Positions 1 through 60,049 of a DNA stretch of 60,049 nt are shown piece by piece. The first letter of the stretch is position 1; each line of letters opens with the position of its first letter. The DNA is from Candidatus Campbellbacteria bacterium (lineage in GTDB: Bacteria; Patescibacteriota; Minisyncoccia; Phycocordibacterales; JABAAK01): positions 1-60,049 of the forward strand of contig JAPPQH010000017.1 of NCBI GenBank assembly GCA_028817035.1, in the 5' to 3' direction. The translations under genes and the position numbers were made by a program. Below the pieces are notes generated by a model. That model saw only the letters and a list, made by a program, of their open reading frames with translations. It ran no database searches and was not told where the DNA came from.

Positions 1-208
1 CGGTCGGACTCACATATTCCAAACTATTTCATTCGCTTGGTCCTACCCTCCAACCCATCTCTTCCATTTCCACCTATCCTTTTCCCATCACATAATAAAA
101 TATATTTTATTATGTGTGCGACCTCACATCTCACACCCCCCAATCTATCAATCAAGTAAATGTGAGAAAAGAGGGGTTTGTCGCTTTATCCGTGATAAAA
201 TTATTTAA
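1..208. other. Intergenic region before pilD, with palindrome and leaderless-type promoter
   Basis: No gene is supported here. The first 11 bases repeat a sequence also present at about 19180-19190. A perfect 28-bp palindrome lies at 89-116. A -10-like TAAAAT at 196-201 sits seven bases before the pilD ATG, with no Shine-Dalgarno, which suggests a leaderless pilD transcript. No good -35 box is visible. Confidence 0.5.
89..116. repeat. Perfect 28-bp AT-rich palindrome
   Basis: The two 14-base arms are exact reverse complements with no loop (arm CACATAATAAAATA). It could be a terminator hairpin for a gene to the left or a protein-binding site. No long T-run follows it on the plus strand. Confidence 0.6.
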
Positions 209-985
209 ATGAATTTATTGATTTTATTTTGGTTTGTTTTTGGAACGGTGATAGGCAGTTTCTTAAATGCTGTTATATATCGCCTTCCAAAAGGGGAGAC
301 GCTTTTGGGCAGGTCAAAGTGTCCGTGTTGTAGAAAGGTGTTAACTTTTTTTGAGTTGATACCGTTAATCTCTTATGTTTTTCTGAGAGGGAAATGTTCT
401 AACTGTGAATCTAAGATAAGCGTTCAGTATCCATTGGTAGAGGTCGCATCTGGTCTTGTGTGGCTTTTTGCTTACACGCTGGGAGATACTCTCACACACT
501 TAATTTTGCTTGGTGTTATTTTCTCACTTCTCATTGCAATTTTTACTTATGATGTCCTTCATATGTTGATACCGGATGTCTTCTCTATGCCGCTTATAGT
601 CCTATCCTTCATTTTGCTTTTTGTGGAGAACGAATCTGTGAGTTTTGAACTTCTTGCTGTTGGTCCTATCCTTGCGCTGTTTTTCTTCATACTCTGGCTT
701 ATCTCAAAAGGCAGGTGGATGGGTTTTGGGGATGTGAAACTTGCGATACCACTTGGGTGGCTTGCGGGTGTGCAGGGCGCATTTTTTGTTTTCCTATTGT
801 CTTTTTGGATAGGCGCTATTGTTTCAATTTTCTTAATTTTGGTGTTGAGTGTGATAAGAAAAGAAAAAATCTTTTCTATGAAAAGCCAAGTGCCGTTTGC
901 ACCGTTTCTTATAATCGCCTATTTCATAGTTGAATACTGGAATATTTCTTTTGAAAAAGTGTTAAGCGTTGTATCGGTGTTATAA
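209..985 (+). CDS. pilD: Type IV prepilin peptidase (PilD/TcpJ family)
   Basis: Membrane aspartyl protease that cleaves the leader of type IV prepilins and, in many bacteria, N-methylates the new N-terminus. The N-terminal domain carries two cysteine pairs (C38/C41 and C63/C66) typical of the zinc-binding PilD cytoplasmic domain. The two catalytic aspartates are visible: D115 in the D-x6-PD region and D175 in the GFGD motif. About seven hydrophobic segments fill the rest, and the 258-residue length fits the family. It is followed seven bases later by a prepilin gene, so enzyme and substrates are adjacent. The TAA stop lies inside a TATAAT that probably serves the next gene. Confidence 0.93.
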   Translation: MNLLILFWFVFGTVIGSFLNAVIYRLPKGETLLGRSKCPCCRKVLTFFELIPLISYVFLRGKCSNCESKISVQYPLVEVASGLVWLFAYTLGDTLTHLILLGVIFSLLIAIFTYDVLHMLIPDVFSMPLIVLSFILLFVENESVSFELLAVGPILALFFFILWLISKGRWMGFGDVKLAIPLGWLAGVQGAFFVFLLSFWIGAIVSIFLILVLSVIRKEKIFSMKSQVPFAPFLIIAYFIVEYWNISFEKVLSVVSVL

Positions 986-992
986 TATCCTT

Positions 993-1739
993 ATGAGGTC
1001 TTTTCACAAGGGTTTCACTCTCATAGAACTTATAGTAACTATCGCTATCATAGGGATAATGTCGGGTATTATTGTCTTTGCTGACCGTGATTTTGCTGGA
1101 AATACTTCAAGGATAAGAACAGGGCAGAGCCTTGCTTTTGCAATCCGTCTTGCACAATCCTACTCGCAATCAGATGAGCTCTCTACAAATCTTAACAACC
1201 CCGCTGATGTCGCCTTGCTTGTTGAGTTTCCTTCAAGTGTGAATGATGCAGAAGACGGTGTTACAGAATACAAGATATATCACGAAAAAACGGGAACAGG
1301 TGATACCAGCAATATGATACTGGAAGATTCTATCCCCAGTTCTGAAGAAGCGAGTTTCAATTTTGAAGCCAAGGCGGTCTCATTAAACACTTTCAGTGTC
1401 GCAAAAGATAGAAGAAACTCAATATTAAACTTTTGTGGCAAAAAAGATGGCACAACAAAATGTATATGGAAGGTTGGCAGCGGTAGCATAGCGGAATCCA
1501 GATGTCCTAAAGGAGCAATGGACCCAGTGGAAGGTGGTTTAGGTATGAATAAAAAAGATGTTCTCGTTATTTTCTCACCACCGAATATTGATCCAACATT
1601 CATTTTATTCAATAAAGACAATGGTCAAAAAGAAACAATAACTGACGGCTATTTCTGCATAGGTGATCACTTCAATGACTGGCAGACATCAGTCAGTATC
1701 ATCAGTTCGGGTCAAGTTTTTGTAAGAAGATCAGAATGA
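993..1739 (+). CDS. Type IV pilin-like protein (GspH/FimT type)
   Basis: Prepilin with a short leader. MRSFHKG is followed by FTLIELIVTIAI, giving cleavage after G7 and the conserved glutamate at mature position 5 (E12), then one hydrophobic helix. The rest is a 220-residue extracytoplasmic domain with a few cysteines. The ATG at 993 was chosen over an upstream in-frame TTG at 969 because it gives a normal short leader and sits six bases after TATAAT (981-986). The general shape resembles minor pseudopilins of the GspH/FimT group; the exact role is inferred. It overlaps the next pilin gene by four bases, so the two are probably co-translated. Confidence 0.82.
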   Translation: MRSFHKGFTLIELIVTIAIIGIMSGIIVFADRDFAGNTSRIRTGQSLAFAIRLAQSYSQSDELSTNLNNPADVALLVEFPSSVNDAEDGVTEYKIYHEKTGTGDTSNMILEDSIPSSEEASFNFEAKAVSLNTFSVAKDRRNSILNFCGKKDGTTKCIWKVGSGSIAESRCPKGAMDPVEGGLGMNKKDVLVIFSPPNIDPTFILFNKDNGQKETITDGYFCIGDHFNDWQTSVSIISSGQVFVRRSE

Positions 1740-3598
1740 AGAAATTAATTAATAAAAAAGAATACGGCTTTACACTCATTGAGCTTATCATTGCTTCCAC
1801 GCTTTTTGTGTCTGTTGTTGGCGTTGCGCTTGGTGCACTGACTCTTTTTTTGAACGCAAACATAAAGTCACAAAAGGGCAAGGACACTCTTTACACGGTT
1901 GATGCTACCCTTGAAACGATGAGCAGAGAACTTCGTTTGGGGCATAGTTATAGATGTGGCAGTAATATCACAAATGTAGTTGAAGAAGCAAAAAAAACAG
2001 GCACTTCAGACTGCGAAAGTGGAAATTTTATCTCTTTCAAAAAACAGGGTTCAGATGATGACAGAACGGTATACTTTTTTCATGACGACAAACTGGAAAG
2101 CGCAAAGGTAAAATGTGATCCTGAAGGAGACCCTCCTGTTGAAAAATGTAATGTAAATGCAACCGATTTCAAAGAGTTTGTGGGCGAAGGTGTGACATTA
2201 GAGAGCGTTCGGTTTAGAGTTACAGGGGCAGCAGACACCGACACGACACAGCCGAGTGTAGATATCTCCCTAAGCGGAACATACGATGCAGGAAATCAAG
2301 AGGGTGAAAAAATTTCTATAAGGACAAGTGTTACACAGCGCCGACTTGATATTAAGCGGGACCCTACATCTTCTTTTGCAGTAAGTAATTTTGGTAGGGA
2401 TGCAACAGCTTTTTATGGGTTTGATGGAACTTCCTGCATAGACGAGGATGGCGAAAAGGTAGAAAAAATATTATGTCAGAATGTGGCGATAAAGGATATA
2501 GAGATGGCAGATGGTTCGTTGCTGTTGCTTCATGCAAACGGAAGGTTGTATAAGATGACTGTGCCAAAGAGTGATTCTTGGCGCATACCGCCAACGGGAG
2601 GGGTCTTTAATGCAGAACTTATAAAATTTTCTGATGAAAACATAGAGAAGATTGATAATTTTATCGCACACCCAGAGGAAAAATATTTTACAGTTTTGCC
2701 ACAAAACGAGAGTAAGTGGAGATTGTTTCATTTAGACAGGAAAACAGTTGGTAAGTATGATGAGATAAAGTTGCCAGACATATGTGACGATGAACCGCCT
2801 ATTGCGAAGGGGGGTAAAGATGACAATTATGTGAGGTCGTATAAAAAGAAAAAAGCGAATGGTTCATGTGATGAAAGCAAAATTTTTGTTAAAAGAAAAT
2901 GGGGAACATCACCAGAAAAGACAGATACCATATCGGTTATGTCTGGCAAACATTACGCTTTATCTTTAGGTCGTACAGGACAACAATACCGTATTATTGA
3001 GCTCTCTAGAGTAACAAGTGTAGGATTAGGATTTATCAGCTCTTCTACATTCTCCTATCATAACAGTTTTTCTTTTGAAGACGAAAGATATGTTATTGGA
3101 AATTATGTTTATAATCGTTTAAATGATGGCTATACAAGGTGTGGTGTGGAAGAAAGGAATTGTAATAATGCTGGAAATAAATTATCACTAAGTGGAATTG
3201 GTGATGCTGTCTTCTCTAATCCCACTTCCTACACAAGAATTTTGTTTTTGGGAATAAGCAGTGATAATGTTTATGAAGCAAAGGGTGATGCCTTTAATAC
3301 CAATACCGCGGCAACAAAAGTAGAATTCCCTTCGCAGAGTAGTGGCGTCCCCGAAGGTGCGCTCATAGGTCCTTTTCCAGGGCAGAGGGAGGGGGAGATT
3401 AGGTTTAAAAAAGTTGCTTTGAACTCAGAAGGATCATTGCCCTTTGCGGTAGATGTGGATGGCAGTTTGTATGTTTGGGGCTCTAAGGTAGTTACCTCTA
3501 CATCATCTACCATAAGAGAGAGGGTTTTCGTTCAGCGTCAAAGAGTTGGCTCTGCAGTTAATTTTTATAAAATTGTTAAGATAAACTTTGGATTTTGA
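1736..3598 (+). CDS. Large type IV minor pilin with C-terminal propeller-like domain
   Basis: The prepilin signal ends at G11, followed by FTLIELIIAS with E16 as the conserved Glu5 and a single N-terminal helix. Residues up to about 215 look like a PilW/PilJ-type minor pilin domain. The remaining 400 residues are unusual for a pilin. They contain spaced segments such as GSLLLLHANGRLYKM (about 265), GKHYALSLGRTGQQYRI (about 402) and FAVDVDGSLYVWG (about 583). These resemble blades of RCC1-like or other beta-propellers (small-aliphatic-x-DG-x-hY-x-WG). This suggests a pilus-tip adhesin fused to a pilin, as PilY1 provides in trans elsewhere; that role is inference. ATGA overlap with the upstream gene. 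Confidence 0.75.
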   Translation: MKKLINKKEYGFTLIELIIASTLFVSVVGVALGALTLFLNANIKSQKGKDTLYTVDATLETMSRELRLGHSYRCGSNITNVVEEAKKTGTSDCESGNFISFKKQGSDDDRTVYFFHDDKLESAKVKCDPEGDPPVEKCNVNATDFKEFVGEGVTLESVRFRVTGAADTDTTQPSVDISLSGTYDAGNQEGEKISIRTSVTQRRLDIKRDPTSSFAVSNFGRDATAFYGFDGTSCIDEDGEKVEKILCQNVAIKDIEMADGSLLLLHANGRLYKMTVPKSDSWRIPPTGGVFNAELIKFSDENIEKIDNFIAHPEEKYFTVLPQNESKWRLFHLDRKTVGKYDEIKLPDICDDEPPIAKGGKDDNYVRSYKKKKANGSCDESKIFVKRKWGTSPEKTDTISVMSGKHYALSLGRTGQQYRIIELSRVTSVGLGFISSSTFSYHNSFSFEDERYVIGNYVYNRLNDGYTRCGVEERNCNNAGNKLSLSGIGDAVFSNPTSYTRILFLGISSDNVYEAKGDAFNTNTAATKVEFPSQSSGVPEGALIGPFPGQREGEIRFKKVALNSEGSLPFAVDVDGSLYVWGSKVVTSTSSTIRERVFVQRQRVGSAVNFYKIVKINFGF

Positions 3599-3600
3599 TT

Positions 3601-4296
3601 ATGTTTAATATAAGTAAAAACAATTATAATAAAGGTTTTTCTATAAGCGAGGTTATCATTGCGCTTGCGATTATAACCATCGCTGTTGGTGCACCGATAA
3701 CACTCATAACAAGAGAGGTAACTGAAAATACTATAACCCACGAGAGAGTGGTGGCGCAGTTCATAGCGCAGGAGACTATTGAAAATATAAGAAAAATACG
3801 CGACAGTAATTTTATAGCACAGGGTGGTGATATAGAGAAAGACTGGCTTGATAATTTGACGGATTGTGTGGGAAAAAATAAATACTGCACCACTACTTTT
3901 TTTAATTCCACTTCAATTCCTAATAATGGTTGCAATTCAGACATAAATACTACTTATGGCGGACTTGCAGTAAAGAAATTAACAGAAGGAACAGGTGATA
4001 TGTGTGTCAATTTGTATCAATATACTGCTGATAATAATCAATACAAGAACGCGTATGTTCCTTGTAATAAAGCTGGTACGTGCCCAGCGGATAATAGTAG
4101 TTATGACAGAGGCAACATAGAATACAAGAAAGCATTTCAGATAGAAAGAATATCGGACAGGGATGTAAGGGTTACGGTTTTTGTGTGGTGGTCTGATGCT
4201 TTTCCAACTGATGATAAGCAGTGTGAGGTTCGTGATTCTACAAATGATTGTCTCACGGCATCTGAAAATTTATATAGGTGGGTAAGAACTCAATAA
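3601..4296 (+). CDS. Type IV minor pilin, PilV-like
   Basis: Prepilin motif with cleavage after G12, then FSISEVIIALAI with Glu at mature position 5 (E17), a hydrophobic helix, and the sequence AQFIAQETIENIRKIRDSNF typical of PilV-type proteins. The C-terminal domain contains many cysteines (about ten), probably disulfide-bonded outside the cell. ATG 3601 is preferred to the TTG at 3595 because it lies just after the TGA of the preceding pilin gene. It is one of a run of pilin genes behind pilD, likely a minor-pilin priming complex. No PilB, PilT or PilC gene is in the window. Confidence 0.82.
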   Translation: MFNISKNNYNKGFSISEVIIALAIITIAVGAPITLITREVTENTITHERVVAQFIAQETIENIRKIRDSNFIAQGGDIEKDWLDNLTDCVGKNKYCTTTFFNSTSIPNNGCNSDINTTYGGLAVKKLTEGTGDMCVNLYQYTADNNQYKNAYVPCNKAGTCPADNSSYDRGNIEYKKAFQIERISDRDVRVTVFVWWSDAFPTDDKQCEVRDSTNDCLTASENLYRWVRTQ

Positions 4297-4308
4297 TGGA
4301 AATTAATT

Positions 4309-4866
4309 ATGAAGAATAAATATGAAAATAGAGGTTCGGCATTGGTGATAGCAACGCTTGTTGCTGGTTCTATGTTGAGTATCGCGTTTGGTATATCTTC
4401 TATTTTGTTTAAGGAGATTCTTTCTTTTGTTTCTTCGGAGAGGTCATACCATACTTTTCACATAGCCGACACGGCTTTTGAGTGTGCACTTTTGCATGAT
4501 TTTATATATGGATCTTTTGATAGGTTTGATAATTTGGGCAGACAGCGACTTACAACGGGGCATATCACATGTAACAACAAAATCGCAAGGCAAAACCCAG
4601 ACGAAGAAGGAGATATATTTAATGCACAAATACCTTTGAGTTATACGGATAATAAGGTGAAATATAAGTTTTATGTCCATGATGGTGAGAGGGAGAAATA
4701 TTGCGCAAGGGTTGTGGTGACTAAAGAGGAGAAAAGGGAAGATGCAAGTAGCCAAACAAACCTCAAAAGAAAACTGGAAACAACCGTAGAGACTGTTGGG
4801 CTAAATCCTTGTGGCGGTGGTTTAACCCAAGGTCAGATAAAGATAAGGCATATAGCGGAGTATTAA
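4309..4866 (+). CDS. PilX-like type IV pilus assembly protein
   Basis: Short basic N-terminus (KNKYENRG) followed by SALVIATLVAGSMLSIAFGIS, a hydrophobic helix starting right after a glycine. This resembles PilX/GspK-like prepilins. The usual glutamate at mature position 5 is missing (isoleucine there), which is common in the GspK/PilX class. The motif HIADTAFECALLHD after the helix fits PilX proteins. The rest is a small extracytoplasmic domain ending with a Cys-containing GGGLTQGQ segment. Twelve bases separate it from the preceding pilin gene; it closes the pilin run. Confidence 0.72.
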   Translation: MKNKYENRGSALVIATLVAGSMLSIAFGISSILFKEILSFVSSERSYHTFHIADTAFECALLHDFIYGSFDRFDNLGRQRLTTGHITCNNKIARQNPDEEGDIFNAQIPLSYTDNKVKYKFYVHDGEREKYCARVVVTKEEKREDASSQTNLKRKLETTVETVGLNPCGGGLTQGQIKIRHIAEY

Positions 4867-4884
4867 TTTCAAAACTTCAATTAA

Positions 4885-6906
<2,022 letters not shown>

Positions 6907-6927
6907 GGTTGTGTTAAAATACAAGGA

Positions 6928-8616
6928 ATGAGTAATAAAAATAATTTATCAAGAATACAATCAGCGTTGATGAAGGCAGAGTCGGTGCTGTCTTCTGCGT
7001 TAAAAGAGGCAGGCTTTTCTGAGGAAGTATTTCTTGAGATACCAAAGGGGATGCAGGGGGATTTTGCAAGCCCTATTGCAATGCGTCTTGCAAAAAGGGG
7101 AGGGAACCCGCTTCAAATCGCTGAGAAGATTGTATCAAAGATAAAGGTTGAAGAACCATTTTCAGATGTGGTTGCGATGAAGCCGGGTTTTATAAACTTT
7201 ACTTTATCTGAAAAAGAAATAGCAGGGGTGGTGAAAGATATAATCGCAAATCCAGACGAGTGGGGGCGGTCTTCTGTATATGACGAGAATAGAATAATTG
7301 TTGAATTCACAGATCCAAACCTTTTCAAAGAATTGCATATAGGTCATTTTATGAGCAACACAATAGGAGAGTCGTTATCTCGCTTTTTTGAGTTTGGTGG
7401 TGCAGATGTAAAAAAAGTTTCTTATATGGCAGACATAGGTCTTCATATAGCTAAATCTATATGGGGAATTAAAAAAGCGGGTTTGTCTGTAGAAGAACTT
7501 ACTTCAGAGAGTTTGGCAGATGCGTATAAGAAAGGGTCAAAAGAGTATGAGGAGGATGAGGGTGCGCGAAGTGAAATAGACGATATAAATGTTTTGATAT
7601 ATGAGAACAAGGATGCAGAAATTACAGCGATTTACAAAAAAGGACACAAAACATCTATGGATGAGTTTGAAGGCTTGTTTGAAATGTTTGGAACAAGGTT
7701 TGACAAGTATTTTTTTGAGTCGGACACGGTTGTGTCTGCTGATAAAATAATAAAAAAGGCGTTAGGTGATGGTATCCTTGAGAAAAGTGAGGGTGCTGTG
7801 GTCTATCGCGGTGTTGGTGAGGGCATGCATACGGTGGTTTTTTTGAACTCCAGAGGGTTTCCAACATACGGGGGAAAAGAATTGGCGCTACCAAAACTCA
7901 AAGATGATTATTGGCAACACAATAAGTCGTTTATTGTAACAGCAAATGAAACAAGGGCGCATTTCAAAACGGTCTTAAGCGCTCTTTCAAAAATAAATAA
8001 AGAGGAGGCAGAAAAAACAAAGATAATATTTCACGGAATATTAAAATTGCCAGAGGGAAAGATGTCATCAAGAAAGGGAACCACTTTTTCTGCAAGACAA
8101 TTTATAGATTCTTTGAGGGAAAAAGTTAAGGGTAAAAGCGATAGAAATCTTAGTGATGAGGATGTGAACGAAATTACTCTTGGGGCTGCGAAATACAGCA
8201 TACTCTCAACATCTTCTCACCTTGATCGCGAGTTTGTTTATGATAAGGCGTTGAGTATAAACGGAGAAACCGGTCCTTATCTGCAATACGCATCTGTGCG
8301 CGCAAGGGTTTTGCTTGAGAAGGCAAAAGAAAGCGATATAAAAATTGAAAACGATTTTTCCATAATCAACCCCACTTTAGCAAGGGAGATAATAAGATTT
8401 GAAGAGGTCGTGAAAGAGAGCATAGTGAAACAATCCCCTCACACTACTCTCAGATATCTCGCGGATCTCGCCCACTCTTTTAATTCTTGGTATGAAAGAG
8501 AGCCAATTCTTAAAAATGACAGAGCGGGGGACTGTCTGGCTCTTGTCCGTGCTTTTTACTCCACGATGAAAAACGGTTGTTATCTGCTCGGCATAAAATT
8601 GCCCAAAGAGATGTAA
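6928..8616 (+). CDS. argS: Arginyl-tRNA synthetase
   Basis: Class I synthetase charging tRNA-Arg. The HIGH signature is exact (H137-I-G-H140) and a KMSSR-type loop is present (K378-M-S-S-R-K-G), a form common in bacterial ArgRS. The N-terminal additional domain and the C-terminal DALR-type anticodon-binding helices (GPYLQYASVRARVL then the terminal NGCYLLGIKLPKEM) are recognisable. Length 562 fits the family. A TAAAAT box at 6915-6920 lies seven bases before the ATG, without a Shine-Dalgarno. Confidence 0.97.
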   Translation: MSNKNNLSRIQSALMKAESVLSSALKEAGFSEEVFLEIPKGMQGDFASPIAMRLAKRGGNPLQIAEKIVSKIKVEEPFSDVVAMKPGFINFTLSEKEIAGVVKDIIANPDEWGRSSVYDENRIIVEFTDPNLFKELHIGHFMSNTIGESLSRFFEFGGADVKKVSYMADIGLHIAKSIWGIKKAGLSVEELTSESLADAYKKGSKEYEEDEGARSEIDDINVLIYENKDAEITAIYKKGHKTSMDEFEGLFEMFGTRFDKYFFESDTVVSADKIIKKALGDGILEKSEGAVVYRGVGEGMHTVVFLNSRGFPTYGGKELALPKLKDDYWQHNKSFIVTANETRAHFKTVLSALSKINKEEAEKTKIIFHGILKLPEGKMSSRKGTTFSARQFIDSLREKVKGKSDRNLSDEDVNEITLGAAKYSILSTSSHLDREFVYDKALSINGETGPYLQYASVRARVLLEKAKESDIKIENDFSIINPTLAREIIRFEEVVKESIVKQSPHTTLRYLADLAHSFNSWYEREPILKNDRAGDCLALVRAFYSTMKNGCYLLGIKLPKEM

Positions 8617-8638
8617 TTTGTTATTATGGTTATTGAAT

Positions 8639-11600
8639 ATGAATTTAGATAATAAGGGAGAATCAGCAAAAAGAGAAGAAGAGATATTATCTTTTTGGGA
8701 AGATAACAATATTTTCAAAAAATCGGAAGAAGGCATAAAGACCAAGAAGGGTTTTTTTGGTTTTCTTAGCAACAAACCTAAAAAATTTGTGTTTCTTGAT
8801 GGTCCTCCATTTGCAAATGGTCTGCCCCATCACGGTCACATATTGCAGAGTTTTATAAAAGACGCTATACCGCGATACAAGACGATGCGTGGGTTTTCTG
8901 TTCCAAGACAGTGGGGCTGGGATTGTCATGGTTTGCCTGTTGAGTATGAAGTTGAGCAGGAATTAAATGTAAATTCAAAAAAGGAAATTGAAGAAAAAAT
9001 TGGGATTGAAAAATTTAACCAGACAGCACGCAGTGGCATAATGAAATATTCACAGGAGTGGGAAAAGACAATTAACAGATTTGGTAGGTTTGTGGATATG
9101 AAAAATGATTACAGAACGCTTGATACCAAATACATAGAGTCGGTCTGGAATGTGTTTTCCAATTTGTATAATAAAAAACTTGTAGATGAAGATTTTCGTG
9201 TAGAACCGCTCTGTCCGAGATGTGAGACAACGCTTTCACATGCTGAAGTGGCGCAGGGGTATATTGATGTGGTTGATACATCTGTTTATCTCAGATTTCC
9301 TATAGTTGATAGGAAGGACACCTCTCTTTTGATATGGACAACAACGCCTTTCACACTGCCTGGAAACACTGCCGTTGCGGTTAATCGCAATTTTGAATAT
9401 GTGGAAGTTTTGCACGAGGGTCATAAATATATAGTCCTTAAAAAACTTGCTAAAAAAATATTTGGTGAAGAAGTAAATGTGGTCTCAACTATTATGGGTA
9501 GTAAATTGGTGGGCTTGGAATACAAACCTCCTTTTGAGACATTTGCAAGAAAGGTATTAAAAGATGATAAGAACGCATTTTTTGTTCATCACGCAGATTT
9601 TGTGTCAGATGAAGATGGAACGGGTCTTGTTCATATCGCTCCTGCTTGTGGTGAAGACGACTTCAATCTGTCTAAAGAAAAGAACATACCTCTTTTGTTG
9701 CACATCTCAACAAACGGTCTGTTTAATGAAGAACTTGGTTTTCTTAAAGGTTGTAAGGCAAAGCAAAAAGAGGAGGGGTCTAAGACGGATGAGAAAATTG
9801 TTGCTTTTTTGAGCGAAAAAGATTTTCTTTTTCGCGAAGAAAAAATAGAGCACTCATATCCACACTGTTGGAGGTGTAAATCTCCTTTGATTTATTATGC
9901 GATATCTTCTTGGTTGGTTGATGTTCCTTCTATAAGAGAAAAAATGGTAAACAATAACAAAAAGGTGCATTGGGTTCCTTCTTCTGTTGGTATGAATAGG
10001 TTTGGAAATTGGCTTAAAGATGCAAAGCCGTGGTGTGTTTCAAGGCAGAGATATTGGGGTGCTCCAATACCTGTATGGAAATCGGAAGATGGGGATGTTC
10101 TCGTCATTGATTCTCTAGCGACATTAAAGAAATACATAAAGAGTTCAAATAATGAATACATCTTTGTAAGACATGGTCAGGCAGTAAATAACACAAAAGG
10201 TGTTTTGTCTTCAACAAACAACACAAACAATGATCTGACAGAGAAAGGAAGAAGTCAGATAGCCAAAACAGCGAAGGAACTTAAAGATAAAAAAATTGAC
10301 TTCTTGTTTTCATCTCCGCTTGACAGAGCACTACAGTCGGCAGAAATTATAGCAAAAGAAAACAATATACCAAAGGAAAATATAATTATTAAAAAAGAAC
10401 TTGCTGAAGTTGATTGGCGGGTTTGTGAAGGCAGACCTGATGAAGAATATTTTAGTCATCTATGCCACCATCATTTTGGTGATGAAGAAAAAATGGAATC
10501 TGCGAGGTCAATTTATCACCGTATCGCATTGCAACTTTATTCCCTTGAGGAAAAATATAAAAATAAAAGGATTGTCTTTGTTTCTCATCATATCCCCATC
10601 GCTTGTGCTTATAGTATTTCATCGGGCATCCTTTCAAGAAACATAGAATCTTTTTACAGGAAAATACACCCACAAAAAGGAGAGCATTGTTATGACATAA
10701 CAAACGCAAGTATAAATAAGATTGATTTTAAGCCATTGCCACACAATAAGTTGTATGAGATTGATCTGCACAGACCATATATTGATAAGCTAAAACTTTA
10801 TGACAAAAACGGTAAGGAATACAAAAAAATTCCTGATGTTTTTGATTGTTGGTTTGAATCAGGCTCTGGTCCATACGCATCCGTCCATTACCCATTTGAT
10901 ACCAGAAGCGATTTTGATCCAAATAAAAAAATAGGATTTCCAGCTGACTTTATAGCAGAAGGGTTGGATCAGACGAGGGGATGGTTTTACTATCTTATGG
11001 TTTTGAGCACGGCTTTGTTTAACTGTGCGCCATTCAAAAATGTTATTATAACCGGTCTTGTGGATGGTGCTGATGGTAAGAAGATGAGTAAAAGTTTGAA
11101 AAATTATACTGATCCAAAGGACATAATAAATAAATATGGAGTGGATGCAATGCGTTATTACATGCTCTCATCTGCTGTTGTTCGCGGTGAGAATATGGCT
11201 TTCTCTGATGATGGCGTTGCCGAAATAGAGAGAAAAATAATAAACAGGTTAAACAACTGTCTTTCTTTTTATAACTTGTATCGCAAAGAAGGTGATGATA
11301 TGGGCGCTAAATCAAACCACCCACTTGATTTGTGGATTGATGCATCCCTTGCAGAGTGTGTTAATAAAATGACAAATTCTTTTGAAAACTACGAGATTGA
11401 CAAGGCGACAAGGGCTATAGGCGATTTGATTGAAGACCTTTCTATATGGTTTTTACGGCGCTCAAGGGGTCGTTTGAAGGGAAAAGAAGGGGAAACAGAA
11501 GCGGCAGTCGCAAGGGGTGTTCTCAAAAGAGCGCTTTATAACATTTCTCTTTTGTCAGCGCCGATAATACCTTTCTATTCGGAATATTTGTATAGATCAC

Positions 11601-12148
11601 TTAAAGAAAGTGATGACGCAGAGAGCGTTCATCTGAAGCAATGGCCTTCGTTTTCTAAATTTGATGCAAAACTGCTTCTTGAAATGAAAAAAGCAAGAGA
11701 AATAGTAAGCAAGGCGCTTTTGTTGAGAGATGAATCCAAAATAAAAGTTCGTCAGCCACTTCAGTCGCTCTCGGTGAGGGAGGACTTGATGGTTTCTGAC
11801 AAATTAGCAGAAATTATAAAAGATGAGGTAAATGTAAAAGAGGTTGTGTCTCATAAAAAGGGCGATGAGGTAGTGTTGAACACAGAATTGAATGACTTAC
11901 TTCTTCGCGAAGGCGCGGTTCGTGAAATTGCAAGGGCAGTCCAGTCCATGAGAAAAAAGCAGGGCAAAAAACCTTCTGATAAAGTTGTGTTGTGTATAGA
12001 TGCATCAGACGACATCAAACTGGCTATAGAGGAGCATAAAAAATATCTTGTTGAGACGGCTGGGTTAAGCAGTATTGATTTCACACACAACAAAGGAGTT
12101 GAAAAAATAAAAGTGGGAGAAGGGTCGGTTATCATAGATATTAAATAA
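8639..12148 (+). CDS. ileS: Isoleucyl-tRNA synthetase with an embedded histidine-phosphatase domain
   Basis: Class I synthetase for tRNA-Ile: HHGH at 64-67, editing domain, zinc-type CPRC and CWRC pairs, SRQRYWGAPIPVW, and KMSKS at 815-819. The unusual part lies between the PIPVW segment and DLHRPYIDKLKLY. About 190 extra residues (roughly 500-690, bases 10140-10730) form a phosphoglycerate-mutase/histidine-phosphatase domain: FVRHGQ with H512, SSPLDRALQSAEII with R563, an acidic ELAEVDWRVCEG motif, and FVSHH with H650. All expected catalytic residues are present. The frame is continuous, so this is a real in-frame insertion. The ATG at 8639 is chosen over an upstream TTG. Ends overlapping recO by one base. 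Confidence 0.95.
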   Translation: MNLDNKGESAKREEEILSFWEDNNIFKKSEEGIKTKKGFFGFLSNKPKKFVFLDGPPFANGLPHHGHILQSFIKDAIPRYKTMRGFSVPRQWGWDCHGLPVEYEVEQELNVNSKKEIEEKIGIEKFNQTARSGIMKYSQEWEKTINRFGRFVDMKNDYRTLDTKYIESVWNVFSNLYNKKLVDEDFRVEPLCPRCETTLSHAEVAQGYIDVVDTSVYLRFPIVDRKDTSLLIWTTTPFTLPGNTAVAVNRNFEYVEVLHEGHKYIVLKKLAKKIFGEEVNVVSTIMGSKLVGLEYKPPFETFARKVLKDDKNAFFVHHADFVSDEDGTGLVHIAPACGEDDFNLSKEKNIPLLLHISTNGLFNEELGFLKGCKAKQKEEGSKTDEKIVAFLSEKDFLFREEKIEHSYPHCWRCKSPLIYYAISSWLVDVPSIREKMVNNNKKVHWVPSSVGMNRFGNWLKDAKPWCVSRQRYWGAPIPVWKSEDGDVLVIDSLATLKKYIKSSNNEYIFVRHGQAVNNTKGVLSSTNNTNNDLTEKGRSQIAKTAKELKDKKIDFLFSSPLDRALQSAEIIAKENNIPKENIIIKKELAEVDWRVCEGRPDEEYFSHLCHHHFGDEEKMESARSIYHRIALQLYSLEEKYKNKRIVFVSHHIPIACAYSISSGILSRNIESFYRKIHPQKGEHCYDITNASINKIDFKPLPHNKLYEIDLHRPYIDKLKLYDKNGKEYKKIPDVFDCWFESGSGPYASVHYPFDTRSDFDPNKKIGFPADFIAEGLDQTRGWFYYLMVLSTALFNCAPFKNVIITGLVDGADGKKMSKSLKNYTDPKDIINKYGVDAMRYYMLSSAVVRGENMAFSDDGVAEIERKIINRLNNCLSFYNLYRKEGDDMGAKSNHPLDLWIDASLAECVNKMTNSFENYEIDKATRAIGDLIEDLSIWFLRRSRGRLKGKEGETEAAVARGVLKRALYNISLLSAPIIPFYSEYLYRSLKESDDAESVHLKQWPSFSKFDAKLLLEMKKAREIVSKALLLRDESKIKVRQPLQSLSVREDLMVSDKLAEIIKDEVNVKEVVSHKKGDEVVLNTELNDLLLREGAVREIARAVQSMRKKQGKKPSDKVVLCIDASDDIKLAIEEHKKYLVETAGLSSIDFTHNKGVEKIKVGEGSVIIDIK
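10140..10730 (+). other. Histidine-phosphatase domain inserted in ileS
   Basis: Marks the insertion inside the IleRS catalytic region. It has the RHG motif near 10169, the second arginine near 10325, the Glu-containing motif near 10405 and the SHH motif near 10583. Flanking sequences are normal IleRS on both sides. Its substrate cannot be read from the sequence. Confidence 0.88.
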
Positions 12149-12726
12149 TGTCACACCAGATACAAACCACCAAAGCATTTGTCATAAATTCACATGAAAG
12201 AGGTGAAGCAGATAAAATGTTTGTTTTGTATACCGAGCTTCTTGGACTTGTATATGTTGATGCAAAGGGGATAAGAAAGGAGAGCTCAAAACTTCGTTCT
12301 TTCCTAAACTCAACAGGGTTGTTTGTGGCTGAGTTGTTGCCTGTGCGGAGTGGCTACAGAATAGTGGGCGCTTCTGGTACTCATTCTATGTCGGAATTTT
12401 TATCTTCTGAAAATAGAGCCGCATTTGCGAGGATACTTAACTTGTTCTCAAAACTGGTCTACAATTCACTCAAAGACGAGAAACTTTTTTATATATTGTC
12501 AGATTCGCACAACCTTCTTGTCTCTGCCGAGTTTGAGGATGTTGAGTCGCTTGAGTGCGTTTGTGTTGCGAGGATGCTTGAGCGGCTTGGGTACTTTCCC
12601 CGCGATAAATCGCCGCTTATCTTTGAAAACAGCATAGAAGTTGTCAAGCAGAGATTGAGGGATGTGAATACACGCCGAAAGGTAATCAGCGAAATAAACG
12701 AAATTATGTATGAATTGCACTCATAA
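12148..12726 (+). CDS. recO: DNA repair protein RecO (short form)
   Basis: RecO helps load RecA onto SSB-coated DNA with RecR. The N-terminal OB-fold has the family pattern: TTKAFVINSHERGEADKMFVLYTELLG, then YVDAKGIRKESSKLRSFLN. The helical region continues with LECVCVARMLERLGYFP. At 192 residues it is shorter than the usual 230-250 and lacks the Cys-rich zinc region of many RecO proteins. The ATG shares one base with the ileS stop, so translation is probably coupled. The call rests on the N-terminal pattern. Confidence 0.82.
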   Translation: MSHQIQTTKAFVINSHERGEADKMFVLYTELLGLVYVDAKGIRKESSKLRSFLNSTGLFVAELLPVRSGYRIVGASGTHSMSEFLSSENRAAFARILNLFSKLVYNSLKDEKLFYILSDSHNLLVSAEFEDVESLECVCVARMLERLGYFPRDKSPLIFENSIEVVKQRLRDVNTRRKVISEINEIMYELHS

Positions 12727-12762
12727 TTTTTATATAAATATGATATACTTTAATTTTAGAAT

Positions 12763-14658
12763 ATGCCACGCAAAATAAAGAAAATAAAGAAGAAACTTAA
12801 TTTTGATTTCTCTGCTCGTGCGCGAGATCAGAGAATAGACCTTTATCATCCCAAAAGAAAAACGATGAAAAGAAAATGGGAGACTGAGAACAAAAAAGGT
12901 TCGTTAATCAATAGGTATGGCAGGTTTCTTCCCATGCTTTTTATGCTCACATTTGGGTTTTTCCTTGCCGCTTTGGTTTTCTATTTTCTTTTTAGCGGAA
13001 GACAAAATATCTCAAGTGAAAATATAGAAATAGAAATTCGCGGTCCTGTTTTTGTCACTTCAGGTGGAGAGACACCCATCAATATATCAATCACCAATGA
13101 CAACTCCATACCCATAGAATTTGCTGACCTTGTTATCAATTATCCGTCTGGCACCAAGTCAAGCAAAGACAATACAACACTCCTTACAAGAGAAAGGAAG
13201 GGACTTGGATCAATAGAACCAGAAGAAACAAAGACAGCAGTAATTAATCCAATAATCTATGGTTCTGCAGGCTCATCACAGGAAATTGTTATCGGTCTTG
13301 ACTATCGTCTAAGTGGTTCAAACGCCCAATTCGCAATTGAAAAGCCATACAATGTTTCAATACAGTCCTCACCAATCGCGCTCATTGTTCGCGGAACAAA
13401 GAGAGTCATATCTGATGAGAATTTTCCTTTAGAAGTGGAGATTAAATCAAACTCACAAAATACAATAGACGACTTGGTGTTGGTCCTTGAATATCCGTTT
13501 GGTTACAAATTCCTTAGGTCAAACAGAAGTTCAAGATTTCAGAATACTTTATGGGAAATAGGTCGTCTGAATGAGGGTCAAAATAGGGTTATCAATATAT
13601 CTGGGGCATTAACTGGAAATAATAACGAAGAGAGAACATTTAGATTTCGTTTAGGTGTCGCAGACCCAGTAGACAAAAAGAGGATAGGCTCTCTGATAGC
13701 AGAAGAAACACACTCCATCGTTATTGATCGTCCTTTCATAGAGTTACAACTCACATTGAACCAAAACGCAGATGACACACACATCATAGACGAAGGCACA
13801 GAAGTGAAAGGGGTTCTGTGGTGGGTAAATAATACACAAAATACCATAAGAGATGTAGAAATAATCCTTTCACTTGCAGGAAACGGTTTGAACAAAACTT
13901 CTGTCAGAGTTCCTGATGGTTTCTATGATGAAAAAGAAGACACAATTCTTTGGTCAAGAGATACACACCCAGAGTTAAGAACAATCGCATCTAACGGCAG
14001 GGGAAATGTGGAGTTCTCATTTTCTGTTGTTGAAGATGATCCAATCAGAAAACTCACAAACCGTTCTGTAGATTTATCAATAGATGTTAGTGGCATAAGA
14101 GATGACGGAACAAACCAAGCGAAAAAAATAGAAGGTTCAATAAAGAGAAATCTAAAATTGACTTCAGAGGTGTCTCTCTTCTCACGCTCCGTTTATTCTG
14201 ACGGACCTTTTCAAAATGAAGGTCCTATACCTCCTAAAGTAGGTGAAAAAACAACATACACAATTTCATTGATAGCGAGAAACTCGTCAAACACTATGAG
14301 GAACACAGTTTTAACATCTACTCTTCCGTTTTATGTTAATTTTGAGAAGGGTATTCTTCCAGAGAACGAGGATGCCACATACGATGAGGATACAAGAACT
14401 ATAAGATGGAACATACAAGAGCTTGGGGCAAATACTTTTGACAACTCCAGAGAAATTTCATTCCAAGTTTCAATAACACCAACGATATCCCAGTTGGGTG
14501 AGCCACCAGTTTTGTTAAACAATCAAAGGTTTGATTCATTTGATATATTCACAGGAAAGCCCATAAGACTTGATTTTCCACCCATAACGACTGAGATAAG
14601 GGGCGATCTTATATATAGGAGGGGAATAGGAAATGTGACATCAGATGGTGATTTGTGA
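12763..14658 (+). CDS. Membrane-anchored surface protein with Ig-like repeats
   Basis: Function unknown. The N-terminal 45 residues are very basic (PRKIKKIKKKL...), followed by one transmembrane helix at about 49-72 (LPMLFMLTFGFFLAALVFYFLF). The long remainder is beta-rich and outside the membrane. It contains several segments of the type ISITNDNSIPIEFADLVINYP and ARNSSNTMRNTVLTSTLP, which resemble DUF11/CARDB immunoglobulin-like repeats of surface proteins. It is not a lipoprotein and shows no sorting signal. TATACT at 12744-12749 lies 13 bases before the ATG. Likely a cell-envelope protein of CPR type. Confidence 0.78.
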   Translation: MPRKIKKIKKKLNFDFSARARDQRIDLYHPKRKTMKRKWETENKKGSLINRYGRFLPMLFMLTFGFFLAALVFYFLFSGRQNISSENIEIEIRGPVFVTSGGETPINISITNDNSIPIEFADLVINYPSGTKSSKDNTTLLTRERKGLGSIEPEETKTAVINPIIYGSAGSSQEIVIGLDYRLSGSNAQFAIEKPYNVSIQSSPIALIVRGTKRVISDENFPLEVEIKSNSQNTIDDLVLVLEYPFGYKFLRSNRSSRFQNTLWEIGRLNEGQNRVINISGALTGNNNEERTFRFRLGVADPVDKKRIGSLIAEETHSIVIDRPFIELQLTLNQNADDTHIIDEGTEVKGVLWWVNNTQNTIRDVEIILSLAGNGLNKTSVRVPDGFYDEKEDTILWSRDTHPELRTIASNGRGNVEFSFSVVEDDPIRKLTNRSVDLSIDVSGIRDDGTNQAKKIEGSIKRNLKLTSEVSLFSRSVYSDGPFQNEGPIPPKVGEKTTYTISLIARNSSNTMRNTVLTSTLPFYVNFEKGILPENEDATYDEDTRTIRWNIQELGANTFDNSREISFQVSITPTISQLGEPPVLLNNQRFDSFDIFTGKPIRLDFPPITTEIRGDLIYRRGIGNVTSDGDL

Positions 14659-14675
14659 TATAATATTGAAAAACT

Positions 14676-15737
14676 ATGGAGAATAGCAAAAGCATAAGTA
14701 TAAACACGGGAACAATAGTAAAAATAATAGTTTTCGTAGGGCTTGTGTGGGTGTTTGTTAAACTCATAAACATCTTTGTCATCCTTCTCACATCCGTTGT
14801 TCTTGCTTCTGCCATTGAGCCAATGGTGAGAAAACTTATCTTATACAAGATTCCTCGTGCCTTCTCTGTTTTAATAGTTTACTTTCTTTTGCTTATCATA
14901 ATCGTATCGGTTACATTTTCTCTCATACCTGCATTTGTAACAGAGGCGCGACAGTTTACCACTTCATTGCCGACCATCGTGTCATCTTTTCAAGAATCCA
15001 TTAAAGGAACATTTATAGACAACCTCATATCTTCTGATTTTGTTACTAATGTAGAGCCGAGTTGGTCTGAAAGAATTGAAAGTGCTTTGAATGTTTCTCT
15101 TGATGGGCTTATCTCATTTACAAACACATTCTTCAATAGCCTGTTGACAGGTGTTCTGATAGCCGTGCTTACTTTTTACTTTGCCGTTCAAGAGCGGAAT
15201 ATATATAACTTCTTAGATGTCATATCTCCTCGTCGTTACAAATCTTATGTATTGGACTTGTGGGGAAGGTCTCGTGAAAAGATAGGTCAGTGGATGAAGG
15301 GTCAGATAATACTTGGTTTTATAATCGCTGTTTTGGTTTATCTTGGTCTTTTGATACTTGGCGTTAAATACGCACTCCTTTTCGCAATTATTGCCGGCTT
15401 GTTTGAGCTGATACCTATTTTCGGTCCGATACTTTCAGCTATACTGCCAGTCCTCGTTGGTTTTGTTGACGGTGGTTGGGTTCTCGCACTGTTGGTAATT
15501 GGTTTGTTTGTCATAATACAACAGCTTGAAAACAACTTGATATATCCTTTGGTTGTAACAAAGGTTGTCGGGATACCTTCCATTTTGGTTATCATTGCGA
15601 TTATAAGCGGTTGGATACTTGCAGGTTTCCTTGGCGTTGTTTTGGCTGTTCCACTTTCTGCGATTTTGCAAGAGTTTATCAACGATCTGAAGAGTGGAAA
15701 GATAGATAAGTTTGTAGCTGAAGGTAGTAAAAGTTGA
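14676..15737 (+). CDS. AI-2E family transporter (PerM/UPF0118)
   Basis: Polytopic inner-membrane protein of about eight helices. Typical family features are the N-terminal pair of helices, a soluble loop (SLPTIVSSFQES), and the conserved C-terminal region GQWMKGQIILGFIIAVLVYLGLLILGV followed by FELIPIFGPILSAILPVL and NLIYPLVVTKVVGIP. Length 353 is normal. Members have been linked to autoinducer-2 export or Na+/H+ exchange, but the substrate here is unknown. TATAAT at 14659-14664, directly after the TGA of the previous gene, lies 11 bases before the ATG. Confidence 0.9.
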   Translation: MENSKSISINTGTIVKIIVFVGLVWVFVKLINIFVILLTSVVLASAIEPMVRKLILYKIPRAFSVLIVYFLLLIIIVSVTFSLIPAFVTEARQFTTSLPTIVSSFQESIKGTFIDNLISSDFVTNVEPSWSERIESALNVSLDGLISFTNTFFNSLLTGVLIAVLTFYFAVQERNIYNFLDVISPRRYKSYVLDLWGRSREKIGQWMKGQIILGFIIAVLVYLGLLILGVKYALLFAIIAGLFELIPIFGPILSAILPVLVGFVDGGWVLALLVIGLFVIIQQLENNLIYPLVVTKVVGIPSILVIIAIISGWILAGFLGVVLAVPLSAILQEFINDLKSGKIDKFVAEGSKS

Positions 15738-15753
15738 TTTTCTCTAAACAAAA

Positions 15754-17184
15754 ATGAGAGGTAACTATTACATAACCACAACACTACCATATGTAAACTC
15801 AGAACCACATTTGGGTCATGCTCTTGAATTTGTTCAAGCCGACATGCTTGCCCGCGTGCACTCTTCTCTCGGCTATGATGTGTTTTTTAATATAGGAACA
15901 GACGAACACGGAACAAAAGTATACAAAAAAGCTCAAGATGTGGGAGAAGATGTTAAAGATTATGTCCGCAATACCTCAAACCTTTTCAAAGACCTTGCAG
16001 AGACGCTGTCTGTTGTTCCAACAAGGTTCATAAGAACAACGGATAAGGATCACATAGAGGCAGCACAAGAGTTCTGGAGAAGGTGTGATAAAAACGGATA
16101 TATATATAAAAAATCATACGAGGGAAAATATTGCGTGGGTTGTGAGTTATTCAAACAAGATGATGAGATTGTTGGTGGCGTTTGCCCACTACATCCAACA
16201 ACCCCGATTGAATCCCTTTCAGAAGAGAATTATTTTTTCGCCTTTTCTAAGTTTAGCGAACAACTTGCTAAACTTTACAAGGAAAATAAGGATTTTGTCT
16301 TTCCAACCCAAAGACAAAAAGAAATAGAAAAGTTCTTGGAAAGAGGTCTCAAAGATTTCAGTATTTCGCGAGATAAAAATAGATTGCCGTGGGGTGTTCC
16401 AACTCCAAATGATGAAACACAGGTTATGTATGTTTGGTTTGACGCACTTGTGAATTATCTCACCACGATAGGATGGCCTGATGACTCGCACAAAAAATGG
16501 TGGCCTGTTGTTCAGATTGCAGGTAAAGACAATCTCAGACAACAATCCGCAATGTGGCAGGCAATGTTGCTCTCTGTTTCAATGCAACCATCAAAACAAA
16601 TTTATATACACGGATTCATAACAAAAGATGGAAAAAAAATGAGTAAGTCGCTTGGTAATGTCATATCCCCTTATGAAATTATTTCTCACTATGGCGCAGA
16701 CTTTTTGAGATATTTTCTTTTGGCCCATATAAACCCATACGAAGACAGTGATGTTGATTGGACAAGATTGCATAATGTATATACTGCCGACTTCTCCAAC
16801 GGCATAGGCAACCTGGTTTCAAGAATAATGCGCTTATCGTCTGAGCATATCGCAGAGAAAATAGACATCCCTTCAAAAGAATTTCCAGAGGAAGTGGTGA
16901 AGAGTTGTAAAAAATATGATTTTAATGAGGCGGTTACTTGGTATACAGACAATATGCGTGGATTGGATGAGATGATACAGAAAAAAAGACCCTTTGAGAC
17001 CATCACAAAAGACAAAGAAAAAGGCGTGGAAGAAATAAAAGCCCTTGTCCGACAACTTTACTTTATAATTGATGCTTTTGAGCCGATTTTACCCGACACC
17101 TCTAAAAAAGTAAAAGATCTGATAAAGGAAAACAAATTTCCACAGAAGCCCTTGTTTGAGAGAAAAGATATATATGTTGGTTGA
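15754..17184 (+). CDS. metG: Methionyl-tRNA synthetase
   Basis: Class I synthetase charging initiator and elongator tRNA-Met. HLGH at 19-22, one zinc knuckle (CVGCELF...CPLH), and a KMSKS loop at 295-299. A compact anticodon-binding domain follows, and the protein ends at 476 residues without the C-terminal dimerisation domain of longer MetRS forms. It begins 17 bases after the transporter gene and overlaps tatD by 11 bases, so metG and tatD are probably one transcript, an arrangement known in other bacteria. Confidence 0.96.
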   Translation: MRGNYYITTTLPYVNSEPHLGHALEFVQADMLARVHSSLGYDVFFNIGTDEHGTKVYKKAQDVGEDVKDYVRNTSNLFKDLAETLSVVPTRFIRTTDKDHIEAAQEFWRRCDKNGYIYKKSYEGKYCVGCELFKQDDEIVGGVCPLHPTTPIESLSEENYFFAFSKFSEQLAKLYKENKDFVFPTQRQKEIEKFLERGLKDFSISRDKNRLPWGVPTPNDETQVMYVWFDALVNYLTTIGWPDDSHKKWWPVVQIAGKDNLRQQSAMWQAMLLSVSMQPSKQIYIHGFITKDGKKMSKSLGNVISPYEIISHYGADFLRYFLLAHINPYEDSDVDWTRLHNVYTADFSNGIGNLVSRIMRLSSEHIAEKIDIPSKEFPEEVVKSCKKYDFNEAVTWYTDNMRGLDEMIQKKRPFETITKDKEKGVEEIKALVRQLYFIIDAFEPILPDTSKKVKDLIKENKFPQKPLFERKDIYVG

Positions 17185-17974
17185 TGTCCATTCACACATA
17201 CAGCTCCCTTCTTTTGACGAAGATCGTGATGACCTTGTAAAAGAGATGGGTCTGCTTCCCATGAGGGCGATAGTTGTAGGTATTGATGAGAACACTTCAG
17301 AGAAAGCAGATGAACTTGCCACAAAACATGAATTTATTTTTTCAACCGCAGGGATACACCCGCTTGAAGAAAAAGGATCTGTGTCTTTGGTTGAGAAGTT
17401 TTTTACAAAGAAAAAGTGTGTCGCTGTCGGGGAGTGTGGTCTTGACTACACGAGGACAGACGATTTAGAAAAAACAAAAAGGGAACAACAGACACGCTTT
17501 CAGGAGCATATTGAAAAAGCAGCAGAATATAAACTGCCACTTATGATTCACTCGCGAACAAAACCAGAAGACAGGGGGACTTCCCGTGACGCACACATTG
17601 ATGTTATCGCGATGCTTACAGAAGCGAAAAAGAAACATGGCAATGATTTACATGCACATATACATTTTTTCACAGAATCGTCTTATGTCCGAAAATATCT
17701 TGATTTAGAAACAACCTTCTCTTTCTCTGGCGTGATAACTTTTGTTCCTGAATATACCGAGACCGTAAAATTAATACCTCTTGAGTACATAATGTCTGAG
17801 ACAGACTCTCCCTACGCATCACCACACCCAAAACGGGGAAGGCGAAATAATCCGCTGAATGTCCTTCATATTGTAGATAAAATAAGCGAGATAAAGGGTA
17901 TTTCAAAAGATAGCGTTATATCTACAATCAATAAAAATGCCGAAAGGGTCTTTTTTCAAGGGGCTAATTTTTAG
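17174..17974 (+). CDS. tatD: TatD family metal-dependent hydrolase
   Basis: TIM-barrel deoxyribonuclease-type hydrolase. Metal ligands are visible in order: HSH at residues 6-8, E87 in VGECGLDY, H126 in LMIHSR, a histidine in HIHFF, and D211 in SETDSPY. The ATG at 17174 gives the usual start (LVDVHSH) right at the N-terminus; the longer in-frame extension was rejected. The coding region overlaps the end of metG. Length 266 is typical. The family acts in DNA fragment processing and repair; the physiological substrate here is unknown. Confidence 0.92.
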   Translation: MLVDVHSHIQLPSFDEDRDDLVKEMGLLPMRAIVVGIDENTSEKADELATKHEFIFSTAGIHPLEEKGSVSLVEKFFTKKKCVAVGECGLDYTRTDDLEKTKREQQTRFQEHIEKAAEYKLPLMIHSRTKPEDRGTSRDAHIDVIAMLTEAKKKHGNDLHAHIHFFTESSYVRKYLDLETTFSFSGVITFVPEYTETVKLIPLEYIMSETDSPYASPHPKRGRRNNPLNVLHIVDKISEIKGISKDSVISTINKNAERVFFQGANF

Positions 17975-17976
17975 AG

Positions 17977-18005
17977 TTGCGAAATGATGGATGTTTTGAT
18001 ATTAT
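17977..18005 (+). promoter_or_regulatory. Promoter of rpsF-ssb-rpsR
   Basis: TTGCGA at 17977-17982, a 17-base spacer and TATTAT at 18000-18005 form a good sigma-70 promoter. The ATG of rpsF follows ten bases later, so the mRNA has almost no leader. Confidence 0.65.
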
Positions 18006-18015
18006 TTAACCTATT

Positions 18016-18420
18016 ATGGAAGTATTAGCCATATATGAAATCGGTTTTCACTTTATTCCCAATCTCAAAGAAAGGGATGTGAAAAAGCGTGCAGAAAAAA
18101 TATCTTCTTTTATAACAAAAGAAGGCGGTGAGATAGTTGATAAACAAGAGCCATCTCTTATCAATTTGGAATACAAGATTAAACACGGTAAGAGTAGCCC
18201 ATACACATATTTCACAGAAGCTTATTTTGGTGATATCAAATTTAAGCTGAAGCCAGAGTCCATTTCAAAACTGGAAGAGTTTATGAAAGAAGATGAAAAT
18301 GTTCTTCGTTTTTTGATATTTAGAACAGTAATTGAAAATACAAGGGTGGATGCTGAAATTCTTAATGGGCTGGATAAACCAAAACGAACAAACAACAATA
18401 AAGTTTTAGAAAAAAATTAA
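18016..18420 (+). CDS. rpsF: 30S ribosomal protein S6
   Basis: Small-subunit protein that binds 16S rRNA together with S18. The fold is recognisable from LAIYEIGFHFIPN at the start, the middle segment INLEYKIKHGKSSPYTYFTEAYF and the strand VLRFLIFRTV. Length 134 is slightly above the usual 95-130 because of a basic C-terminal tail. It heads the classical S6-SSB-S18 operon, with 12 bases before ssb. The order is conserved across bacteria and supports the call. Confidence 0.93.
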   Translation: MEVLAIYEIGFHFIPNLKERDVKKRAEKISSFITKEGGEIVDKQEPSLINLEYKIKHGKSSPYTYFTEAYFGDIKFKLKPESISKLEEFMKEDENVLRFLIFRTVIENTRVDAEILNGLDKPKRTNNNKVLEKN

Positions 18421-18432
18421 TTTTAATCAATC

Positions 18433-18867
18433 ATGTATATAAACAAAGCAATAATTTACGGAAATTTGACTCAAGATCCAGAGTTAAAAACATTGCCAAA
18501 CGGAAACAATGTCTTAAACACTTCTGTTGCCACAAATCGCGTATGGAAAAATCAGGAAGGGCAAAAGCAGGAAAGCGTAGAATACCACAACATAGTCGCG
18601 TTTGGTAGAGTAGCCGAAATCATAGCGCAATATCTAAAGAAAGGATCGGGAATTTTTGTGGAAGGAAGGTTGCAGACGAGAAATTGGGAGGCAGATGGAG
18701 TAAAAAAATACAGAACAGAGATTATAGTTGAAAATATGCAGTTGGGACCAAGGCGCTCTGGACAACCAGGTGATACATCATCTGGCGAGGGGGCTTCATC
18801 ACCTTCTGGCAAGAATGCTATAAATTATCCAAACAATGAGATTAACCCTAATGATATTCCTTTTTAA
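18433..18867 (+). CDS. ssb: Single-stranded DNA-binding protein
   Basis: Binds single-stranded DNA in replication and repair. OB-fold start [23 protein letters not shown], then [43 protein letters not shown] glycine/serine-rich linker leads to the conserved acidic tip ending in DIPF, the docking site for partner proteins such as RecO. Length 144 fits. Located between rpsF and rpsR, with two bases separating it from rpsR. Confidence 0.97.
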
Positions 18868-18869
18868 TT

Positions 18870-19070
18870 ATGCGTGAATGCTTTTTCAAAAAACATAGTA
18901 TAGAACATATTGACTATAGAGATGTTGATATATTAAACAGGTTTCTGAATCAGAACGGTCAGATAATGTCTAGAAAGATTACCGGTGTCTCAGCTCACAA
19001 CCAAAGGAAACTCCAAAGAGCAATAAAGAGAGCGAGATTTATGGCGCTTCTGCCATATACAAGATTCTGA
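18870..19070 (+). CDS. rpsR: 30S ribosomal protein S18
   Basis: Small basic protein that pairs with S6 on the 16S rRNA. The core [50 protein letters not shown] is typical of the family (read in parts: [36 protein letters not shown]). At 66 residues it is near the minimal form. It ends the S6-SSB-S18 operon; the stop codon touches the repeat element at 19070-19090. Confidence 0.95.
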
Positions 19071-19090
19071 TTTATTATCGCTCGTGGCTC
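19070..19090 (+). repeat. 21-bp element also present inverted at 27535-27555
   Basis: The 21 bases from 19070 are the exact reverse complement of 27535-27555. Both copies lie in non-coding, more GC-rich patches. Origin unknown. Confidence 0.7.
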
Positions 19091-19109
19091 CGCCACTCGC
19101 TTGACGCAA

Positions 19110-19134
19110 CTCGCAGGCTCGTTGCGGTCGGACT
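19110..19134 (+). repeat. 25-bp direct repeat, copy 1
   Basis: Identical to 19165-19189, 55 bases apart. The last part also matches the first bases of this window. The patch is GC-richer than its surroundings and carries no convincing gene. Confidence 0.7.
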
Positions 19135-19164
19135 TATACCTCAGCAATCCATTACTTTCCTTAT

Positions 19165-19189
19165 CTCGCAGGCTCGTTGCGGTCGGACT
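19165..19189 (+). repeat. 25-bp direct repeat, copy 2
   Basis: Second copy of the 19110-19134 element. It is followed directly by the decayed LRR gene tail. Confidence 0.7.
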
Positions 19190-19208
19190 CAAGCCCTCCA
19201 ATCTATTC

Positions 19209-19328
19209 CTGCTCATACCACTGCTTCCTGAGAATTTGGGATTAATTGCCGTTAATAAGTCAGTTGACAAAGAAGAGATTGCCGAACTTGAAAGACAATA
19301 CCCCAATCTTGAGGTTAAACAGGTGTAG
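19209..19328 (+). pseudogene. Decayed C-terminal end of an LRR-family gene
   Basis: The reading frame through 19224-19328 encodes LPENLGLIAVNKSVDKEEI followed by AELERQYPNLEVKQV. This matches the C-terminal ends of the LRR proteins at 43.5-57 kb, which finish with a last LP-x-x-L repeat, a M/K-S-D-E/K helix and (R/K)QYP...(I/V). No start codon or upstream LRR repeats remain; the region in front is the repeat-rich patch. It appears to be a fragment left by recombination or deletion of a family member. Confidence 0.55.
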
Positions 19329-19342
19329 GGAAGTTTGCTTGG

Positions 19343-19385
19343 AAAAATAAAAAGGGTGGTGCATACTCTCATACACACCAACCCT
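19343..19385 (-). terminator. Terminator of the small minus-strand gene
   Basis: On the minus strand a GGGTTGGTGTGTAT / ATGCACCACCC hairpin (one bulge) is followed by TTTTTATTTTT. Confidence 0.6.
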
Positions 19386-19409
19386 TGAGAAAGAACACGG
19401 GGGAGTGGG

Positions 19410-19691
19410 TTATGCCACCGCTTGACTAAACGTTTCATAATCTTGAAAAGGATCTTGCGTTGAATCTTCAAACTCCCCAATTCTTTCTCTACTCTCTCTA
19501 CTCCTTTCCAAGAGGAGAAGATCATATCTTCGTGTATTTCCTGATACAAGGCTTTTTTTCATCCTCTTCAAAAGAAAAGCGCTCACCCTTTTCCTTCCAT
19601 TGGTGTGGGCAAATCGGTCAGCGATTTTCAGCATCGTGCCGATGTCACCGCCTTTTTTTGCTTCTCTATAGGCATTTGAACCATCTTTCAT
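19410..19691 (-). CDS. Small basic protein of unknown function
   Basis: 93 residues, rich in Arg, Lys and Glu, no membrane segment: MKDGSNAYREAKKGGDIG at the start, then a strongly basic helix-rich middle (FLLKRMKKSLVSGNTRRYD) and an acidic tail. The ATG at 19691 is chosen because a clear GGGAGGTG lies a few bases upstream, and TATAAT is found at 19743-19738 on the minus strand. A terminator follows. It belongs to a class of small stand-alone genes with strong ribosome binding sites in this genome. I do not recognise a family. It is transcribed divergently from gatC. Confidence 0.6.
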   Translation of the reverse strand: MKDGSNAYREAKKGGDIGTMLKIADRFAHTNGRKRVSAFLLKRMKKSLVSGNTRRYDLLLLERSRESRERIGEFEDSTQDPFQDYETFSQAVA

Positions 19692-19828
19692 TTCTTCACC
19701 TCCCTTTCTTTTGAAAAAACATTTACCACCACTTTCTATTATACCATACCTTGCTATCTGCTTGTGTTCTATTATTAACATATAGAAGGCACTTGTTGCC
19801 GAATGTTCTTTTCCAACAGGAGAGAAAA

Positions 19829-20209
19829 ATGACAGAGCATCAAAAAGACCAAGGATCAACACCAGATACTGATTTATTATCGCAACTACCCACACGATTT
19901 TATGATAAAATCATTTATATGATTGATGAAAAATTCATATCTTCACTTACCTCACTTTCCAATGTTGGTCTTGCTAAGGAAAAGCATTCTGTTTTTGCAA
20001 AAGAATTGGATGGTGTTCTTGGATATGTCGCGGAGGTTCAAAATATTGCAGGCAGTGATGAAAGTTTCTTTTTTTCACAACATCACAAAAATGTCTTTCG
20101 CACTGATGTCGTAACTACAAAAAGAGGCGAGTATAAAGATGCTCTTTTGTCTCAAGCTAAAGAACAAAAAAATGGATGGGTGAAATCTCCTGCTTATGTT
20201 TTTATATAA
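19829..20209 (+). CDS. gatC: Aspartyl/glutamyl-tRNA amidotransferase subunit C
   Basis: Small subunit that stabilises GatA-GatB in converting Glu-tRNA-Gln (and Asp-tRNA-Asn) to the amidated form. The pattern is GatC-like: a helix pair SLTSLSNVGLAKEKHSVFAKE with LDGVLGYVAEVQNI, then a loop with FRTDVV, then YKDALLSQAKEQKNGWVKSPAYVF. At 126 residues it is a little longer than usual because of the N-terminus. The ATG at 19829 follows an AGGAGAG ribosome binding site. It overlaps gatA by 14 bases, which strongly supports the assignment. gatB is not in the window. Confidence 0.8.
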   Translation: MTEHQKDQGSTPDTDLLSQLPTRFYDKIIYMIDEKFISSLTSLSNVGLAKEKHSVFAKELDGVLGYVAEVQNIAGSDESFFFSQHHKNVFRTDVVTTKRGEYKDALLSQAKEQKNGWVKSPAYVFI

Positions 20210-21608
20210 AGAAAGTTCAATAAAAGAAATGAGAGATGCCCTTAAAAAGGGGGAGGTAAGTTCTGTTGATTTGGTAAAAGAGGCAAAAGCCATTATTGAG
20301 AAAGAAAATGTTACAACCAATGCTTTTGTTCGTGTTTTTGAAAGCGCTGAAAAACTTGCAGAAGAGGCGGACAAAAAAAGAAAGACAGGCGACACGAGGT
20401 CACTGCTTGGTATCCCCATCGCGATAAAAGAGAATATCGCTGTGAAAGGTGAAGAAATGACGGCTTCCTCAAAAATACTCAAAGGTCATAAAGCAATGTA
20501 TGACGCGACTGTTGTTTCAAAATTGAAAGAAGCAGGTATGATTCCCATAGGTTATACAAACCTTGATGAATTTGCTATGGGGTCAAGCACAAAGACATCT
20601 TGCTATGGTGTTACTAAAAATCCTTATGACAAAGAAAGGGTGTCTGGTGGGTCGTCTGGTGGTTCTGCTGCTTCTGTTGCATTTGGATCTGTTCCTGTGT
20701 CGCTTGGAACAGATACGGGTGGTTCTGTAAGACAGCCCGCTGCTTATTGCGGGTGTTTTGGTTTGAAGCCAACATATGGAAGTGTTTCTCGCTATGGATT
20801 GGTCGCCCTGTCTTCATCCCTTGATGTTGCTGGTGTTATCGGGCGAACAATGGCTGACACTAAAGAGGTTTTTAAGGTTATTGAGGGATATGATGAAAAC
20901 GACTCAACATCTGGCACATTCAAATACGCAAAAACTCCTGAAAACAATAAAACAATAGGTGTTCCAAGAAAATTCATAGATAAATACATTAATAAAAATA
21001 TTGCAGAGCCTTTTTTCCAATCAATAGAGAATTTAAAGCAAAAAGGATATAAAATTATTAATATAGAAGAGCCACTGTTTGATAGTGTTGTTTCTATGTA
21101 TTACATAATCCAACCAGCAGAGGCGTCTTCTAACCTTGCCAGATATGACGGCATTCGCTATGGTGCTTCTTCTGAGGCAAACCAAGTCGCAGATCAATTT
21201 CTGAGGACCCGCGAGCAAGGTTTTGGTGATGAGGCTAAAAGAAGGATACTTGCAGGGACATTTGTCTTGTCATCTGGATATTATGATGCATATTACAAGT
21301 CAGCAAACCGCGCAAGAAAAAAACTCATTTCATCTTTTGGAGAGATTTTCAAAGAGGTCTCTATAATAGCGACTCCGTCTGCAACGGACATTGCTCCAAA
21401 AATAGAGAATAAAGAGACCCCTCTTGAAAATTATGTGAATGATTGCTTTACGGTTTCTGCAAATTTATCTGGCAATCCCGCTTTGTCAGTCCCCATAGGC
21501 GTTGTTGATGAAATGCCTATCGGTTTGCAGTTGATGGCTTCACACAACGGCGAGGATACACTGTTTGAAGTGGGAGATTTATTTGATACTTACAATGCAA
21601 AAAGATAA
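20196..21608 (+). CDS. gatA: Aspartyl/glutamyl-tRNA amidotransferase subunit A
   Basis: Amidase-signature enzyme that releases ammonia from glutamine for tRNA-dependent amidation. The catalytic triad is intact: K78 in IAIKEN, S153 in GGSSGGS and nucleophile S177 in DTGGSVRQPAA. The length of 470 residues is close to normal. The start overlaps the end of gatC, and the stop overlaps the start of the next membrane protein, suggesting one transcript. Confidence 0.97.
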   Translation: MFLYKESSIKEMRDALKKGEVSSVDLVKEAKAIIEKENVTTNAFVRVFESAEKLAEEADKKRKTGDTRSLLGIPIAIKENIAVKGEEMTASSKILKGHKAMYDATVVSKLKEAGMIPIGYTNLDEFAMGSSTKTSCYGVTKNPYDKERVSGGSSGGSAASVAFGSVPVSLGTDTGGSVRQPAAYCGCFGLKPTYGSVSRYGLVALSSSLDVAGVIGRTMADTKEVFKVIEGYDENDSTSGTFKYAKTPENNKTIGVPRKFIDKYINKNIAEPFFQSIENLKQKGYKIINIEEPLFDSVVSMYYIIQPAEASSNLARYDGIRYGASSEANQVADQFLRTREQGFGDEAKRRILAGTFVLSSGYYDAYYKSANRARKKLISSFGEIFKEVSIIATPSATDIAPKIENKETPLENYVNDCFTVSANLSGNPALSVPIGVVDEMPIGLQLMASHNGEDTLFEVGDLFDTYNAKR

Positions 21609-22224
21609 CACACCATTGTTCTGGGAAACAAAAGAAGGGCTTGTAGTAATAGTCCTTGCGTTTTTACTTTTTATTTTTTTCAATAACTATGAAAAGATTT
21701 CTGAATTTTTCTCGGATGTGGCGGAAACCCCTTTGACAGGAGAAGTTTATTTACCTTTGTTGGTGGTGTTTGGTATTTTTTTGATTGTGTCTTTTGCGAT
21801 CATATATTACGGATATTATTTTTTCGCAAAACATAAAAAACTTACCAAAAAGAACAGAGAGGAATTCTTAAAACGAGTTGAAGAGAATTCAATGAAGGCG
21901 GAGAACAGAATGGTAAGGAGATGGAACCGTATAGAGAAACTGGCAACCAGCGAATCTGAAAATGACTGGAAAGCGGCTATTATTGATGCCGATATACTGC
22001 TTGAGGACTCTTTCGTAAAAAACGGAATAGCAGGTGAAAGCGTGGGCGACATGCTCAATTCACCAGAAACAAGGCATCTCGCCACGATAAGAATCGCAAA
22101 ACAGGCGCATAGGGTGAGGAATCTGATAGCACATAGGGGAGAAATCAGGCTAAACAGAGAACAGGTGGGAAAAACAATAGGGGACTACAAGGCGATACTG
22201 AGGGAAATAGGAACTTTGGACTAA
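21595..22224 (+). CDS. Membrane protein with C-terminal HEPN-like helical domain
   Basis: Two transmembrane helices (about residues 12-28 and 48-72) are followed by a cytoplasmic helical domain. That domain has WKAAIIDADILLEDSF and, near the end, AHRVRNLIAHRGEIRLN. The R-N-L-I-A-H element fits the R-x4-H motif of HEPN domains, which are often RNases, although here it could be structural. The ATG at 21595 overlaps the end of gatA. Similar two-helix proteins are, to my knowledge, common in CPR genomes. Function unknown. Confidence 0.7.
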   Translation: MQKDNTPLFWETKEGLVVIVLAFLLFIFFNNYEKISEFFSDVAETPLTGEVYLPLLVVFGIFLIVSFAIIYYGYYFFAKHKKLTKKNREEFLKRVEENSMKAENRMVRRWNRIEKLATSESENDWKAAIIDADILLEDSFVKNGIAGESVGDMLNSPETRHLATIRIAKQAHRVRNLIAHRGEIRLNREQVGKTIGDYKAILREIGTLD

Positions 22225-22274
22225 AAAAAAGAAAAAGTGGAATGTTTCAAATAAAGTAGTATAATTTAATAATT

Positions 22275-22346
22275 GACGGGGTGGAGCAGTAGTAGCTCGC
22301 TGGGCTCATAACCCAGAGGTCGTTGGTGCAATTCCAACCCCCGTCA
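22275..22346 (+). tRNA. tRNA-Met (CAT), initiator-like
   Basis: A full cloverleaf: acceptor GACGGGG/CCCCGTC with discriminator A, D-stem GAGC/GCTC, anticodon stem CTGGG/CCCAG with loop CTCATAA, T-stem GTTGG/CCAAC. Three G-C pairs next to the anticodon loop and A11-T24 are initiator hallmarks, and the body closely resembles bacterial fMet tRNA. Unlike E. coli, the 1-72 pair is G-C rather than a mismatch. The T-loop reads TGCAATT (G at 55) and the D-loop AGTAGTA lacks the usual GG. No CCA is encoded. Confidence 0.92.
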
Positions 22347-22351
22347 CAAAG

Positions 22352-22380
22352 TTGACTTTTTCTCCGCGGGTGTGTAACAT
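22352..22380 (+). promoter_or_regulatory. Promoter of rplJ-rplL
   Basis: TTGACT at 22352-22357, a 17-base spacer, and TAACAT at 22375-22380. It lies directly after the tRNA gene and before the L10 leader. Confidence 0.7.
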
Positions 22381-22387
22381 CAATTTC

Positions 22388-22484
22388 ATCAGATCAAAGA
22401 CAGTGGGATTGCGCTTTGGCAATTAAAAATCTCCCACCGAGTGTATTACAGATATATGCGTGTTGATTGTTCTGATTGCTTTCA
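22388..22484 (+). promoter_or_regulatory. Ribosomal protein L10 leader
   Basis: The mRNA leader before rplJ has the known L10-leader pattern: CAAAGACAGTGGGA, a hairpin arm, then TCCCACCGAG closing the stem (22403-22408 with 22432-22437) with an inner TTGC/GCAA pairing. In other bacteria L10 (with L7/L12) binds this structure to repress its own synthesis. The position immediately upstream of rplJ supports it. Confidence 0.75.
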
Positions 22485-22967
22485 ATGGCGATAACACGGA
22501 CAAAAAAAGAATTGATAATTAAGGAACTTGAGCAGTTGTTTAAAGATACTGCTTCTGTTTCCTTTTTGTCTTTTCGTGGTTTGTCTGGATCGGATTCCAC
22601 AGAGTTACGCCAATTACTTCGCGACAGTGGTGTTGGTTACAAAGTAATAAAAAAGACACTACTTAATATCGCACTTGATAAAGAAAAGATAGACGGTGCA
22701 CGACCAGTTTTCAAAGAAGAGGTCGCCATAACATACGGAGATGCTCTGTTACCGTTGCAAAAGGTGTGTGAGTTCAAGGAGAAAAATAAATATTCAGTAG
22801 AATTTATAGGGGGTATTTTTGAAGGCAAATTTATAAACGCAGATGAGACTAAAGAGATCGCATCCATACCATCCATTGAAGTTCTTCATTCAAGGCTTGC
22901 TTATGTCATGAAGTCTGGACTTACAAAATGGGTTATGGCGCTTTCTGCTTTGGCTGAAAAAAAATAA
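22485..22967 (+). CDS. rplJ: 50S ribosomal protein L10
   Basis: Forms the stalk base and carries L7/L12 dimers. Recognised from [42 protein letters not shown], and [17 protein letters not shown], followed by the typical C-terminal helix. The ATG at 22485 is chosen over an upstream TTG because it gives the normal N-terminus. Length 160 is typical. It is preceded by an L10 leader and followed by rplL four bases later. Confidence 0.95.
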
Positions 22968-22971
22968 AATT

Positions 22972-23523
22972 ATGAGTGAAGAAAACACAAAGCAAGACGA
23001 CACAATAAAAACAGATGGCGAAGCACAGGAAAACGCAAGCGCAGCGGCAGAAAAACCTGCAGAAGAGCCAAAAACTGAGGCAAAACCAGAGGTAAAGCCA
23101 GAAGCAAAACCCGAGGCAAAACCTGCGCCTACAAAAGAAGAAGAAGTCGTGGTTCCTAAGGAGTTTGAGGCAATAATCAACGCCATTGAGAAAATGTCGG
23201 TGATGCAATTAAACGAATTGGTGAAAGTTTTTGAGAAAAAATTTGGTGTTTCTGCTGCAGCAATGGCAGTCGCACAACCAGCAGGTGGAGATGCAGGTGG
23301 AGATGATGATGGGGGAGTTGTATCTGTTGAGCTTACATCAGCAGGAGATCAAAAGATAGCCGTCATCAAAGCGGTAAAAGAAATTCTTGGAGTAGGACTT
23401 AAAGAAGCAAAAGATTTGATAGATGGTGCACCAACACCTCTCAAAGAAGGCGTGAAGAAAGATGATGCAGAGGAAATGAAGAAAAAGATAACAGAAGCCG
23501 GTGGAACAGTCACCTTCAAATAA
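22972..23523 (+). CDS. rplL: 50S ribosomal protein L7/L12 with long N-terminal extension
   Basis: Stalk protein that recruits translation factors. The dimerisation domain ([20 protein letters not shown], about 62-85), flexible Ala/Gly hinge with an acidic GGDDDGG run, and the C-terminal factor-binding domain ([31 protein letters not shown]-like) are all present. Unusually, some 58 extra residues precede them: an acidic stretch then repeats of K-P-E-A/V ([19 protein letters not shown]). The total is 183 residues against about 120-130 normally. In frame and directly after rplJ. Confidence 0.96.
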
Positions 23524-23539
23524 CCAGTAAAGAAAAGTT

Positions 23540-24172
23540 ATGGCTTCCTCAAAACAGGACCCACTCGCAGGACTTTTCGGCAACAATTTGCGTGCCAAAG
23601 TCCTGCGAGTGTTTCTGCAAAATATCAAACTTGTTTATACGATAGATGAAATATATGGAGTGATAAGAGGTAGTAAAGCAGGCGTGAAGAAAGAAATAAT
23701 GTCGCTTGTGAAAGCAAATATATTAAAAGGCAAAAAGATAACAGAAACAATCACTCTGAAAAGCGGAAAGAAAAAGAAAAAAATTCATCAAGGATATATC
23801 ATTGACGACACATATCCGCATATAGACATAATCTCAAAGCTCTTTTTAAATACATTTCCCATTCGTGGTCGCGAAGTTTCACGCGCCATACAGTCAGTCG
23901 GTGAGGTAAAGGCGATTGTTCTTTCTGGTGTCTTTGTGGGCGGAGTAAAAACCCCTGCCGACATTTTAATTATCGGTTTAGATATAAATATAGATAAATT
24001 AAAAAAGGTTCTTCTTGATATAGAAAAATCTCTTGGAAGGGAAATAAAATATGCCATCTTCAATCCCAATGAATTTGCATATCGTCTATCCATCCAAGAT
24101 AAGCTAATACGCGATATCCTTGACTATCAGCACCGCATTTTGCTTGATAAAATGAGGCTTCTTAGCAGGTAA
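23540..24172 (+). CDS. Winged-helix protein with nucleotidyltransferase-like domain
   Basis: Residues 1-90 look like a winged helix-turn-helix: LRAKVLRVFLQNIKLVYTID, then GSKAGVKKEIMSLVKANIL and a basic wing (KSGKKKKKIHQ). The second half contains VLSGVFVGGVKTPADILIIG, which resembles a degenerate nucleotidyltransferase motif (G-S-x-D-h-D-hhh). Related wHTH-NTase proteins exist in archaea and CPR; the activity here may be lost. It begins 16 bases after rplL and may be co-transcribed with the ribosomal genes. Possibly a regulator; function unknown. Confidence 0.62.
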   Translation: MASSKQDPLAGLFGNNLRAKVLRVFLQNIKLVYTIDEIYGVIRGSKAGVKKEIMSLVKANILKGKKITETITLKSGKKKKKIHQGYIIDDTYPHIDIISKLFLNTFPIRGREVSRAIQSVGEVKAIVLSGVFVGGVKTPADILIIGLDINIDKLKKVLLDIEKSLGREIKYAIFNPNEFAYRLSIQDKLIRDILDYQHRILLDKMRLLSR

Positions 24173-24287
24173 ATCCACCACTTGACCCAACCAATTTGGT
24201 GTATACTTATATTTAATGCGCTATACAAATGCGCATAGTAATTAAACAGCTGTTAATACTATAAGTTAACTGATAGATAAGAATTAT

Positions 24288-24968
24288 ATGAGTTATCAGG
24301 AAATAGCACAATCCTTTGGCGAATCTTTTTCAGATGTCTGGGGTTATGTATTATCTTATGTTCCAAGCATAATTGCCGCAATAATCATCTTCTTTATAGG
24401 ATGGGTGATAGCAATATTTGTTAGAAAATATGTTGCTCACGGTATAAATGCAATACCCGGCGTTTCTTCTGCCGCTGAAACAATTTTTGGTGAAGCGCTA
24501 AGACGCGCAGGTATGAGATTGGACATAGGAAAGTTTATTGGTGTTCTTGTTCAATTGTTTATAGTAGTCGTATTTTTGGTCGTCGCACTTGATGTCCTTA
24601 ACTTAGACGCTATAACACAATTCTTCACACAAATTCTTGCTTATATTCCAAGTGTAATAATCGCGGCAGTGATACTTGTCGGTGGTGCGTTTATTGCTGA
24701 TATAGTTGAAAGAGTCGTTGTTGGTGCTACAAAAGCAACCCGACTACGCGCCGCACAGTTTGCCGGAACTATATCAAAATGGGCTATTTGGATTTTCTCA
24801 ATCTTTATAGCACTTGATCAGTTGGGCGTATCGCTTACATTCATTACACCTCTATTCCAGGGGGTAATCCTTGCTTTAGCGATTGCGCTTGGTCTATCAT
24901 TTGGATTTGGCGGAAAGGATTTGGCTGAAAAATGGTTACAGAAATTTTTCAGTGATTCAGATCGCTAA
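24288..24968 (+). CDS. MscS-related membrane protein (TM-helix repeat family)
   Basis: 226 residues with five hydrophobic helices: VPSIIAAIIIFFIGWVIAIF, LFIVVVFLVVALDVLNL, a repeat VPSVIIAAVILVGGAFIAD-type segment, IWIFSIFIALDQLGV and a final ILALAIALGLSFGFGGKDLAEKWL. The last helix resembles the pore-lining helix of small-conductance mechanosensitive channels, but the cytoplasmic beta domain is absent. The duplicated YIPS(V/I)I...helix fits the conserved TM-helix family (PF05552). A small inverted repeat ATGCGC/GCGCAT lies upstream at about 24217-24236, and a terminator follows. Confidence 0.8.
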   Translation: MSYQEIAQSFGESFSDVWGYVLSYVPSIIAAIIIFFIGWVIAIFVRKYVAHGINAIPGVSSAAETIFGEALRRAGMRLDIGKFIGVLVQLFIVVVFLVVALDVLNLDAITQFFTQILAYIPSVIIAAVILVGGAFIADIVERVVVGATKATRLRAAQFAGTISKWAIWIFSIFIALDQLGVSLTFITPLFQGVILALAIALGLSFGFGGKDLAEKWLQKFFSDSDR

Positions 24969-24990
24969 TAATTGGAAGATTTAAAAACAG

Positions 24991-25026
24991 AAAATCGCGC
25001 CTTTGTTGGTGCGATTTTTTGTTTTT
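24991..25026 (+). terminator. Intrinsic terminator after the MscS-related gene
   Basis: AAAATCGCGCC / GGTGCGATTTT hairpin with a short loop, followed by a T-run (TTTTTTGTTTTT). Confidence 0.8.
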
Positions 25027-25059
25027 ACAACCGCCCTTGCAATCCCAATCCACACCCTC

Positions 25060-25087
25060 TTGTTAAATTCCTGAAATATGTTATAAT
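25060..25087 (+). promoter_or_regulatory. Promoter of the small gene at 25140
   Basis: TTGTTA at 25060-25065, a 16-base spacer, and TATAAT at 25082-25087. It leaves a leader of about 45 bases before the ribosome binding site. Confidence 0.6.
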
Positions 25088-25139
25088 TCTATGCAGTCTA
25101 TGATCTTTGACAAATAGTGGCAAGGAAAGGAGGTGTGAT

Positions 25140-25415
25140 ATGTCACATGGTGGAGAGAAAGGTGATAGAGAGGAACAGCGGTTGAAATTATCGTCAGATA
25201 TAGGCGATCTTTTTATTACCGCAGAAGTGTTTCTGGCTGCATCGCAAAATCGTCAAGGTGCCGAAAGTGCACTCTCAGATATTGAGGATCTTTTGAATGG
25301 GAACCGATATCTTCTTACGGATGAGGAGATAGAAAATGTAAAAAATAGGATAAGAACAATGAGAGAAGATTCCCCAAAAGACATCATGCCACAAAAAATA
25401 TGCGAAATCCTGTGA
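25140..25415 (+). CDS. Small helical protein of unknown function
   Basis: 91 residues, soluble and mostly helical by composition (LKLSSDIGDLFITAEVFLAA, then DIEDLLNGNRYLLTDEEIENVKNRI). The ATG at 25140 lies just after an AAGGAGGTG ribosome binding site, much stronger than at most genes here. It has its own promoter and a strong terminator. Size and gene layout resemble the small gene at 31089; both may be TPR-like helical proteins, but the similarity is weak. I do not recognise a family. Confidence 0.6.
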   Translation: MSHGGEKGDREEQRLKLSSDIGDLFITAEVFLAASQNRQGAESALSDIEDLLNGNRYLLTDEEIENVKNRIRTMREDSPKDIMPQKICEIL

Positions 25416-25454
25416 GTTTCGCGATAAAAAAATGTCGTGGCGTGGCATGAATTG

Positions 25455-25489
25455 AAGCGGACAACCCTTTTTGGGTTCGTCCGCTTTTT
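25455..25489. terminator. Shared bidirectional terminator
   Basis: AAGCGGAC-AACCC / GGGTT-CGTCCGCTT hairpin between convergent genes. T-runs flank it on the plus strand, and it overlaps the stop codon of the minus-strand gene. Confidence 0.8.
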
Positions 25490-26909
25490 ATTTTCTTTTT
25501 GATGACAATTCTACCTCCAACTCCGTGGCTCTTCTTTGTAGGGCATCAATCTCACTTTGGGTGACCTTTCTTTTACTTTCTTTTATACATTGCTCAAGCA
25601 GGTTTTTCACAGATTCAGGGTTTCTTATGCCGAACATTTTTCTTGATCTCGTTTTATAATAAAACTTACTACCTTTTTTCATCCACTCAACATTAATATC
25701 AATATCCCCACATTTAAGTTTACTACTAAAATAACCTGTATAAAGTTTTACCTCTGGTATCCTTGATAGCCTGTGTGTATTGCAGTCAAACCAACCATTT
25801 TTCATAAAAAGTCTCTTGTTCGTTATTACATATCTGCTTACTATAAGACGGATTAAGCTAAAGTGAATAAAGAGATATACGGGATACACAAAGAAAACAA
25901 AAATAATTATGCTGAATATGATGATAAGAACAATTATAAATAGGGCAGAAAGCGGCTCGCTAGAACTGGAAGACCACATACCCTCTCCATAAATAATAGT
26001 AGCAACTATAATTGCAATAAAAAGATAAATTGGCACGCCAACTATGGTGCGCCCCACCATCTTTATAAATGCTATAGGACCATAGGGTTTGCCAACCCAT
26101 TTAACTTCTTCCCCATCCCTTAATTTTTCGGAGAAAAGAGCAACTACTTTTTTTGCTTCACCTGGCGACATGTTGTCTGTGTGTTGTGCGTTCCTCATAA
26201 GCAGAGAATAATCTGGTTTTTTCCCCAACTCTTTCTCCAGCCTTGTGATTTTTTTCTCAAGGAAAACGGCTTGCTCATTCAAAGTGCTTGGTCTTTCCAT
26301 CAGTTCTCTCACAAAATACGGGTTTTTTATGCCCTTGAGTTTTTGCCATTTTTTAATATATTGATTTTTTTTATATCCATCCTCATCACTCATCTGAAGA
26401 AATTTTCCCGTGTCAATAGACAATGTCCCACTTCCTATCAGATGCCCAAACGCACCCTGGTCTATCTTCATTTCCCGTATGTCTGATATGTTATAAGAAT
26501 ATAGAAAATAACGAGTATATCTTATAAGAAACCTCTTGTTTGTTATTGCGTATCTGGTTGTTTTAAAAAATAGAAAAAGATTGTAAAAAGCCACAGGAAT
26601 AGCAGCAATCAAAAATGCCCCAAGAAAACTAATTTCAACCGCTCCTTCAAGATTATTTGTATCTACAAACCAAGACAGACCTGGTGTAGATAAATTCAAA
26701 ATAACCCCAAGATATGTATTGCCTTCCAACCAAAAAAATATACCCACCATGACGAAGAGAGAAAAAACCGATTTTATCCGCAACAGAAGATTGTATGACT
26801 TACCAACCCACTTAATCTCTTCTCCATCTCTTAATTTTTCGGAGAAAAGACCAACTGTCTTTTTCAACTCTGCCTGCGTCATCCCACCCGTATTCTCAAA
26901 CTTGTCCAT
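25488..26909 (-). CDS. Membrane protein with two tandem bacterial PH-like modules
   Basis: The protein is an internal duplication. Each half starts with a segment of the type (T/E)...KK-V-x-LFSEKLRDGEE(I/V)KWVGK, then has a pair of hydrophobic helices, then a bacterial PH-like (DUF304-type) domain: RYAITNKRFLIRYTRYFLYSYNIS in half one, RYVITNKRLFMKNGWF in half two. Each half ends with GI-(K/R)-NP and a coiled-coil tail. The start at 26909 is preferred because TATTAT lies eight bases upstream on the minus strand; a longer in-frame extension is possible. Function unknown, probably envelope-associated. Confidence 0.78.
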   Translation of the reverse strand: MDKFENTGGMTQAELKKTVGLFSEKLRDGEEIKWVGKSYNLLLRIKSVFSLFVMVGIFFWLEGNTYLGVILNLSTPGLSWFVDTNNLEGAVEISFLGAFLIAAIPVAFYNLFLFFKTTRYAITNKRFLIRYTRYFLYSYNISDIREMKIDQGAFGHLIGSGTLSIDTGKFLQMSDEDGYKKNQYIKKWQKLKGIKNPYFVRELMERPSTLNEQAVFLEKKITRLEKELGKKPDYSLLMRNAQHTDNMSPGEAKKVVALFSEKLRDGEEVKWVGKPYGPIAFIKMVGRTIVGVPIYLFIAIIVATIIYGEGMWSSSSSEPLSALFIIVLIIIFSIIIFVFFVYPVYLFIHFSLIRLIVSRYVITNKRLFMKNGWFDCNTHRLSRIPEVKLYTGYFSSKLKCGDIDINVEWMKKGSKFYYKTRSRKMFGIRNPESVKNLLEQCIKESKRKVTQSEIDALQRRATELEVELSSKRK

Positions 26910-27012
26910 TATTTCCAATAATATCACAAAAATCAAGAAACCAGACAGCAGAGGAATTTTGTTGCAGTGAGGAGGTGAAAGGGGTGGCATTTTCTTTAGT
27001 AAAATAGGGGGG

Positions 27013-27041
27013 TTGACATATCTTGGGAGATATGCTACAAT
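27013..27041 (+). promoter_or_regulatory. Strong sigma-70 promoter of a candidate small RNA
   Basis: A perfect TTGACA at 27013-27018, a 17-base spacer, and TACAAT at 27036-27041. No open reading frame follows on this strand. Confidence 0.75.
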
Positions 27042-27047
27042 ATATAT

Positions 27048-27195
27048 TAGGGTTCGAGTAATCCCTCGCCAGAAACCTACACATATAATATGTTATGTGG
27101 CGAGCAAAACTCGGGACCTTATCTGTTTAATCGGAAAAAACGGATGCCATGGCGTTTGAAGTTGAAAGCCCAACACATGTGCATCCGTTTATTAA
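27048..27195 (+). ncRNA. Candidate structured small RNA, class unknown
   Basis: The RNA would start near 27048. Its 5' half folds into a long rod: AGGGTTCGAGT pairs with ACTCGGGACCTT, and after an internal loop CTCGCC pairs with GGCGAG, capped by an ACATA/TATGT hairpin. The 3' half has a 10-bp stem AAACGGATGC (27138-27147) with GCATCCGTTT (27181-27190), then a weak U-rich end. The rod with an internal loop recalls 6S RNA, but the overall shape does not clearly match. I do not assign a class. Confidence 0.5.
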
Positions 27196-27241
27196 TTTTA
27201 TATATAGATAGAAGCGAGCAAAATCAAGCGAGATGATAATT

Positions 27242-27270
27242 AAAAAGAGTAGGCATCCTGCCTACTCTTT
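27242..27270 (-). terminator. Terminator of the 39-residue ORF
   Basis: Perfect AAGAGTAGGCA / TGCCTACTCTT hairpin with a 3-base loop and a T-run on the minus strand. Confidence 0.8.
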
Positions 27271-27289
27271 GCTTGAAAGATGATGGACC

Positions 27290-27409
27290 TTACCGCTCGT
27301 CTTGCTGGTTCTCGTCCCTGGTTGCATCACCATCTTTCTTTTCCGCCACCATACTGTTAATCCCGTCAAAGATTCGGGATACATCAGCCGGTATTGCTTT
27401 CTCACTCAT
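27290..27409 (-). CDS. 39-residue acidic peptide, unknown
   Basis: Translates as MSEKAIPADVSRIFDGINSM followed by VAEKKDGDATRDENQQDER. An AAGGAGGA ribosome binding site lies nine bases before the ATG. A promoter (TTGACA at 27497-27492, 16-base spacer, TAATCA at 27475-27470) and a perfect hairpin terminator complete a tidy minimal transcription unit, which is the reason to believe it. No homologue is recognised. It may be a regulator, an antitoxin-like peptide or the coding part of a dual-function RNA. Confidence 0.5.
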   Translation of the reverse strand: MSEKAIPADVSRIFDGINSMVAEKKDGDATRDENQQDER

Positions 27410-27534
27410 CACAAATCCTCCTTCTTAAGAACAAAGGTGAATCAACCAATTTCTTGATTGCTAATATAATGATTACACATCCCCAACCCATTGTCAATAC
27501 GTATTATAATATATATATTATCTAAGCTGCTTGC

Positions 27535-27555
27535 GAGCCACGAGCGATAATAAAT
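27535..27555 (-). repeat. Inverted copy of the 21-bp element at 19070
   Basis: Exact reverse complement of 19070-19090; see that entry. Confidence 0.7.
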
Positions 27556-27586
27556 AGGAAGGGCTCACAGAGCGAGCCCTGGGGGA

Positions 27587-27616
27587 TTGACAAAATTTGG
27601 GGGGTTGTGATACCAT
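27587..27616 (+). promoter_or_regulatory. Promoter upstream of the small RNA and 23S
   Basis: TTGACA at 27587-27592, an 18-base spacer and TACCAT at 27611-27616. It could drive the short RNA below and, by read-through, the 23S-5S unit. Confidence 0.5.
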
Positions 27617-27622
27617 ACAATT

Positions 27623-27720
27623 ATGCAAACAAATGAGACATAGAATCTTAATGGGGTAGGTCCTGTGCTTTTACCAAATAGCGTTGCGGGAAACTACATC
27701 CTGCGCGCTTTTTGTTTTGT
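27623..27720 (+). ncRNA. Candidate short RNA or attenuated leader before 23S
   Basis: About 95 bases that end in a GC-rich hairpin (AGCGTTGCGGGA with TCCTGCGCGCT, imperfect) followed by a long T-rich run. An inner GGTA/TACC hairpin precedes it. The first codons would read MQTNET and stop, so a leader peptide is possible. The size is like a small SRP RNA, but the conserved SRP loop is absent. It may be a free RNA or a terminator-controlled leader of the rRNA unit. Confidence 0.38.
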
Positions 27721-27828
27721 TGTTTTGCTAAATTGTTCTTTTACATTTTGAATATCTCAAAATCAATATACACAGGTATATAAAAGCATATAATTTAATG
27801 TATGCGGCTTTTGGATCTCCTAACAAAT

Positions 27829-30814
<2,986 letters not shown>

Positions 30815-30864
30815 CTTTGTTGGGAGTTCCAAAACTCGCATACATTAAATTATTTTTAGACCTT

Positions 30865-30980
30865 TTTACTCTGGTGACGAAATCGGAGGGGTCACACCCG
30901 TTCTCATTCCGAACACGGAAGTTAAGCCCTCTTGAGGCGATGATACTCTCATGGGGAAAGTAGCTTGTCGCCAGAGTAAA
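30865..30980 (+). rRNA. 5S ribosomal RNA
   Basis: About 116 bases, with ends TTTACTCTGG / CCAGAGTAAA forming helix I. The conserved loop TTCCGAACACGGAAGTTAAG is present. It lies 50 bases after 23S with AGACC/GGTCT flanks, probably for processing from a joint transcript. Confidence 0.95.
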
Positions 30981-31088
30981 GGGGTCTAATTTATGCTTAC
31001 TTGCAAAATAGGAAAAAATGTTTTAATATAATAAATAGTCCAAAGAACAAGGTATTTGTTCATGGAAAAAAGAGAAAGGAGGAAAAAA

Positions 31089-31370
31089 GTGAATGGAAAA
31101 CCATCTGGTCGTGAAAGAACAGGGCAGGAGGTAAAAGAAGAAGTTGAGAATCTGTATGCCCGAGGCAAAGTTCTTAGTGATAAGTATTCAAATCACAGAT
31201 GTGCTTATCGCAAATTTCAGAAAGCCATTGCACTTGTCAAAGAGCACAGCGAATTTTTTGAGAAAGATTTGTTGAAATCTCTTGAGATTATTGAAAAGAG
31301 GGAAAAAGACTTTGTTGAACTTGGCGCTGGTCAGGTTTACCCAAGAGAAGTCCTTCCCAAGAAGACCTAA
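31089..31370 (+). CDS. Small helical protein of unknown function
   Basis: 93 residues starting with GTG at 31089, chosen because AAAGGAGG lies six bases upstream; an ATG at 31062 is in frame but lies before this site. The protein is helix-rich and charged: VKEEVENLYARGKVLSDKYS, YRKFQKAIALVKEHSEFFEK. This could be a TPR-like pair of helices. TATAAT at 31027-31032 and a downstream hairpin define a single-gene unit. No family recognised; the layout is like the small gene at 25140. Confidence 0.58.
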   Translation: MNGKPSGRERTGQEVKEEVENLYARGKVLSDKYSNHRCAYRKFQKAIALVKEHSEFFEKDLLKSLEIIEKREKDFVELGAGQVYPREVLPKKT

Positions 31371-31388
31371 AGGTCAAGTTTCTCGCAC

Positions 31389-31420
31389 TTAAAGAGGCAG
31401 AATTCTGCCTCTTTATTTTT
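31389..31420. terminator. Terminator between convergent genes
   Basis: AAAGAGGCAGAA / TTCTGCCTCTTT perfect hairpin followed by ATTTTT on the plus strand. Its symmetry suggests it also works for the minus-strand operon. Confidence 0.75.
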
Positions 31421-31444
31421 GTCTACATTTTTCACTTGCCCCGA

Positions 31445-32239
31445 TTAACCTGACACATTACCACCTTTTTCTTGATTTAGAAATTCTTCAAGCACATCTC
31501 TTAGGTATGGACTTCCTTTTACAAAAATGTATGCTGGGTCATTTTTTATCTCTGCTTTTTCGCCTACATAAATCTTTTCAGCAAAACCTTGAATTTTTTC
31601 AAATATATAAAATCTTGCACGAACAAAAGCATAACCATCATTGTAATTTATTGGCTTGTAGTTATTTCCCTGTTTTAATAACCCAAGTTTTCTTCCGTTC
31701 AAATCATTTAACATCCGTTCATTGTTCTTATCACCCTTTCTCTTTTTTAACAATTTCTCCCTCGCCTCAATGCCGCTAAATGTGTCAAAACCACCTTCTG
31801 ATTTCTTTAACTGTTTGTGTATATAATTTTCTATTTCTTTTTTTCTTTCTTTACCCACGAACATGTTACCTATATCTCTCACTTCGTTTAGATCACTTTC
31901 CAAACCGAATGAGTGATAAGTTACTCCCTCAAGCTGTCTCATTAAATGGCGCTCATTATCAACTTTATTTAATGTATCAATCATCTCATTAATGAATTCT
32001 CTTGGAAACTTAACCCATCCTACAATATTACCTTTTTCATTTGTTATTTTGTTTCTAAAATCTTTTCGCCTTACTTTGTCATACATTACATCACTTGCTC
32101 TTTCAAGATGGTTTCTAAGAATTTGATTTTCAGGACTTATTTCTTCTACTATTCTTTCAGAAAACTCTCCACTCACCTTTATTTGTTTTGTTGGATCTTG
32201 TGGATTCAAATCCTCTCTTTGATATTGTGGGTTTGCCAT
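31445..32239 (-). CDS. Hypothetical protein, second gene of a minus-strand pair
   Basis: 264 residues, no signal peptide or membrane helix, rich in Asn, Glu and Lys. Visible features are a helical charged middle (ERKKEIENYIHKQLKKSEGG) and YIFVKGSPYLRDVLEEFLNQ near the C-terminus. It starts one base after the stop of the preceding gene, so the two are surely translated together. No family recognised. It lies between the rRNA unit and a set of envelope genes, and the Asn-rich composition differs from the housekeeping proteins around it. Confidence 0.65.
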   Translation of the reverse strand: MANPQYQREDLNPQDPTKQIKVSGEFSERIVEEISPENQILRNHLERASDVMYDKVRRKDFRNKITNEKGNIVGWVKFPREFINEMIDTLNKVDNERHLMRQLEGVTYHSFGLESDLNEVRDIGNMFVGKERKKEIENYIHKQLKKSEGGFDTFSGIEAREKLLKKRKGDKNNERMLNDLNGRKLGLLKQGNNYKPINYNDGYAFVRARFYIFEKIQGFAEKIYVGEKAEIKNDPAYIFVKGSPYLRDVLEEFLNQEKGGNVSG

Positions 32240-32240
32240 A

Positions 32241-33851
32241 TTATTTATTATTAGATTGTATATCTTTTTGTCTTTCTAAGTATATTTTATGAGCGCCAAT
32301 GAAGTGCTCATACAACCTTTTTTCATTGCCAAGATTGTCAATCTCTTTCCTGTCTTTATCATCCAACTTGTCCTCAATGCTCTTTATGGCAAGGCTGTTA
32401 ATACTCCCCATTTTTAATTCATATTGCTCCATAAATTCCTCAGCATCTTCCTTATCAGATGGGACATACAGAGGATTTGAGAGCATCACCTTTTTCATAG
32501 CATTGAGTTCTAGTAGTAAACCAGGAGAACCCTTTATTTTCGCCATTTCTTTTTCTTGATACTTCATTTCGTTGATTACCCCAGTTATTGTGGCTGGATT
32601 GGAAATTGCCCTAATATATGGCATAAGGTCTTTCATTCTTTTTTCTTCACTTTCCAATTTACTTATGCTTTTCAATCGTGTTTCTTCCAGCAATACATCA
32701 CTTGGATTCCATTTCAATACCTTAATACAAAAATCTTTTAATCTTTTTTCAAATTCTCTACCACTCTTTTTCCGAATAGTATTTATATTTTCTGCGACAC
32801 GGTATGCTTGTACGATTCTTCTTCTTTCTCCCGCATGATTAAAATTTTCTTCAATTTTCTCTCTCACTTCTGCCAATGCAAATTTGTATATGGTGGTTGC
32901 TTCTCTTGTTAAACTACCTCTCATATCCTCAATTTCAGGCATAATTTTTTTCTCAAGGTTGTTTCTGTTTTCTTCAAGCCTATTTCCGTCTTTCTCTACC
33001 ACTTGTGGTTGAGGCTCTATATTATTTTTAACCACTTTCTTTTTTGGTGTGACGGCTACTCTATTAGGAGTGCTTACTGGTTTTTGTTGGGGTTTTGGTT
33101 TTGGTGGAAGTTTTTCTACAGTGGTACCTCCTAATATTGCTTTCATTTTTTGTAATGCTTCTGATGCACCCGAGTCTCCCAATGTCTGATTTACTTTTGG
33201 TGTTGGTGCTCTCACTACTCCCTTTCCTGCCTTAGCTAATTTTTCTTTTAGTTCGTTCTCATAAATAGTAAATTTCGCAACAAGTTCCTCATCAAAGTGT
33301 TGCGGGTATTCTATAACTACCTTTCTTAATTTGGAATGACTTGCTGGGTTTTTTGATAGGTCCTCAAGTATTTTATTTTTTAACACATTGCGCGCCTCCT
33401 GAAAATGACTACCTGAATCCTCAGTAAATCTTAAATGCTTCCTATCCTGCTCATTCCTTCTATCCCACCTCACTGGCAACCTCCTATCTGACAAAAGCCA
33501 CATGGTTCTTTCAAGTTTCTCTAATTTTCTTCTTTTCTCTCTATTTTTCTTCAATAGGTTTTGTATTTGTTCCGCTCTGGCCTTTTTTTTCCTCTCTTCA
33601 ATTTGTAGCCTCCTCGCTTCTTTATCCACCCCAGATGTAACTGATGTTGTATTAGTTTCACTAATTAATCTTTCATATTCATCAGCTGTTAATATCCTTT
33701 CTCCTATTTGCATTACACCTGTTGTGTTTCTAATATTCACTTTTTTTGCTTGTCCGCCTCCTTTCTTCTTATTATTATTTTGTTCACTACCATTATTACC
33801 TCTATTGCCACCACCACCCTCAAACTTTTTTGCTTTTCGGTTTTTTCCCAT
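32241..33851 (-). CDS. Hypothetical protein with low-complexity N-terminus and coiled coils
   Basis: 536 residues. The first 35 are Gly/Asn/Lys-rich (EGGGGNRGNNGSEQNNNKKK), followed by a long basic coiled coil (EERKKKARAEQIQNLLKKNR) and a Pro/Lys-rich linker near 245-280 (KLPPKPKPQQKPVSTP). A larger helical C-terminal half follows. It has no membrane segment or known catalytic motif that I can see. It is the first gene of a two-gene minus-strand operon. A TAATAA-like AT-rich -10 region is just upstream. Possibly an RNA- or DNA-binding scaffold; this is a guess from charge alone. Confidence 0.65.
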   Translation of the reverse strand: MGKNRKAKKFEGGGGNRGNNGSEQNNNKKKGGGQAKKVNIRNTTGVMQIGERILTADEYERLISETNTTSVTSGVDKEARRLQIEERKKKARAEQIQNLLKKNREKRRKLEKLERTMWLLSDRRLPVRWDRRNEQDRKHLRFTEDSGSHFQEARNVLKNKILEDLSKNPASHSKLRKVVIEYPQHFDEELVAKFTIYENELKEKLAKAGKGVVRAPTPKVNQTLGDSGASEALQKMKAILGGTTVEKLPPKPKPQQKPVSTPNRVAVTPKKKVVKNNIEPQPQVVEKDGNRLEENRNNLEKKIMPEIEDMRGSLTREATTIYKFALAEVREKIEENFNHAGERRRIVQAYRVAENINTIRKKSGREFEKRLKDFCIKVLKWNPSDVLLEETRLKSISKLESEEKRMKDLMPYIRAISNPATITGVINEMKYQEKEMAKIKGSPGLLLELNAMKKVMLSNPLYVPSDKEDAEEFMEQYELKMGSINSLAIKSIEDKLDDKDRKEIDNLGNEKRLYEHFIGAHKIYLERQKDIQSNNK

Positions 33852-33966
33852 ATATATTGTTTATTATTACACCATTTTTCAATATTTGGGCAAAATCCAT
33901 TGATATTGTATGTGTAAAGTGGGGCGAACTACCAAACCCATTTTTATTTTGCTACAATAACTATTA

Positions 33967-35253
33967 ATGTCATCCGCTTGGGCTTTCAGAAGAAAACTTA
34001 TAATAAATTCAATTATTTTCATTGTCTTTGTAATCATATTTGTATTGTTTGTTTTGTGGTGGAGATACGAACCGCCAACTTGTCAGGATGGTCTACAGAA
34101 TCAAGATGAGTTGGGGGTTGACTGTGGTGGTATCTGCGGATCAATTTGTCCTTTTGAATCTGTTAGTCCGACAGTTCTTTGGACGAGGGTGTTTCATTCA
34201 AATGACACTTATCAGATAGTTTCATATATTAGAAACACCAATACTGATTTAACCGCAAGAGATGCAAAATATGACATAGCACTTTTTGATAGAAACAATG
34301 TAAAAATAAATCCTTTGTCGGGAACTGTAACACTTCTGCCGTCATCAATAACTCCTGTTTTCATATCAATGAGAATAGAAGAAGGAGATGACATTCCAAA
34401 CAGGGCGTTTCTTGAGTTTACAGATGGGATAGAGTGGAGCAGGTCAACTGTAGATGAGAAGGAAACTAAGTTAAGAATAATAAATGAAAGGTTGGTGCTT
34501 GATGAAGAAACGCCAAGGGTGGAAGGTGAGGTTGAAAATTTGTCTCTCAATCCTATAAGGAACATTGATTTTTTTGCGACTGTGTTTGATGAAGAGGGAA
34601 ACGCAATAGCAGCATCCCGTTATTTTATAAAGCGTATAGCCCAAAGAGAAAGAAAGGATTTGATTTTTCAATGGCGTGAAAGGATAGACGGGGTTGAGTC
34701 TTTGTGTAGGTTGGACACACAAGTTTTTGCTTTTCTTAATTTAGAGTCAAGTAATGTTTCTTTAACATCTGCGTTTCAAAATTTACTGGCAGAGATACGA
34801 CCGCGAGATAGTTTTGCAGGTGTTGTAAGGTTGGGGGATAGGATAACAAAGACAGATAATTTTGAAACGGATGTATCTGCAAACTCAATAACTTCTTTGT
34901 TCAGAGAAGTGTCAGGCAGTGAAGTTTACAAAGAAATTGGAGACACTCTTAGCACAAGAGATCCAAATAAAAAGTTACTTATATTTGTAATTTCAGAAAG
35001 TGATTTTCTACAGACATCAATCTCAGGTGAACAGGAAAGATTAAAGACGCTGTTTGAAAATATAAATTCTGAAATTTATTTGATAACGCCCGACACATCA
35101 ACAACAACAGAAGAAGAACTACTTGGAATCAGATATAGAAAAATTGGAACAACAAAAAATGATGTGTCATCTTCATACAGATTCTCAACTTCTGAGAGAT
35201 GTGTCTCTCAACCAATCAGAGTAGAGGTAATACCAATCATAGAGAAAATATGA
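33967..35253 (+). CDS. Membrane-anchored protein with C-D-G...DCGG motif
   Basis: One N-terminal transmembrane helix (about 13-32), then a Cys-rich extracytoplasmic motif CQDGLQNQDELGVDCGGICG, a pattern seen in many uncharacterised CPR and archaeal surface proteins. Two beta-rich domains follow (NTNTDLTARDAKYDIALFDR; VENLSLNPIRNIDFFATVFD), resembling FxLYD/DUF-type Ig folds. TACAAT at 33953-33958 lies eight bases before the ATG. It overlaps the rodA start by four bases (ATGA), so it may act together with RodA in envelope growth; that link is inference. Confidence 0.78.
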   Translation: MSSAWAFRRKLIINSIIFIVFVIIFVLFVLWWRYEPPTCQDGLQNQDELGVDCGGICGSICPFESVSPTVLWTRVFHSNDTYQIVSYIRNTNTDLTARDAKYDIALFDRNNVKINPLSGTVTLLPSSITPVFISMRIEEGDDIPNRAFLEFTDGIEWSRSTVDEKETKLRIINERLVLDEETPRVEGEVENLSLNPIRNIDFFATVFDEEGNAIAASRYFIKRIAQRERKDLIFQWRERIDGVESLCRLDTQVFAFLNLESSNVSLTSAFQNLLAEIRPRDSFAGVVRLGDRITKTDNFETDVSANSITSLFREVSGSEVYKEIGDTLSTRDPNKKLLIFVISESDFLQTSISGEQERLKTLFENINSEIYLITPDTSTTTEEELLGIRYRKIGTTKNDVSSSYRFSTSERCVSQPIRVEVIPIIEKI

Positions 35254-36383
35254 AGCTCTTAAAATCTTTTTTCTCAAACACCGACTTTGTGTTGTTAACC
35301 CCCGCAATACTTGTATCAATCTTTGGTTTCATAACGATATATCCATCAATACTTGATGATTCCACTTTGTTTATTAGGCAGGGGGTCTTCGTGGTGATGG
35401 GCGTGTTTCTTGCTATTTTGATCTCTAAAATGGACTTTTATTTCCTTAGAAATGGCAGAATTGTCCTATTTTTATACTTTATTGTCTGTCTGAGTTTGGT
35501 GGGGCTTTTGTTTTTTGCCCCAGAAATCAATGGGGCAAAAAGTTGGTATATTTTTGGTCCCATAGCGTTTCAGCCAGTTGATTTTACAAAAATTATGATA
35601 ATAATTTTTCTGGCGAAATATTTTTCAAGGAGACATATAAATATAGGTTTGTTGCGCCACCCAATATCATCTTTGGTTTATGTCGCGATTCCTGTGTGGC
35701 TTGTTCTCATACAACCTGACTTTGGTTCTGCAATGATAATCGCGGGGATATGGTTTGGCATGGTTTTGGTTTCCGGTATGTCAAAAAAACACTTCTTTTT
35801 ATTTTTTGCACTTGGTATATTACTTCTTGGATCTGGATGGAACTTTCTCTCCACATATCAACAAGACAGAATAATTTCTTTTGTAAAACCTTTTTCAGAT
35901 ATTCAGGGAACAGGTTACAACGCGTATCAAGCAACCATATCTGTTGGCTCGGGACAGTGGTTCGGCAAGGGTGTCGGTCAGGGAACACAATCCAAACTTG
36001 CATTCTTGCCAGAGTATGAATCAGATTTTATCTTTGCCGCATTTTCTGAAGAATGGGGATTTGTTGGCGTTGTCGTTTTATTTTTACTTTTTGGAATTAT
36101 TTTTCTCCGTATATTAAAATATGCTCTGCGTGGTGAGACAAACTTTGAAATATTCTTTGCGCTTGGCACCGCCATATTTTTTGCGATTCAGTTGTTTGTC
36201 CATATAGGTGTAAATGTTGGTTTGTTGCCTGTGACGGGGACGACCATGCCATTTATGAGTTATGGGGGGTCGCATATAATATCTGAATATATACTTTTGG
36301 GGATGATAATGGCTATGTCTAAGTATGCGAGAGCCCTCCACGAAGAAGGGACGAAAAAAGAATTCTATGGGATTGGCTCTTAG
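35250..36383 (+). CDS. rodA: SEDS family peptidoglycan glycosyltransferase (RodA/FtsW)
   Basis: Polytopic membrane enzyme that polymerises lipid II into glycan strands. About ten helices. Conserved SEDS features are GAKSWYIFGPIAFQPVDFTK, PDFGSAMIIAGIWFGMVLVSG, the long periplasmic loop with GQWFGKGVGQGTQSKLAFLP and DFIFAAFSEEWGFVG, and VGLLPVTGTTMPFMSYGGSH near the end. The length of 377 and the loop motifs fit RodA rather better than FtsW, but the distinction is not certain. The ATG overlaps the stop of the upstream gene. Confidence 0.92.
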   Translation: MKLLKSFFSNTDFVLLTPAILVSIFGFITIYPSILDDSTLFIRQGVFVVMGVFLAILISKMDFYFLRNGRIVLFLYFIVCLSLVGLLFFAPEINGAKSWYIFGPIAFQPVDFTKIMIIIFLAKYFSRRHINIGLLRHPISSLVYVAIPVWLVLIQPDFGSAMIIAGIWFGMVLVSGMSKKHFFLFFALGILLLGSGWNFLSTYQQDRIISFVKPFSDIQGTGYNAYQATISVGSGQWFGKGVGQGTQSKLAFLPEYESDFIFAAFSEEWGFVGVVVLFLLFGIIFLRILKYALRGETNFEIFFALGTAIFFAIQLFVHIGVNVGLLPVTGTTMPFMSYGGSHIISEYILLGMIMAMSKYARALHEEGTKKEFYGIGS

Positions 36384-36444
36384 ACCATAATTATTTTGTG
36401 GTACAATATTTGGTATAATAATTTTGATTTTTTGAAAGAAGTTT

Positions 36445-37740
36445 ATGATTGGAAAACGAATAAAAGCATATATATTTATAGCGATTAGTTTCTTACTGGT
36501 TTATTTTGTTTATTACACTGAATATGTTTCTCAGAGTAAGCCTTTTCAACTTGGTCTTGATTTGAAAGGTGGTGCAGAGTTGGTCTACAACGCTGATGTT
36601 TCTAAAATTCCAAGAGAGGAAGTGGCAGATGCGATGAACGCACTTCGTGATGTTATAGAAAGAAGGGTGGACGCTTTTGGTGTTGCTGAACCTATTATAA
36701 GAACAAGTTCGTCAAGTTTTGTAACAGATTCACAGATTGAACGACTTATAGTTGAACTTCCTGGTGTTACAGATGTTGATGCCGCGATAGAGCAGATAGG
36801 TAAAACTCCTTTGCTTGAGTTTAGGTTGCTTCGTATAGATGGAAATAACATTAGTTTTGAGGACACAGGCATAACAGGGCGGTATGTGGAAAGCTCTGAT
36901 TTATATTTTCCACAGGGTCTCGCAAACACACCGACAGGAGAGATTGGCATACTTGTTAATTTTAATGGCGAGGGAGCAAAACTTTTTGAACAGATTACAT
37001 CAGAAAATGTGGGCGAGTACCTGGCGATTTTTCTTGATGGCACTGTAATCTCCCAGCCAATAATAAACGAACCTATACCAGGTGGAACCGCATCAATAAC
37101 CGGAAACTTTACAGCTGATGAAGCAAGGGAACTCTCACGAAACTTAAACTTCGGTGCACTTCCTGTTCCTATTGAGATTGAGGGAGTCCAGACCATAGGG
37201 GCGACATTGGGAGAAGAAACAATAAAAGACGGAGTAAATGCTGCAATAGTTGGATTTTTGCTTATAATTTTATTCCTCATTGCTTGGTATCGTCTTTCGG
37301 GTTTTGTGGCGACAGTCTCTCTCATTACCTATGTGGCGATAATGCTTCTTCTCTTTAAGTTCATACCAGTCACTCTCACAGCCGCTGGACTTGCTGGTTT
37401 CATAATATCCATAGGTATCGCGGTGGATGCAAATGTTCTTATCTTTGAAAGGATAAAAGAAGAGATAAGATCTGGGTCTGAAGCGAGAGAGGCGATAAAC
37501 AAAGGATTCGCTCGTGCATGGCTTTCAATCCGTGACGGTAACTTAACAAGTTTGATAATAGCGATTTTGCTTTTCTGGCTTGGAACCTCTCTCATAAAAG
37601 GTTTTGCATTCACATTTGGTATGGGAATAATCGTCAGCATGTTTACGGCGATTGTATTTTCTCGAACCCTCTTGCGAGTCTTTGGGAGTGTATCCAGAAA
37701 GACATTAGGGTCAATTATATTTGGTGTTAAAGAAAAATAA
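36445..37740 (+). CDS. secD: Protein translocase subunit SecD
   Basis: Proton-driven helper of Sec-dependent export. It has an N-terminal helix followed by GLDLKGGAELVYNAD, the P1 periplasmic domain (shorter than in E. coli), and six C-terminal helices. Family motifs include NLNFGALPVPIEI, TIGATLGEETIKDG and GIAVDANVLIFERIKEEI. The protein is 431 residues and paired with secF five bases downstream. A GAAAGAAG sequence lies just before the ATG, and two possible -10 boxes (TACAAT, TATAAT) are found in the 60-base gap. Confidence 0.95.
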   Translation: MIGKRIKAYIFIAISFLLVYFVYYTEYVSQSKPFQLGLDLKGGAELVYNADVSKIPREEVADAMNALRDVIERRVDAFGVAEPIIRTSSSSFVTDSQIERLIVELPGVTDVDAAIEQIGKTPLLEFRLLRIDGNNISFEDTGITGRYVESSDLYFPQGLANTPTGEIGILVNFNGEGAKLFEQITSENVGEYLAIFLDGTVISQPIINEPIPGGTASITGNFTADEARELSRNLNFGALPVPIEIEGVQTIGATLGEETIKDGVNAAIVGFLLIILFLIAWYRLSGFVATVSLITYVAIMLLLFKFIPVTLTAAGLAGFIISIGIAVDANVLIFERIKEEIRSGSEAREAINKGFARAWLSIRDGNLTSLIIAILLFWLGTSLIKGFAFTFGMGIIVSMFTAIVFSRTLLRVFGSVSRKTLGSIIFGVKEK

Positions 37741-37745
37741 TTATT

Positions 37746-38729
37746 ATGGTTTCAATAATGAAAAAAAAGAAAGTGTTCCTCTCAATATCATTTATATTGA
37801 TTGTGGCTTCACTTTTGCTCATAATATTTAATCCGCCAAAGTTGGGGATTGAATTTAGCGGTGGAACATCTGTAGAGTTTTCGTATAATCAAAACATATT
37901 GAAAAGTGAAATAGAGAATAGAATAAGCGGTTCATTTGAGACTTATGTTTTGAGAGAAAAGGGAGGTGGCTACTCGCTACAAGTTGGCGACTTGGATGAA
38001 GATGGTCGGTTGGAACTTCTTTCACTTCTTAACATAGGCGGCGCTGCTCCAAACATCTCTGCCTACCAGTCAATTGGTCCATCCATAAGTTCAGAAATAA
38101 CAAGAAAAGCCCTAATTGCCGCACTTCTCGCGACAATTATAATAATCCTGTATGTCGCCTTTGCTTTTCGCAAGGTTTCTTACCCAGTTTCTTCTTGGAA
38201 ATACGGTCTTGTGGCTATGATTGCCCTCGCGCATGATGTGATAATACCGACAGGGATTTATTCCATCTTTTCATACATATCAGACGCCCAGATTGATGTT
38301 CTCTTTGTGACGGCACTGCTTGCGATAATAGGTTATTCAATAAATGACACGATAGTTATATTTGATCGCATAAGGGAAGGTCTGCGTATGAGTAGAGAGC
38401 AAGGCAGGGAAGTTTCTTTTTCAGAGACAATTGAGTCAAGTGTAAATAAAAGTTTCTCACGATCAATAAATACATCTCTCACGACAGCATTTGCTTTGGG
38501 AACGCTGTATTTCTTGGGAGGCGCTGTTACTCAGTGGTTTGCGCTTACCCTTTTGATAGGTGTGTTTGTTGGAACATATTCTTCGTTGTTTTTCGCGGCG
38601 CCACTCTTGAGTTTGTTCAAAACAAGTTCAAAATCATACAAGGATTATGTAAAAGACACGCAGGGTAAAGATGCACTTTCAAAAGCAGAACGAGAACTAA
38701 ATGAAAGGTTGGACAGAAACCATAGATAA
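37746..38729 (+). CDS. secF: Protein translocase subunit SecF
   Basis: Partner of SecD. N-terminal helix then GIEFSGGTSVEFSY, and the SecF signature region in the C-terminal helices: IALAHDVIIPTGIYSIFSYI, then IGYSINDTIVIFDRIREGLR and SFSRSINTSLTTAFALGTLY. Length 327 is typical. The ATG at 37746 is used; an in-frame ATG at 37758 is also possible. The end of the gene forms the left edge of a tandem duplication that contains the Fis-type genes. Confidence 0.95.
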   Translation: MVSIMKKKKVFLSISFILIVASLLLIIFNPPKLGIEFSGGTSVEFSYNQNILKSEIENRISGSFETYVLREKGGGYSLQVGDLDEDGRLELLSLLNIGGAAPNISAYQSIGPSISSEITRKALIAALLATIIIILYVAFAFRKVSYPVSSWKYGLVAMIALAHDVIIPTGIYSIFSYISDAQIDVLFVTALLAIIGYSINDTIVIFDRIREGLRMSREQGREVSFSETIESSVNKSFSRSINTSLTTAFALGTLYFLGGAVTQWFALTLLIGVFVGTYSSLFFAAPLLSLFKTSSKSYKDYVKDTQGKDALSKAERELNERLDRNHR

Positions 38730-38737
38730 AAAAAGAT

Positions 38738-38761
38738 AGGTACGCACGGGCGTGCGTACCT
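38738..38761 (-). terminator. Terminator of the first Fis-type gene
   Basis: AGGTACGCACG / CGTGCGTACCT 11-bp stem with a tiny loop, then a T-run (TTTTTTT) on the minus strand. It may also stop secF transcripts. Confidence 0.75.
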
Positions 38762-38776
38762 ATTCAAGATCAGCGG

Positions 38777-39100
38777 CTATCTGACTTCGCTTTCAATTAA
38801 GTCATAACTTTTTCCTGGGGGATAGAGCAACATGTTGAGTTGGTCTGCACGATGTTTCATGGCATCAAAGGTTAAACCCAACAGGTATGCCGCTTGTGGC
38901 GGATTTCCACCACACAGATCAAGGGCATCATTGATGTTTTCCTCGCTTATCCTGTCAAAACTCCTCCAACTCTTATGGGCATTGAAATCGCTGCTCATCA
39001 CATTGATGAGTTTTTGAAACTTACCTTCTAAGGCTTGGGCTTTTTCCTCAAGTCTCTCCACTCTCCTCTTTAGGACTAGGTTTTGTTCGTCTTCATTCAT
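38777..39100 (-). CDS. Small Fis-type helix-turn-helix protein A1
   Basis: 107 residues. N-terminal coiled coil (LKRRVERLEEKAQALEGKFQ) then a C-terminal helix-turn-helix of the Fis/NtrC-tail kind: ISEENINDALDLCGGNPPQA followed by AYLLGLTFDAMKHRADQL, matching the usual ALx-x-x-GN-x-x-x-AA-x-x-LG-(I/V)-x-R. It probably binds DNA as a dimer. The ATG at 39100 is set by AGAGGAGGTGATGTC just upstream. Promoter TTGACA (39196-39191) and TATTAT (39173-39168) with a 17-base spacer give a leader of about 60 bases that is conserved in related genes. Confidence 0.75.
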   Translation of the reverse strand: MNEDEQNLVLKRRVERLEEKAQALEGKFQKLINVMSSDFNAHKSWRSFDRISEENINDALDLCGGNPPQAAYLLGLTFDAMKHRADQLNMLLYPPGKSYDLIESEVR

Positions 39101-39167
39101 GACATCACCTCCTCTGTCTTTACAGACATCAAAAAGAACCTTTGAGCAAGTAAATGCTCTTAAAGGC

Positions 39168-39196
39168 ATAATAATACAATTAATGCGTGTTGTCAA
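39168..39196 (-). promoter_or_regulatory. Promoter of Fis-type gene A1
   Basis: Minus-strand TTGACA at 39196-39191, a 17-base spacer and TATTAT at 39173-39168. The same promoter is found at the A2 copy. Confidence 0.75.
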
Positions 39197-39226
39197 TGTG
39201 GGCACATTTAGTAGATAAAAAAAGAT

Positions 39227-39250
39227 AGGTACGCACGGGCGTGCGTACCT
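39227..39250 (-). terminator. Terminator of the second Fis-type gene
   Basis: Identical hairpin to the one at 38738-38761, followed by the same T-run on the minus strand. Confidence 0.75.
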
Positions 39251-39258
39251 ATTCAAGA

Positions 39259-39471
39259 TCAGCAGCTATCTGGCTTGGCTGGCAAGGCATACTTACTCTC
39301 GCAAGACAGAATCAAGCCGAGTTGGTCCGCACGATGTTTCATGGCATCAATGGGTAAACCCAACAGGCATGCCGCTTGTAACGGATCTCCCCTACACCGA
39401 TCAAGGGCATCCTCAATGTTTTCCTTGCTTATCCTATTTAGGACTAGCAGGTTTTGTTCTTCTTCATTCAT
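39259..39471 (-). CDS. Small Fis-type helix-turn-helix protein A2, coiled coil deleted
   Basis: 70 residues. It begins with the same MNEEEQNLLVLNR-type N-terminus as A1 but jumps directly to ISKENIEDALDRCRGDPLQA and ACLLGLPIDAMKHRADQLGL. About 37 residues of coiled coil are missing, and the C-terminal tail differs. The reading frame stays open with the same ribosome binding site, so the protein may still be made. Without the coiled coil it may not dimerise and could act as a competitor of A1, or it could be a decaying copy. Confidence 0.65.
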   Translation of the reverse strand: MNEEEQNLLVLNRISKENIEDALDRCRGDPLQAACLLGLPIDAMKHRADQLGLILSCESKYALPAKPDSC

Positions 39472-39538
39472 GACATCACCTCCTCTGTCTTTACAGACAT
39501 CAAAAAGAACCTTTGAGCAAGTAAATGCTCTTAAAGGC

Positions 39539-39567
39539 ATAATAATACAATTAATGCGTGTTGTCAA
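39539..39567 (-). promoter_or_regulatory. Promoter of Fis-type gene A2
   Basis: Minus-strand TTGACA at 39567-39562, a 17-base spacer and TATTAT at 39544-39539, the same as at A1. Confidence 0.75.
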
Positions 39568-39600
39568 TGTGGGCACATTTAATTTCATGTCACTGTCACA

Positions 39601-39628
39601 TTGACACTTTCGCTGACTTTGATAAAAT
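39601..39628 (+). promoter_or_regulatory. Leaderless promoter of the membrane protein at 39636
   Basis: TTGACA at 39601-39606, a 16-base spacer, and TAAAAT at 39623-39628. The ATG at 39636 is seven bases further, so it would be at the first transcribed bases. Confidence 0.7.
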
Positions 39629-39635
39629 GAATATT

Positions 39636-40466
39636 ATGGAGAACGACAATAGATCTATAGGAACACTTTTGCTATACATAGGGCTATTCTTTGTTGCTTG
39701 TTTTGGTATCCTCTTTTTGGGTATCGCTGTCCTTGATTTGATTGATATTCTTTTCGCTAAACCAGAAGCATTTGGTAGTTATAGCCCAAGAGAATCTCTG
39801 AATTTTGCAATGCCGGTTTACATAGTTTTACTCCCACTTTTGTTTTGGATGACTGGTCGTGCAAGAAAAAAAATATCAGGGACAGAACCTGTAAGAGGGC
39901 GTGTGGGCTCAATCTCGCTGATAATCTTTTTTGCTTTTGTTATTCTTATCATTGATTTGATTGTATTATTGTGGAGTTTGTTTAGTGGCGATTTGTTACT
40001 CAACTTTTCTTTGAAAGTGATTGCCGTTGCTGTGATAGCGGCTGTGGTGTTGTTTTATTACCGTAGGGATCTAAAAAATGAGTGGAGTAGCAATACATCT
40101 GCACATAAAATATTTGTATGGGTCGTATCAATCGTGTTAATTGTGATTACCGTAGTCGGAATATCAAATGGTGGCATATTGTTACAAAGAGAGGACAAAT
40201 TGAAAGTTGAGCAACTTTCGAACATATTTTTCTTCGTACAGACCCACTATAGAACTAATAACGAAATCCCATCTTTTGAGAAGTTAAGGAGTGAAAATTA
40301 TAATATTTCACAGAATCCAGATGTTGAAGATGGTGTTGAGTATTATGTAAAAAGTGCAGACACGATAGAGCTCTGTGCAAGGTTTAACCTAAGCGGCAGC
40401 ACGCCCTATGGTCAATGGAATCATACAGAGGGTAGAAATTGCTTCACCAAAGAGATCTTCAAATAA
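39636..40466 (+). CDS. Polytopic membrane protein with small C-terminal soluble domain
   Basis: 276 residues. Five hydrophobic segments (about 8-35, 55-73, 92-118, 124-142, 160-180) are followed by a roughly 90-residue soluble tail with HYRTNNEIPSFEKLRSENYN and DTIELCARFNLSGS, which looks like the soluble tail found in many CPR proteins of pilin or DUF5671-like type. The ATG at 39636 was chosen from promoter spacing over the ATG at 39627. It sits between the Fis-type genes and leuS. Function unknown. Confidence 0.72.
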   Translation: MENDNRSIGTLLLYIGLFFVACFGILFLGIAVLDLIDILFAKPEAFGSYSPRESLNFAMPVYIVLLPLLFWMTGRARKKISGTEPVRGRVGSISLIIFFAFVILIIDLIVLLWSLFSGDLLLNFSLKVIAVAVIAAVVLFYYRRDLKNEWSSNTSAHKIFVWVVSIVLIVITVVGISNGGILLQREDKLKVEQLSNIFFFVQTHYRTNNEIPSFEKLRSENYNISQNPDVEDGVEYYVKSADTIELCARFNLSGSTPYGQWNHTEGRNCFTKEIFK

Positions 40467-40489
40467 TTATCTGCCCTCTCATATTAAAT

Positions 40490-42907
40490 ATGTATTCACA
40501 TAAAGATATAGAGGAAAAATTTAATAAAAAGTGGGAGGAAGGTGATATTTATGCCACCCCACAGGATGATAAAAAAGAAACAAGGTATGTCCTTGATATG
40601 TTTCCATATCCTTCGGGTGATGGTCTGCATGTGGGACACACCAGAGGATACATCGCAAGTGATGTTTATTCGCGTTTTTTGAGGATGAATAATTTTGCTG
40701 TTCTTCACCCCATGGGGTGGGATGCGTTTGGTCTGCCGGCAGAGAACAGGGCGATTGAAACGAACACACATCCAAGAGAAGAAGTAGACAAAAACACAGC
40801 GATGTATAAATCACAACTGAAAAAAATTGGTCTCAGTTATGACTGGTCGCGTGAGATTGATACGACAGATGAAAACTATTACAAATGGACTCAGTGGATT
40901 TTTCTACAATTTTATAAAAAAGGGCTCGCTTATCGTGCTAATGCCCCTGTCAACTGGTGTCCTTCCTGTCAGACAGTTCTTGCAAATGAAGATCTTGAAG
41001 ATAAAAAATGTGAGAGGTGCAAGACGCCAATTTTGAAAAAAGATTTGTGTCAGTGGTTTCTCAAAATAACTCAATATGCCGACAGGTTGCTGAACGACTT
41101 GGACAAACTTAAAAACTGGCCCTCTCATGTGGTGGAATTGCAGAGGAATTGGATAGGAAAAAGTGAAGGATATGAATTTCGCTTTTCGTTGTTTAATGAA
41201 GACGGCGGAATAAATGTATTTACAACAAGGGCGGATACCATTATGGGTGTTACATATCTCGCGCTCTCACCAGAACATCCTCTTGTCAGAAAAATCTTGC
41301 CAAAAGTAAATAACAAAGAAGAAGTTGAGTGGTATATAAAAAAAGCAGGGCAGATGGATGAGGCGATAAGAACAGACAAAGAAAGAGAGAAAACCGGTGT
41401 TTTGGTAAAAGGTCTGCGTGCATCACATCCCGTGACAAACAACCCCATACCTATTTTTATCGCAGATTATATTTTGTCAGATTATGGAACTGGTGCCATT
41501 ATGGGAGTTCCAGCACATGATGAGAGAGATTACAATTTTGCAAAGAGATATGACATTCCTGTAGTTCAAGTTATATCGTCTGAAGACGCAGATGAAAACA
41601 AAAATGAATGTTACACAGGAAAAGGTTTGTTGGTTAATTCAGGAGAATTCAACGGATTGTCCTCAGAGGTTGCATCTTCAATAATTGCTGAGCGTATAAA
41701 TGGAGTGAAGACAAGCACTTACAAATTAAAGGACTGGGTGTTTTCAAGACAAAGATACTGGGGTGAGCCGATACCCATTGTCTATTGCGATGATGAAGTT
41801 GTTCCAGTCCCTGAAGAAGATTTACCACTTCTTCTTCCTAATGTTAAAAATTATCAACCCACAGGGACAGGTGAATCTCCGCTTGCAAATATAGACGAGT
41901 GGGTAAACACGACTTGCCCCAAGATTGATGGGAAAAAAATGAGTGCATGCCGTCCAGCAAAAAGAGAAACAGATACGATGCCAGGTTGGGCTGGTTCATC
42001 TTGGTATTATCTTCGTTTCATAGATCCCAATAACAAAAAATCTTTTGTGGGAAAGAAAAAAGAGAAATCTTGGATGCCCGTTTCTGTTTATGTGGGCGGA
42101 TTGGAGCATGCGACAAGACACCTTATATACGCACGATTTTGGCACAAGGTTCTTTATGATCTTGGTTTGGTAAGTACTGAAGAACCATTTGATACTCTAA
42201 GACCGGTTGGGCTTATCCACGCACAAGATGGCAAAAAGATGGGTAAAAGATATAGCAACGGAACCACGCCAGATGAAGTTGTAGAGAGTTATGGAGCAGA
42301 TGCTTTGAGAATGTATGTCATGTTTATCGCACCGTTCAACCAAACTGCATTATGGAATTCAAAGGGTATAAATGGGACAAGAAGATTTTTGGAACGCGTG
42401 TGGAAAATGAAGGACTCTGTTTCAGATTCTGCTAAACCATCAGAAAATTTAGAGACACAGCTCCACGAGGCAATAAGAAAGATAAAGGAAGATATAGAAA
42501 AATTCCATTTCAATACAGCAGTAAGCCAGATGATGATATTTGCCAACGCGATGGATAAAGAAAAGAAGATTCCTAAATCTATTTTTGAAACATTTTTGAA
42601 ATTATTGGCGCCATTTTGTCCTTATTTAACAGAAGAAATTTGGCTACACTTGGGTCACAAAAAATCAATTCACCTTGCGGAATGGCCGAAATATGATTCT
42701 AAAAAAATAGTCGTTAAAAATGTCCCAATTGTGATACAGGTAAACGGCAAAATGAGAGCCACCGAAAGTTTTGCCCCTGACACATCTCAGTCAGAAGTTG
42801 AGAAAAAAGCGAAGAAAATTCCCAATGTTGCAGTGCATATCAAAAAAGGCGAGCCGACTAATGTGATTTTTGTCCCAAACAAGGTGATAAATTTCGTCTT
42901 GAAATAG
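40490..42907 (+). CDS. leuS: Leucyl-tRNA synthetase
   Basis: Class I synthetase for tRNA-Leu, 805 residues. H47-V-G-H50 replaces HIGH, which is common in LeuRS. A zinc-type CPSC...CERC pair, the editing domain (TTRADTIMGVTYLALSPEHP; TNNPIPIFIADYIL; GTGAIMGVPAHDERD), and WVFSRQRYWGEPIPIVYC are present. The KMSKS loop reads K583-M-G-K-R587, so both serines are replaced; the context (HAQDGKKMGKRYSNGTTPDE) is otherwise normal. The ATG at 40490 is chosen because upstream in-frame codons do not align with LeuRS starts. Confidence 0.96.
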   Translation: MYSHKDIEEKFNKKWEEGDIYATPQDDKKETRYVLDMFPYPSGDGLHVGHTRGYIASDVYSRFLRMNNFAVLHPMGWDAFGLPAENRAIETNTHPREEVDKNTAMYKSQLKKIGLSYDWSREIDTTDENYYKWTQWIFLQFYKKGLAYRANAPVNWCPSCQTVLANEDLEDKKCERCKTPILKKDLCQWFLKITQYADRLLNDLDKLKNWPSHVVELQRNWIGKSEGYEFRFSLFNEDGGINVFTTRADTIMGVTYLALSPEHPLVRKILPKVNNKEEVEWYIKKAGQMDEAIRTDKEREKTGVLVKGLRASHPVTNNPIPIFIADYILSDYGTGAIMGVPAHDERDYNFAKRYDIPVVQVISSEDADENKNECYTGKGLLVNSGEFNGLSSEVASSIIAERINGVKTSTYKLKDWVFSRQRYWGEPIPIVYCDDEVVPVPEEDLPLLLPNVKNYQPTGTGESPLANIDEWVNTTCPKIDGKKMSACRPAKRETDTMPGWAGSSWYYLRFIDPNNKKSFVGKKKEKSWMPVSVYVGGLEHATRHLIYARFWHKVLYDLGLVSTEEPFDTLRPVGLIHAQDGKKMGKRYSNGTTPDEVVESYGADALRMYVMFIAPFNQTALWNSKGINGTRRFLERVWKMKDSVSDSAKPSENLETQLHEAIRKIKEDIEKFHFNTAVSQMMIFANAMDKEKKIPKSIFETFLKLLAPFCPYLTEEIWLHLGHKKSIHLAEWPKYDSKKIVVKNVPIVIQVNGKMRATESFAPDTSQSEVEKKAKKIPNVAVHIKKGEPTNVIFVPNKVINFVLK

Positions 42908-42926
42908 GGTCGTTGAATAAAAAATA

Positions 42927-42953
42927 ATAGGACGCACTTCCTGTGCGTCCTAT
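42927..42953 (-). terminator. Terminator of the third Fis-type gene
   Basis: ATAGGACGCAC / GTGCGTCCTAT stem with loop TTCCT and a T-rich tail on the minus strand. The same 30-odd bases occur at 49345-49371. Confidence 0.75.
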
Positions 42954-42967
42954 ATAAAATTGGTGGG

Positions 42968-43366
42968 CTACTCAGATGACTGCCTGAACTCGTTTATGTC
43001 AATGCCATGCTTTTCTATGCGATACCTCAAAGCCATACGGGGCTTTCCAAGTTCGCGTGCTGCCTGTGACACATTCCCACGAGTTTTCTTAAGGGCATCC
43101 ACGATGGCTTTCCTTTCCATCTCATCAAGATTGGTGGATCCCTTTGCTTCTCCATCCGATTCGTTATAAGTAACGAATATAGCCATAGAGAGACTGTTCA
43201 GCTCCATCTCCAACTTTCTCACGGCCTCACCCACATCTCCACCATCAACCTGTACAACGACCTTCCGCTTAAGGTTCGCCAAGGCTTCATTCGTTCGATC
43301 AATGCGTCTCGCGAAATCATCAGCCGTAGCTCTGCCGTCAATGGGTTGAAGATTGCCATCCGTCAT
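42968..43366 (-). CDS. Small Fis-type helix-turn-helix protein B
   Basis: 132 residues. The N-terminal half is a predicted coiled coil (RRIDRTNEALANLKRK, VRKLEMELNSLSMA); the C-terminal part is a clear Fis-type HTH: ERKAIVDALKKTRGNVSQAA followed by RELGKPRMALRYRIEKHGI. This is the closest of the four to the canonical Fis/NtrC tail. The start is set by TGGAGGTGAAGCG before the ATG. Likely a dimeric DNA-binding regulator or nucleoid protein. Its promoter and terminator are both clear, and it is transcribed away from the first LRR gene. Confidence 0.8.
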   Translation of the reverse strand: MTDGNLQPIDGRATADDFARRIDRTNEALANLKRKVVVQVDGGDVGEAVRKLEMELNSLSMAIFVTYNESDGEAKGSTNLDEMERKAIVDALKKTRGNVSQAARELGKPRMALRYRIEKHGIDINEFRQSSE

Positions 43367-43413
43367 CGCTTCACCTCCAGTTGTCTCAGTTGTCTAAAGA
43401 TCATCATAAAATA

Positions 43414-43442
43414 ATATTACACCAGGAGCAAAAAAATGTCAA
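43414..43442 (-). promoter_or_regulatory. Promoter of Fis-type gene B
   Basis: Minus-strand TTGACA at 43442-43437, a 17-base spacer and TAATAT at 43419-43414. It abuts the promoter cassette of the LRR gene at 43504, so the two genes share a divergent control region. Confidence 0.8.
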
Positions 43443-43446
43443 CCCC

Positions 43447-43503
43447 CACACAATCAACCCATATCTGCGCTACTTGCACTTGTGTGAGATATAATAAGAA
43501 TAT
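43447..43503 (+). promoter_or_regulatory. LRR-family promoter cassette, copy 1
   Basis: Contains inverted arms CACACAA (43447) and TTGTGTG (43480), a doubled ACTTGC/ACTTGT element, and TATAAT at 43490-43495 followed by eight bases and the ATG. No consensus -35 and no Shine-Dalgarno. The block is repeated before 45645 and 57194. Confidence 0.7.
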
Positions 43504-45534
43504 ATGAAAGAAAACAAGATGGGTGCAGAATTCCTAAGAAGCAACAACCCAAACATACATAAAACGATGGGAGGACCTGCGAGGAGGGAGAAGGTAAGGA
43601 CAGGAAAAACAATAGAGAAGCCAGATGAGGTGATTTCTGTGTTCCTAAATCGTTATGCACAAGTGTTGCAGAGGAAGGGTGAACAGGAGAGGAAAAAAGG
43701 AGTAGAAGCAATATGGAGGATGGTGAAGAGGGATAATATCATAAAGGAGGAGAATATATCCAGAGCATTTAATAATTATCTAAATAGAAAAAGGGATATG
43801 GGGGAAGATATAGCAGAGAGTGAGATTCCAAGATTGAAGAAAGAATATGCAGAGATGAAAATAGAAGACCAAGAGGATAGTCTCTACAATTGGATAGAGT
43901 ATTTTGCATCACATGAGACAGACGCATATCCCCTTTGGTTTAAGTTCCTTGCCCTAAAGAATGTGTTGCGTGTGGGTGAATACAAAGTAAATGAGAAGCA
44001 ATTCTACAAAAGAACAAAATACACAGCAAAACCATTCCTAACATTAAACAAACAAGCCCTTGCGGGAATATATGAGCATTTCAATAAGATAGTGGAAGGT
44101 AAGGACATAGAAACAGAAGATGAGGAATTTAGAACATACTTAGAGAACAAAAACTTTGTAAAGGCATACATCAGAAGGATGGAGATATTGAAAAGAAACA
44201 GAGGTGCTGAGCATCTTGAGGTGATTGATGGTAAGTGGAGAAGATTTACAAAAGGACAAGAAAAAGAAATGTTTGATTCACTTCAAGGACATCACACTGG
44301 CTGGTGTTTAGAAGGTTCTATCAATACTTGCGAAGGGTACTTAGACAATGGAGATGCCCTTATCTACTATTCCAATGATAAAAGAGGAGACCCCACTATC
44401 CCAAGATTGACGATAGCGTTTAGAGGGAAAGGTATACGCGAGATAAGCGGGATAGAAGAGGGGCAAACATTAGATGAATACATATTCCCTGTCCTCAAAG
44501 AAAAGCTTGAGGAATACCCACAAGAAGCGGAGAGATACAACAAGGCAGCGGAGGACATGAAACGGGTTACAGAGATCCACAACAGCCCACTATCAATATC
44601 AAAAGAAGACCTACGCTTTCTATATGAAATTGATGGCAAGATACACAACTTCAGAGGAGGAACTGACCCAAGGGTAAAGGAAATACTGAGAGGAAGAGAT
44701 GCAAGAGAAGATATTGCATACATATTTGGTAGTGCAAAGGATCAAATATGTATCTTAAACGATGAAGGGGGCATCCCAAAAGAAGAATTTTTTTCTGGTA
44801 AATACACACATTACCTTACACCTAAATTTAACAAATATAAGTTGGTTGTCAATATAGAAATGAAAGATGAAGATTTGGAAACAATGAAAAAAAATGGAGT
44901 AACCAAATTTCCAATTGTTATTGGAGGTATATACAAAAAGATTAATCTTTCAATCACAAATATAAAGGATATTCAGCCGTTACCTTGGGGTGTGAAGAGT
45001 CTTTCTCTCAACGGTCTCACAACCGCAGAAGGGCTGAAGATACCCGAGGGTGTGGATCATCTTGAACTCAACGGTCTCACAAATGCAGAAGGGTTGAATA
45101 TACCTGAGGGTGTGAAGTATCTTTCTCTCGACGGTCTTACAAACCCAGAAGGATTGGTGATACCTGAGAGTGTGGTGGATCTTTATCTCAACGGTCTCAA
45201 AACTGCAGAAGGGCTTAAGATACCTGAGAGTGTGGTGGATCTTTATCTCAACGGTCTCAAAACTGCAGAAGGGCTTAAGATACCTGAGGGTGTGTGGAAA
45301 CTTTATCTCAACGGTCTCACAACCGCAGAAGGGTTGAATATACCTGAGGGCGTGGAGTGGCTTGAACTCAAAGGTCTCACAAGTATAGTAGGGTTGAAAA
45401 TACCTGAGAGTGTGGTGTATCTTGAACTCAAAGGTCTCACAAGTGCAGAAGCGCCTATACTTCCTAGGGATTTGAAAGACCTATCATTTGGTGCAGGTAT
45501 GAGTGATGAAGAATCTGATAAACTCGAAGAGTAA
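43504..45534 (+). CDS. LRR-family protein 1 with HHTGWC core
   Basis: 676 residues, cytoplasmic by appearance (no signal peptide or membrane helix). Domain order: helical N-terminus (NPNIHKTMGGPARRE; EAIWRMVKRDNIIKEENI), a central alpha/beta core with H263-H-T-G-W-C268, GDALIYYSND, PRLTIAF and IREISGI, then helices, then C-terminal leucine-rich repeats from about 485. The repeats are 20 residues (LxLNGLTxAEGLxIPEGVxx), eight or so, like the LPX repeats of YopM/IpaH-type proteins. Bases 43866-44652 look identical to 47692-48478. Function unknown; the W-C core could be catalytic or structural. Confidence 0.85.
   Translation: MKENKMGAEFLRSNNPNIHKTMGGPARREKVRTGKTIEKPDEVISVFLNRYAQVLQRKGEQERKKGVEAIWRMVKRDNIIKEENISRAFNNYLNRKRDMGEDIAESEIPRLKKEYAEMKIEDQEDSLYNWIEYFASHETDAYPLWFKFLALKNVLRVGEYKVNEKQFYKRTKYTAKPFLTLNKQALAGIYEHFNKIVEGKDIETEDEEFRTYLENKNFVKAYIRRMEILKRNRGAEHLEVIDGKWRRFTKGQEKEMFDSLQGHHTGWCLEGSINTCEGYLDNGDALIYYSNDKRGDPTIPRLTIAFRGKGIREISGIEEGQTLDEYIFPVLKEKLEEYPQEAERYNKAAEDMKRVTEIHNSPLSISKEDLRFLYEIDGKIHNFRGGTDPRVKEILRGRDAREDIAYIFGSAKDQICILNDEGGIPKEEFFSGKYTHYLTPKFNKYKLVVNIEMKDEDLETMKKNGVTKFPIVIGGIYKKINLSITNIKDIQPLPWGVKSLSLNGLTTAEGLKIPEGVDHLELNGLTNAEGLNIPEGVKYLSLDGLTNPEGLVIPESVVDLYLNGLKTAEGLKIPESVVDLYLNGLKTAEGLKIPEGVWKLYLNGLTTAEGLNIPEGVEWLELKGLTSIVGLKIPESVVYLELKGLTSAEAPILPRDLKDLSFGAGMSDEESDKLEE
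43866..44652 (+). repeat. Conserved 787-base core shared by LRR genes
   Basis: Reads the same as 47692-48478, and its first part the same as the segment from 55533 to about 55918. Synonymous sites are also unchanged, pointing to very recent duplication or gene conversion. Confidence 0.85.
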
Positions 45535-45587
45535 TATCCTCATATTAAAATTAAGCGTTTTTGGTATTGAAAAATACGTCAATCCCA

Positions 45588-45644
45588 CACACAATCAACC
45601 CATATCTGCGCTACTTGCACTTGTGTGAGATATAATAAAGATGT
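45588..45644 (+). promoter_or_regulatory. LRR-family promoter cassette, copy 2
   Basis: Same block as at 43447: CACACAA at 45588, TTGTGTG at 45621, TATAAT at 45631-45636, eight bases, ATG. Confidence 0.7.
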
Positions 45645-47252
45645 ATGGAAAACATGAGTGAAATAGGTGGCTTTGGAAAAAAATCTGCAAGGAATATAAG
45701 GAATATAGAGAAAAATAAACCATGGGAGATGGGCGATGTACTTGTGATTGAGATGGCAGAGAAAACAGACAAAATTATGGATTGTTATGATAAAACATTA
45801 GAAATAAGTGATGAAAAACAAAGGAAAGAAGAAATGGGAAAAATCTGGAGGATGGTGAAGAGGGATATTGTCATAAAAGAAGAAAACATATACGAAGCAT
45901 TTGAGAGTCATCTGAAGAGAAGGATAGACAGGGGTGAGAATATACAACATAGCCATATTCCAGGATTGAAGAAAGTGTATGCAGAAAGAAAAAGAAAAGA
46001 GCAAGAGGAAAGTCTTTCTGCTTGGATGAAGTATTTTATATCACAGGAGTCAAATGTTTACCCCATTTGGTTTAAGAGCTTTGCCCTAAGAGGTGTGTTG
46101 AATACTGGTGCTCATAAAATAACTCAGAAGACGCACAATGTATCTAGAATCATAGGAAGAGACCGTAAGAAAAGAGATTATCTTGATTTAGATGTGTTCT
46201 GTGAAACTAGTGAATATAAAATAGATAAGAAAGAATTCAAAAAAAGAACAAAATACACAGCAGAACCGTTTCTTTCTCTAAACAAACAAGCCCTTGATAG
46301 TGTATATGAGCATTTCAACAATCAGAAGCAGGGTAATAAAAATAGAAGAATAGGTGATTTTTACCTCCAGACTTACATATCTAGAAATAAGTTTGCTCAA
46401 GCATACGATAGAATGATAGAACTAAAAAAGATGAATCGTGGCGAAACAGTAAAGAACATAGAACGCCTTGCAAGAATTTATGATAACCAATTTTCAATAT
46501 CAAAAGAAGACTTGCTATTTCTTTATAAGACTGGTGACAAAATATACGATTTCAAAGGCAAAAAAGACATAAGAGCGTATGAAATTCTAAAGCATAGAGA
46601 CAAAAGGGAAGATATTGCATACATCTTTGATGTTCCAAAGGATCAAGTAAGTTTCACCAAAAGCGAGTTTGTTTCTGGCAAAAGCACATATCACTTTGGT
46701 AATGTAATAAAACTTTCTGATGAAGATTTAAAAAAACTGCAAAAAAATGGAGTGACCGAATTTCCAACAATTATAAAAGGAGATATTGACTTTCAAAATA
46801 TCACAACCACAGAAGGTCTTTTGCCATTTCCTGAGAATATGGAAATACTTAATCTTGGCAACCTCCCAAGTGCAGAAGGACTTCCGCCACTTCCTAAGGG
46901 TTTGAAAGAACTTGATCTTAATTATCTCAGAAATCTAAAAGGAATTAAATCATTTCCCAAGAGTCTGAAAAAACTTAAACTTAACGGTATTGTAGAAACA
47001 AAAGGAGGATTTCCATTGCTTCCTGAGGGTTTGGAAGAGCTTTATCTTGGCTTACCTTCACTGGATTTTTCACAACTCCAACAATTTCCTAATAGTCTGA
47101 AAAAACTTGATCTCCGTAGAGTGTTACATATAGAAGGACCTCTATCACTTCCTAAGAGTTTGAAATCTCTTGTTCTTCCGCGTAATATGTCTCTAGAGAT
47201 TGGTAGTGAAATCAGAAAGCGATATCCTAATGTTGAAATCATACAAGTGTAA
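45645..47252 (+). CDS. LRR-family protein 2, divergent and lacking the TGWC core
   Basis: 535 residues. The N-terminus starts with MENMSEIGGFGKKSARN, like the short paralog at 54437 rather than protein 1. The helical part is related (GKIWRMVKRDIVIKEENIYE; KRTKYTAEPFLSLNKQALDS), but the HHTGWC alpha/beta region is missing: the sequence passes from QAYDRMIELKKMNRG straight to DNQFSISKEDLLFLYKTGDK. The C-terminal repeats are less regular and more YopM-like (GLPPLPKGLKELDLNYL). It ends with RKRYPNVEIIQV, as in the remnant at 19.3 kb. Confidence 0.82.
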   Translation: MENMSEIGGFGKKSARNIRNIEKNKPWEMGDVLVIEMAEKTDKIMDCYDKTLEISDEKQRKEEMGKIWRMVKRDIVIKEENIYEAFESHLKRRIDRGENIQHSHIPGLKKVYAERKRKEQEESLSAWMKYFISQESNVYPIWFKSFALRGVLNTGAHKITQKTHNVSRIIGRDRKKRDYLDLDVFCETSEYKIDKKEFKKRTKYTAEPFLSLNKQALDSVYEHFNNQKQGNKNRRIGDFYLQTYISRNKFAQAYDRMIELKKMNRGETVKNIERLARIYDNQFSISKEDLLFLYKTGDKIYDFKGKKDIRAYEILKHRDKREDIAYIFDVPKDQVSFTKSEFVSGKSTYHFGNVIKLSDEDLKKLQKNGVTEFPTIIKGDIDFQNITTTEGLLPFPENMEILNLGNLPSAEGLPPLPKGLKELDLNYLRNLKGIKSFPKSLKKLKLNGIVETKGGFPLLPEGLEELYLGLPSLDFSQLQQFPNSLKKLDLRRVLHIEGPLSLPKSLKSLVLPRNMSLEIGSEIRKRYPNVEIIQV

Positions 47253-47297
47253 TACACACAATGCCAAATAGAGAGCAATATTATTAGTTGTGTGAGG

Positions 47298-47311
47298 TAT
47301 AATAAGAATAT
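47298..47311 (+). promoter_or_regulatory. -10 box of LRR gene 3
   Basis: TATAAT at 47298-47303, eight bases, ATG at 47312. Only the 3' part of the cassette (TTGTGTGAGG...) is kept. Confidence 0.6.
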
Positions 47312-49279
47312 ATGAAAGAAAACAAGATGGGTGCAGAATTCTTGGGAGGTGCCGACCAACATTTATTCAAAAAGATTAGAGGACCTGCAAAAAGGGAGGA
47401 GGTAAGGACTGGTGAAAAGATAGACAAGCCAGAAGAAATTATTAAGGTATTTCTGGATCGTTATGCACAAGTGTTGCAAAGGGAGGACGAACAAAAGAGG
47501 GAAAGAGGGGTAGAGGCGATATGGAGGATGGTGAAGAGAAACCATATCATAAAAGAGGAGAATATATCTAAGGCATTTAATAATCATCTAAAAATAGAAA
47601 GAGATAGGGGTAAGGACATATCATGGGGTGAGGACATAACAAAGAGTGAGATTCCAAGACTGAAGAAAGAATATGCAGAAAGGGTGATAGGAGACCAAGA
47701 GGATAGTCTCTACAATTGGATAGAGTATTTTGCATCACATGAGACAGACGCATATCCCCTTTGGTTTAAGTTCCTTGCCCTAAAGAATGTGTTGCGTGTG
47801 GGTGAATACAAAGTAAATGAGAAGCAATTCTACAAAAGAACAAAATACACAGCAAAACCATTCCTAACATTAAACAAACAAGCCCTTGCGGGAATATATG
47901 AGCATTTCAATAAGATAGTGGAAGGTAAGGACATAGAAACAGAAGATGAGGAATTTAGAACATACTTAGAGAACAAAAACTTTGTAAAGGCATACATCAG
48001 AAGGATGGAGATATTGAAAAGAAACAGAGGTGCTGAGCATCTTGAGGTGATTGATGGTAAGTGGAGAAGATTTACAAAAGGACAAGAAAAAGAAATGTTT
48101 GATTCACTTCAAGGACATCACACTGGCTGGTGTTTAGAAGGTTCTATCAATACTTGCGAAGGGTACTTAGACAATGGAGATGCCCTTATCTACTATTCCA
48201 ATGATAAAAGAGGAGACCCCACTATCCCAAGATTGACGATAGCGTTTAGAGGGAAAGGTATACGCGAGATAAGCGGGATAGAAGAGGGGCAAACATTAGA
48301 TGAATACATATTCCCTGTCCTCAAAGAAAAGCTTGAGGAATACCCACAAGAAGCGGAGAGATACAACAAGGCAGCGGAGGACATGAAACGGGTTACAGAG
48401 ATCCACAACAGCCCACTATCAATATCAAAAGAAGACCTACGCTTTCTATATGAAATTGATGGCAAGATACACAACTTCTTAGGAGGTGAAGAGATGATAG
48501 AAGAAATACTGAGAGGAAGAGATAAAATAGAAGATGTTGCATATATCTTTGGTGTTCCAAAGGATCAAATAAGCACTTCGGAAGAAGAAGCCCTATCTGG
48601 TAAATGCGTGTATCACCTTGGGAATTTATTAATTGAAGATAAAGAATTAGCAGAACTAAAAAGAAACGGCGGAACTAAATTTCCAATTGTTGTTGAGGGT
48701 GAATACGAAATTGATCTTTCAATCACAGATATAAAAGGCATTCCGCCATTACCTGAGGGTGTGGATCGTCTTGAACTCGACGGTCTCACAAATGCAGAAG
48801 GGTTGAATATACCTGAGGGTGTGGTGCATCTTCAACTCAAGAGTCTCAAAACTGCAGAAGGGTTGAAAATACCTGAGGGCGTGAAGACTCTTTCTCTCAA
48901 CGGTCTCACAAACCCAGAAGGGTTGAAGATACCTGAGAGTGTTTATTGGCTTTCTCTCAACGGTCTCAAAACTGCAGAAGGGTTGAATATACCTGAGAGT
49001 GTGAGGACGCTTTATCTCGACGGTCTCAAAACTGCAGAAGGGTTGAATATACCTGAGGGTGTGAGGGTTCTTTCTCTCGACGGTCTCAAAACTGCAGAAG
49101 GGTTGAAGATACCTGAGAGTGTTTGTTGGCTTTCTCTCAAAGATCTCGCAAGTGCAGAAGGACTTCCACCACTTCCTAAGTATTTAGAAACACTAACTGT
49201 TAGCTACCATATGAGTGATGAAGAAGTTAATAAACTCAGAAAGCAATATCCTTATCCTCTTTCCATTAAACGCTACTAA
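47312..49279 (+). CDS. LRR-family protein 3 with HHTGWC core
   Basis: 655 residues, same domain order as protein 1. The N-terminal 120 residues differ moderately (GADQHLFKKIRGPAKREEVR), with an extra KDISWGEDITKSE segment. The core from about residue 128 to 389 is the same as in protein 1, with HHTGWC at 269-274. Then about eight 20-residue LRRs (LSLNGLTNPEGLKIPESVYW and similar) and a final GLPPLPKYLETLTVSYHMSD end. The mix of near-identical and divergent blocks shows exchange between paralogs. Confidence 0.85.
   Translation: MKENKMGAEFLGGADQHLFKKIRGPAKREEVRTGEKIDKPEEIIKVFLDRYAQVLQREDEQKRERGVEAIWRMVKRNHIIKEENISKAFNNHLKIERDRGKDISWGEDITKSEIPRLKKEYAERVIGDQEDSLYNWIEYFASHETDAYPLWFKFLALKNVLRVGEYKVNEKQFYKRTKYTAKPFLTLNKQALAGIYEHFNKIVEGKDIETEDEEFRTYLENKNFVKAYIRRMEILKRNRGAEHLEVIDGKWRRFTKGQEKEMFDSLQGHHTGWCLEGSINTCEGYLDNGDALIYYSNDKRGDPTIPRLTIAFRGKGIREISGIEEGQTLDEYIFPVLKEKLEEYPQEAERYNKAAEDMKRVTEIHNSPLSISKEDLRFLYEIDGKIHNFLGGEEMIEEILRGRDKIEDVAYIFGVPKDQISTSEEEALSGKCVYHLGNLLIEDKELAELKRNGGTKFPIVVEGEYEIDLSITDIKGIPPLPEGVDRLELDGLTNAEGLNIPEGVVHLQLKSLKTAEGLKIPEGVKTLSLNGLTNPEGLKIPESVYWLSLNGLKTAEGLNIPESVRTLYLDGLKTAEGLNIPEGVRVLSLDGLKTAEGLKIPESVCWLSLKDLASAEGLPPLPKYLETLTVSYHMSDEEVNKLRKQYPYPLSIKRY
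47692..48478 (+). repeat. Second copy of the 787-base LRR core
   Basis: Same as 43866-44652; divergence begins abruptly on both sides. Confidence 0.85.
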
Positions 49280-49344
49280 ATGGTAGCCAAAAGAATAACA
49301 ATCATCTTTCTACCTTTATAGGACTAATTATAGAAATAAAAATA

Positions 49345-49371
49345 ATAGGACGCACTTCCTGTGCGTCCTAT
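49345..49371 (-). terminator. Terminator of the fourth Fis-type gene
   Basis: Same hairpin as 42927-42953, with an adjacent T-rich stretch on the minus strand. Confidence 0.75.
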
Positions 49372-49419
49372 ATGAGATTGGCAACTATCCAGTTGCCGTA
49401 AATTTCTTCATGAGAGATG

Positions 49420-49737
49420 TTACGCCAATTTGAGTTTTCTCATGCGCCATTCCAACGAACGACGAGACAAACCCACCAACTTTGCCGTTTTTGCAACATC
49501 CCACTTGGTTTGCTTAAGGGCAGCGACTATTTTTTTCTTCGCTTCTTCCTCAAGCTTACGGTGGAAAGCATTCTCGCCAACATCACGATTAGCACGCATG
49601 GTCGTGACGAGTTTGTCCAACTCACCCCGAAAGTTCGCCAAGGTTTCATTAACCTGTCGGATTTCTTCCTTCATCCACTGGACTTCTTTCGTGAGTTCGT
49701 TGACCCTTTTTTCAAAGGGATTTTGGTTTTTCCCCAT
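49420..49737 (-). CDS. Small Fis-type helix-turn-helix protein C
   Basis: 105 residues. Long N-terminal coiled coil (KRVNELTKEVQWMKEEIRQV, NETLANFRGELDKLVTTM) then a Fis-type HTH: EEAKKKIVAALKQTKWDVAK followed by TAKLVGLSRRSLEWRMRKLK. The canonical GN turn is replaced by WD. The ATG at 49737 is set by CAGGAGGTGATACT. It has the same leader as A1/A2 but the same terminator as B, which links all four genes into one family. Located between LRR gene 3 and the sigma-like regulator. Confidence 0.78.
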   Translation of the reverse strand: MGKNQNPFEKRVNELTKEVQWMKEEIRQVNETLANFRGELDKLVTTMRANRDVGENAFHRKLEEEAKKKIVAALKQTKWDVAKTAKLVGLSRRSLEWRMRKLKLA

Positions 49738-49808
49738 AGTATCACCTCCTGATTTTGTAGGGATCAAAAAGAAAGAACTTTCGAGCAAAAGCAAGTGCTC
49801 TTAAAAGC

Positions 49809-49837
49809 ATACTAATATAATTAATAGATATTGTCAA
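49809..49837 (-). promoter_or_regulatory. Promoter of Fis-type gene C
   Basis: Minus-strand TTGACA at 49837-49832, a 17-base spacer and TAGTAT at 49814-49809. It is aligned with the A1/A2 promoters and is followed by the conserved TTTAAGAGCA leader. Confidence 0.75.
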
Positions 49838-49929
49838 TACCATCAATTGACATATAATATGGGGCGAAATAGGGACTTTACTTTATTTTTGTTTTTTGGT
49901 ATTATATTAAAAGGGTCGGGAAACAAACA

Positions 49930-51003
49930 ATGAGCAAATATGCAAACATAGAAAACGCTGTTTTGAAGGCGACCAGAGATTTACTTGCTTTGGATGTCCT
50001 TAGTAACCGCGAAAGAGAAATCGTAGATATGCGTTACGGTCTTAACAGTCGTGGTAAAAAAGTAACATTGCAATCCCTTGGAACAAACAAGGGTCTTACC
50101 CGTGAAAGAATAAGACAGATTGAAGCACAGGCACTTAAATCTCTAAGCCGTGCAAAAAACAATGTAGACATACACAGACCTATAAACTTGATAAGAACTT
50201 TCATTGAGAGCAACGGGGTTGTTCTCAGCAACAATACACTTATTGATAAAATAGGAGGAAACAAACAATTAGACAACAGCATAATGTTTTTACTTCAGTT
50301 TTCTGATGACATTGGTTTCAGAGGTGCGAACAATCATTTTGAAGATAGATGGTATGTGACAACAAAAGGAGATTTTGTTGATTGCGTAGAAGAGTCATTA
50401 CATGCACTTCATGACTCACTTGGGAGAAATGATGTGTTGGATGAAAGGTCCTTTTTGAATAGATTTCACGAGTGTATGGACAACAAGGTTTTGTCCTATT
50501 CTAAGAAAGATAAAAATTATGCTCGTAACTGGATTATGATTTCTAAAAAATTAGATTCCAACCCTATCAATGAATGGGGTCTTTCAGATGCAAATGAAAT
50601 ACGCCTTGCTAATACAGCACACAGGGCATATCTTGTCCTCCGTCTTGAGAAACAGCCTTTGCATTTTCGTCAGATTGCCGGAAGGATAAAAAAAGTCCTT
50701 AATTGTTCAATTGAGGATAGTACTTGTCATAATGAACTTATAAAGTCCAACAAGTTTGTCCTTATTGGGCGTGGTATGTATGGTCTGGAAGAGCACGGTT
50801 ACAAGCCTGGCGTTGTTCGTGAGGTGATAACCCGTCTTTTGAAAGAAAGAGGTCCAATGTCAAAAGAGGATATAGTGAAAAATGTCACAGAAGAGAGGGA
50901 AGTCAAGGAGTCCACGGTGATAAACAGTCTCTACAATAAAAAGAATTTCACAAAGAACAGTAAGGGTTTATATACCGTAGCCCGATCAAGTGCAAAAAAA
51001 TAA
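49930..51003 (+). CDS. Transcription regulator: sigma-70 region 4 plus HARE-like HTH
   Basis: The N-terminus has a sigma-70 region 4-type helix-turn-helix: LSNREREIVDMRYGL, then LQSLGTNKGLTRERIRQIEA, which normally contacts the -35 box. Regions 2 and 3 of sigma factors are absent. The middle is unassigned. The C-terminal part (about 228-350) resembles HARE-HTH/RpoE-delta winged helices: AYLVLRLEKQPLHFRQIAGR then KFVLIGRGMYGLEEHGY, followed by another HTH-like KERGPMSKEDIVKNVTEERE. This combination is known in CPR and related proteins. It may modulate RNA polymerase at -35 elements; that is inference. Confidence 0.8.
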   Translation: MSKYANIENAVLKATRDLLALDVLSNREREIVDMRYGLNSRGKKVTLQSLGTNKGLTRERIRQIEAQALKSLSRAKNNVDIHRPINLIRTFIESNGVVLSNNTLIDKIGGNKQLDNSIMFLLQFSDDIGFRGANNHFEDRWYVTTKGDFVDCVEESLHALHDSLGRNDVLDERSFLNRFHECMDNKVLSYSKKDKNYARNWIMISKKLDSNPINEWGLSDANEIRLANTAHRAYLVLRLEKQPLHFRQIAGRIKKVLNCSIEDSTCHNELIKSNKFVLIGRGMYGLEEHGYKPGVVREVITRLLKERGPMSKEDIVKNVTEEREVKESTVINSLYNKKNFTKNSKGLYTVARSSAKK

Positions 51004-51036
51004 CTTTTTTGTGTCAGATAAGTTATAATAACTGTA

Positions 51037-52392
51037 ATGATCGCAAGAGCAACTGAGTTTATCGTCCTTTTTTATTTTGTTGTCCTCATCTCGTGGGCAG
51101 TTTTGATATATTCTGATGTTCCGCTAGAGATTGCTGAGATACTTTCTGTCTCAGGGGTATTCCTTTTTCCTTATTTTACGATGGCGTGTGTGCTCATAGC
51201 TTTGATTGCAGAGGCGCATCGCATAAGGTTGAATTATTTGCAAGCTGCTTTTATATCAAAACAGGACTACAGACTTCTTGAGTTAAAGATGCCAGCAACT
51301 ATTGAGAGGTCGCCAGAGGCGATGGATATAATACTCAACAGATTGAATCTCACACTGAACGAAACAAACTGGAGTCACACGATATGGCTTGGAAAGGTAA
51401 GACCGACATGGTCTTTTGAGATTATATCTGCAGAGGGTCAGATAAGGATGTTTATCAGAATTCCAAACTTTCACTGTCATAATGTCAGAACCTCAATATA
51501 CTCCTATTATCCCGAAATCCAGATAGAAGAGGTCAATGATTATGTGGAAGAAATGACATTTAATCATAAAAAAGATAGGATGTGGGGGTGTATGCATAAA
51601 CTTAAAGAAAAAAGGGCGCTACCTCTTAGAACATATTTGGACTACAACATACACTCAGGCAAGACCAGTATTTCCATCCGTGCGCAGAGATTGGGAACCG
51701 AAACAGGCGACCTTGTTGATCCAATGGCTCCTATGATTGAGGCGATGGGAACTTTGGGTGTAAATGAGCATATGTGGGTTCAGTTTCTTATCAGAGCACA
51801 CAAGAAAAATAGTATACAAAAAGGTTTTTTCGGTCACTATAGTCATAAAAAAGAAGTAAAGGAAGTGTTGGATGGAGTAAAAGGCAAGAAAAAGGGTTCC
51901 GAAGAATCAAAAGAAGATATAGGCAAGTTTGAAAGAGAGTTGGTTGATAACATAACACGCAACGCTTCCAAACCGCAGTTTGATGTTGGTATAAGAACGC
52001 TTTATTTCACAAAAGGTGAGGAATCTTTCAACGCTACAAATATAGTTGAGTTGGTATCTCTGCTAAAATCTTTCAAACAACCAAAATATAATTTTTTCTC
52101 CCCTATGGGCGGACACACGATAGGTAATTATTCTTGGGGACCTTTTGTAGAACTTATTGGGCTTTATCCAAAGGGAACAGTTGCCCAAGATATGTCAAAA
52201 CTCTTGTATAGACTTTATTGTGATAGAACTTATTTCTACCCTATATTATCAATACCAGAACGATACATAAGTGTGATGAGCAGTGAATCCCTTGCAACTC
52301 TCATACATCCGATAGGTTCGCACATAAGCACACCAACGATGCCTCGCGTTCTTTCAAAGAAAAAACAAGCCCCTTCCAATCTACCCGTATGA
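51037..52392 (+). CDS. Membrane protein with large cytoplasmic domain, CPR-type hypothetical
   Basis: Two N-terminal helices (about 5-25 and 38-58) are followed by a soluble domain of nearly 390 residues. Visible segments include MPATIERSPEAMDIILNRLN, WSFEIISAEGQIRMFIRIPN, HMWVQFLIRAHKKNSIQKGF and PKFNFFSPMGGH-like YNFFSPMGGHTIGNY. The pattern recalls proteins that accompany FtsK/HerA-type or type IV secretion ATPases in CPR genomes, but no such ATPase gene is in the window. TATAAT at 51024-51029 lies seven bases before the ATG. It overlaps mltG by four bases. Confidence 0.72.
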   Translation: MIARATEFIVLFYFVVLISWAVLIYSDVPLEIAEILSVSGVFLFPYFTMACVLIALIAEAHRIRLNYLQAAFISKQDYRLLELKMPATIERSPEAMDIILNRLNLTLNETNWSHTIWLGKVRPTWSFEIISAEGQIRMFIRIPNFHCHNVRTSIYSYYPEIQIEEVNDYVEEMTFNHKKDRMWGCMHKLKEKRALPLRTYLDYNIHSGKTSISIRAQRLGTETGDLVDPMAPMIEAMGTLGVNEHMWVQFLIRAHKKNSIQKGFFGHYSHKKEVKEVLDGVKGKKKGSEESKEDIGKFERELVDNITRNASKPQFDVGIRTLYFTKGEESFNATNIVELVSLLKSFKQPKYNFFSPMGGHTIGNYSWGPFVELIGLYPKGTVAQDMSKLLYRLYCDRTYFYPILSIPERYISVMSSESLATLIHPIGSHISTPTMPRVLSKKKQAPSNLPV

Positions 52393-53327
52393 TCAAAAAA
52401 TCCCTTACAGTACTAATACTCATACTTGTCGCCTTTTTCGCGTGGCATACACTTTTCACCAACCCAGAAGGTGATGGAGCAGTTGTTTTTGTTAAGGAAG
52501 GCATGTCAACAGAAGACATAGCACACAATCTGAAAGAAAATAATCTTATCCGATCAAGCAAGGCTCTGAAAATAGTTTTAACCGCAACAGGCAACTCAGA
52601 TGAGGTCCTTGCCGGAGAATATCATTTTTCAGGACCCATCTCTGTCCTTGAAGCATTCAAGCGTCTTACAAGAGGTTCTTACAACACCCCAACAGTCCGT
52701 CTGCGCACCATAGAAGGATCTTCTATATTTAGTATGGCAGATGTTGTGTCAGAAACATTTCCCCACATAACCCCAGAGGAATTTATATTGGAAGCAAGAG
52801 GTTATGAAGGTTATTTATATCCCGATACATACATACTTCCTTTCAACTTGACTGTGAGGGAAATAGTAAAAATAATGAACGCTGAATTCCAAAACCAAGT
52901 CGCACCGCTTTCTCAGTTGTTTGTGTCATCTGGCAAATCAATGGAAGACATAATAAAAATGGCATCAATTATAGAGCTTGAGTCTGCTGATAGAGATGAA
53001 CGATTTTATATCTCAGGAATACTATGGAAAAGAATTGAGTTAAACATACCGCTTCAGGTTGATGTTGCCTTTTCTTATGTAAACGGAAAAAATAGTTACA
53101 CACTCACACTTGAAGATTTAAGGAAAGACCATCCATACAACACATACACAAATCGCGGCCTACCACCAACACCGATTGGAAATCCAGGGATTGAGTCCAT
53201 AAGGGCGGCACTCACACCAAAGAAAAGCGAGTACTTGTATTTCATTGCAGATAGGAACGGAAAGACACACTACAGCAGAACCCACGAGGAGCATGTCAAT
53301 AAAAAGTTTGCGTTCAAAAAAGAATAA
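52389..53327 (+). CDS. mltG: Endolytic peptidoglycan transglycosylase MltG
   Basis: Membrane-anchored lytic transglycosylase that releases growing glycan chains (YceG family). N-terminal helix (about 5-19), a LysM-like domain (FVKEGMSTEDIAHNLKENNL), then the catalytic domain with EGYLYPDTYILP, E196 in MASIIELESADRDER (the family's catalytic glutamate in ASI-x-E), LQVDVAFSY, YNTYTNRGLPPTPIGNPG, and YLYFIADRNGKTHYSRTHEEH at the end. Length 312 is normal. One-base overlap with mnmA suggests translational coupling. Confidence 0.95.
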   Translation: MIKKSLTVLILILVAFFAWHTLFTNPEGDGAVVFVKEGMSTEDIAHNLKENNLIRSSKALKIVLTATGNSDEVLAGEYHFSGPISVLEAFKRLTRGSYNTPTVRLRTIEGSSIFSMADVVSETFPHITPEEFILEARGYEGYLYPDTYILPFNLTVREIVKIMNAEFQNQVAPLSQLFVSSGKSMEDIIKMASIIELESADRDERFYISGILWKRIELNIPLQVDVAFSYVNGKNSYTLTLEDLRKDHPYNTYTNRGLPPTPIGNPGIESIRAALTPKKSEYLYFIADRNGKTHYSRTHEEHVNKKFAFKKE

Positions 53328-54427
53328 TGACTGAAGCAAAAGCAAAAGAAACTGTATTTGTCGGTCTTTCAGGTGGTGTTGACTCTGCTGTGTCTGCGCA
53401 CCTGCTTTGTGAAAAGGGCTATGATGTTGTTTGCGTTTTTATCCGTGGCTGGCAGCCAGATGGTCTTTTGTGTCCGTGGCAGGAGGACAGAAGTGAAGCG
53501 CTAAAAGTAGCAGCCTTTCTAAAAATTCCTTTTGTAAGTTTGGATTGTTCTGAGGAATATAAGAAAAAAGTAGTTGATAATTTTTTGGAACAATACAAAA
53601 GAGGGGAAACGCCAAACCCTGATGTGTTGTGTAACAAATTCATAAAGTTCGGTTTTTTCCTTGAGCATGCTCTGAAAGAAGGCGCTGACAAAATAGCAAC
53701 CGGTCATTATGCAAGGACAATCTCAAAGGAATCGGTTTTGTTGGCACGCCCAACTGATGAGAAAAAAGATCAGACATATTTTTTATGGACTCTTAATCAA
53801 AAAATACTTGAAAAGACAATTTTCCCATTAGGCAAATACAGAAAAGAAGAGGTAAGAAAAATAGCAAATAAAATAGGTCTTCCCAACGCAGACAGAAAAG
53901 ACAGCCAAGGAATATGTTTTCTGGGAGATATACAAATGAGAGAGTTTTTGGAAAAATACATAGAAAAAAAGAGCGGTGATGTTGTTGATGAGAAGGGGAA
54001 TACAATAGGAAGTCATAGTGGATCTTTCTTTTACTCTTTGGGTCAGAGGCATGGGTTTGATATAAAAAACAAATCACCAAAGACCGAACCTTATTTTGTA
54101 GTGGAAAAAGATTTTTCTAATAATAAAATTGTGGTTTCAAATGATAAATTTGCGCTTGTAAGAAACGGAGCAACAGTTTTTTTGAGAAATGTTAATTGGA
54201 TATCTGAAACCCTACCAAAAAATAAAAATGTATTTGTAAGATCAAGACATAGAGGCTTGTTGGTGAACGCGGTCTTGCAGGAAGTAGCGGCAACCACAGC
54301 ACAGGCGGTAGACAAAAGTGCTTCTACGCTTTACACAGCAGGTCAATCTTTGGTTATTTATGATGATAAAAAAGAAGTAGTTTTAGGGGGTGGTGAAATT
54401 GACAAAACTCTGGTTGGTGAGATATAA
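53327..54427 (+). CDS. mnmA: tRNA 2-thiouridylase MnmA
   Basis: Adds sulfur to U34 of tRNA-Glu, -Gln and -Lys. PP-loop SGGVDS at 15-20, the first catalytic cysteine C102 in NPDVLCNK, and the second C197 in SQGICFLGD, with GHYAR and DQTYFLW between them. The C-terminal beta domain includes FFYSLGQRHGF and RSRHRGLLVNAVL. Length 366 is normal. The TAA stop lies within TATAAT (54423-54428), which is the -10 box of the next gene, so the 3' end of mnmA doubles as promoter. Confidence 0.96.
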   Translation: MTEAKAKETVFVGLSGGVDSAVSAHLLCEKGYDVVCVFIRGWQPDGLLCPWQEDRSEALKVAAFLKIPFVSLDCSEEYKKKVVDNFLEQYKRGETPNPDVLCNKFIKFGFFLEHALKEGADKIATGHYARTISKESVLLARPTDEKKDQTYFLWTLNQKILEKTIFPLGKYRKEEVRKIANKIGLPNADRKDSQGICFLGDIQMREFLEKYIEKKSGDVVDEKGNTIGSHSGSFFYSLGQRHGFDIKNKSPKTEPYFVVEKDFSNNKIVVSNDKFALVRNGATVFLRNVNWISETLPKNKNVFVRSRHRGLLVNAVLQEVAATTAQAVDKSASTLYTAGQSLVIYDDKKEVVLGGGEIDKTLVGEI

Positions 54428-54436
54428 TAAAGATAT
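54423..54436 (+). promoter_or_regulatory. -10 box of LRR gene 4 inside the mnmA stop
   Basis: TATAAT at 54423-54428 contains the mnmA stop TAA; ATG follows after eight bases (AAAGATAT). Confidence 0.65.
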
Positions 54437-55096
54437 ATGGAAAATAGAGAAAAAATAGGTGGCTTTGGAAAAGAATCTGAGGGCAATGAGAAACGTATTA
54501 GGGAAATACTTGACAGTCCGCGGTTACCACTAAAACATGAAGAACTTAATTTCCTCCGTAAAGAAAGGGAAGGTGTTGCGCGAATACTTGGTATTAATCC
54601 AGACCAATTAAGTTTATCAGAAAAAGGCTTTCATTTTGGTGTACACACACATCACATTGGAGATTTAGAAGTTTTAGCGGAAGGTTTTATAGAAATGAAA
54701 GAGAAAGGAATAGGCAAATTTCCAACCGTCATAAAAGGAGGTCTTGACCTTAGAGGACTCATAAGTGCTAGACAACTTACAGAATTTAATGAAGAACTTA
54801 AAGAGTTTCCCGAGGATTTGGAAGCACTTTATCTTGATAATCTCTTAGAAATAAAGGGGCTTCCAGAATTTCCTAAGAAATTAAAAACACTTTCTCTCCT
54901 CAAACTTGCAACTTTGGAGGGGCTTCCACCATTTCCCGAAAGTTTAGAAGAACTTTATTTGGGTATCAAAACCACCAAAGGTCTTCCACCACTTCCTAGT
55001 TATTTGAAGAAGTTTTCAGTTAGCAGGGATATGAGTGATAAGCATCTCAACATCCTCAAAAAGCAATATCCCAGTCTCCATATCACTCAAGACTAA
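54437..55096 (+). CDS. LRR-family protein 4, short form
   Basis: 219 residues. It starts MENREKIGGFGKESEGN, like protein 2, then goes directly into the pre-repeat region (HEELNFLRKEREGVARILGI; KGIGKFPTVIKGGLDLRG) and five irregular LPX-type LRRs (ELKEFPEDLEALYLDNLLEI; GLPPFPESLEELYLGIKTT). It ends with the family tail RDMSDKHLNILKKQYPSLHI. Both the N-terminal helical domain and the TGWC core are missing. It may be a natural minimal binding form or an internally deleted copy. Confidence 0.8.
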   Translation: MENREKIGGFGKESEGNEKRIREILDSPRLPLKHEELNFLRKEREGVARILGINPDQLSLSEKGFHFGVHTHHIGDLEVLAEGFIEMKEKGIGKFPTVIKGGLDLRGLISARQLTEFNEELKEFPEDLEALYLDNLLEIKGLPEFPKKLKTLSLLKLATLEGLPPFPESLEELYLGIKTTKGLPPLPSYLKKFSVSRDMSDKHLNILKKQYPSLHITQD

Positions 55097-55141
55097 TAGG
55101 CACAATAACAAATATAAAACAATGTTATATCTTACATAAGA

Positions 55142-55155
55142 TATAATAAGAACAT
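55142..55155 (+). promoter_or_regulatory. -10 box of LRR gene 5
   Basis: TATAAT at 55142-55147, eight bases, ATG at 55156. No Shine-Dalgarno. Confidence 0.6.
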
Positions 55156-57108
55156 ATGAAAGAGAATAAAGGCATAGACTTTTTGAGAAGCAACAACCCA
55201 AACATACATAAAACGATGGGAGGACCTGCGAGGAGGGAGGAGAAGATGGCAAAGAGGTGGATAGGAGAGGATGAAAAGATAGAAAAGCCAAAGGATGTGA
55301 TTGGGGTATTTCTAAGTCGCTACGCAGAAGTGTTGCAGAGGAAGGGTGAACGAGAGAGGAAAAAAGGAATAGAAGCAATATGGAGGATGGTGAAGAGGGA
55401 CAATATCATAAAGGAGGAGAATATATCCAGAGCATTTGGGAGTCACATAAATAGAAAAAGGGATAGGGGGGAAGATATAGCAGAGAGTGAGATTCCAAGA
55501 TTGAAGAAAGAATATGCAGAAAGGGTGATAGGAGACCAAGAGGATAGTCTCTACAATTGGATAGAGTATTTTGCATCACATGAGACAGACGCATATCCCC
55601 TTTGGTTTAAGTTCCTTGCCCTAAAGAATGTGTTGCGTGTGGGTGAATACAAAGTAAATGAGAAGCAATTCTACAAAAGAACAAAATACACAGCAAAACC
55701 ATTCCTAACATTAAACAAACAAGCCCTTGCGGGAATATATGAGCATTTCAATAAGATAGTGGAAGGTAAGGACATAGAAACAGAAGATGAGGAATTTAGA
55801 ACATACTTAGAGAACAAAAACTTTGTAAAGGCATACATCAGAAGGATGGAGATATTGAAAAGAAACAGAGGTGCTGAGCACCTTGAGGTGATTGATGGTA
55901 AGTGGAGAAGATTTACAAAAAAACAACAACAAGAAATGTTTGATTCACTTCAAGGACATCACACTGGCTGGTGTCTGGAAGATTCTAATGAACAGCGTCA
56001 TAGATATCTAAGAGATGGAGATGCCCTTATCTATTATTCCAATGATAAAAGAGGAGACCCTACTGTTCCAAGATTGACGATAGCATTTGATGGAGAAAGA
56101 ATAAAAGAAATATCTGGAATAGAAAAGGGGCAAACACTGGATGAATACATATTCCCCGTCCTCAAAGAGAAACTTGAGGAATACCCACAAGAAGCGGAGA
56201 GATACAACAAGGTAGCGGAGGACATGAAACGGATTACAGAGATCCACAACAGCCCACTATCAATATCAAAAGAAGACCTACGCTTTCTATATGAAATTGA
56301 TGGCAAGATACACAACTTTAGAGGAAATCCTGACCCAAGGGTAAAGGAAATACTGAGAGGAAGGGATAAAAGAGAAGATGTTGCATATATCTTTGGTGTT
56401 ACAAAGGATCAAATAAGCACTTCGAGAGAAGAAGCCCTATCTGGTAAATGCACGCATCACCTTGGGGATTTAACAATTGGAGATTTAGCAAAACTAAAAA
56501 GAAACGGCGGAACTAAATTTCCAATTATTGTTGGGGGTAGATACGCAATCTATCTTTCAATCACAAATATAAAAGACATTCCACCATTACCTGAGGGTGT
56601 GAACATACTTCATCTCAACAGTCTCACAAGTCCAGAAGGGTTGAATATACCTGAGGGTGTGAGGAGTCTTTCTCTTGACGGTCTCAAAACTGCAGAAGGG
56701 TTGAATATACCTGAGGGTGTGAGGAGTCTTTCTCTTGACGGTCTCAAAACTGCAGAAGGGTTGAAGATACCTGAGGGCGTGGGGGTACTTGATCTCAACG
56801 GTCTCACAACTGCAGAAGGGTTGAAGATACCTGAGGGTGTGAAGCATCTTTATCTCAACGGTCTCACAACTGCAGAAGGGTTGAAGATACCTGAGGGTGT
56901 GAAGCATCTTCATCTCAACAGTCTCACAAACCCAGAAGGGTTGAATATGCCTGAGAGGGTGGTGTGGCTTGAACTCAAGGGTCTCCCAAGTGCAGAAGAA
57001 TTTCCACCACCTCCTAATGATTTAGAAAGACTATTTGTTAGCCAACATATGAGTGATGAAGAATTTAATAAACTCAAAGAGCAATATCCTCATATTGAAA
57101 TTAAGTGA
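55156..57108 (+). CDS. LRR-family protein 5 with HHTGWC core
   Basis: 650 residues, same architecture as proteins 1 and 3. The N-terminus matches protein 1 (FLRSNNPNIHKTMGGPARRE) with an inserted MAKRWIGEDEKIEKPK segment. The core is identical to proteins 1 and 3 up to about residue 255, then diverges around the catalytic-looking block (QQQEMFDSLQGHHTGWCLED at about 258-275, followed by SNEQRHRYLRDGDAL). About seven 20-residue LRRs follow, two of them (56641-56760) identical at the DNA level. Tail: MSDEEFNKLKEQYPHIEIK. Confidence 0.85.
   Translation: MKENKGIDFLRSNNPNIHKTMGGPARREEKMAKRWIGEDEKIEKPKDVIGVFLSRYAEVLQRKGERERKKGIEAIWRMVKRDNIIKEENISRAFGSHINRKRDRGEDIAESEIPRLKKEYAERVIGDQEDSLYNWIEYFASHETDAYPLWFKFLALKNVLRVGEYKVNEKQFYKRTKYTAKPFLTLNKQALAGIYEHFNKIVEGKDIETEDEEFRTYLENKNFVKAYIRRMEILKRNRGAEHLEVIDGKWRRFTKKQQQEMFDSLQGHHTGWCLEDSNEQRHRYLRDGDALIYYSNDKRGDPTVPRLTIAFDGERIKEISGIEKGQTLDEYIFPVLKEKLEEYPQEAERYNKVAEDMKRITEIHNSPLSISKEDLRFLYEIDGKIHNFRGNPDPRVKEILRGRDKREDVAYIFGVTKDQISTSREEALSGKCTHHLGDLTIGDLAKLKRNGGTKFPIIVGGRYAIYLSITNIKDIPPLPEGVNILHLNSLTSPEGLNIPEGVRSLSLDGLKTAEGLNIPEGVRSLSLDGLKTAEGLKIPEGVGVLDLNGLTTAEGLKIPEGVKHLYLNGLTTAEGLKIPEGVKHLHLNSLTNPEGLNMPERVVWLELKGLPSAEEFPPPPNDLERLFVSQHMSDEEFNKLKEQYPHIEIK
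56581..57000 (+). repeat. Tandem 60-bp LRR units in LRR gene 5
   Basis: Seven consecutive 60-base units, each with GGTCTCA.AA..CAGAAGGG, TTGAAGATACCTGAGGG and TGTG-like segments. Units at 56641-56700 and 56701-56760 appear identical. Similar arrays are at about 44990-45470 and 48740-49200. Confidence 0.85.
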
Positions 57109-57136
57109 TGATAATCAGAAGAAAATAATAACCACC

Positions 57137-57193
57137 TACACAATCAACCCATATCTGTGCCACTTGCACTTGTGTGAGATATAATAAGAATAT
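57137..57193 (+). promoter_or_regulatory. LRR-type promoter cassette, copy 3, before an unrelated gene
   Basis: TACACAA ... TTGTGTG (57170-57176) with the same spacer sequence (two changes) as the LRR cassettes, and TATAAT at 57180-57185, then AAGAATAT and ATG. Confidence 0.7.
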
Positions 57194-58036
57194 ATGAACA
57201 AGCACGACAAGGGCAATATAATCAAAGTTGATGGTTCAATTGAAACATTTGACAAGAAAAAATTACAGGAATCAATCATCCGTTCTGGCGCAACGATGGA
57301 TGTCTCAAACAAAGCAGTAGAGCATATAGAAAAATATCTGAGGGGTAGCATAAGAACGGATGAGATATATCGCAGGGTGTTCTCTTTTCTTAAAACACAC
57401 AACAAAAAAAATGCCATGAGATATTCATTAAAAAGAGCACTGCTTCATTTTGGTCCGACAGGTTTTCCTTTTGAGCGTTTTGTTGCTGAGTTGTTCAATA
57501 TGCGTGGTTACAAAACTAAAGTGGGGGAAGTAATCTCTGGTCGCTGCGCATCACACGAAGTGGATGTATTTGCAACAAGCGGTTCAGAAAAAATAGCCAT
57601 TGAGGTTAAATTCCACAACAAACAAAGATACAAGACAGATATGAAAACAGCCCTTTATATAAAAGCCCGTTTTGATGACCTTCTTTCTCGGACACCTTCC
57701 TCTTTAATGATGGGAAAAATTACAAAAGGCTTGTTGGTAACAAACACACACTTCACTTCAACGACAATAAGATATGCAAAGTGTGTCGGCTTGGAAATAA
57801 TTGGTTGGGGGTATCCCAAAAGAAAGGGGAATTTGCAAAATTTAATTGAAGATGAAAAGATACACCCAATCACCTGTCTTACTTCACTTGATGAATCTGA
57901 TATGAGGCAACTTTTTGCCCATAATTTAGTGTTGTGTCGCGATGTTGTAAAAGAAGGCAATCACCTAAGACATCTCGGCATAGCGCCATCAAAGGTCGCG
58001 AAATTAGTTAATGAAAGCATTGAACTCTGTTCGTAA
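57194..58036 (+). CDS. ATP-cone domain protein with restriction-endonuclease-like domain
   Basis: 280 residues. Residues about 8-90 match the ATP-cone (NrdR/ribonucleotide reductase regulatory domain): IIKVDGSIETFDKKKLQESI, then IRTDEIYRRVFSFLK and a basic RYSLKRALLHFGPTG. Next comes an Mrr-like nuclease fold: FERFVAELFNMRGYKTKVGE, then HEVDVFA with D124 and IAIEVKFH with E137-x-K139, the PD-(D/E)XK catalytic pattern. The C-terminus looks helix-hairpin-like (HLRHLGIAPSKVAKLV). Such fusions suggest nucleotide-controlled DNA cleavage; substrate unknown. Controlled by the same cassette as LRR genes. Confidence 0.82.
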   Translation: MNKHDKGNIIKVDGSIETFDKKKLQESIIRSGATMDVSNKAVEHIEKYLRGSIRTDEIYRRVFSFLKTHNKKNAMRYSLKRALLHFGPTGFPFERFVAELFNMRGYKTKVGEVISGRCASHEVDVFATSGSEKIAIEVKFHNKQRYKTDMKTALYIKARFDDLLSRTPSSLMMGKITKGLLVTNTHFTSTTIRYAKCVGLEIIGWGYPKRKGNLQNLIEDEKIHPITCLTSLDESDMRQLFAHNLVLCRDVVKEGNHLRHLGIAPSKVAKLVNESIELCS

Positions 58037-58064
58037 TGTCTGCAGATGCTATACAATAATAACA

Positions 58065-59930
58065 ATGAAGGGAGTAGATGAAATAAGGCAATTATTTATA
58101 TCAAAAATGAAAGAGGGCGGTCATCACATACTGCCTTCTTCATCACTGGTTCCTGAAAACGACACAACCACTCTTTTTACTGGCTCAGGGATGCAGGCGT
58201 TGATATCTTATTTATCAGGAGAGAAACATCCTTGTGGCTCCCGACTTGCAAACTCTCAAAAATGTTTTCGTGCTGAAGATATTGAAGAAGTGGGGGACAA
58301 CAGACACACAACTTTTTTTGAGATGCTTGGTAACTGGTCTCTTGGCGACTATGGAAAAAAAGAGCAGATAACAAATCTTTTTAACTTTCTTACAGACAAG
58401 AAATCCGGTCTTGGGTTGAACCCCGAAAAACTTTTTATCACCGTCTTTATAGGCGATGAAAAAGCAGGAATACCGCGGGATGATGAAAGCGCAGGGATAT
58501 GGAAAGAACTTTTTGAAGGTGTTGGCGTTGAGGCAGGTGTTGTGGATATAGGTTCAGTCAAAGATGGTGACAAAAGAGGAATAAAAGATGGCGAGAGAAT
58601 TTTCTTTTATGATGCAGTAAAGAATTGGTGGAGTCGGGCAGGTAGCCCACAAAATATGCCCGATGGTGAAATAGGCGGAGCAGACACAGAAGTATTTTTT
58701 GACTTTGGCATAGATCAAAACAATGTAGAACCAAAACCCCACCCAAATTCCGAGTCAGGCAGGTTTGTTGAAATAGGCAATTCAGTTTTTATGGAATATA
58801 TCAAAAAAGATGGCTCATTTATCCCTCTGCCACAAAAAAATGTTGACTTCGGTGCCGGACTTGAACGCTTGAGTATTGCAACTATGAACAAACCAGATAT
58901 TTTTCTTTGTGACGCGCTTTCCCCTCTTGTGAAGACAATAGAAAAATGTTTGGGGGTTTCGTATGAAAATGAATCACACAAAAAAGGGATAAGGGTCATT
59001 GCTGACCACCTCCGTGCATTTGCTTTCATAGTTGCTGACGGGATTTTGCCCGACAAAGAAGAAAGAGGATACATAGCAAGACGACTTTTGAGAAGAGCAC
59101 TGCTCCACAAAATATTTCTTAATGAAAACAGCGAAACGACGCTACCCCTGTTTGACACCATAGCAGACACATACAAAACAACCTACCCCCACATTGCAGA
59201 GAAAACAGAAGAAATAAAAAAAGTGTTTGATGAGGAAGAAAAGAAATTTTCCTCCACCCTAAAAAAAGCAAAAAAACGATTTGATGATATTGTCGCCAAC
59301 GGCAAAGATCTTTCTGGAGAGGATGCTTTTGCCCTACAGAGTACATATGGTCTACCCCTTGAAATGATAAAAGTCCTTTCAAAAGAAAGCGGAGTGGATT
59401 TTAATGAGAGTGATTACCTGAAAGCGATGGAGCAACACAAAAGAAAATCAAGAGAAGAATCAGAGGGCAAGTTCAAGGGAGGACTTGCCGACACGAGTGA
59501 AATGTCTGTTAAATACCACACTGCCACACATCTTTTACACCAGGCACTTCGTGATGTTCTTGGCGACAGAGTAGAACAAAAGGGAAGTAACATAACAAAA
59601 GAGCGATTGAGATTTGATTTCTCACACCCACAAAAACTAACAGACGATGAAATAATCAAAATTGAAAATATAGTAAATGAAAAAATCAAAGAAGGTCTTG
59701 AAATTACCAAAATTGAAGTAACAAAAGAAGAAGCAAAGAAAATGGGCGCACTATGTTCTGCCGATGACAAATATGGCGATATGGTGACGGTGTATAGCAT
59801 AGGTGATTACAGCAAAGAATTTTGTGGTGGACCGCATGTCACAAACACTCGCGACCTTGGAACATTCAAAATAACAAAAGAAGAATCTGTAAGCAAAGGA
59901 GTAAGACGAATCAAAGCACAGCTTGGTTAG
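58065..59930 (+). CDS. alaS: Alanyl-tRNA synthetase without C-terminal domain
   Basis: Class II synthetase for tRNA-Ala. Start region LFISKMKEGGHHILPSSSLV, FTGSGMQALISYLSGEKHP and ALEDI-type RAEDIEEVGDNRHTTFFEML are typical. The editing site is intact: H485-T-A-T-H489 and C587-G-G-P-H591. The protein ends at 621 residues just after the editing domain, so the usual C-Ala (DHHA1-type) domain is missing; reduced AlaRS forms are known in CPR. TACAAT at 58052-58057 lies seven bases before the ATG; the longer in-frame start was rejected. Confidence 0.95.
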   Translation: MKGVDEIRQLFISKMKEGGHHILPSSSLVPENDTTTLFTGSGMQALISYLSGEKHPCGSRLANSQKCFRAEDIEEVGDNRHTTFFEMLGNWSLGDYGKKEQITNLFNFLTDKKSGLGLNPEKLFITVFIGDEKAGIPRDDESAGIWKELFEGVGVEAGVVDIGSVKDGDKRGIKDGERIFFYDAVKNWWSRAGSPQNMPDGEIGGADTEVFFDFGIDQNNVEPKPHPNSESGRFVEIGNSVFMEYIKKDGSFIPLPQKNVDFGAGLERLSIATMNKPDIFLCDALSPLVKTIEKCLGVSYENESHKKGIRVIADHLRAFAFIVADGILPDKEERGYIARRLLRRALLHKIFLNENSETTLPLFDTIADTYKTTYPHIAEKTEEIKKVFDEEEKKFSSTLKKAKKRFDDIVANGKDLSGEDAFALQSTYGLPLEMIKVLSKESGVDFNESDYLKAMEQHKRKSREESEGKFKGGLADTSEMSVKYHTATHLLHQALRDVLGDRVEQKGSNITKERLRFDFSHPQKLTDDEIIKIENIVNEKIKEGLEITKIEVTKEEAKKMGALCSADDKYGDMVTVYSIGDYSKEFCGGPHVTNTRDLGTFKITKEESVSKGVRRIKAQLG

Positions 59931-59964
59931 TTTTGAACTTTTATATGAGATATAATAAGAATAT

Positions 59965-60049
59965 ATGAAAGAGAATAAAGGCATAGATTTTTTGAGAAGC
60001 AACAACCCAAACATACATAAAACGATGGGAGGACCTGCGAGGAGGGAGA
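59965..60049 (+). CDS. LRR-family protein 6, 5' end only (cut by window)
   Basis: The first 28 codons read MKENKGIDFLRSNNPNIHKT then MGGPARRE, the same start as LRR protein 5 with only about two base changes in 85. TATAAT at 59951-59956 with the AAGAATAT spacer precedes it. The rest lies beyond the window. Confidence 0.85.
   Translation, partial: MKENKGIDFLRSNNPNIHKTMGGPARRE

Follow-up and report, generated by a model that had tools for sequence, protein, structure and literature searches.

That aminoacyl-tRNA synthetases can carry extra domains is well established. In the class I enzymes for isoleucine, valine, and leucine, the CP1 editing domain is a hydrolase set into the Rossmann fold, and synthetase editing domains have been described as inserting exclusively into synthetases (PMC13114784). 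A second small-molecule enzyme is also carried by the isoleucyl-tRNA synthetases (IleRS) of NCBIfam NF040702 (ileS_w_GNAT), in which that enzyme is an N-acetyltransferase. The type-2 (eukaryote-like) enzymes of Priestia megaterium (IleRS2; 8c9d) and yeast (8wnd) have no phosphatase, and the branch-1 histidine phosphatases (HPs; PF00300) PspA of Hydrogenobacter (4ij5), PhoE (1h2e), and CobC are stand-alone enzymes. The SB-203208 enzymes SbzA (IleRS-like) and SbzC (GNAT) were considered as an embedding precedent and set aside because they are separate proteins. In the open-access literature, no report of an HP in a synthetase was found; automatic annotation of the architecture may exist. The IleRS with an embedded HP (IleRS-HP) analyzed here is real and widespread, its catalytic residues are constrained, and it appears to be undescribed so far.

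The window, i.e., the whole 60,049-nucleotide stretch of DNA analyzed, comes from a Patescibacteria genome of 566 kb and 97% completeness, in agreement with the CPR origin assumed in the first-pass annotation, which had been made from the letters alone. A type-2 IleRS of 1176 aa is encoded on the forward strand at positions 8618 to 12148, with a TTG start or an inner ATG at 8639. This frame scored 852 bits against the NCBIfam ileS equivalog (TIGR00392; cut-off, 621), contained the editing and anticodon domains, and had a type-2 IleRS as its best solved match. Its motifs were located intact around the insert, as first noted, with HHGH at 71, KMSKS at 822, and the two Cys pairs at 199 (CPRC) and 417 (CWRC), and the class I catalytic domain appeared in Pfam as two halves split by His_Phos_1. 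The gene order in the window was a gene reading as DNA ligase, ArgRS (6928 to 8616, forward strand; directly upstream in the same operon), IleRS-HP, and RecO (12148 to 12726, forward strand; directly downstream). Adjoining this operon, positions 12763 to 14658 encode a large protein that is membrane anchored and matches DUF11 weakly, and similar neighbors seem to be placed after RecO in relatives too. The embedded HP was the sole histidine phosphatase in the genome.

The whole insert (10130 to 10762, residues about 505 to 715; this and all following features are on the forward strand) consists of a linker, a complete branch-1 HP, and a conserved C-terminal linker, and it lies between WGAPIPVW and DLHRPYID, ending before the latter. 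An in-frame insert of ∼190 residues had been reported at this place, and the lengths bear this out, since the span from ISRxRYW to DCWFESG measured 261 to 266 residues with the insert versus 67 to 76 in insert-free relatives. By our reading, the HP is placed in the connective region of the type-2 IleRS, which we take to be CP2. The Pfam His_Phos_1 domain covers 10160 to 10630 (residues 515 to 671; E value, 3.5e-28), with 99 bits for PF00300 against a cut-off of 21.7, and the active-site set of this family (R518, H519, G520, R570, E597, and H657) was present. It comprises the RHG motif (10169 to 10177, residues 518 to 520) with His519 as the expected phospho-accepting nucleophile, SSPLDRA (10310 to 10330, from residue 565) with Arg570 for phosphate binding, Glu597 within LAEV (10406 to 10408) as the aligned catalytic acid, and SHH (10583 to 10591, residues 656 to 658) with His657 as the second catalytic histidine. 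The first-pass annotation had named the RHG, SSPLDRA, and SHH residues correctly, its H512, R563, and H650 being the same residues numbered seven lower from the inner ATG at 8639; it erred in taking WRVCEG for the acidic motif, as the aligned acid is E597 directly before it, which 110 of the 113 embedded domains retain. The HP is connected to DLHRPYID by the C-terminal linker PLPHNxxYEID (10724 to 10762), in which P708 and E714 hardly vary; the linker is conserved as PLPHNxxYELDLHRPYID.

Structure prediction, proposed as a check for a phosphoglycerate-mutase fold, yielded an HP fold of high confidence in which the junctions are ordered. The AlphaFold2 model of the full IleRS-HP (62 sequences) had a pLDDT of 89.1 and a pTM of 0.84; pLDDT was high at the two junctions, and the only low values in the insert fell in two variable loops. 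The HP alone reached 87.9 and 0.87, respectively. Because the junctions are ordered and conserved, the HP is probably docked on the synthetase rather than loosely tethered. The HP model has the superfamily alpha/beta fold and matched the structures of PspA (4ij5), PhoE (1h2e), TIGAR, and CobC, with a TM of about 0.72, in agreement with the sequence profiles (PspA E value, 4.6e-30); the closest relatives of known structure were PspA, a phosphoserine phosphatase, and PhoE. None of the NCBIfam subfamily cut-offs searched (PspA, CobC, GpmB, SixA, and archaeal dPGM) was passed, the scores being 92.5 versus 225 for archaeal dPGM (the best), 68.7 versus 350 for PspA, and 52.3 versus 162.9 for CobC.

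The R/H/R/E/H core was complete in 110/113 embedded HP domains, with the RHG Arg and His and the second Arg in all 113, the acid in 110, and the C-terminal His in 112, in a set collected by an HP profile, from which strongly decayed copies could escape. In the census of the order, where frames were chosen by the IleRS half alone, the core residues were complete in 51/51 HPs. Among 77 aligned IleRS, the HP columns conserved at ≥97% were N512, R518, H519, G520, N525, G544, S566, R570, E597, E627, R635, H657, P708, and E714, and the median HP column had its top residue at only 49%. Mean identity was 0.40 for the HP versus 0.51 for the synthetase overall. These near-invariant columns are the active site (R518, H519, R570, E597, E627, and H657) plus a few structural or junction residues, with N512, P708, and E714 located at junctions. 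Judged from these alignments, the HP active site is intact and strongly constrained; loss of the His/Arg/His residues in related copies, named earlier as the sign of a noncatalytic spacer, was looked for, and the residues were kept instead. A spacer or pseudo-domain is thus unlikely, since the near-invariant residues are the active-site set.

The search of CPR genomes suggested at the outset recovered the embedded HP in dozens of independent genomes. Within the order, 60 genomes yielded IleRS from 58, of which 55 were readable across the site (three cut-off frames were left uncounted), and 51 of these 55 carried the HP at the same site. The insert-free IleRS belonged to four genomes (G400, G428, G406, and G429). 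A search for HPs found none anywhere in G406 and G429 or in another class member (G205), so the HP function seems dispensable or replaceable. In a 145-genome sample of the phylum, the HP was present in 8/8 other class members yielding IleRS and in 12 of about 117 IleRS outside the class, and a 380-genome sample included class members without the insert (G349, G332, and G274). Scanning 84,980 species genomes for the HP-DLHRP junction returned 282 confirmed places, of which the best 80 were all from Patescibacteria-type or unnamed bacterial MAGs, the complete chromosome CP011209.1 of a Wolfebacterium among them. A single-sequence query with the insert found no relatives in viral contigs. Two IleRS frames in the search output had one in-frame stop (L057 and L071; TAG in G430 and TAA in G402).

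The same kind of domain also occurred at other places. In IleRS, HPs were found at a second site after DLHK (L032 to L034, L035, and L148 to L150), a third after DCWFESG (L035), and a fourth near the anticodon domain (L035 and L040), with the L035 protein carrying three HP domains at once. Valyl-tRNA synthetases (ValRS) with one or two HPs each numbered ten proteins from ten genomes, and the HP was placed either in the interval from WGxPIP to DTWFSS or after the latter motif. This gives six site-and-host combinations (four IleRS sites and two ValRS sites), and among the long frames read, interior HP insertion was confined to IleRS and ValRS. Together with the operon-linked stand-alone copies described below, these insertions support the earlier argument against a random one-off fusion. 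In the long frames that had an HP but no synthetase, the HP was fused to the C terminus of a VTT or MFS membrane protein, which indicates that the HP family is not bound to synthetases; such VTT (DedA-like) and MFS proteins were seen in other Patescibacteria (L039, L048, and L047). One genome of the same order (G223) had the HP in both IleRS and ValRS (L014 and L037). Other enzymes were observed as well: a ValRS (L044:1327-5157, G229) contained a HAD-like domain in the editing region, a serine hydrolase (PF06821), and an HP; an IleRS (L040:2638-6990, G046) had a GNAT acetyltransferase at one site and an HP at another; and a further IleRS (L172:2342-6517) had an extra C-terminal HD domain besides the usual HP.

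In three class members with insert-free IleRS, a stand-alone HP gene was situated between ArgRS and IleRS, with gaps of 1 to 14 bp in L151 and L152; the stand-alone HP gene was 4 to 14 bp upstream of IleRS, in the same operon. In L153, ArgRS is followed by a stand-alone HP and an insert-free IleRS, the latter two being separated by a short gene that by eye resembles one for an HD-type hydrolase. In the HP tree, the stand-alone operon HPs fell mostly among embedded domains. The insert-free IleRS of G406 has SLPQNENGEPDLHKPYID at the position where relatives read PLPHNxNYELDLHRPYID, a stretch that, by our reading, resembles what an excised HP would leave behind.

Comparing insert presence with the IleRS phylogeny, as had been proposed, showed that the HP label needed 17 changes on a tree of 124 IleRS cores. 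The four insert-free members of the order sit apart on this tree, a placement that fits repeated HP loss within the order. The IleRS cores of the order formed two clades (a single clade was rejected; dlnL, 152; p-AU, 0.00012), and the HPs from the same genomes clustered together (SH-aLRT, 92) in quick trees in which the HP grouping used 200 columns and representatives were picked after the first tree had been seen. Thus, the same HP lineage appears at the same site in two IleRS backbones, and on these trees the histories of HP and IleRS core differ. The correlation of HP and IleRS distances was weak overall (Spearman, 0.17; 0/1000 permutations).

The best reading of these data, to which we assign a probability of roughly 50%, is that the insert would be an active phosphomonoesterase functionally tied to the Ile/Val-tRNA synthetase. 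Histidine phosphatases act on a terminal phosphate through a nucleophilic His. By this family chemistry, a branch-1 HP of the PspA/PhoE/CobC kind, built into the type-2 IleRS connective region, would use His519 to attack a phosphomonoester held by Arg518, Arg570, and His657, Glu597 would protonate the leaving group, and the phosphohistidine would then be hydrolyzed, with the phosphatase work coupled to the synthetase. We infer that the phosphatase is active because its active-site residues are constrained, while the coupling is suggested by the restriction to IleRS and ValRS hosts, the operon linkage, and the two IleRS backbones.

The main rival, which we regard as possible but rather doubtful, is a general housekeeping phosphatase acting on unrelated metabolites and merely parked in IleRS and ValRS, where insertion into the connective loops is tolerated and expression from the operon is steady. 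Relatives with the HP fold use varied small substrates, other enzymes have entered these synthetases too (GNAT in L040, HAD and serine hydrolase in L044, and HD at the C terminus in L172), and some genomes keep a stand-alone HP, all of which would suit such parking; however, no other large protein among the long frames read has an interior HP, the conserved and ordered linkers suggest fixed docking, and one HP lineage occupies the same site in two IleRS backbones. It is improbable that the domain is noncatalytic and binds a phosphate or nucleotide in order to regulate the synthetase or to make contact with tRNA. The conserved linkers would suit a docked regulator, and embedded copies vary at the glycine that follows the second His, which is often replaced by E, D, or A, but a mere binder would have no need for both histidines and the acid, and 110/113 domains retain the nucleophilic His together with the two core Arg, the acid, and the second His.

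That the embedded HP serves as the glycolytic phosphoglycerate mutase of the cell is very improbable: archaeal dPGM is its best NCBIfam neighbor, yet the 92.5 bits stay far under the cut-off of 225, and this role was rejected because neither enolase nor a metalloenzyme-type PGM was found when sought in the 97% complete genome, from which lower glycolysis appears to be absent. An assembly or gene-calling artifact, or an intein-like element removed from the protein, has a negligible chance of being correct, given a frame that stays free of stops in scores of genomes (the complete chromosome CP011209.1 among them) and junctions (KKYIKSSNNEYIFVRHG ... YEIDLHRP) that by eye show no Cys/Ser start and no His-Asn end.

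The first-pass annotation had proposed a phosphatase or esterase tied to isoleucylation, acting for example on a nucleotide, an aminoacyl-AMP by-product, or a stress nucleotide; the data support the intact fold and active site and the nonrandom association, and leave these targets as candidates. For the coupled phosphomonoesterase, our first choice of substrate would be AMP or another adenylate-type nucleotide made or met by the synthetase, a guess that is unlikely to be right in itself. Histidine phosphatases favor terminal phosphates and fit aminoacyl-AMP itself poorly, so AMP is the better guess of the two. A single HIT protein and a single RelA/SpoT are encoded in the genome, and adenylate clean-up therefore has another candidate in the HIT protein; Hint-like and ppGpp roles of the HP are both candidates on these data. 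Precedent in principle is offered by the hydrolase HinT, reported to act on lysyl-AMP made by lysyl-tRNA synthetase (Chou and Wagner 2007, as cited in PMC3130732), which we take as a functional lead only: HinT is a separate protein with a HIT fold, whereas the HP of the window is embedded. More speculatively still, the Ile- and Val-tRNA synthetases of Patescibacteria may be a recurrent landing place for small enzymes (counting the HP at six site-and-host combinations plus GNAT, HAD, serine hydrolase, and HD), and these enzymes would form a new layer of quality control or detoxification that acts on the intermediates, products, or inhibitors of isoleucyl and valyl activation. Coupling of the two activities, if real, would reveal that aminoacylation has a new side reaction or a new point of control in these reduced and host-dependent bacteria, which form a very large group. 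IleRS-HP can be tested directly, as a single protein with a single point mutation.

Compared with known systems, the window IleRS shares its whole architecture with 8c9d and 8wnd, including HxGH, KMSKS, the editing region, and the C-terminal domain. It scored 331 against NF040702 (cut-off, 1999) with no GNAT match, its second enzyme being a phosphatase. The HP shares fold, RHG, second Arg, acid, and second His with PspA, PhoE, and CobC but is embedded in an aminoacyl-tRNA synthetase. The CP1 editing domain, a hydrolase likewise set into the Rossmann fold, is ancient, differs from the HP in fold and chemistry, and remains in the window IleRS beside it. In the open-access literature, no earlier description was found of a phosphatase that, throughout a bacterial lineage, sits within the catalytic fold of an essential synthetase with its active site fully constrained, and that has been gained repeatedly in two paralogous synthetases, here IleRS and ValRS.
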